From positions 1 through 14,939 of the forward strand of contig JAKBCH010000045.1 in assembly GCA_021808055.1 (NCBI GenBank): a DNA stretch of 14,939 nucleotides, read 5' to 3'. How positions within the stretch are numbered: the first letter of the stretch is position 1; each line of letters starts with the position of its first letter. The notes under the pieces were generated by a model. The model was not told the DNA's origin and made no database searches. It saw only the letters and a program-made list of their open reading frames with translations. The stretch is from Pseudomonadota bacterium. GTDB taxonomy: Bacteria; Pseudomonadota; Alphaproteobacteria; Acetobacterales; Acetobacteraceae. Made by a program: the position numbers and the translations under genes. Of the stretch, positions 1 through 14,939 are shown piece by piece.

Positions 1-333
1 CTGGCGGGGCTGTTCCGCATCGCGCGTATCGGGCTGGTCACGCCATTACGGGACGGCATGAACCTCGTTGCCATGGAATATATCGCGGCCCAGGACCCGC
101 TGGACCCCGGCGTGCTGATTCTTTCGCGCTTCGCGGGGGCTGCCACATTGCTGCCCGAAGCGTTGTTGGTGAACCCTTATGATGTTGACCAGATGGCCGA
201 GGCGATTAACACCGCCATGCTGATGACGCTGGAGGAACGCCAAGCGCGGCACGTGGCATTGTTGGAACGGGTTCGCACGCATGATGCCACCGCCTATAGC
301 CGCAGTTTTGTGGCGGTGCTCAGCCAGGGTTAA
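1..333 (+). CDS. otsA: Alpha,alpha-trehalose-phosphate synthase (UDP-forming), C-terminal part
   Basis: The frame is open from the first base, so the gene starts left of the window; only its last 110 codons are here. OtsA (glycosyltransferase family 20) transfers glucose from UDP-glucose to glucose-6-phosphate, making trehalose-6-phosphate, a cytoplasmic step in osmoprotectant synthesis. The visible part carries the signature segment VTPLRDGMNLVAMEYIAAQ, whose Asp and Glu belong to the nucleotide-sugar site in this family, then DPGVLILSRFAGAA, also typical. The tail VRTHDATAYSRSFVAVL resembles the usual OtsA C-terminal helix (paired H/D and W/F residues around the last helix). The stop is TAA at 331-333. 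The chrA-like gene follows on the same strand with a gap of about 40 bases or less, so the two may be cotranscribed. No otsB is seen on this side. Confidence 0.95.
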   Translation: MAGLFRIARIGLVTPLRDGMNLVAMEYIAAQDPLDPGVLILSRFAGAATLLPEALLVNPYDVDQMAEAINTAMLMTLEERQARHVALLERVRTHDATAYSRSFVAVLSQG

Positions 334-375
334 TGTGGAGCATTTTTGTCGCTGGCGTTCCGCGGTGACCGTGAT

Positions 376-1599
376 ATGGGCACGGCCATGCCCAGCGATA
401 CCGCAGCCGCACAGGCAAAGACGCCAGTTTTTGAGGTGTTGCGGATTTTTCTCCGCCTGGGGTTCACTAGCTTTGGTGGCCCGGTGGCGCATATCAGCTA
501 TTTTCGCCGGGAATTTGTGCTCCACCGGAATTGGCTGAGCGAAGAAGCGTTTTCAGACCTTGTGGGGCTGTGCCAGTTTTTACCAGGCCCGGCGAGCAGC
601 CAGATTGGCTTTTCCATAGGGTTGATGCGAGCTGGGTTTGCTGGCGCGCTTGCCGCCTGGGCTGGGTTCACCCTGCCTTCGGCTGTGCTGATGGTGCTGT
701 TTGGCTTTTGGGCGGGAGCGCCCACCGGCTCGGCTGGGCAGGGGCTGCTGCATGGGCTGAAGCTGGTGGCGGTTGCGGTTGTGGCGCAGGCGGTTTGGGG
801 CATGGCACGCAGCTTGTGCCCGGATAAGCCCCGCGCGGGTATTGCCACAGCAGCGGCTCTGATAGTTTTGTTCAGCGGCACGCCTGTTGCGCAAATTGCG
901 GTTATCGCGCTGGGCGCATTGGCGGGGTTGTGGCTCTGCCGCGCCGCGCCCATTGCGGCAGGCAGTCATGTTGCTTTTCCCGTCTCGCGGCGGGTGGGCG
1001 GGCTGGCGCTGGTGGTGTTCTTTTTGTTGCTGTTTGGCGGGCCGATGTTGCACGCTGCCACAGGCAGCGCCGCTCTTGCTCTGTTCGATGCGTTTTACCG
1101 CTCTGGCGCGTTGGTATTCGGCGGCGGCCATGTGGTGCTGCCATTGCTGCGCGGCGCGTTTGTTGCCCCCGGCTGGGTGAGCAATAACAGCTTTCTCGCC
1201 GGGTACGGACTGGCGCAGGCTTTGCCAGGCCCGCTTTTTACCTTCGCGGCATATCTTGGTGCGGTGGCGCGCCCGGCCCCGCATGGTGTGATGGGGGCGG
1301 CGCTGGGGTTGGCGGGAATATTTTTGCCTGGTTTGCTCGTTCTCATCGGTGCACTGCCATTTTGGCATGGTTTGCGCGGACGCCTTTGGGCGCAGGCGGC
1401 GATGCGCGGCGTGAATGCCGCCGTGGTGGGGTTGCTGGGGGCCGCGCTCTACAACCCGGTTTGGATGAGTGCTGTGAAAACGCCTGGCGATTTCGGTATC
1501 GCATTGCTTGGCTTTACACTGCTGATGGTATGGAAGGTGCCGCCGCTGGTGGTGGTGGTGGTGAGTGCTGCTGGTGGAGTAATACTGGCATTACAATAA
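376..1599 (+). CDS. chrA: Chromate transporter, two-domain ChrA family
   Basis: This is a CHR-family inner-membrane protein of about 407 residues, the usual length for the long two-domain form. Characterised members export chromate and lower its cytoplasmic level. Each half carries its copy of the family signature: SFGGPVAH with FLPGP near the N-terminus, and VFGGGHVVLPLL with ALPGP in the second half. Between and after these are long runs of Leu/Ala/Gly/Val typical of membrane helices. The start is uncertain. ATG at 376 has a weak GGTGA seven bases upstream. ATG at 388 would also fit the family. TTG at 346, preceded by GTGGAG, would add ten residues. No chrB regulator or chrR reductase is adjacent, so the substrate is assigned by family only; some CHR proteins may not move chromate. 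Confidence 0.9.
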   Translation: MGTAMPSDTAAAQAKTPVFEVLRIFLRLGFTSFGGPVAHISYFRREFVLHRNWLSEEAFSDLVGLCQFLPGPASSQIGFSIGLMRAGFAGALAAWAGFTLPSAVLMVLFGFWAGAPTGSAGQGLLHGLKLVAVAVVAQAVWGMARSLCPDKPRAGIATAAALIVLFSGTPVAQIAVIALGALAGLWLCRAAPIAAGSHVAFPVSRRVGGLALVVFFLLLFGGPMLHAATGSAALALFDAFYRSGALVFGGGHVVLPLLRGAFVAPGWVSNNSFLAGYGLAQALPGPLFTFAAYLGAVARPAPHGVMGAALGLAGIFLPGLLVLIGALPFWHGLRGRLWAQAAMRGVNAAVVGLLGAALYNPVWMSAVKTPGDFGIALLGFTLLMVWKVPPLVVVVVSAAGGVILALQ

Positions 1600-1693
1600 A
1601 TAGAAATGATGTATTTCTATTGTTTCTATTTTAATCTCATATGGGGTGTTTATCTTGGTGAGCGAACAGGATTTTTGCCGAGGAGATACGCCG

Positions 1694-2392
1694 ATGATTG
1701 AATTGAGACCATTTGCTGAACTGGGCGGTGCGGACCATGGCTGGTTGCAGGCCAGGCACCATTTTTCCTTCGCCAATTACCATAACCCCGCCCGCTTAGG
1801 CTGGGGGCCCTTGCTGGTCTGGAACGACGATACCATCGCCCCTGGCACCGGCTTTCCGCCGCATTCTCATCGGGACATGGAGATTATCACCTATGTCCGC
1901 AAAGGTGCGATTACGCATGAGGACAATCTTGGCAATAAGGGCCGCACCGAGGCTGGAGATGTGCAGATTATGTCTGCCGGGACGGGCATTCGCCATAGCG
2001 AATATAATCTGGAACCCGGCGAGACCCAGATATTTCAGATCTGGATTGCCCCGGAACACCAGGGTGAGGCCCCGCGTTGGGGTGCCAGGCCATTCCCGAA
2101 AGGTGAGCGTGCCGGACAATTCGTGCCGTTGGCCTCGGGATATGGTGAGGATGGTGCGCTGCCATTGCGCACCCCGGCAAGGGTGCTGGGTGCCACGCTG
2201 CGGGCTGGTGAGGCCGTGAGTTATAAGCTTGGCCGGGAGCGGCTGGCGTATTTGGTGCCGGCAGCGGGTGAAGTGAAGATTGACGGCGTGAAGGTGGCGG
2301 CGCGCGATGGTGTTGCGATTAAAGACGTTGAGACGCTGACAATCCATGCCCTGCAGGATAGCGAAATTGTGCTGGTGGATACGGCGTCCTGA
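1694..2392 (+). CDS. Pirin family protein (bicupin; YhhW/quercetinase-like)
   Basis: The product is 232 residues, the common length for bacterial pirins. The N-terminal cupin has the metal-site pattern of the family: His57 and His59 in PPHSHRDME, then His101 and Glu103 in GIRHSEYN. In characterised pirins these bind Fe or another divalent metal, and some members show quercetin 2,3-dioxygenase activity. The true substrate here cannot be read from sequence. The C-terminal cupin is more degenerate (LGRERLAYLVPAAGEVKIDG), as usual. The frame is open further upstream, to 1646, but ATG at 1694 is preceded by a good AGGAGA (1681-1686) at seven-base spacing and begins exactly where family members begin (MIELRPFAEL). 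The AT-rich gap from 1600 to 1680 separates it from chrA and may hold its own promoter. Confidence 0.93.
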   Translation: MIELRPFAELGGADHGWLQARHHFSFANYHNPARLGWGPLLVWNDDTIAPGTGFPPHSHRDMEIITYVRKGAITHEDNLGNKGRTEAGDVQIMSAGTGIRHSEYNLEPGETQIFQIWIAPEHQGEAPRWGARPFPKGERAGQFVPLASGYGEDGALPLRTPARVLGATLRAGEAVSYKLGRERLAYLVPAAGEVKIDGVKVAARDGVAIKDVETLTIHALQDSEIVLVDTAS

Positions 2393-2404
2393 CCGGTATG
2401 CAGG

Positions 2405-2637
2405 TTCTAGAGCAACATCCGACCAAACGGATACATTTGGTTGGATAAAGTTGCTTGCTTAAACAGAGATTTAGAGCAATTTACGTGAACCGGCGTGAAC
2501 GGAAACCGCTCTAGCAGGCGATATGTTCAGGTTGATGCTGCGGCATCGCCCTGAACGCGCTCCAGCTCTTGAATAAGAGAGCGATTCACGGCTTTCAGCC
2601 GCAGCACGTTGGCGCGTCAACCTCAAGCGATCGGGCT
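2405..2637. repeat. Intergenic mosaic of successive inverted repeats
   Basis: No gene is visible here. The stretch is a chain of short inverted repeats. They are: AGCAAC...GTTGCT (2411-2416/2450-2455) enclosing the near-complementary pair ATCCGACCAAA / TTTGGTTGGAT; TAGAGC...GCTCTA (2472-2477/2508-2513) enclosing a tandem CGTGAAC; GTTCAGG...CCTGAAC (2525-2531/2550-2556) with an inner GATGC/GCATC; then CTCTT/AAGAG and CGGCT/AGCCG. The recurring 'tagagc' ends and CGTGAAC blocks resemble interspersed intergenic repeats seen in alphaproteobacterial genomes. Copy number elsewhere in this genome cannot be seen. Confidence 0.45.
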
Positions 2638-2692
2638 CTAAAATCTGAATCCACCTTTAAAGTAGTGAAGGTGAGGGCGATTCAGATTTTAG
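2638..2692. terminator. Long hairpin between convergent pirin and phbB genes
   Basis: A perfect 14-bp inverted repeat, CTAAAATCTGAATC (2638-2651) and GATTCAGATTTTAG (2679-2692), encloses a second stem, CACCTT (2652-2657) with AAGGTG (2668-2673). The right arm contains the stop codon of the acetoacetyl-CoA reductase gene. It lies between two convergent genes, so it could stop transcription from either side. The stem is A/T-rich at its base and there is no long separate U-run outside it, so the terminator role is inferred. It may instead be part of the neighbouring repeat mosaic. Confidence 0.5.
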
Positions 2693-3411
2693 TACATGTG
2701 TTGACCGCCATTGATGGACAGCGTTGAGCCGGTGATGAAATCAGCCTCATCGCCGGTCAGGAACACCACGCCGCGCGCGATGTCTTCTGCCTTGCCTAGC
2801 CGCCCGCGCGGAATTCGGGCGACGATTTTCTCCAGCACATCTGGCGGCACAGCGCGCACCATGTCGGTGTCCACATAACCAGGTGCAATGGCGTTCACGG
2901 TAATGCCGTTACGCGCCCCTTCCTGTGCCAGAGCCTTGGTGAAACCGTGAATGCCGGATTTGGCAGCGGCATAATTCACCTGGCCATATTGCCCGGCCTG
3001 GCCGTTGATGGAGCCGATATTCACAATGCGGCCAAACTTCTTTCCCTTCATACCATCGAAGGTGGCCTTGCAAAGATTGAAGCAGGAGCCAAGATTTGTG
3101 TCGATCACGGCATCCCACATGCCGCGGGTCATTTTACCCAGTACCGCGTCACGGGTGATGCCGGCGTTATTGACCAGAATTTCAACGGGGCCATGGCGGG
3201 TGGCGATGTCGTTTACGGCTGCGACGCATTCTTCAAAATTTCCGGCGTCGAATTTTACCGTTTCGATCCCGGTATCCTGCTGGAACGCCTTCGCGGCTTC
3301 TGTGTTGCCGGCGTAGCTGGCGATAACGAGGCGCCCTGCCTTTTGCAGCGCGATGCTGATGGCGGCCCCGATGCCGCGCGTTCCGCCTGTAACCAGTGCT
3401 ACCCGTGCCAT
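2689..3411 (-). CDS. phbB: Acetoacetyl-CoA reductase (NADPH-dependent SDR)
   Basis: This is a 240-residue short-chain dehydrogenase that reduces acetoacetyl-CoA to (R)-3-hydroxybutyryl-CoA, the second step of polyhydroxybutyrate synthesis in the cytoplasm. Visible motifs are the nucleotide-binding TGGTRGIG (8-15), NNAG (81-84), the catalytic Ser134 in NIGSINGQ, and Tyr147/Lys151 in NYAAAKSG. The end, SINGGQHMY, is characteristic of the PhaB/PhbB group rather than FabG. The frame extends 17 codons upstream, but ATG at 3411 is preceded by a strong AGGAGGA five bases away and matches the family N-terminus. The thiolase (phaA) and synthase (phaC) are not in the window. It lies about 100 bases downstream of emrB on the same strand. 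Confidence 0.95.
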   Translation of the reverse strand: MARVALVTGGTRGIGAAISIALQKAGRLVIASYAGNTEAAKAFQQDTGIETVKFDAGNFEECVAAVNDIATRHGPVEILVNNAGITRDAVLGKMTRGMWDAVIDTNLGSCFNLCKATFDGMKGKKFGRIVNIGSINGQAGQYGQVNYAAAKSGIHGFTKALAQEGARNGITVNAIAPGYVDTDMVRAVPPDVLEKIVARIPRGRLGKAEDIARGVVFLTGDEADFITGSTLSINGGQHMY

Positions 3412-3513
3412 TGGATCCTCCTGCTTTTTTAAAAGCCTAGCGCCAAAAAAAGCTGGATGCAAAGGGCCATCTGCGGGGGCGTTGGGCTTAACCAGAGCTA
3501 ACGGCAGGAGGCG

Positions 3514-5082
3514 TTAATGCCCGCCCGGCGCTGCTTTGCCGGCCACGCGGCGGATGCAAAGCGAGGCAAGCAGGGCGACCAACATGCCCATGGCCAGCAG
3601 CCCAAACGCATCGCCATAGGCGAAATAATTGGCCTGCTGCCTTAGGGTTTTACCGAGAAGAATGATCGCCTGCTGGCGGGCGCTGTCTGCATTGGTTAAC
3701 CCGTGCGTTTGAAAATACTGCTGCAGCGCAGCAATCCGTTCGCGCGTCGCCGGGTTTAGCAGGCTAACATTCTGGTTGATGATAAAAGAATGAAACTTCT
3801 CGCGGTTGGTAACGAAGGTTTCCACCGTGGCGATGCCAACCGCCCCGCCCAGGTTGCGCAGCATGTTGAACAGGGCCGAAGCCGAGCCTGCATCCTCAGG
3901 CGCAATGCCCGCGGTTGCTATCATGGTGATGGGCGGGAACACCAAGGCCTGGCCAACGGCGCGGATGAGGTTGGGGATGAGCAGTTGTGGCCCACTATCG
4001 TTAGGGCCGAGGCTGAGATTCATCATCAGGCTAATAAAGAACAGCATGAAGCCCAGCGAGAGCAGGCGGCGCGGGTCGATCCGCTGCATCAGCCAGGGCA
4101 TGAACGGGATGATGAGAAGCTGTGGCAGGCCGATCCAGGCCATGACCAGGCCGGATTGCCGGGCGCTGTAGCCATGGGCTTCGGCGAGATAAATCGGGAT
4201 GAGATAGACCGCCGCATAGAGCACGAAGCCCAGCATGAAGTTGGAGATTGAGCTGAAACCGAAGTTCCAGCGCCCGAACAGACGCAGGTTGACCAGTGGG
4301 GCTTTGTTGCCTGGCCGGAACTCTTGAAAGAAGAACAGGGCCATGGAAAGGGCGGAAATGATGGTCAGGCGGGTGATGAAGGCTGAGCCGAACCAGTCAT
4401 CCTTATTGCCTTCCTCCAGCACGGTTTGCAGCGTACCGAGCCCGAGCGCCATGGTGAATACGCCCAGCCAATCCCCACGCCAGAGCCGGTCCAGATGCAT
4501 GGGCTCAGGTTTAAGGCCCCAGAGCAGGGCGGGGAGCATTAACGCCCCAGGCACGAGGTTTAGGAAGAAGATATAGCGCCAGCCGTAAGCATCAGTGATC
4601 CAGCCGCCGATGGTGGGGCCGATGGCAGGGGCGAAGGTGGCGGTGAGCGCGAACATTGAAAAGCCCACCGGCCGCGCGCGCGGTGGCAGCAGCAATATCA
4701 CGCAGACCAGCGCCAGGGGAATGAGCACGCCGCCGGTGAAGCCCTGAATGGCGCGCAGCACCACCATTTCCGAGAAAGTGGAAACTAACCCGCAGGCGGC
4801 GGAAAAAAACAGGAACAGGATGGTGTTGGTGATGAGATAACGCCGGAGCGAAAACACGCCCATCAACCAGCCGGAGAGCGGGATGACGATGATCTCTCCA
4901 ATAAGATAGGCGGTGGAGATCCAACCGCCATTATCCAGCCCGGTGCCGATACCACCCTGAATGTCCGGTAAGGAGGTGTTCACCACCTGGATGTTCAGCA
5001 CGGCCATAAAGGCGCCCAGCAGCGCTCCCGCGACGGCGACTTTGTTCTTGAGCGGAATGGCTTCCGCGGACGTGTCGCTCAT
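3514..5082 (-). CDS. emrB: DHA2-family MFS multidrug efflux permease (EmrB/QacA type)
   Basis: This 522-residue membrane protein has about 14 hydrophobic segments, as in the DHA2 drug:H+ antiporters. With an EmrA-type adaptor such proteins expel hydrophobic drugs or uncouplers across the envelope. Visible motifs include the loop GVFSLRRYL after helix 2 (motif A region), the arginine-containing ERAIQG-like segment VVLRAIQGFTGG, and the motif C region APAIGPTIGGWITD followed by GWRYIFFLNLVPG. In helix 1 the usual LD of the D1 motif is LN (Asn30 in VLNIQVVNTSLPDI), an unusual replacement of a generally conserved acidic residue. ATG at 5082 overlaps the emrA stop by four bases (ATGA), so the two are translationally coupled. 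No TolC-type outer-membrane partner is present here. Confidence 0.93.
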   Translation of the reverse strand: MSDTSAEAIPLKNKVAVAGALLGAFMAVLNIQVVNTSLPDIQGGIGTGLDNGGWISTAYLIGEIIVIPLSGWLMGVFSLRRYLITNTILFLFFSAACGLVSTFSEMVVLRAIQGFTGGVLIPLALVCVILLLPPRARPVGFSMFALTATFAPAIGPTIGGWITDAYGWRYIFFLNLVPGALMLPALLWGLKPEPMHLDRLWRGDWLGVFTMALGLGTLQTVLEEGNKDDWFGSAFITRLTIISALSMALFFFQEFRPGNKAPLVNLRLFGRWNFGFSSISNFMLGFVLYAAVYLIPIYLAEAHGYSARQSGLVMAWIGLPQLLIIPFMPWLMQRIDPRRLLSLGFMLFFISLMMNLSLGPNDSGPQLLIPNLIRAVGQALVFPPITMIATAGIAPEDAGSASALFNMLRNLGGAVGIATVETFVTNREKFHSFIINQNVSLLNPATRERIAALQQYFQTHGLTNADSARQQAIILLGKTLRQQANYFAYGDAFGLLAMGMLVALLASLCIRRVAGKAAPGGH

Positions 5083-6134
5083 TTGCCGCGACGCGTATCG
5101 ATATCCGTTTCCACGGACATGCCGGGGCGTAGCTTGCCAATTTGCGCTTTGGTCAGGTCGATCAAAATTTTCACCGGCACGCGCTGGACGATTTTAGTGA
5201 AATTGCCGGTGGCGTTATCCGGCGGCAGCAGCGCAAATTCCTGGCCGGAAGAGGGGTAGATGCTGTCCACATGGCCACGCACCTTCAGGCCAGGAAAGCC
5301 ATCGACACTGATGTTCACGCTTTGGCCGGGGTGGATATGGGTGATCTGGGTTTCTTTGTAATTGGCCAGCACATAAACCTGGGAGAGCGGCACGATGGCC
5401 ATGATCTGCGTGCCAGGTTGCAGGTAATCCCCCACCGCCACGGTTTTGTTGCCGACAATGCCGGCAAACGGCGCGCGAATGGCGGTGTGGGCAAGGTTGA
5501 GTTGCGCCTGGGCAAGCTGTGCCTGGGCGCGGATGGCGGCGGCTTTTGCGCCTTCCAGCCCGGCCTTTAGCACATTTACCTGCCGCTGGGCCGCCTGCAA
5601 ACCAGCCTGGTCCGCCGCCAATCCAGCCTGGGCGGTGAGTAGGTCTGTGTTGGCTTGCTCGGTGTTTTGCACTGTGCTGGCACCCTTGGCGGAAAGGCTG
5701 GCATAACGGCGCTGGTTTTGCTCGGCAAAGCTAAGCCTGGCCTCGTCTGCCTGCACGGCGGCGGCAGCGGCGGCGATTTTGGAGGGTTGCAGGGCAAGCA
5801 GCGCCTGGTCGTTGGCGATCTCGGCTCTGGCGCTAGAGAGCCCGGCTTGGGCCTCGTTTACCGCATTCTGATAGTCACGCGGGTCGATCGTGGCCAGAAG
5901 CTGGCCTTGCTGCACCGGCTGGTTCTCATTGACCGCCACGGCGGTGACGTAGCCGGAAATTTTGGCGGCGGTCAGGCTGGAATCAGCGGCGAGATAGGCG
6001 TCATCCGTGCTGACAAAATACTGCCCCACGAGTAGGTAATTGATGAGCCAGATGCCCAAGGCGAGCACGACCACAATGATACCGGCGCCAACCAGAAGGC
6101 GGCGCCGGCTAGAGGATGTTTGATTGTCCGACAC
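5079..6134 (-). CDS. emrA: HlyD-family periplasmic adaptor of an MFS efflux pump (EmrA type)
   Basis: This 351-residue membrane fusion protein links the EmrB permease to an outer-membrane channel. It has a short cytoplasmic arginine-rich N-terminus (SSSRRRLL), one membrane anchor at about residues 13-36, and then VSTDDAYLAADSS, the family's characteristic first strand. A split biotinyl-lipoyl domain (ISGYVTAVAVNENQPVQQGQ) flanks a long Ala/Gln-rich coiled-coil hairpin at about residues 90-215, followed by the second half (HTAIRAPFAGIVGNKTVAVG) and the beta-barrel region. The start is GTG at 6134; no earlier in-frame start is available and the ribosome site (GTGAG) is weak. It lies about 60 bases behind nusG with no clear terminator between, so read-through from the secE-nusG transcript is possible. 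Confidence 0.93.
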   Translation of the reverse strand: MSDNQTSSSRRRLLVGAGIIVVVLALGIWLINYLLVGQYFVSTDDAYLAADSSLTAAKISGYVTAVAVNENQPVQQGQLLATIDPRDYQNAVNEAQAGLSSARAEIANDQALLALQPSKIAAAAAAVQADEARLSFAEQNQRRYASLSAKGASTVQNTEQANTDLLTAQAGLAADQAGLQAAQRQVNVLKAGLEGAKAAAIRAQAQLAQAQLNLAHTAIRAPFAGIVGNKTVAVGDYLQPGTQIMAIVPLSQVYVLANYKETQITHIHPGQSVNISVDGFPGLKVRGHVDSIYPSSGQEFALLPPDNATGNFTKIVQRVPVKILIDLTKAQIGKLRPGMSVETDIDTRRGK

Positions 6135-6195
6135 GCAAAAATCTCACGAAAATGCCGGAGCTGAAATAAGGGTGCTTTGGCGAATTGCAACCCTG

Positions 6196-6726
6196 TTAGA
6201 GTTTCTCCACCTGCGCATATTCTAGGTCCACCGGCGTGGAACGGCCAAAGATGGAGACGGAGACCTTCACGCGGCCCTTGTCCTCGTCCACTTCCTCCAC
6301 CACGCCGTTGAAGCTGGTGAACGGGCCATCCGCCACACGCACCTGCTCGCCCACCTCGAAAATAACAGCCGGGCGGCGGGTCTCGGTCCCCTCCTGCTGC
6401 TGCTTCATGATGCGCTCAGCCTCGGCATTGGTGATGGGGCTGGGCTTGTTGCGGCTGCCCAAAAACCCGGTGACGCGAGGTATATCCTTCACCAGATGCC
6501 AGGTGTCGTCCGTCATATCCATGTTCAGCAGGATATAGCCGGGAAAGAATTTCCGCTCGGTATTCACTTTCTGGGCGCGGCGCACCTCTGTTACCTCTTC
6601 GGTCGGCACCACGATATCGCCGATATGATCGGCAAGGCCCTTCAGCTCCGCCTGCTCTTTTACCTGCTGGGCGATTTTTTTCTCGAAACCGGAATAAACA
6701 TGCAGAACGTACCAGCGTTTGGCCAT
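6196..6726 (-). CDS. nusG: Transcription termination/antitermination factor NusG
   Basis: The product is 176 residues, the normal NusG length. It binds RNA polymerase, suppresses pausing, and couples transcription to ribosomes or Rho. The NGN domain begins KRWYVLHVYSGFEKK and includes ERKFFPGYILLNM; the KOW domain lies at about residues 123-176 (FEVGEQVRVADGPFTSFNG). The frame runs 36 codons further upstream, but that extension would overlap secE; ATG at 6726 has AAGGAAAA upstream and matches all family N-termini. It is ten bases downstream of secE. Unusually, the next gene is emrA and not rplK. Confidence 0.97.
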   Translation of the reverse strand: MAKRWYVLHVYSGFEKKIAQQVKEQAELKGLADHIGDIVVPTEEVTEVRRAQKVNTERKFFPGYILLNMDMTDDTWHLVKDIPRVTGFLGSRNKPSPITNAEAERIMKQQQEGTETRRPAVIFEVGEQVRVADGPFTSFNGVVEEVDEDKGRVKVSVSIFGRSTPVDLEYAQVEKL

Positions 6727-6736
6727 TGAATTTTCC

Positions 6737-6931
6737 TTAACCCCCGGCACCGAAGATGGCGCGCATGGCGGCACCGATAAGTCCATCCACCGCCAGGAAG
6801 AACAGAGCAGCGGCAACAACCATGGCGAGCACAAGGCCGGTGAGTTGCACTGTTTCCTTGCCCGTGGGCCAGGTGACGCGGGACGCCTCGGTACGAACCT
6901 CGCGCGCGAATTTCAACACGTTGAACGCCAA
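6737..6931 (-). CDS. secE: Preprotein translocase subunit SecE
   Basis: This 64-residue protein has the single-helix form of SecE found in most bacteria outside the enterics. It forms the SecYEG channel in the inner membrane and clamps SecY. The amphipathic N-terminal helix carries the conserved FAREVRTEASRVTWPTGKET, where the VTWP and following basic residue are the family signature. A single membrane span follows at about residues 29-52. It sits directly between tRNA-Trp and nusG, the standard order, and is probably cotranscribed with both. Confidence 0.96.
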   Translation of the reverse strand: MAFNVLKFAREVRTEASRVTWPTGKETVQLTGLVLAMVVAAALFFLAVDGLIGAAMRAIFGAGG

Positions 6932-6973
6932 GACAGTCCAAACTCCAAAAAAACCATGATGCTGGAAAGGGAT

Positions 6974-7049
6974 GGCAGGGGCGGAGGGTCTCGAACTCTC
7001 AACCTCCGGTTTTGGAGACCGGCGCTCTAGCCAATTGAGCTACGCCCCT
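6974..7049 (-). tRNA. tRNA-Trp (CCA)
   Basis: A complete 76-nt cloverleaf on the minus strand with genome-encoded CCA. The acceptor stem AGGGGCG pairs with CGCCCCT, the anticodon stem-loop is CCGGTCTCCAAAACCGG with anticodon CCA, and the T arm contains GTTCGAGAC. It lies just upstream of secE, as in many bacteria. Confidence 0.97.
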
Positions 7050-7096
7050 ATTCCGTACCAGCATGGAAAGCGCCTTCCACACTTTGCAGCGCCGAA

Positions 7097-7102
7097 TGTC
7101 AA
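7097..7102 (-). promoter_or_regulatory. Possible -35 element (TTGACA) before tRNA-Trp
   Basis: On the minus strand a perfect TTGACA lies about 48 bases upstream of tRNA-Trp, which would suit a promoter for the tRNA-Trp/secE/nusG unit. No good -10 is seen 16-18 bases downstream (TGGAAG region), so this is a weak call. Confidence 0.25.
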
Positions 7103-7171
7103 GTGCCGAGACTGGAAACGCGCTTTGTATTTGGTTGCCTCACCCTAAGCAGAGGCAAAGCACACAGAAAT

Positions 7172-7245
7172 TGGAGCGGGTGACGGGAATCGAACCCGCA
7201 CAGCCAGCTTGGAAGGCTGGGACTCTACCATTGAGCTACACCCGC
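7172..7245 (-). tRNA. tRNA-Gly (TCC)
   Basis: A complete 74-nt cloverleaf on the minus strand with encoded CCA. The acceptor GCGGGTG pairs with CACCCGC, the anticodon arm CAGCCTTCCAAGCTG has anticodon TCC, and the T arm contains GGTTCGATTCC. tRNA-Trp lies about 120 bases downstream with no protein gene between. Confidence 0.97.
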
Positions 7246-7256
7246 AGCGCACTCAC

Positions 7257-7285
7257 CGTTAAGCCATATGGGCGGGCTGAGGCAA
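7257..7285 (-). promoter_or_regulatory. Candidate promoter for tRNA-Gly
   Basis: On the minus strand TTGCCT (7285-7280) and TTAACG (7262-7257) are separated by 17 bases, and the latter ends 11 bases before the first base of tRNA-Gly. Position and spacing fit a sigma-70-type promoter, but the boxes match the consensus only partly. Confidence 0.3.
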
Positions 7286-7343
7286 GAGTGAGGGCTGATG
7301 AGGCGCTGCATTGTTTGTTGCTGGTGAGGCGTTTTCACGAAGA

Positions 7344-7361
7344 AGTGGTCTGGAAACCACT
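7344..7361. promoter_or_regulatory. Short palindrome upstream of the Tad-like genes
   Basis: AGTGGT (7344-7349) and ACCACT (7356-7361) form a perfect 6-bp inverted repeat with a six-base gap, immediately before TATAAAAG in the AT-rich leader of the pseudopilin operon. It could be an operator overlapping a promoter, but no regulator or convincing -35 is seen. Confidence 0.2.
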
Positions 7362-7484
7362 ATAAAAGCTAGATTTTTAATTAAATTTTAGATAAGGGGG
7401 TTAATAATGCATATTCGGGTTTCGGTCAGGTGGTCGCCGCGGATTTCTTTTTAGTTCAAGGAGTTTGGGGTGTGACGTTTTTTT

Positions 7485-8051
7485 ATGGCTAGGTTAGCGC
7501 AAATAAGCCAGGATCGTGAGGCGAGGTTGTTGAAGCCGTGTTGGTTGGGTCGGCTCGCGCGGCAACGCCGAGCCGCCACGGCGCTTGAATTCGCCATGAT
7601 CGGTTCGGTTTTCTTCATCCTTGTTTTCGGGATCCTCATCGTCTCGGTTAATCTCTTCTGGCAGCTTACGCTGGACGACGCGGTGCGGAACGCCACGCGT
7701 CAGGTGCAGATTGGCAAAGTTACCACTGGTCGCGAGTTCGTAGCTGCGGTGTGTGGTGAGTTCGGCGTGGCCGCGCCCAATTGTTCAGGGTCGATACAAT
7801 ATTCTGTTCAAGGCGGCTCGTATTTCGGCGCCGGGGGAATAGTACCGACAAGTTTTGGGTCTGACGGCAAGCTGGCCGCACCGGCGCAGTTTACCGGGGT
7901 TACGAAGAGCTCCTCTGCGGGCGCGGTTTTCCTGCTGGTTCAGGTTGCCTACCCTCTACCCTTTACGGTGCTGCTGTTGCCGCCGAGCCTGGCCACAGAG
8001 AATGGCACGTCATCCCTGTATTCAGTCGCGTCTTTGGTGATGGTGCCATAA
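7485..8051 (+). CDS. TadE-like pseudopilin (first copy)
   Basis: The product is 188 residues. After a basic N-terminus it carries RRAATALEFAMIGSVFFILVFG, the TadE-type signal region: Arg pair, small residues, Glu35, then one membrane helix at about residues 33-57. TadE-like proteins are minor pseudopilins of the Flp/Tad pilus apparatus, anchored in the inner membrane with the C-terminus outside. The periplasmic part has two Cys (CGEFGVAAPNC), which could form a disulfide. An AAGGAG lies at 7458-7463, 21 bases before ATG 7485, too far for that start, so the exact N-terminus is uncertain. The stop overlaps the next start by one base (TAATG), showing an operon. Confidence 0.85.
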   Translation: MARLAQISQDREARLLKPCWLGRLARQRRAATALEFAMIGSVFFILVFGILIVSVNLFWQLTLDDAVRNATRQVQIGKVTTGREFVAAVCGEFGVAAPNCSGSIQYSVQGGSYFGAGGIVPTSFGSDGKLAAPAQFTGVTKSSSAGAVFLLVQVAYPLPFTVLLLPPSLATENGTSSLYSVASLVMVP

Positions 8052-8809
8052 TGAGATTTTTGTTTTCAGACCGTCGAAGCGTTGCGGCTGTGGAGTTTGC
8101 GCTGATCGCGCCGGTGTTGCTGGTTTTGTTTTTCGGCATTGTGGAGATCGCCACGCTGTATCGAACCGAGGCCAAGCTGAACGCGATGACCATCAATATC
8201 GCACAAATGGTCGCCGGTGAGACGAATTCAGCAGCTACGGGCATTGTCTCCGTTTCTCCAGGCGGTGCAAGCCCGGCTGCCTTGCAAATTCAAAATGTTT
8301 GTCAGGGCGGCATTCTGGGTCTGGCACCATTTCCGCCTTCTGGCATGGTGGTTAAAATTGCCAGCGTTACGCTGGAAGCAAACAAAAATGGTTTGCCGAC
8401 CACAGCGCCGGTGTATAGCACCACCCCCACCTACGACATGTGGGAGACGGATTATTCTGTTTCTGGCAGCAACTGCAATGCTATCAGTACGTCGTCTTCC
8501 GCATCAATCGGCTATACGGGCGCGGTAAATTTGGCCACCACATCCCCACCCAGCGCCACGGGCACCAGCGGGTTGAGCGGTATGTTGGTTTATCCGTGTG
8601 ATAACGCGATTATTGTAAACACCACGCTTACTTATCCTGGCATTTTGGGTGTCGTCATGCAGTCTCGTCCCACTCTTTCCCAATGGGCTTATACGCGCTG
8701 GGTTTATGCAAGCACGAAATCTGAGCTGCAATGTTCCAGTTCCAGTTCAGGATGTTACGTACACTATGCGGCGAAGCAAACCTGCAACAGCAGTAATACT
8801 GCGAATTGA
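8051..8809 (+). CDS. TadE-like pseudopilin (second copy)
   Basis: This 252-residue protein begins MRFLFSDRRSVAAVEFALIAPVLLVLFFGIVE, a textbook TadE N-terminus: basic segment, Glu15, and a membrane helix at about residues 12-34. It is followed by EIATLYRTEAKLNAM, which continues the helix into the periplasm. The remaining 200 residues are secreted-type sequence rich in Ser/Thr/Gly with several Cys, including a Cys-rich end. It overlaps the upstream TadE gene by one base and is 15 bases ahead of the large TadG-like gene, so the three should be cotranscribed. It may form a minor-pilin complex with its neighbours. Confidence 0.85.
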   Translation: MRFLFSDRRSVAAVEFALIAPVLLVLFFGIVEIATLYRTEAKLNAMTINIAQMVAGETNSAATGIVSVSPGGASPAALQIQNVCQGGILGLAPFPPSGMVVKIASVTLEANKNGLPTTAPVYSTTPTYDMWETDYSVSGSNCNAISTSSSASIGYTGAVNLATTSPPSATGTSGLSGMLVYPCDNAIIVNTTLTYPGILGVVMQSRPTLSQWAYTRWVYASTKSELQCSSSSSGCYVHYAAKQTCNSSNTAN

Positions 8810-8824
8810 AAAAAGGTCAGCTCG

Positions 8825-11413
8825 ATGATGTCTTTTCTACGCCATTTCCGTAAAGACCGCCGAGCCGCCACCGCCGTGGCTATGGCCATTATGTTCGTGC
8901 CGCTGGTTATTGCGGCCAGTGCAGCGGTTGATATTTCGCGTGCGGTCTCAGCGCGGGCACAGATGCAGGCGGCAACCGATGCGGCCGCGATTGCCGGCGC
9001 TGGTGCCTGGCAAACCTCTGAATCCTCCAGCGTCGCTTATAATACCACCACGGTTGCCTATACCGGAACAGCGGCGCATTTGACGAATTTCGTGTCTGGC
9101 GGCACTCCAACAGTGGAGCTGACTTGCACGGGTTCAACGACTCAATGCGGAAGCTCTCAACCATATGCAACGTCCACATCGACATATAATTGCCCGACCG
9201 GGTCTGAATATTGTGTTGTTATTACCGCCGGTGGTACGTTGCAGAATTCGTTGTTCAAGTGGTTGATTCCAACCACGCTGCTGAATGTGAGAAGCGTGGC
9301 GGCGGCGTCGTTTCCGGCGCAAACCGTCACTGGTAAAAATATCCCCCCCAGCCCTGGTTTTGGTTCCGCGGGCGATGTCAGCGGTATCTATGCTTATGCG
9401 GTACCGATGAACGCCGACGGCACACCGAATTATGCGCAAACACCAACGCCGAACTCTGCCTGTTCAAATTATGGGACCATTGGGCCGCTGGCATTGTTAA
9501 GTTCCTCCAGCATAACCAGCAGCGCTTGCAATTATTTGTTTATCGCACTTTCCACCAGCTCCGGCACGGCGGGGACGGGAGGTTCGATCACCTTGCAGCA
9601 AAACCAGCCGATTGCTTTCAAATTTGTGAATTATACCGGTGCGAATGGCTATCATTCCGGCAATTATTATCAGACAAATACGCAGCTCTACGTTTCTACG
9701 AACAGCAGCTCGATCGGGAATTACGAACAAAATGGCGAGCAGGCGCCAGTTTATACGACGAATACTTATAAATGCACCAGTTCTACACAAATTTCTTCTT
9801 GCTCCACCGACGGCAACCCAAATAATAGCTATACTTCCTCAACAGGTACGACAGGGACAACCTCGTCCTGTACCTATACGGCAGGGCAATGGGTTTATTC
9901 TTGGTATTATGGTTGGTATTATCAACAGCCATATTATTCCTGCACTACCACAGTTGTCAGTTACTCCACGCAGGAGCTGACGGGGCAATGCCCGGACAGC
10001 ACTTTATACGGCTCACTCGATCCGCTGGGCTCGATCAATTCTAGCACCGGTGTTAACAGCGCCGAGGTTCCCTCGGTCGATAGTTTAAATTCATTTTCAT
10101 CGGCGTATGAGGTTATTGGTTACCCGCCAACCTATGAAGCAAACCATGCGCTGGTGCCATTTGTGGCGACATCGTTGACAACAACGCAAAATATTGCGGG
10201 ACAAAATTATTATGTTTCAGCAATATGTCCGAATTACGCAACATCCGGTACTGATGTGGCTGGAAATACATATAATTCCACCATCAGCGCGCAGATCAGC
10301 GCGGCCTATTCAAGAGCCACGGGTTGGAATAATCTGAATATCTTCTCCACCGCGTTTCCCGGCCAGAATTACGGCGATAGCTCTTCAACAAATCTTGCCG
10401 CCGCCGGTACGGTGAACCCCGCCGTGGATAACACAAACCGTTACTATACGGGCTCTATTGCGATGACGAGTGACGCGGGGGATATTTACCCGCCGACCAT
10501 TACCGCATGTACACCGGCGACAAACACATCTGATGGCGGTGTGACTACAAGCCCGGAACCCTGGTGGAACTGGCATAACGATAATACTGGCAATTGTGCA
10601 AATGAAAGCACGGCGAACAGGGGGCGTTATGTTAACACGCCCGGCCAGCCGCAATACAATAATTGCGCGCTGGTGATTCAACCTCTAGGCACGACGGTGC
10701 CAACAAACGCCAATAACCAGGCCTTGCTGCCGGATTATTATCTTGTGGTTACAAACCCGGCTGGCGCGGTGGTAGGGCTTGACCCCGTTTGGGATGGTCA
10801 GACATTTGCTGATGTGATGCCAGGGGTTATTGTCGACAAACTTAACGGGAACGATTCGCTTATAAGCGTTGCTGCCGGAACGACGACCGTGAAGGATGCC
10901 GACCTGGCACCGACCTATAACTATAACAGCACAACAAAGACTTACACAATAAGCACGTATGGTTTCACGCCGTCCACAACCAGCAGCTATGTTGTTCCGA
11001 CAGGCACACCAATTTATGGCGGCGATACGGTTACCATAGAACGACCAGTGAAAAGTGGTGCTGGAAACTACGATTTCGATTTGCCGCCGAACACATCACA
11101 TACATGTTACAATCCTCAGGCCAATGGCAATGCCGCGAATACGGTGGCGATTCAGAACGGGACCAGTACGCCAACATCGTTCGCGGCGACAGGTGACCAG
11201 AATAACGGGTCTGCTATTGATCCCATTGCGAACCCTCAACTCGGCGCGATTCTTTGCATGAGCGACCCGCCGGAAACCTACGCATTATACTGGAACGATT
11301 TGGGAACTTACGAATCGGATGACGTTGGGTACTGGAACGCGATCATCGCGTTTACCTGCTCAGTGCCCTCGTCAACCACGGCAGGTGGTGGACCGGTAAC
11401 ACTGTCTGGGTGA
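8825..11413 (+). CDS. TadG-like surface or pilus-associated protein, unusually long
   Basis: The product is 862 residues. The N-terminus (FRKDRRAATAVAMAIMFVPLVIAASAAVDISRAVSARAQMQAATDAAAIAGA) is split here only by description: DRRAATAVAM at 11-20, one membrane helix at about 15-37, then the VDISRAVSARAQMQ and ATDAAAIAGAG segments shared by TadG/TadE-G-like proteins. Classic TadG ends in a von Willebrand A domain; I see no DxSxS metal site. The long extracytoplasmic part is rich in Ser, Thr, Asn, Tyr and Gly, with many Cys and an aromatic repeat YSWYYGWYYQQPYY near residues 357-371. Codons there are more AT-rich than in the left half of the window. ATG 8825 or 8828 may be used; AAAGG lies about ten bases upstream. 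The stop is four bases from the tRNA-Leu remnant. Confidence 0.8.
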   Translation: MMSFLRHFRKDRRAATAVAMAIMFVPLVIAASAAVDISRAVSARAQMQAATDAAAIAGAGAWQTSESSSVAYNTTTVAYTGTAAHLTNFVSGGTPTVELTCTGSTTQCGSSQPYATSTSTYNCPTGSEYCVVITAGGTLQNSLFKWLIPTTLLNVRSVAAASFPAQTVTGKNIPPSPGFGSAGDVSGIYAYAVPMNADGTPNYAQTPTPNSACSNYGTIGPLALLSSSSITSSACNYLFIALSTSSGTAGTGGSITLQQNQPIAFKFVNYTGANGYHSGNYYQTNTQLYVSTNSSSIGNYEQNGEQAPVYTTNTYKCTSSTQISSCSTDGNPNNSYTSSTGTTGTTSSCTYTAGQWVYSWYYGWYYQQPYYSCTTTVVSYSTQELTGQCPDSTLYGSLDPLGSINSSTGVNSAEVPSVDSLNSFSSAYEVIGYPPTYEANHALVPFVATSLTTTQNIAGQNYYVSAICPNYATSGTDVAGNTYNSTISAQISAAYSRATGWNNLNIFSTAFPGQNYGDSSSTNLAAAGTVNPAVDNTNRYYTGSIAMTSDAGDIYPPTITACTPATNTSDGGVTTSPEPWWNWHNDNTGNCANESTANRGRYVNTPGQPQYNNCALVIQPLGTTVPTNANNQALLPDYYLVVTNPAGAVVGLDPVWDGQTFADVMPGVIVDKLNGNDSLISVAAGTTTVKDADLAPTYNYNSTTKTYTISTYGFTPSTTSSYVVPTGTPIYGGDTVTIERPVKSGAGNYDFDLPPNTSHTCYNPQANGNAANTVAIQNGTSTPTSFAATGDQNNGSAIDPIANPQLGAILCMSDPPETYALYWNDLGTYESDDVGYWNAIIAFTCSVPSSTTAGGGPVTLSG

Positions 11414-11417
11414 TGAA

Positions 11418-11482
11418 TGGTGCGGGCGGCCGGACTTGAACCGGCACAGGATTGCTCCCAACGGATTTTAAGTCCGGTGCGT
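11418..11482 (-). other. tRNA-Leu (TAA) 3' portion: probable integration junction
   Basis: On the minus strand this matches the anticodon arm, variable arm, T arm (GCCGGTTCAAGTCCGGC), 3' acceptor strand (CGCCCGC), discriminator A and CCA of a leucine tRNA with anticodon TAA. The D arm and 5' acceptor strand are absent; AT-rich sequence (upper-strand TTATAGAATAAC) replaces them. The anticodon stem shows CCGGA opposite TCCGT, a mismatch expected if the 5' side is not native. This is the pattern left at one end of an element that recombined in a tRNA anticodon arm. The intact tRNA should lie at the far end, right of the window. As it stands this copy cannot fold into a full tRNA. Confidence 0.85.
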
Positions 11483-11565
11483 TATAGAATAACTAGTTGA
11501 TATAATTCTAAAAAATGGCCTTTTTGGCTTTTATGTGTAAGATAGTGTGTAAGTTTTGACGACTT
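11483..11565. promoter_or_regulatory. AT-rich att-flanking segment with TGTGTAAG direct repeats
   Basis: Next to the tRNA junction lies an AT-rich stretch with two direct copies of TGTGTAAG at 11534-11541 and 11546-11553, twelve bases apart. Short repeats at this distance from a tRNA crossover are like the arm-type binding sites of tyrosine integrases. No integrase gene is in the window, so the role is inferred from position. Confidence 0.4.
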
Positions 11566-11859
11566 CTACTCGCTTTCAGCATTATTGCGGCGATTCGGCA
11601 AGGGGTTGTTTTTGCTGAGAATTTTCGCGAATCGCCTGTTTTGGGCGCCATCAAAGCGGAGATCGACCTCGTTTTCGTGGATTTGATCGCGTCACGCCGT
11701 TCAGAAGCGAGTCGCGTTGACGGCTAGGGTGCTGATTCCCGGTAATGCCCGTTAGAAATCTGACTGTCGCCCCAGGGTGACGGAGGATTGATTTGCCGGT
11801 TTTCCACCGCCCTCGTTCTCAGTCTGGCTCCTCGGCGGCTCAGCGCCCTTCTCGGTCAT
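11566..11859 (-). pseudogene. Degenerate small gene with three in-frame stops
   Basis: One minus-strand frame runs from ATG 11859 to TAG 11566 (98 codons) and contains TAA at 11754-11752 and two later TGA codons. The beginning (MTEKGAEPPRSQTENEGGG) and the end (IHENEVDLRFDGAQNRRFA, then ILSKNNPLPNRRNNAESE) look like protein sequence; the middle does not. I do not recognise the family. The ATG lies 12 bases after the TGA at 11872-11874 that closes a possible extension of the serine protease gene, so it may once have been the last gene of that unit. A 35-codon intact mini-ORF (11752-11859) is the alternative reading. Confidence 0.3.
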
Positions 11860-11980
11860 TTATTACTTCATTCAGACTTTCTTATAGCAGACATTACAAT
11901 AATTGTAAGGTTTTGTAGGCCGGGTCGAGACTCCCTCCTCAGTGGCGTCGCTTTCCTCGTCGCCAAAAGACTGCTTGATC

Positions 11981-12537
11981 TTAATCGGCTTTTTCCGGAG
12001 GAATGGACAAGCCTCCGGCATCCAACTTCTGGTGGTCTTCGGAAAGCTGTTCTGAAAATTCAGGGCCAAATGCAGCAGAGGGGTTGGTTAATCCAACTTG
12101 GTTTGAACAAAATATGTCAGCTACCGCATCCCAATAGCTACCTCTAAACCACGTCTGATCTTCAGCCATTGAAACTTGACTGGCAATCACTTTTAAGGAA
12201 GCGAGTGGTTTCCAAATATCTTGATGCGCGGGCTTAATGCAGATCCAAATTCCTCCTCCACTTACCCCGTGAAGCAAGGGGATATTTTCTTCGCGGCCTG
12301 TCCTAACATTGTAACCCGTTTTATTAAGCACAAAGAAAGCGTCATATTGAGTTGGTGCAGACACACTCGGCTTGCTTTCACGGTCGGATGTTACCAGCAC
12401 CAAAAGCCGTTGATGAATGCCCCACTCTGACGACCGCCCTTCAATGTAAGGGTAGCCACTTACGATTCGATCTCCGCCTAAATAGTTCCCACTTTTCATC
12501 ACATTGTCAAACGTGAGAACAGTCCAATTTGCTCTTA
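11981..12537 (-). pseudogene. Trypsin-like serine protease, 3' part, cut off by an IS
   Basis: This is the C-terminal part of the protease gene whose 5' part is at 13473-13830. It contains HGVSGGGIW, the GxSGG motif around the catalytic serine of trypsin-fold proteases (Ser211 of the reconstructed protein), preceded by a hydrophobic strand (QRLLVLVTSD). Reading on from the target duplication gives TLRANWTVLTFDNVMKSGNY with no break. The frame ends TAA at 11983-11981. A one-base change in the A run just before would continue it to 11872 through a charged tail ending KPYNYCNVCYKKV. Alone this fragment has no His or Asp of the triad and should be inactive. Confidence 0.75.
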
Positions 12538-13472
12538 GAGTCCGTTCGGGATCATTTTGTGATTTTACACATCTTTCTTAGCATCATCCTGACGGATGCC
12601 CAGCGTAGGAATGCGAGGGCATTTTTGTTCAAGCACTCCCAATCCTTTGCCAGACGGCGACAGCGGTTGAGCCAGCCGATAGTTCGCTCCACTACCCAGC
12701 GTTTTGGAAGCACGGCGAACCCCTTCACGGCGTCAGAGCGCCTGACGATTTCAACTTTGATTTTTTGCCGCATGCGCTGCAAGGTTTCGCGAAACTTTGC
12801 GCCCTGGTAACCGGCGTCGGCATAAAGCGGCCGTAGTAGCGAACGCTCTTTGCGCAACGCCGTCAGCAGCAGAATGCCGCCGTCACGATCCTGGATGTTG
12901 GCCGCGTGAAGCATGGCCAAAAGCAATAATCCCTGCGTATCTACAAGAAGATGCCGCTTCTTGCCCTTGATCTTCTTACCCGCGTCATAGCCCGGCGGGT
13001 CAATGCAGGCCCCCCTTTTTCCGCGCTCTTCACGCTCTGGCTGTCTATTATTGCCGCTGTCGGTTCGGCGTCCCGGCCTGCCAACTCACGGCAACGCACA
13101 TAGAGCGCCCGGTGTAACCGCGAGAGCGTGCCATCATCATCCCAACGCCGGAAATAATCATGTAATGTCGTGCTGGGAGGCAGATCTTTCGGAATCGACC
13201 GCCATTGGCAACCAGTGCTCAAAATATACATCAAACCGTTCACAACCTCACGCACATCGACCGTACGCTTGTTACCCCCACGCTTGGCCGGCGGAATAAG
13301 CGGCTCAACCAGCGCCCACTCAGCGCCAGTCAAGTCACTCGGATACCGCAAGCCCCCACGCTCATAACCAACACGATTGTCCGCCGTCCACATCTCCAAC
13401 CTCCTGCGAATCGGGCCAGCAGCATAGAATCACAAGTGATTCTAGAGATTCAAGATGTTTCCGAACGGACAC
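12538..13472. mobile_element. IS5-family insertion sequence, 935 bp, complete ends
   Basis: The left end GAGTCCGTTCGGGATCAT and the inverted right end GTGTCCGTTCGGAAACAT match at 15 of 18 positions. TTA flanks both sides (12535-12537 and 13473-13475) as a likely 3-bp target duplication; CTTA is also possible because the flanking bases agree. Length, ends and the DDE transposase on the minus strand fit the IS1031/ISL2-like groups of the IS5 family. A 9-bp hairpin (TAGAATCAC 13425-13433, GTGATTCTA 13436-13444) sits between the right end and the transposase start. The element interrupts a serine protease gene. Confidence 0.9.
12552..13393 (-). CDS. IS5-family DDE transposase in two frames
   Basis: The first frame starts at ATG 13393, with AGGAGG six bases upstream, and encodes the N-terminal DUF4096-type region (RYPSDLTGAEWALVEPLIPP, then VNGLMYILSTGCQWRSIPKDLPP) and the first catalytic Asp in AAIIDSQSVK. 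It leaves the conserved reading after SAEKGG at about 13010 and stops at 12941. The second frame resumes at the same place (IDPPGYDAGKKIKGKK), continues with the second Asp in LYADAGYQG and the Glu in VVERTIGWLNRCRRLAKDWE, and ends at 12552. The switch lies in AAAAAGGGGGG and needs a -1 shift. It may be programmed frameshifting, known in parts of this family, or a one-base loss. If it is programmed, the IS may still be active. Confidence 0.88.
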
Positions 13473-13830
13473 TTAGAGTATCAATGACTGTCACCTCAGT
13501 AAGTTCTATAACAACAACATCTACATCGTAGTCATGTCGAAATATAATTCCGCTGCCAAATGATTCCACTTTTTCTGCAGTTGTCGGAGCTGGTGAGAAG
13601 AATAATCCATCAAGTCCCACTTCATCCAAAACATGCTTCGCCGTGACCAAAAATAGTCGGCCTTCGGCATCAAAAAGGAGGCCGGTGCCAAGAGGGTATA
13701 TTTCCTTCTGATTATTAGCACTGTCACGTTCGGCGATTAGCGGGAGAGTGGCAAAACGGATGGCTTGCTCCAGTGCCTCGCGTTCTGCATCTATAAGGTC
13801 TTTTGGCGAGAACAAACTGCTATCGGTCAT
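13473..13830 (-). pseudogene. Trypsin-like serine protease, 5' part, interrupted by an IS
   Basis: ATG 13830 opens 119 native codons before the insertion site; the IS then adds a few foreign residues (SVRSETS) and a stop. Residues YPLGTGLLFDAEGRLFLVTA, then KHVLDEV, give the first strands of a trypsin/HtrA-like fold, with His66 as catalytic histidine. DYDVDVVVIEL supplies the Asp (102 or 104). No signal peptide or membrane segment is seen, so the intact enzyme was probably cytoplasmic. Joined to 11981-12537 after removal of the IS and one TTA, the frame is continuous for about 303 codons. The upstream neighbour on the same strand is a metalloprotease-like gene 74 bases away; the two look like one unit. 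Confidence 0.8.
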
Positions 13831-13861
13831 GTGGACGTCCTACGTCTGTAACTTCTCTAGG

Positions 13862-13879
13862 CCACTCGGCATCGAGTGG
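13862..13879. other. Intercistronic hairpin between the two protease genes
   Basis: CCACTCG (13862-13868) and CGAGTGG (13873-13879) pair perfectly around a four-base loop in the 74-base gap between the metalloprotease-like and serine protease genes. There is no U-run on the minus-strand side, so it is more likely an RNA-stability or attenuating structure than a full terminator. Confidence 0.4.
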
Positions 13880-13904
13880 GTTGGCACACGGGTCAATCCC
13901 CGGC

Positions 13905-14588
13905 TTATTCATCGTCCGTGTTCCAATTCTTTTCAAGGATATGGCTGTCTTGCCTGTGGCGGGAGATATGGCTGTCGGCTACCTCATGTGGCTTGGCCAC
14001 CCCCTGAATGAGGTCCATGACATCTGGGGCGAGAAGACAGACCTCGTCTCGAGTTTCCATTAAATCGTTCGGATTGATATCATTGTATATCAGAAGGGCT
14101 GCGCCTGCTAGACGACGGATCGGAAGGACTTGCCTCGCAACAATGTGTCCGGTCTCATCGATGAGTTCTTGTAGCAGCGCGTTTATTTCCGTCACCGGAT
14201 CGTCATTGTTTATTGCCTTCATGTTGCGGAGCAACCAAACCAACTCCAAAGCGTTACGCCAGTCATTGCAGCCATTGCCGTACTCCAGCGAATTGCTGAT
14301 GGCTGCCTTTGTCGCGTCGTCGGGTACCTCCCAGTCTTTGATCGCGCTGAGGTGCTGGGCAACTGTTCCGGCCAGCAGGACACGCACTCGCTTACGAATG
14401 TACTCTTCGGGATTAAGCCCCAGCCGTGCTGGTCTTGTCTCCGCAGACCCGGATAGATTCTTGAGCTGCATCCTCAGTCCATCGACTTCGAAACCCTCGA
14501 CGTAGGCGACAACTATATGACCTGCTTCGTGATAAATGATCTGAGAAGGCGACAGAGGAGGAGCGTTAGGCTTTTTTGGTGGGCTCAT
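13905..14588 (-). CDS. Stand-alone FtsH-type (peptidase M41-like) zinc metalloprotease domain protein
   Basis: The product is 227 residues. IIYHEAGHIVVAYVEGF holds an HEXXH zinc site (His20, Glu21, His24) in the exact HEAGHxxVA setting of FtsH M41 proteases. LLAGTVAQHL (71-80) matches the conserved LAGRxAEEL helix. Asp91 in PDDATKAA is at the right distance (about 70 residues) and context to be the third zinc ligand, as in FtsH. Unlike FtsH it has no AAA+ ATPase and no membrane helices, so it is not a self-sufficient unfoldase-protease. Its substrate is unknown. GGAG lies about ten bases before ATG 14588. It precedes the broken serine protease gene on the same strand. The gene itself looks intact. 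Confidence 0.75.
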   Translation of the reverse strand: MSPPKKPNAPPLSPSQIIYHEAGHIVVAYVEGFEVDGLRMQLKNLSGSAETRPARLGLNPEEYIRKRVRVLLAGTVAQHLSAIKDWEVPDDATKAAISNSLEYGNGCNDWRNALELVWLLRNMKAINNDDPVTEINALLQELIDETGHIVARQVLPIRRLAGAALLIYNDINPNDLMETRDEVCLLAPDVMDLIQGVAKPHEVADSHISRHRQDSHILEKNWNTDDE

Positions 14589-14939
14589 ACCATCTGCTCC
14601 AGCGGATCGTGATTCAAGTTACAGGGCTACCACTCGGTGTAAATCAATGCCCCCCGTTGACCATAAGTTAAAGCATTTGTCGAACGCCTGCGGTATCCAG
14701 AGTTGCCCCTGGTCGCTTATCATTTTTCCGCTCCACAGCAGCCAAGCAGGTTTCGGCCCACTTTGTCTACATTATTAGACGCCCCGGCAAAGCATGGCGG
14801 CCATTTCCAGGAGGGACTCTGCCCCTTGTTGCCCCGAATCTTTGAAAAAGAGCATGGTCGATGATAGCATACCCTCAGCACAGGCTGGAAAGCCGACGAC
14901 CGGTTAAAGGGAATCGAGCCAGACACGGGGGGCAATGAG
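14589..14939. other. Region upstream of the metalloprotease gene with no supported gene
   Basis: I see no convincing coding sequence in these 351 bases. A 71-codon minus-strand frame (14720-14935, TTG start) has unconvincing composition and no ribosome site. Minus-strand TTGATT and TGTAAC about 18 bases apart near 14625-14655 could be the promoter of the metalloprotease gene, but the match is weak. No integrase or second att site is present here, so the element, if it is one, continues to the right. Confidence 0.4.

Follow-up and report, generated by a model that had tools for sequence, protein, structure and literature searches.

We have analyzed two protease genes at one end of a mobile island, within a stretch of 14,939 nucleotides (the window, meaning this stretch at its full length). 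The features of the locus are collected in Table 1. The gene for an M41-like protein is intact, and is followed by a trypsin-like gene that starts 74 nt downstream of its stop codon, on the same strand. GGAG and AGGA are found upstream of the M41-like and trypsin-like starts. The trypsin-like gene is split into two pieces by an insertion sequence.

Table 1. Features of the protease locus and of the island end in the window
Feature	Position	Strand	Remarks
tRNA-Leu(TAA) remnant, last 65 nt, first 21 nt missing	11418..11482	-	Marks the island end (attachment-site remnant)
Island end sequence	11466..11735		Has counterparts in A. aminolytica (L126) and A. facilis (L132)
C-terminal piece of trypsin-like gene, 184 aa, GVSGG with catalytic Ser	11981..12535	-	
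Insertion sequence, 935 bp, IS4/IS5-type transposase, imperfect terminal inverted repeats, flanked by TTA on each side	12538..13472	-	Splits the trypsin-like gene
N-terminal piece of trypsin-like gene, 118 aa, His66 and Asp104	13476..13830	-	
Free-standing M41-like zinc peptidase (putative), 227 aa, intact ORF, no AAA+ domain	13905..14588	-	
MITE-like element, 295 bp, 14-nt terminal inverted repeats (93%)	14644..14938		At the right window end, upstream of the M41-like gene

The tRNA fragment at the island end comprises 65 of the 86 nt of tRNA-Leu(TAA), and is 100% identical over these 65 nt to the intact 86-nt tRNA-Leu in the closest MAG (L119); ARAGORN called no tRNA at this position in the window. 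The island end sequence matches the two Acidocella genomes by blastn with 78.5% identity across 270 alignment columns in one case and 79.8% across 252 in the other. Within 17 kb of a place in A. aminolytica that shares this end (L139:2108-18792) lie genes for a RES-domain protein, a MobA/MobL-helicase relaxase and a T4SS coupling protein, and the island is probably one of a mobilizable family of Acidocella. The tRNA-Leu remnant and the end shared with A. aminolytica and A. facilis place both protease genes at the attachment end of an integrated element, bearing out the mobile segment proposed in a preliminary description of this DNA. The best explanation is that the host of the island is an Acidocella-type acetic acid bacterium, acid-loving, with tRNA-Leu(TAA) as the integration site. 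No integrase gene was recognized by eye among the ORFs of 11483-14939, and the element runs on past the window end. That end is 351 bp upstream of the M41-like gene, so that any partner genes upstream of it would be unseen. The DNA at 14600-14939 had no match in plasmids.

The M41-like protein and its zinc ligands

The M41-like ORF encodes an intact protein that carries HEAGH and the AGTVAQHL stretch, as had been described; HEAGH occupies residues 20-24. HEAGH, which corresponds to the HEXXH zinc-binding motif, is invariant in a 6-row alignment. The predicted structure has the M41 fold with confidence, the model comprising the peptidase domain and a C-terminal helix, and relatives are found at 66% (P0002) and 49% (P0003) identity. 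With these relatives and a confident fold, the identification is more than chance. A Pfam search gave no AAA match in the 227-aa ORF. The conclusion that the protein is a motor-less M41-type peptidase is well supported, and it would be expected to be proteolytically active.

The preliminary description had proposed profile searches and structure prediction as a check on both proteins. The M41 fold was indeed predicted, but the window proteins do not reach the gathering scores of PF01434 and PF13365, which are detection scores and not defining features. PF01434 (gathering score 29.9) gave no match to the M41-like protein at E 1; the relative P0006 passes it with a score of 31.7. Solved chains searched with the M41-like profile (A2) gave FtsH as the best match, a weak one at 0.011. 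No match was found in the viral contigs for the window protein, A2, P0004, P0002 or A6, in the plasmids for the window protein, P0005 or P0004, in the phages for P0002, or in the genome contigs for A1.

The identity between the window protein and the M41 domains of FtsH, YME1 and AFG3L2 is approximately 13-20%. Unlike these, it lacks an AAA+ motor, and residues 91-103 form an additional helix between its AG and NDW helices. It is longer than the Vibrio cholerae chain of unknown function in PDB 5iqj, which has 125-131 residues.

Which residue provides the third zinc ligand? The preliminary description pointed to a correctly spaced Asp91. However, over the 14 free-standing sequences aligned, the window included, D109 (in NDW) is invariably Asp, whereas D91 is Asp in two of the 14, yet marked as at least 90% conserved in a 10-row alignment. 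On alignment with seven FtsH domains the column of the FtsH Asp holds Asp in 9 of the 14 free-standing sequences and Pro in the window, where D90 and D91 are one or two places off. The spacing from the first His is 71 for D91 and 89 for D109, compared with 78 in FtsH. Invariance thus favors D109, while the alignment to FtsH favors the D91 region. We lean toward D109 as the candidate ligand.

Since its own unfoldase is missing, the peptidase should cut only loosely folded or exposed segments, by comparison with FtsH. It would most likely be a regulatory protease acting on one target, belonging to the element, the host or an invader, rather than a general degrader.

The interrupted trypsin-like gene and its relatives

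The trypsin-like gene lies where it had been placed, 74 bases on and on the same strand, but the interval 13473-14588 in which it was described contains only the part with His and Asp; the Ser part is on the far side of the 935-bp insertion sequence (Table 1), and there is no uninterrupted reading frame for the gene. The insertion sequence contains two transposase ORFs, with matches to DUF4096 (PF13340, 1.8e-26) and DDE_Tnp_1 (PF01609, 3.5e-21). Because it splits the gene, the trypsin-like protein of this copy should be inactive.

Aligned to intact relatives, the pieces have His, Asp and Ser in the order of the S1 family, with H66 and D104 in the N-terminal piece and S92 in the C-terminal piece. 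His66 is thereby confirmed. The catalytic Asp had been given as Asp102 or Asp104; alignment makes D104 the most likely candidate, as it falls on the Asp common to the relatives. The N-terminal piece matches residues 3-102 of P0008, an intact 270-aa protein of Burkholderia anthina (32%, 7e-7), and the A. aminolytica relative (27%, 1e-10). The C-terminal piece matches residues 106-253 of P0008 (30%, 5e-12) and the same A. aminolytica protein (26%, 2e-11). The intact relatives are collinear with both pieces, and the trypsin-like identification is therefore more than chance.

Profile matches to this family are weak. The 126-aa ORF at 13450-13830 scores 13.3 bits with Trypsin_2 (PF13365), for which the cut-off is 27.6; P0008 (21.8) and the A. 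aminolytica protein (24.4) also fall below it, and a Hymenobacter relative (L116, 30.9) lies above. The PADLOC LmuA profile matches at E 0.0024 for the 126-aa N-terminal ORF and 0.0054 for P0008, and PDC-S45 at 0.019. In NCBIfam the best match (0.0026) is an unrelated phosphatase model, with DegP at 0.017, and the window's pieces match PHROGs at 0.023 and 0.064. Among solved chains the trypsin profile (A4) gave E values of 0.057 or worse, with ribosomal eL37 first and HtrA1 and DegS close behind; P0008 gave 1 at best, nothing significant, and the C-terminal piece had no match. The N-terminal piece had no match in the plasmids.

Relatives of the gene are few. Searching the plasmids with the C-terminal piece gave one record, that of P0008, and among the proteins searched this piece matches only its own cluster. 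The A. aminolytica relative, an intact protein of 317 aa (L143:1435-2388), was found by profile, and was the single match among 397 genomes of the family and again among 42 genomes (38 of the genus and four others). Within the class the family turns up in 4 of 385 genomes, in two cases as a weak match (L147 4.4e-8, L148 1.5e-6). Each intact relative is a single protein, 270-317 aa long, for which Pfam gives no additional domain above its cut-off. The unbroken trypsin-like protein would be a cytoplasmic single-domain endopeptidase, distantly like those of anti-phage systems, a likeness that may link it with defense.

In A. aminolytica the gene immediately downstream of the intact trypsin-like one is a DUF2971 gene (L143:291-1406). 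The A. aminolytica protein matches PHROG 36721 (2.8e-17), a phage protein family of unknown function; it gave no tblastn match in phage records, and P0008 no match in the phages.

Occurrence of the two genes together and apart

The M41-like profile was run against sets of genomes that overlap with one another. At E 0.001 it matched 2 of 50 genomes (G027, and G033 with a protein of FtsH size), and at 1e-5 it matched 2 of 397 in the family. None of 38 genomes of the genus matched at 0.001, an empty search without a known positive that shows little. In the class 25 of 385 genomes matched at 1e-5, in 26 places. Twenty-four of these, in open frames of 416-752 aa, were set aside as ordinary FtsH; the others were G776 and G644, the latter rejected and excluded from the count of M41 loci, its matching frame being arginine-rich and without HExGH. 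At 1e-6, 4 of 279 genomes of the phylum matched, two of them with free-standing proteins.

The preliminary description held that the two proteases work together, and named adjacency across genomes as the check. No relative of either gene was found near the other in 18 loci: at E 0.1 there was no M41-like ORF near the trypsin relatives in nine loci (84.8 kb), and no trypsin-family ORF near the M41-like relatives in nine (113.7 kb). The nine trypsin loci come from A. aminolytica, B. anthina, one viral contig (where the relative appears in two frames), two Hymenobacter plasmids and four genomes of the class; four of them are only 3.2-3.7 kb long. The weak matches L147 and L148 were kept, H4, H5 and H7 (a match to 16% of the query) were left out, and L159 took the place of the shorter L115 of the same contig. 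As a control, each of the same two profiles recovered its expected gene in all nine of its loci; this is in part by construction, since the genes of eight M41 loci and four trypsin loci are inside the profiles, with one and five outside. The relatives in these 18 loci are distant, with approximately 21-32% identity to the window genes where measured, and the set does not include the loci of P0002 and P0003.

Whole genomes gave a similar result. In A. aminolytica the trypsin gene is present, and at E 0.001 the M41-like profile matches nothing; the profile misses this genome's own FtsH too, so that a diverged free-standing M41 gene could be missed there. Conversely, three genomes with an M41-like gene (G027, G125 and G776) have no match to the trypsin profile. 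The M41-like gene and the trypsin pieces also differ in composition, with GC contents of 52.6% and 46-47%, and GC3 of 58% and 39-43%, respectively. On the lack of pairing in both sets of nine loci we have rejected the two-protease system as a conserved unit, and the claim that the pair works together is not supported in the loci examined.

How, then, did the two genes come to lie side by side? We think it rather probable that the two accessory genes were acquired independently and sit where a mobile island in tRNA-Leu(TAA) has its attachment end, and that they do not form a joint system; both are probably ordinary cargo, a motor-less M41-type peptidase and a trypsin-like gene broken by an insertion sequence. 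The evidence is that the trypsin gene is broken and that relatives of the two genes are not together in the loci examined, although the same-strand arrangement with only 74 nt between the genes, the distance of the relatives sampled, and the position of the P0002 and P0003 loci outside the sample all argue the other way. Gene order and spacing would fit with a rare, lineage-specific conflict system, broken in this copy, in which the trypsin-like protein might activate an M41 effector by cleavage or the two might share a target. The mobile context is in keeping with this, as are the weak PADLOC LmuA likeness of the N-terminal ORF and P0008, and the account in PMC12799240, in the available part of its text, of upstream proenzyme genes activated by trypsin-like partners. 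But the lack of pairing in both sets of nine loci, the difference in GC3, and the trypsin gene that A. aminolytica keeps without an M41 match all oppose it, and a literature search, within the portions of the sources available, found no pair of an M41-like and a trypsin-like protease; we regard such a system as unlikely. It is more doubtful still that the M41-like protein is no longer a peptidase, having kept the fold while serving in binding or as a scaffold. Alignment leaves the third zinc ligand between D109 and the D91 region, we found no biochemical data on the free-standing M41 kind, and the fold matches include FtsHi-motor chains, some of which are inactive as proteases, yet the HEAGH motif is undamaged, and all 14 free-standing sequences share one Asp. 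If the genes are separate cargo, the free-standing M41-type peptidases of mobile DNA, a little-studied kind, gain a member with structural support, and a supposed two-protease system is removed from the list.

Published systems offer partial parallels. The available text of PMC12799240 describes, for Hachiman and AVAST, pro-nucleases that depend on trypsin-like partners for activation, and these partners may be the nearest functional analogues in print of the trypsin-like protein. The nuclease-protease defense pairs described there (HamA, Avs1a and LmuA fusions) share with the window a trypsin-type gene downstream of a metalloenzyme gene. In the window, however, the upstream gene encodes an M41-like peptidase and not an MBL-fold nuclease, and the protease is not fused to HamA, Avs or LmuA, the gene ending at 11981. 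PMC7159879, in the part available, describes conflict-system peptidases of the trypsin-like kind with Trypco1 or Trypco2 neighbors, and ternary systems with FtsH-type ATPases. These resemble the window in having a trypsin-like peptidase with a co-occurring partner, and FtsH-type ATPases occur in one subsystem; but the FtsH part is the ATPase domain, unlike the peptidase of the window, and the term M41 is absent from that part of the text.

Some neighborhoods of the M41-like relatives point toward restriction. In G1032 (L153:1495-4090) an Eco29kI-type endonuclease gene and a C5 methyltransferase gene are followed, after a gap of 3 nt, by the M41-like gene, which is possibly the third gene of a restriction-modification operon. 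In G912 (L154:8399-17399) type I hsdM/hsdS genes begin 2.9 kb downstream of the M41-like gene with at least two other genes between; beyond hsdM/hsdS come an AAA_15 ATPase gene and a small gene that no Pfam model matches. Relatives also occur on plasmids: pQBR57, an Agrobacterium plasmid (beside repABC) and pD4A-46 (near an ArdR gene). The M41-like protein might be one of a mobile-element clade with the role of tuning restriction enzymes or other enzymes of defense, for example by breaking down a nuclease until the element is established; the trypsin gene would be unrelated. Only one of nine M41 loci (G1032) is directly joined to restriction genes, however, and every neighbor on pQBR57 is unnamed; with a single operon-like arrangement and a single neighborhood, the connection is a lead only, and we would give this explanation a low probability. 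Were it true, it would suggest that small proteases serve elements as a means of managing restriction or effector enzymes. Just as improbable, in our estimate, is a combined reading, in which motor-less M41 peptidases would form a mobile-element clade controlling defense enzymes by targeted cleavage, as a built-in, ATP-independent counterpart of host protease control of restriction, and would here be coupled to a trypsin-type effector in a rare pairing confined to the near relatives P0001-P0003.

The pQBR57 'peptidase M41' and related plasmid proteins resemble the window protein in being free-standing (approximately 180-210 aa), in having the Asp of D109, and in their location on mobile DNA. 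The pQBR57 protein differs in having HEMGH in place of HEAGH, and there is no trypsin-family ORF near its gene. A further free-standing M41 profile match (1.2e-20) lies on a Klebsiella phage-like plasmid (L158:4965-5531), among tail and baseplate genes.
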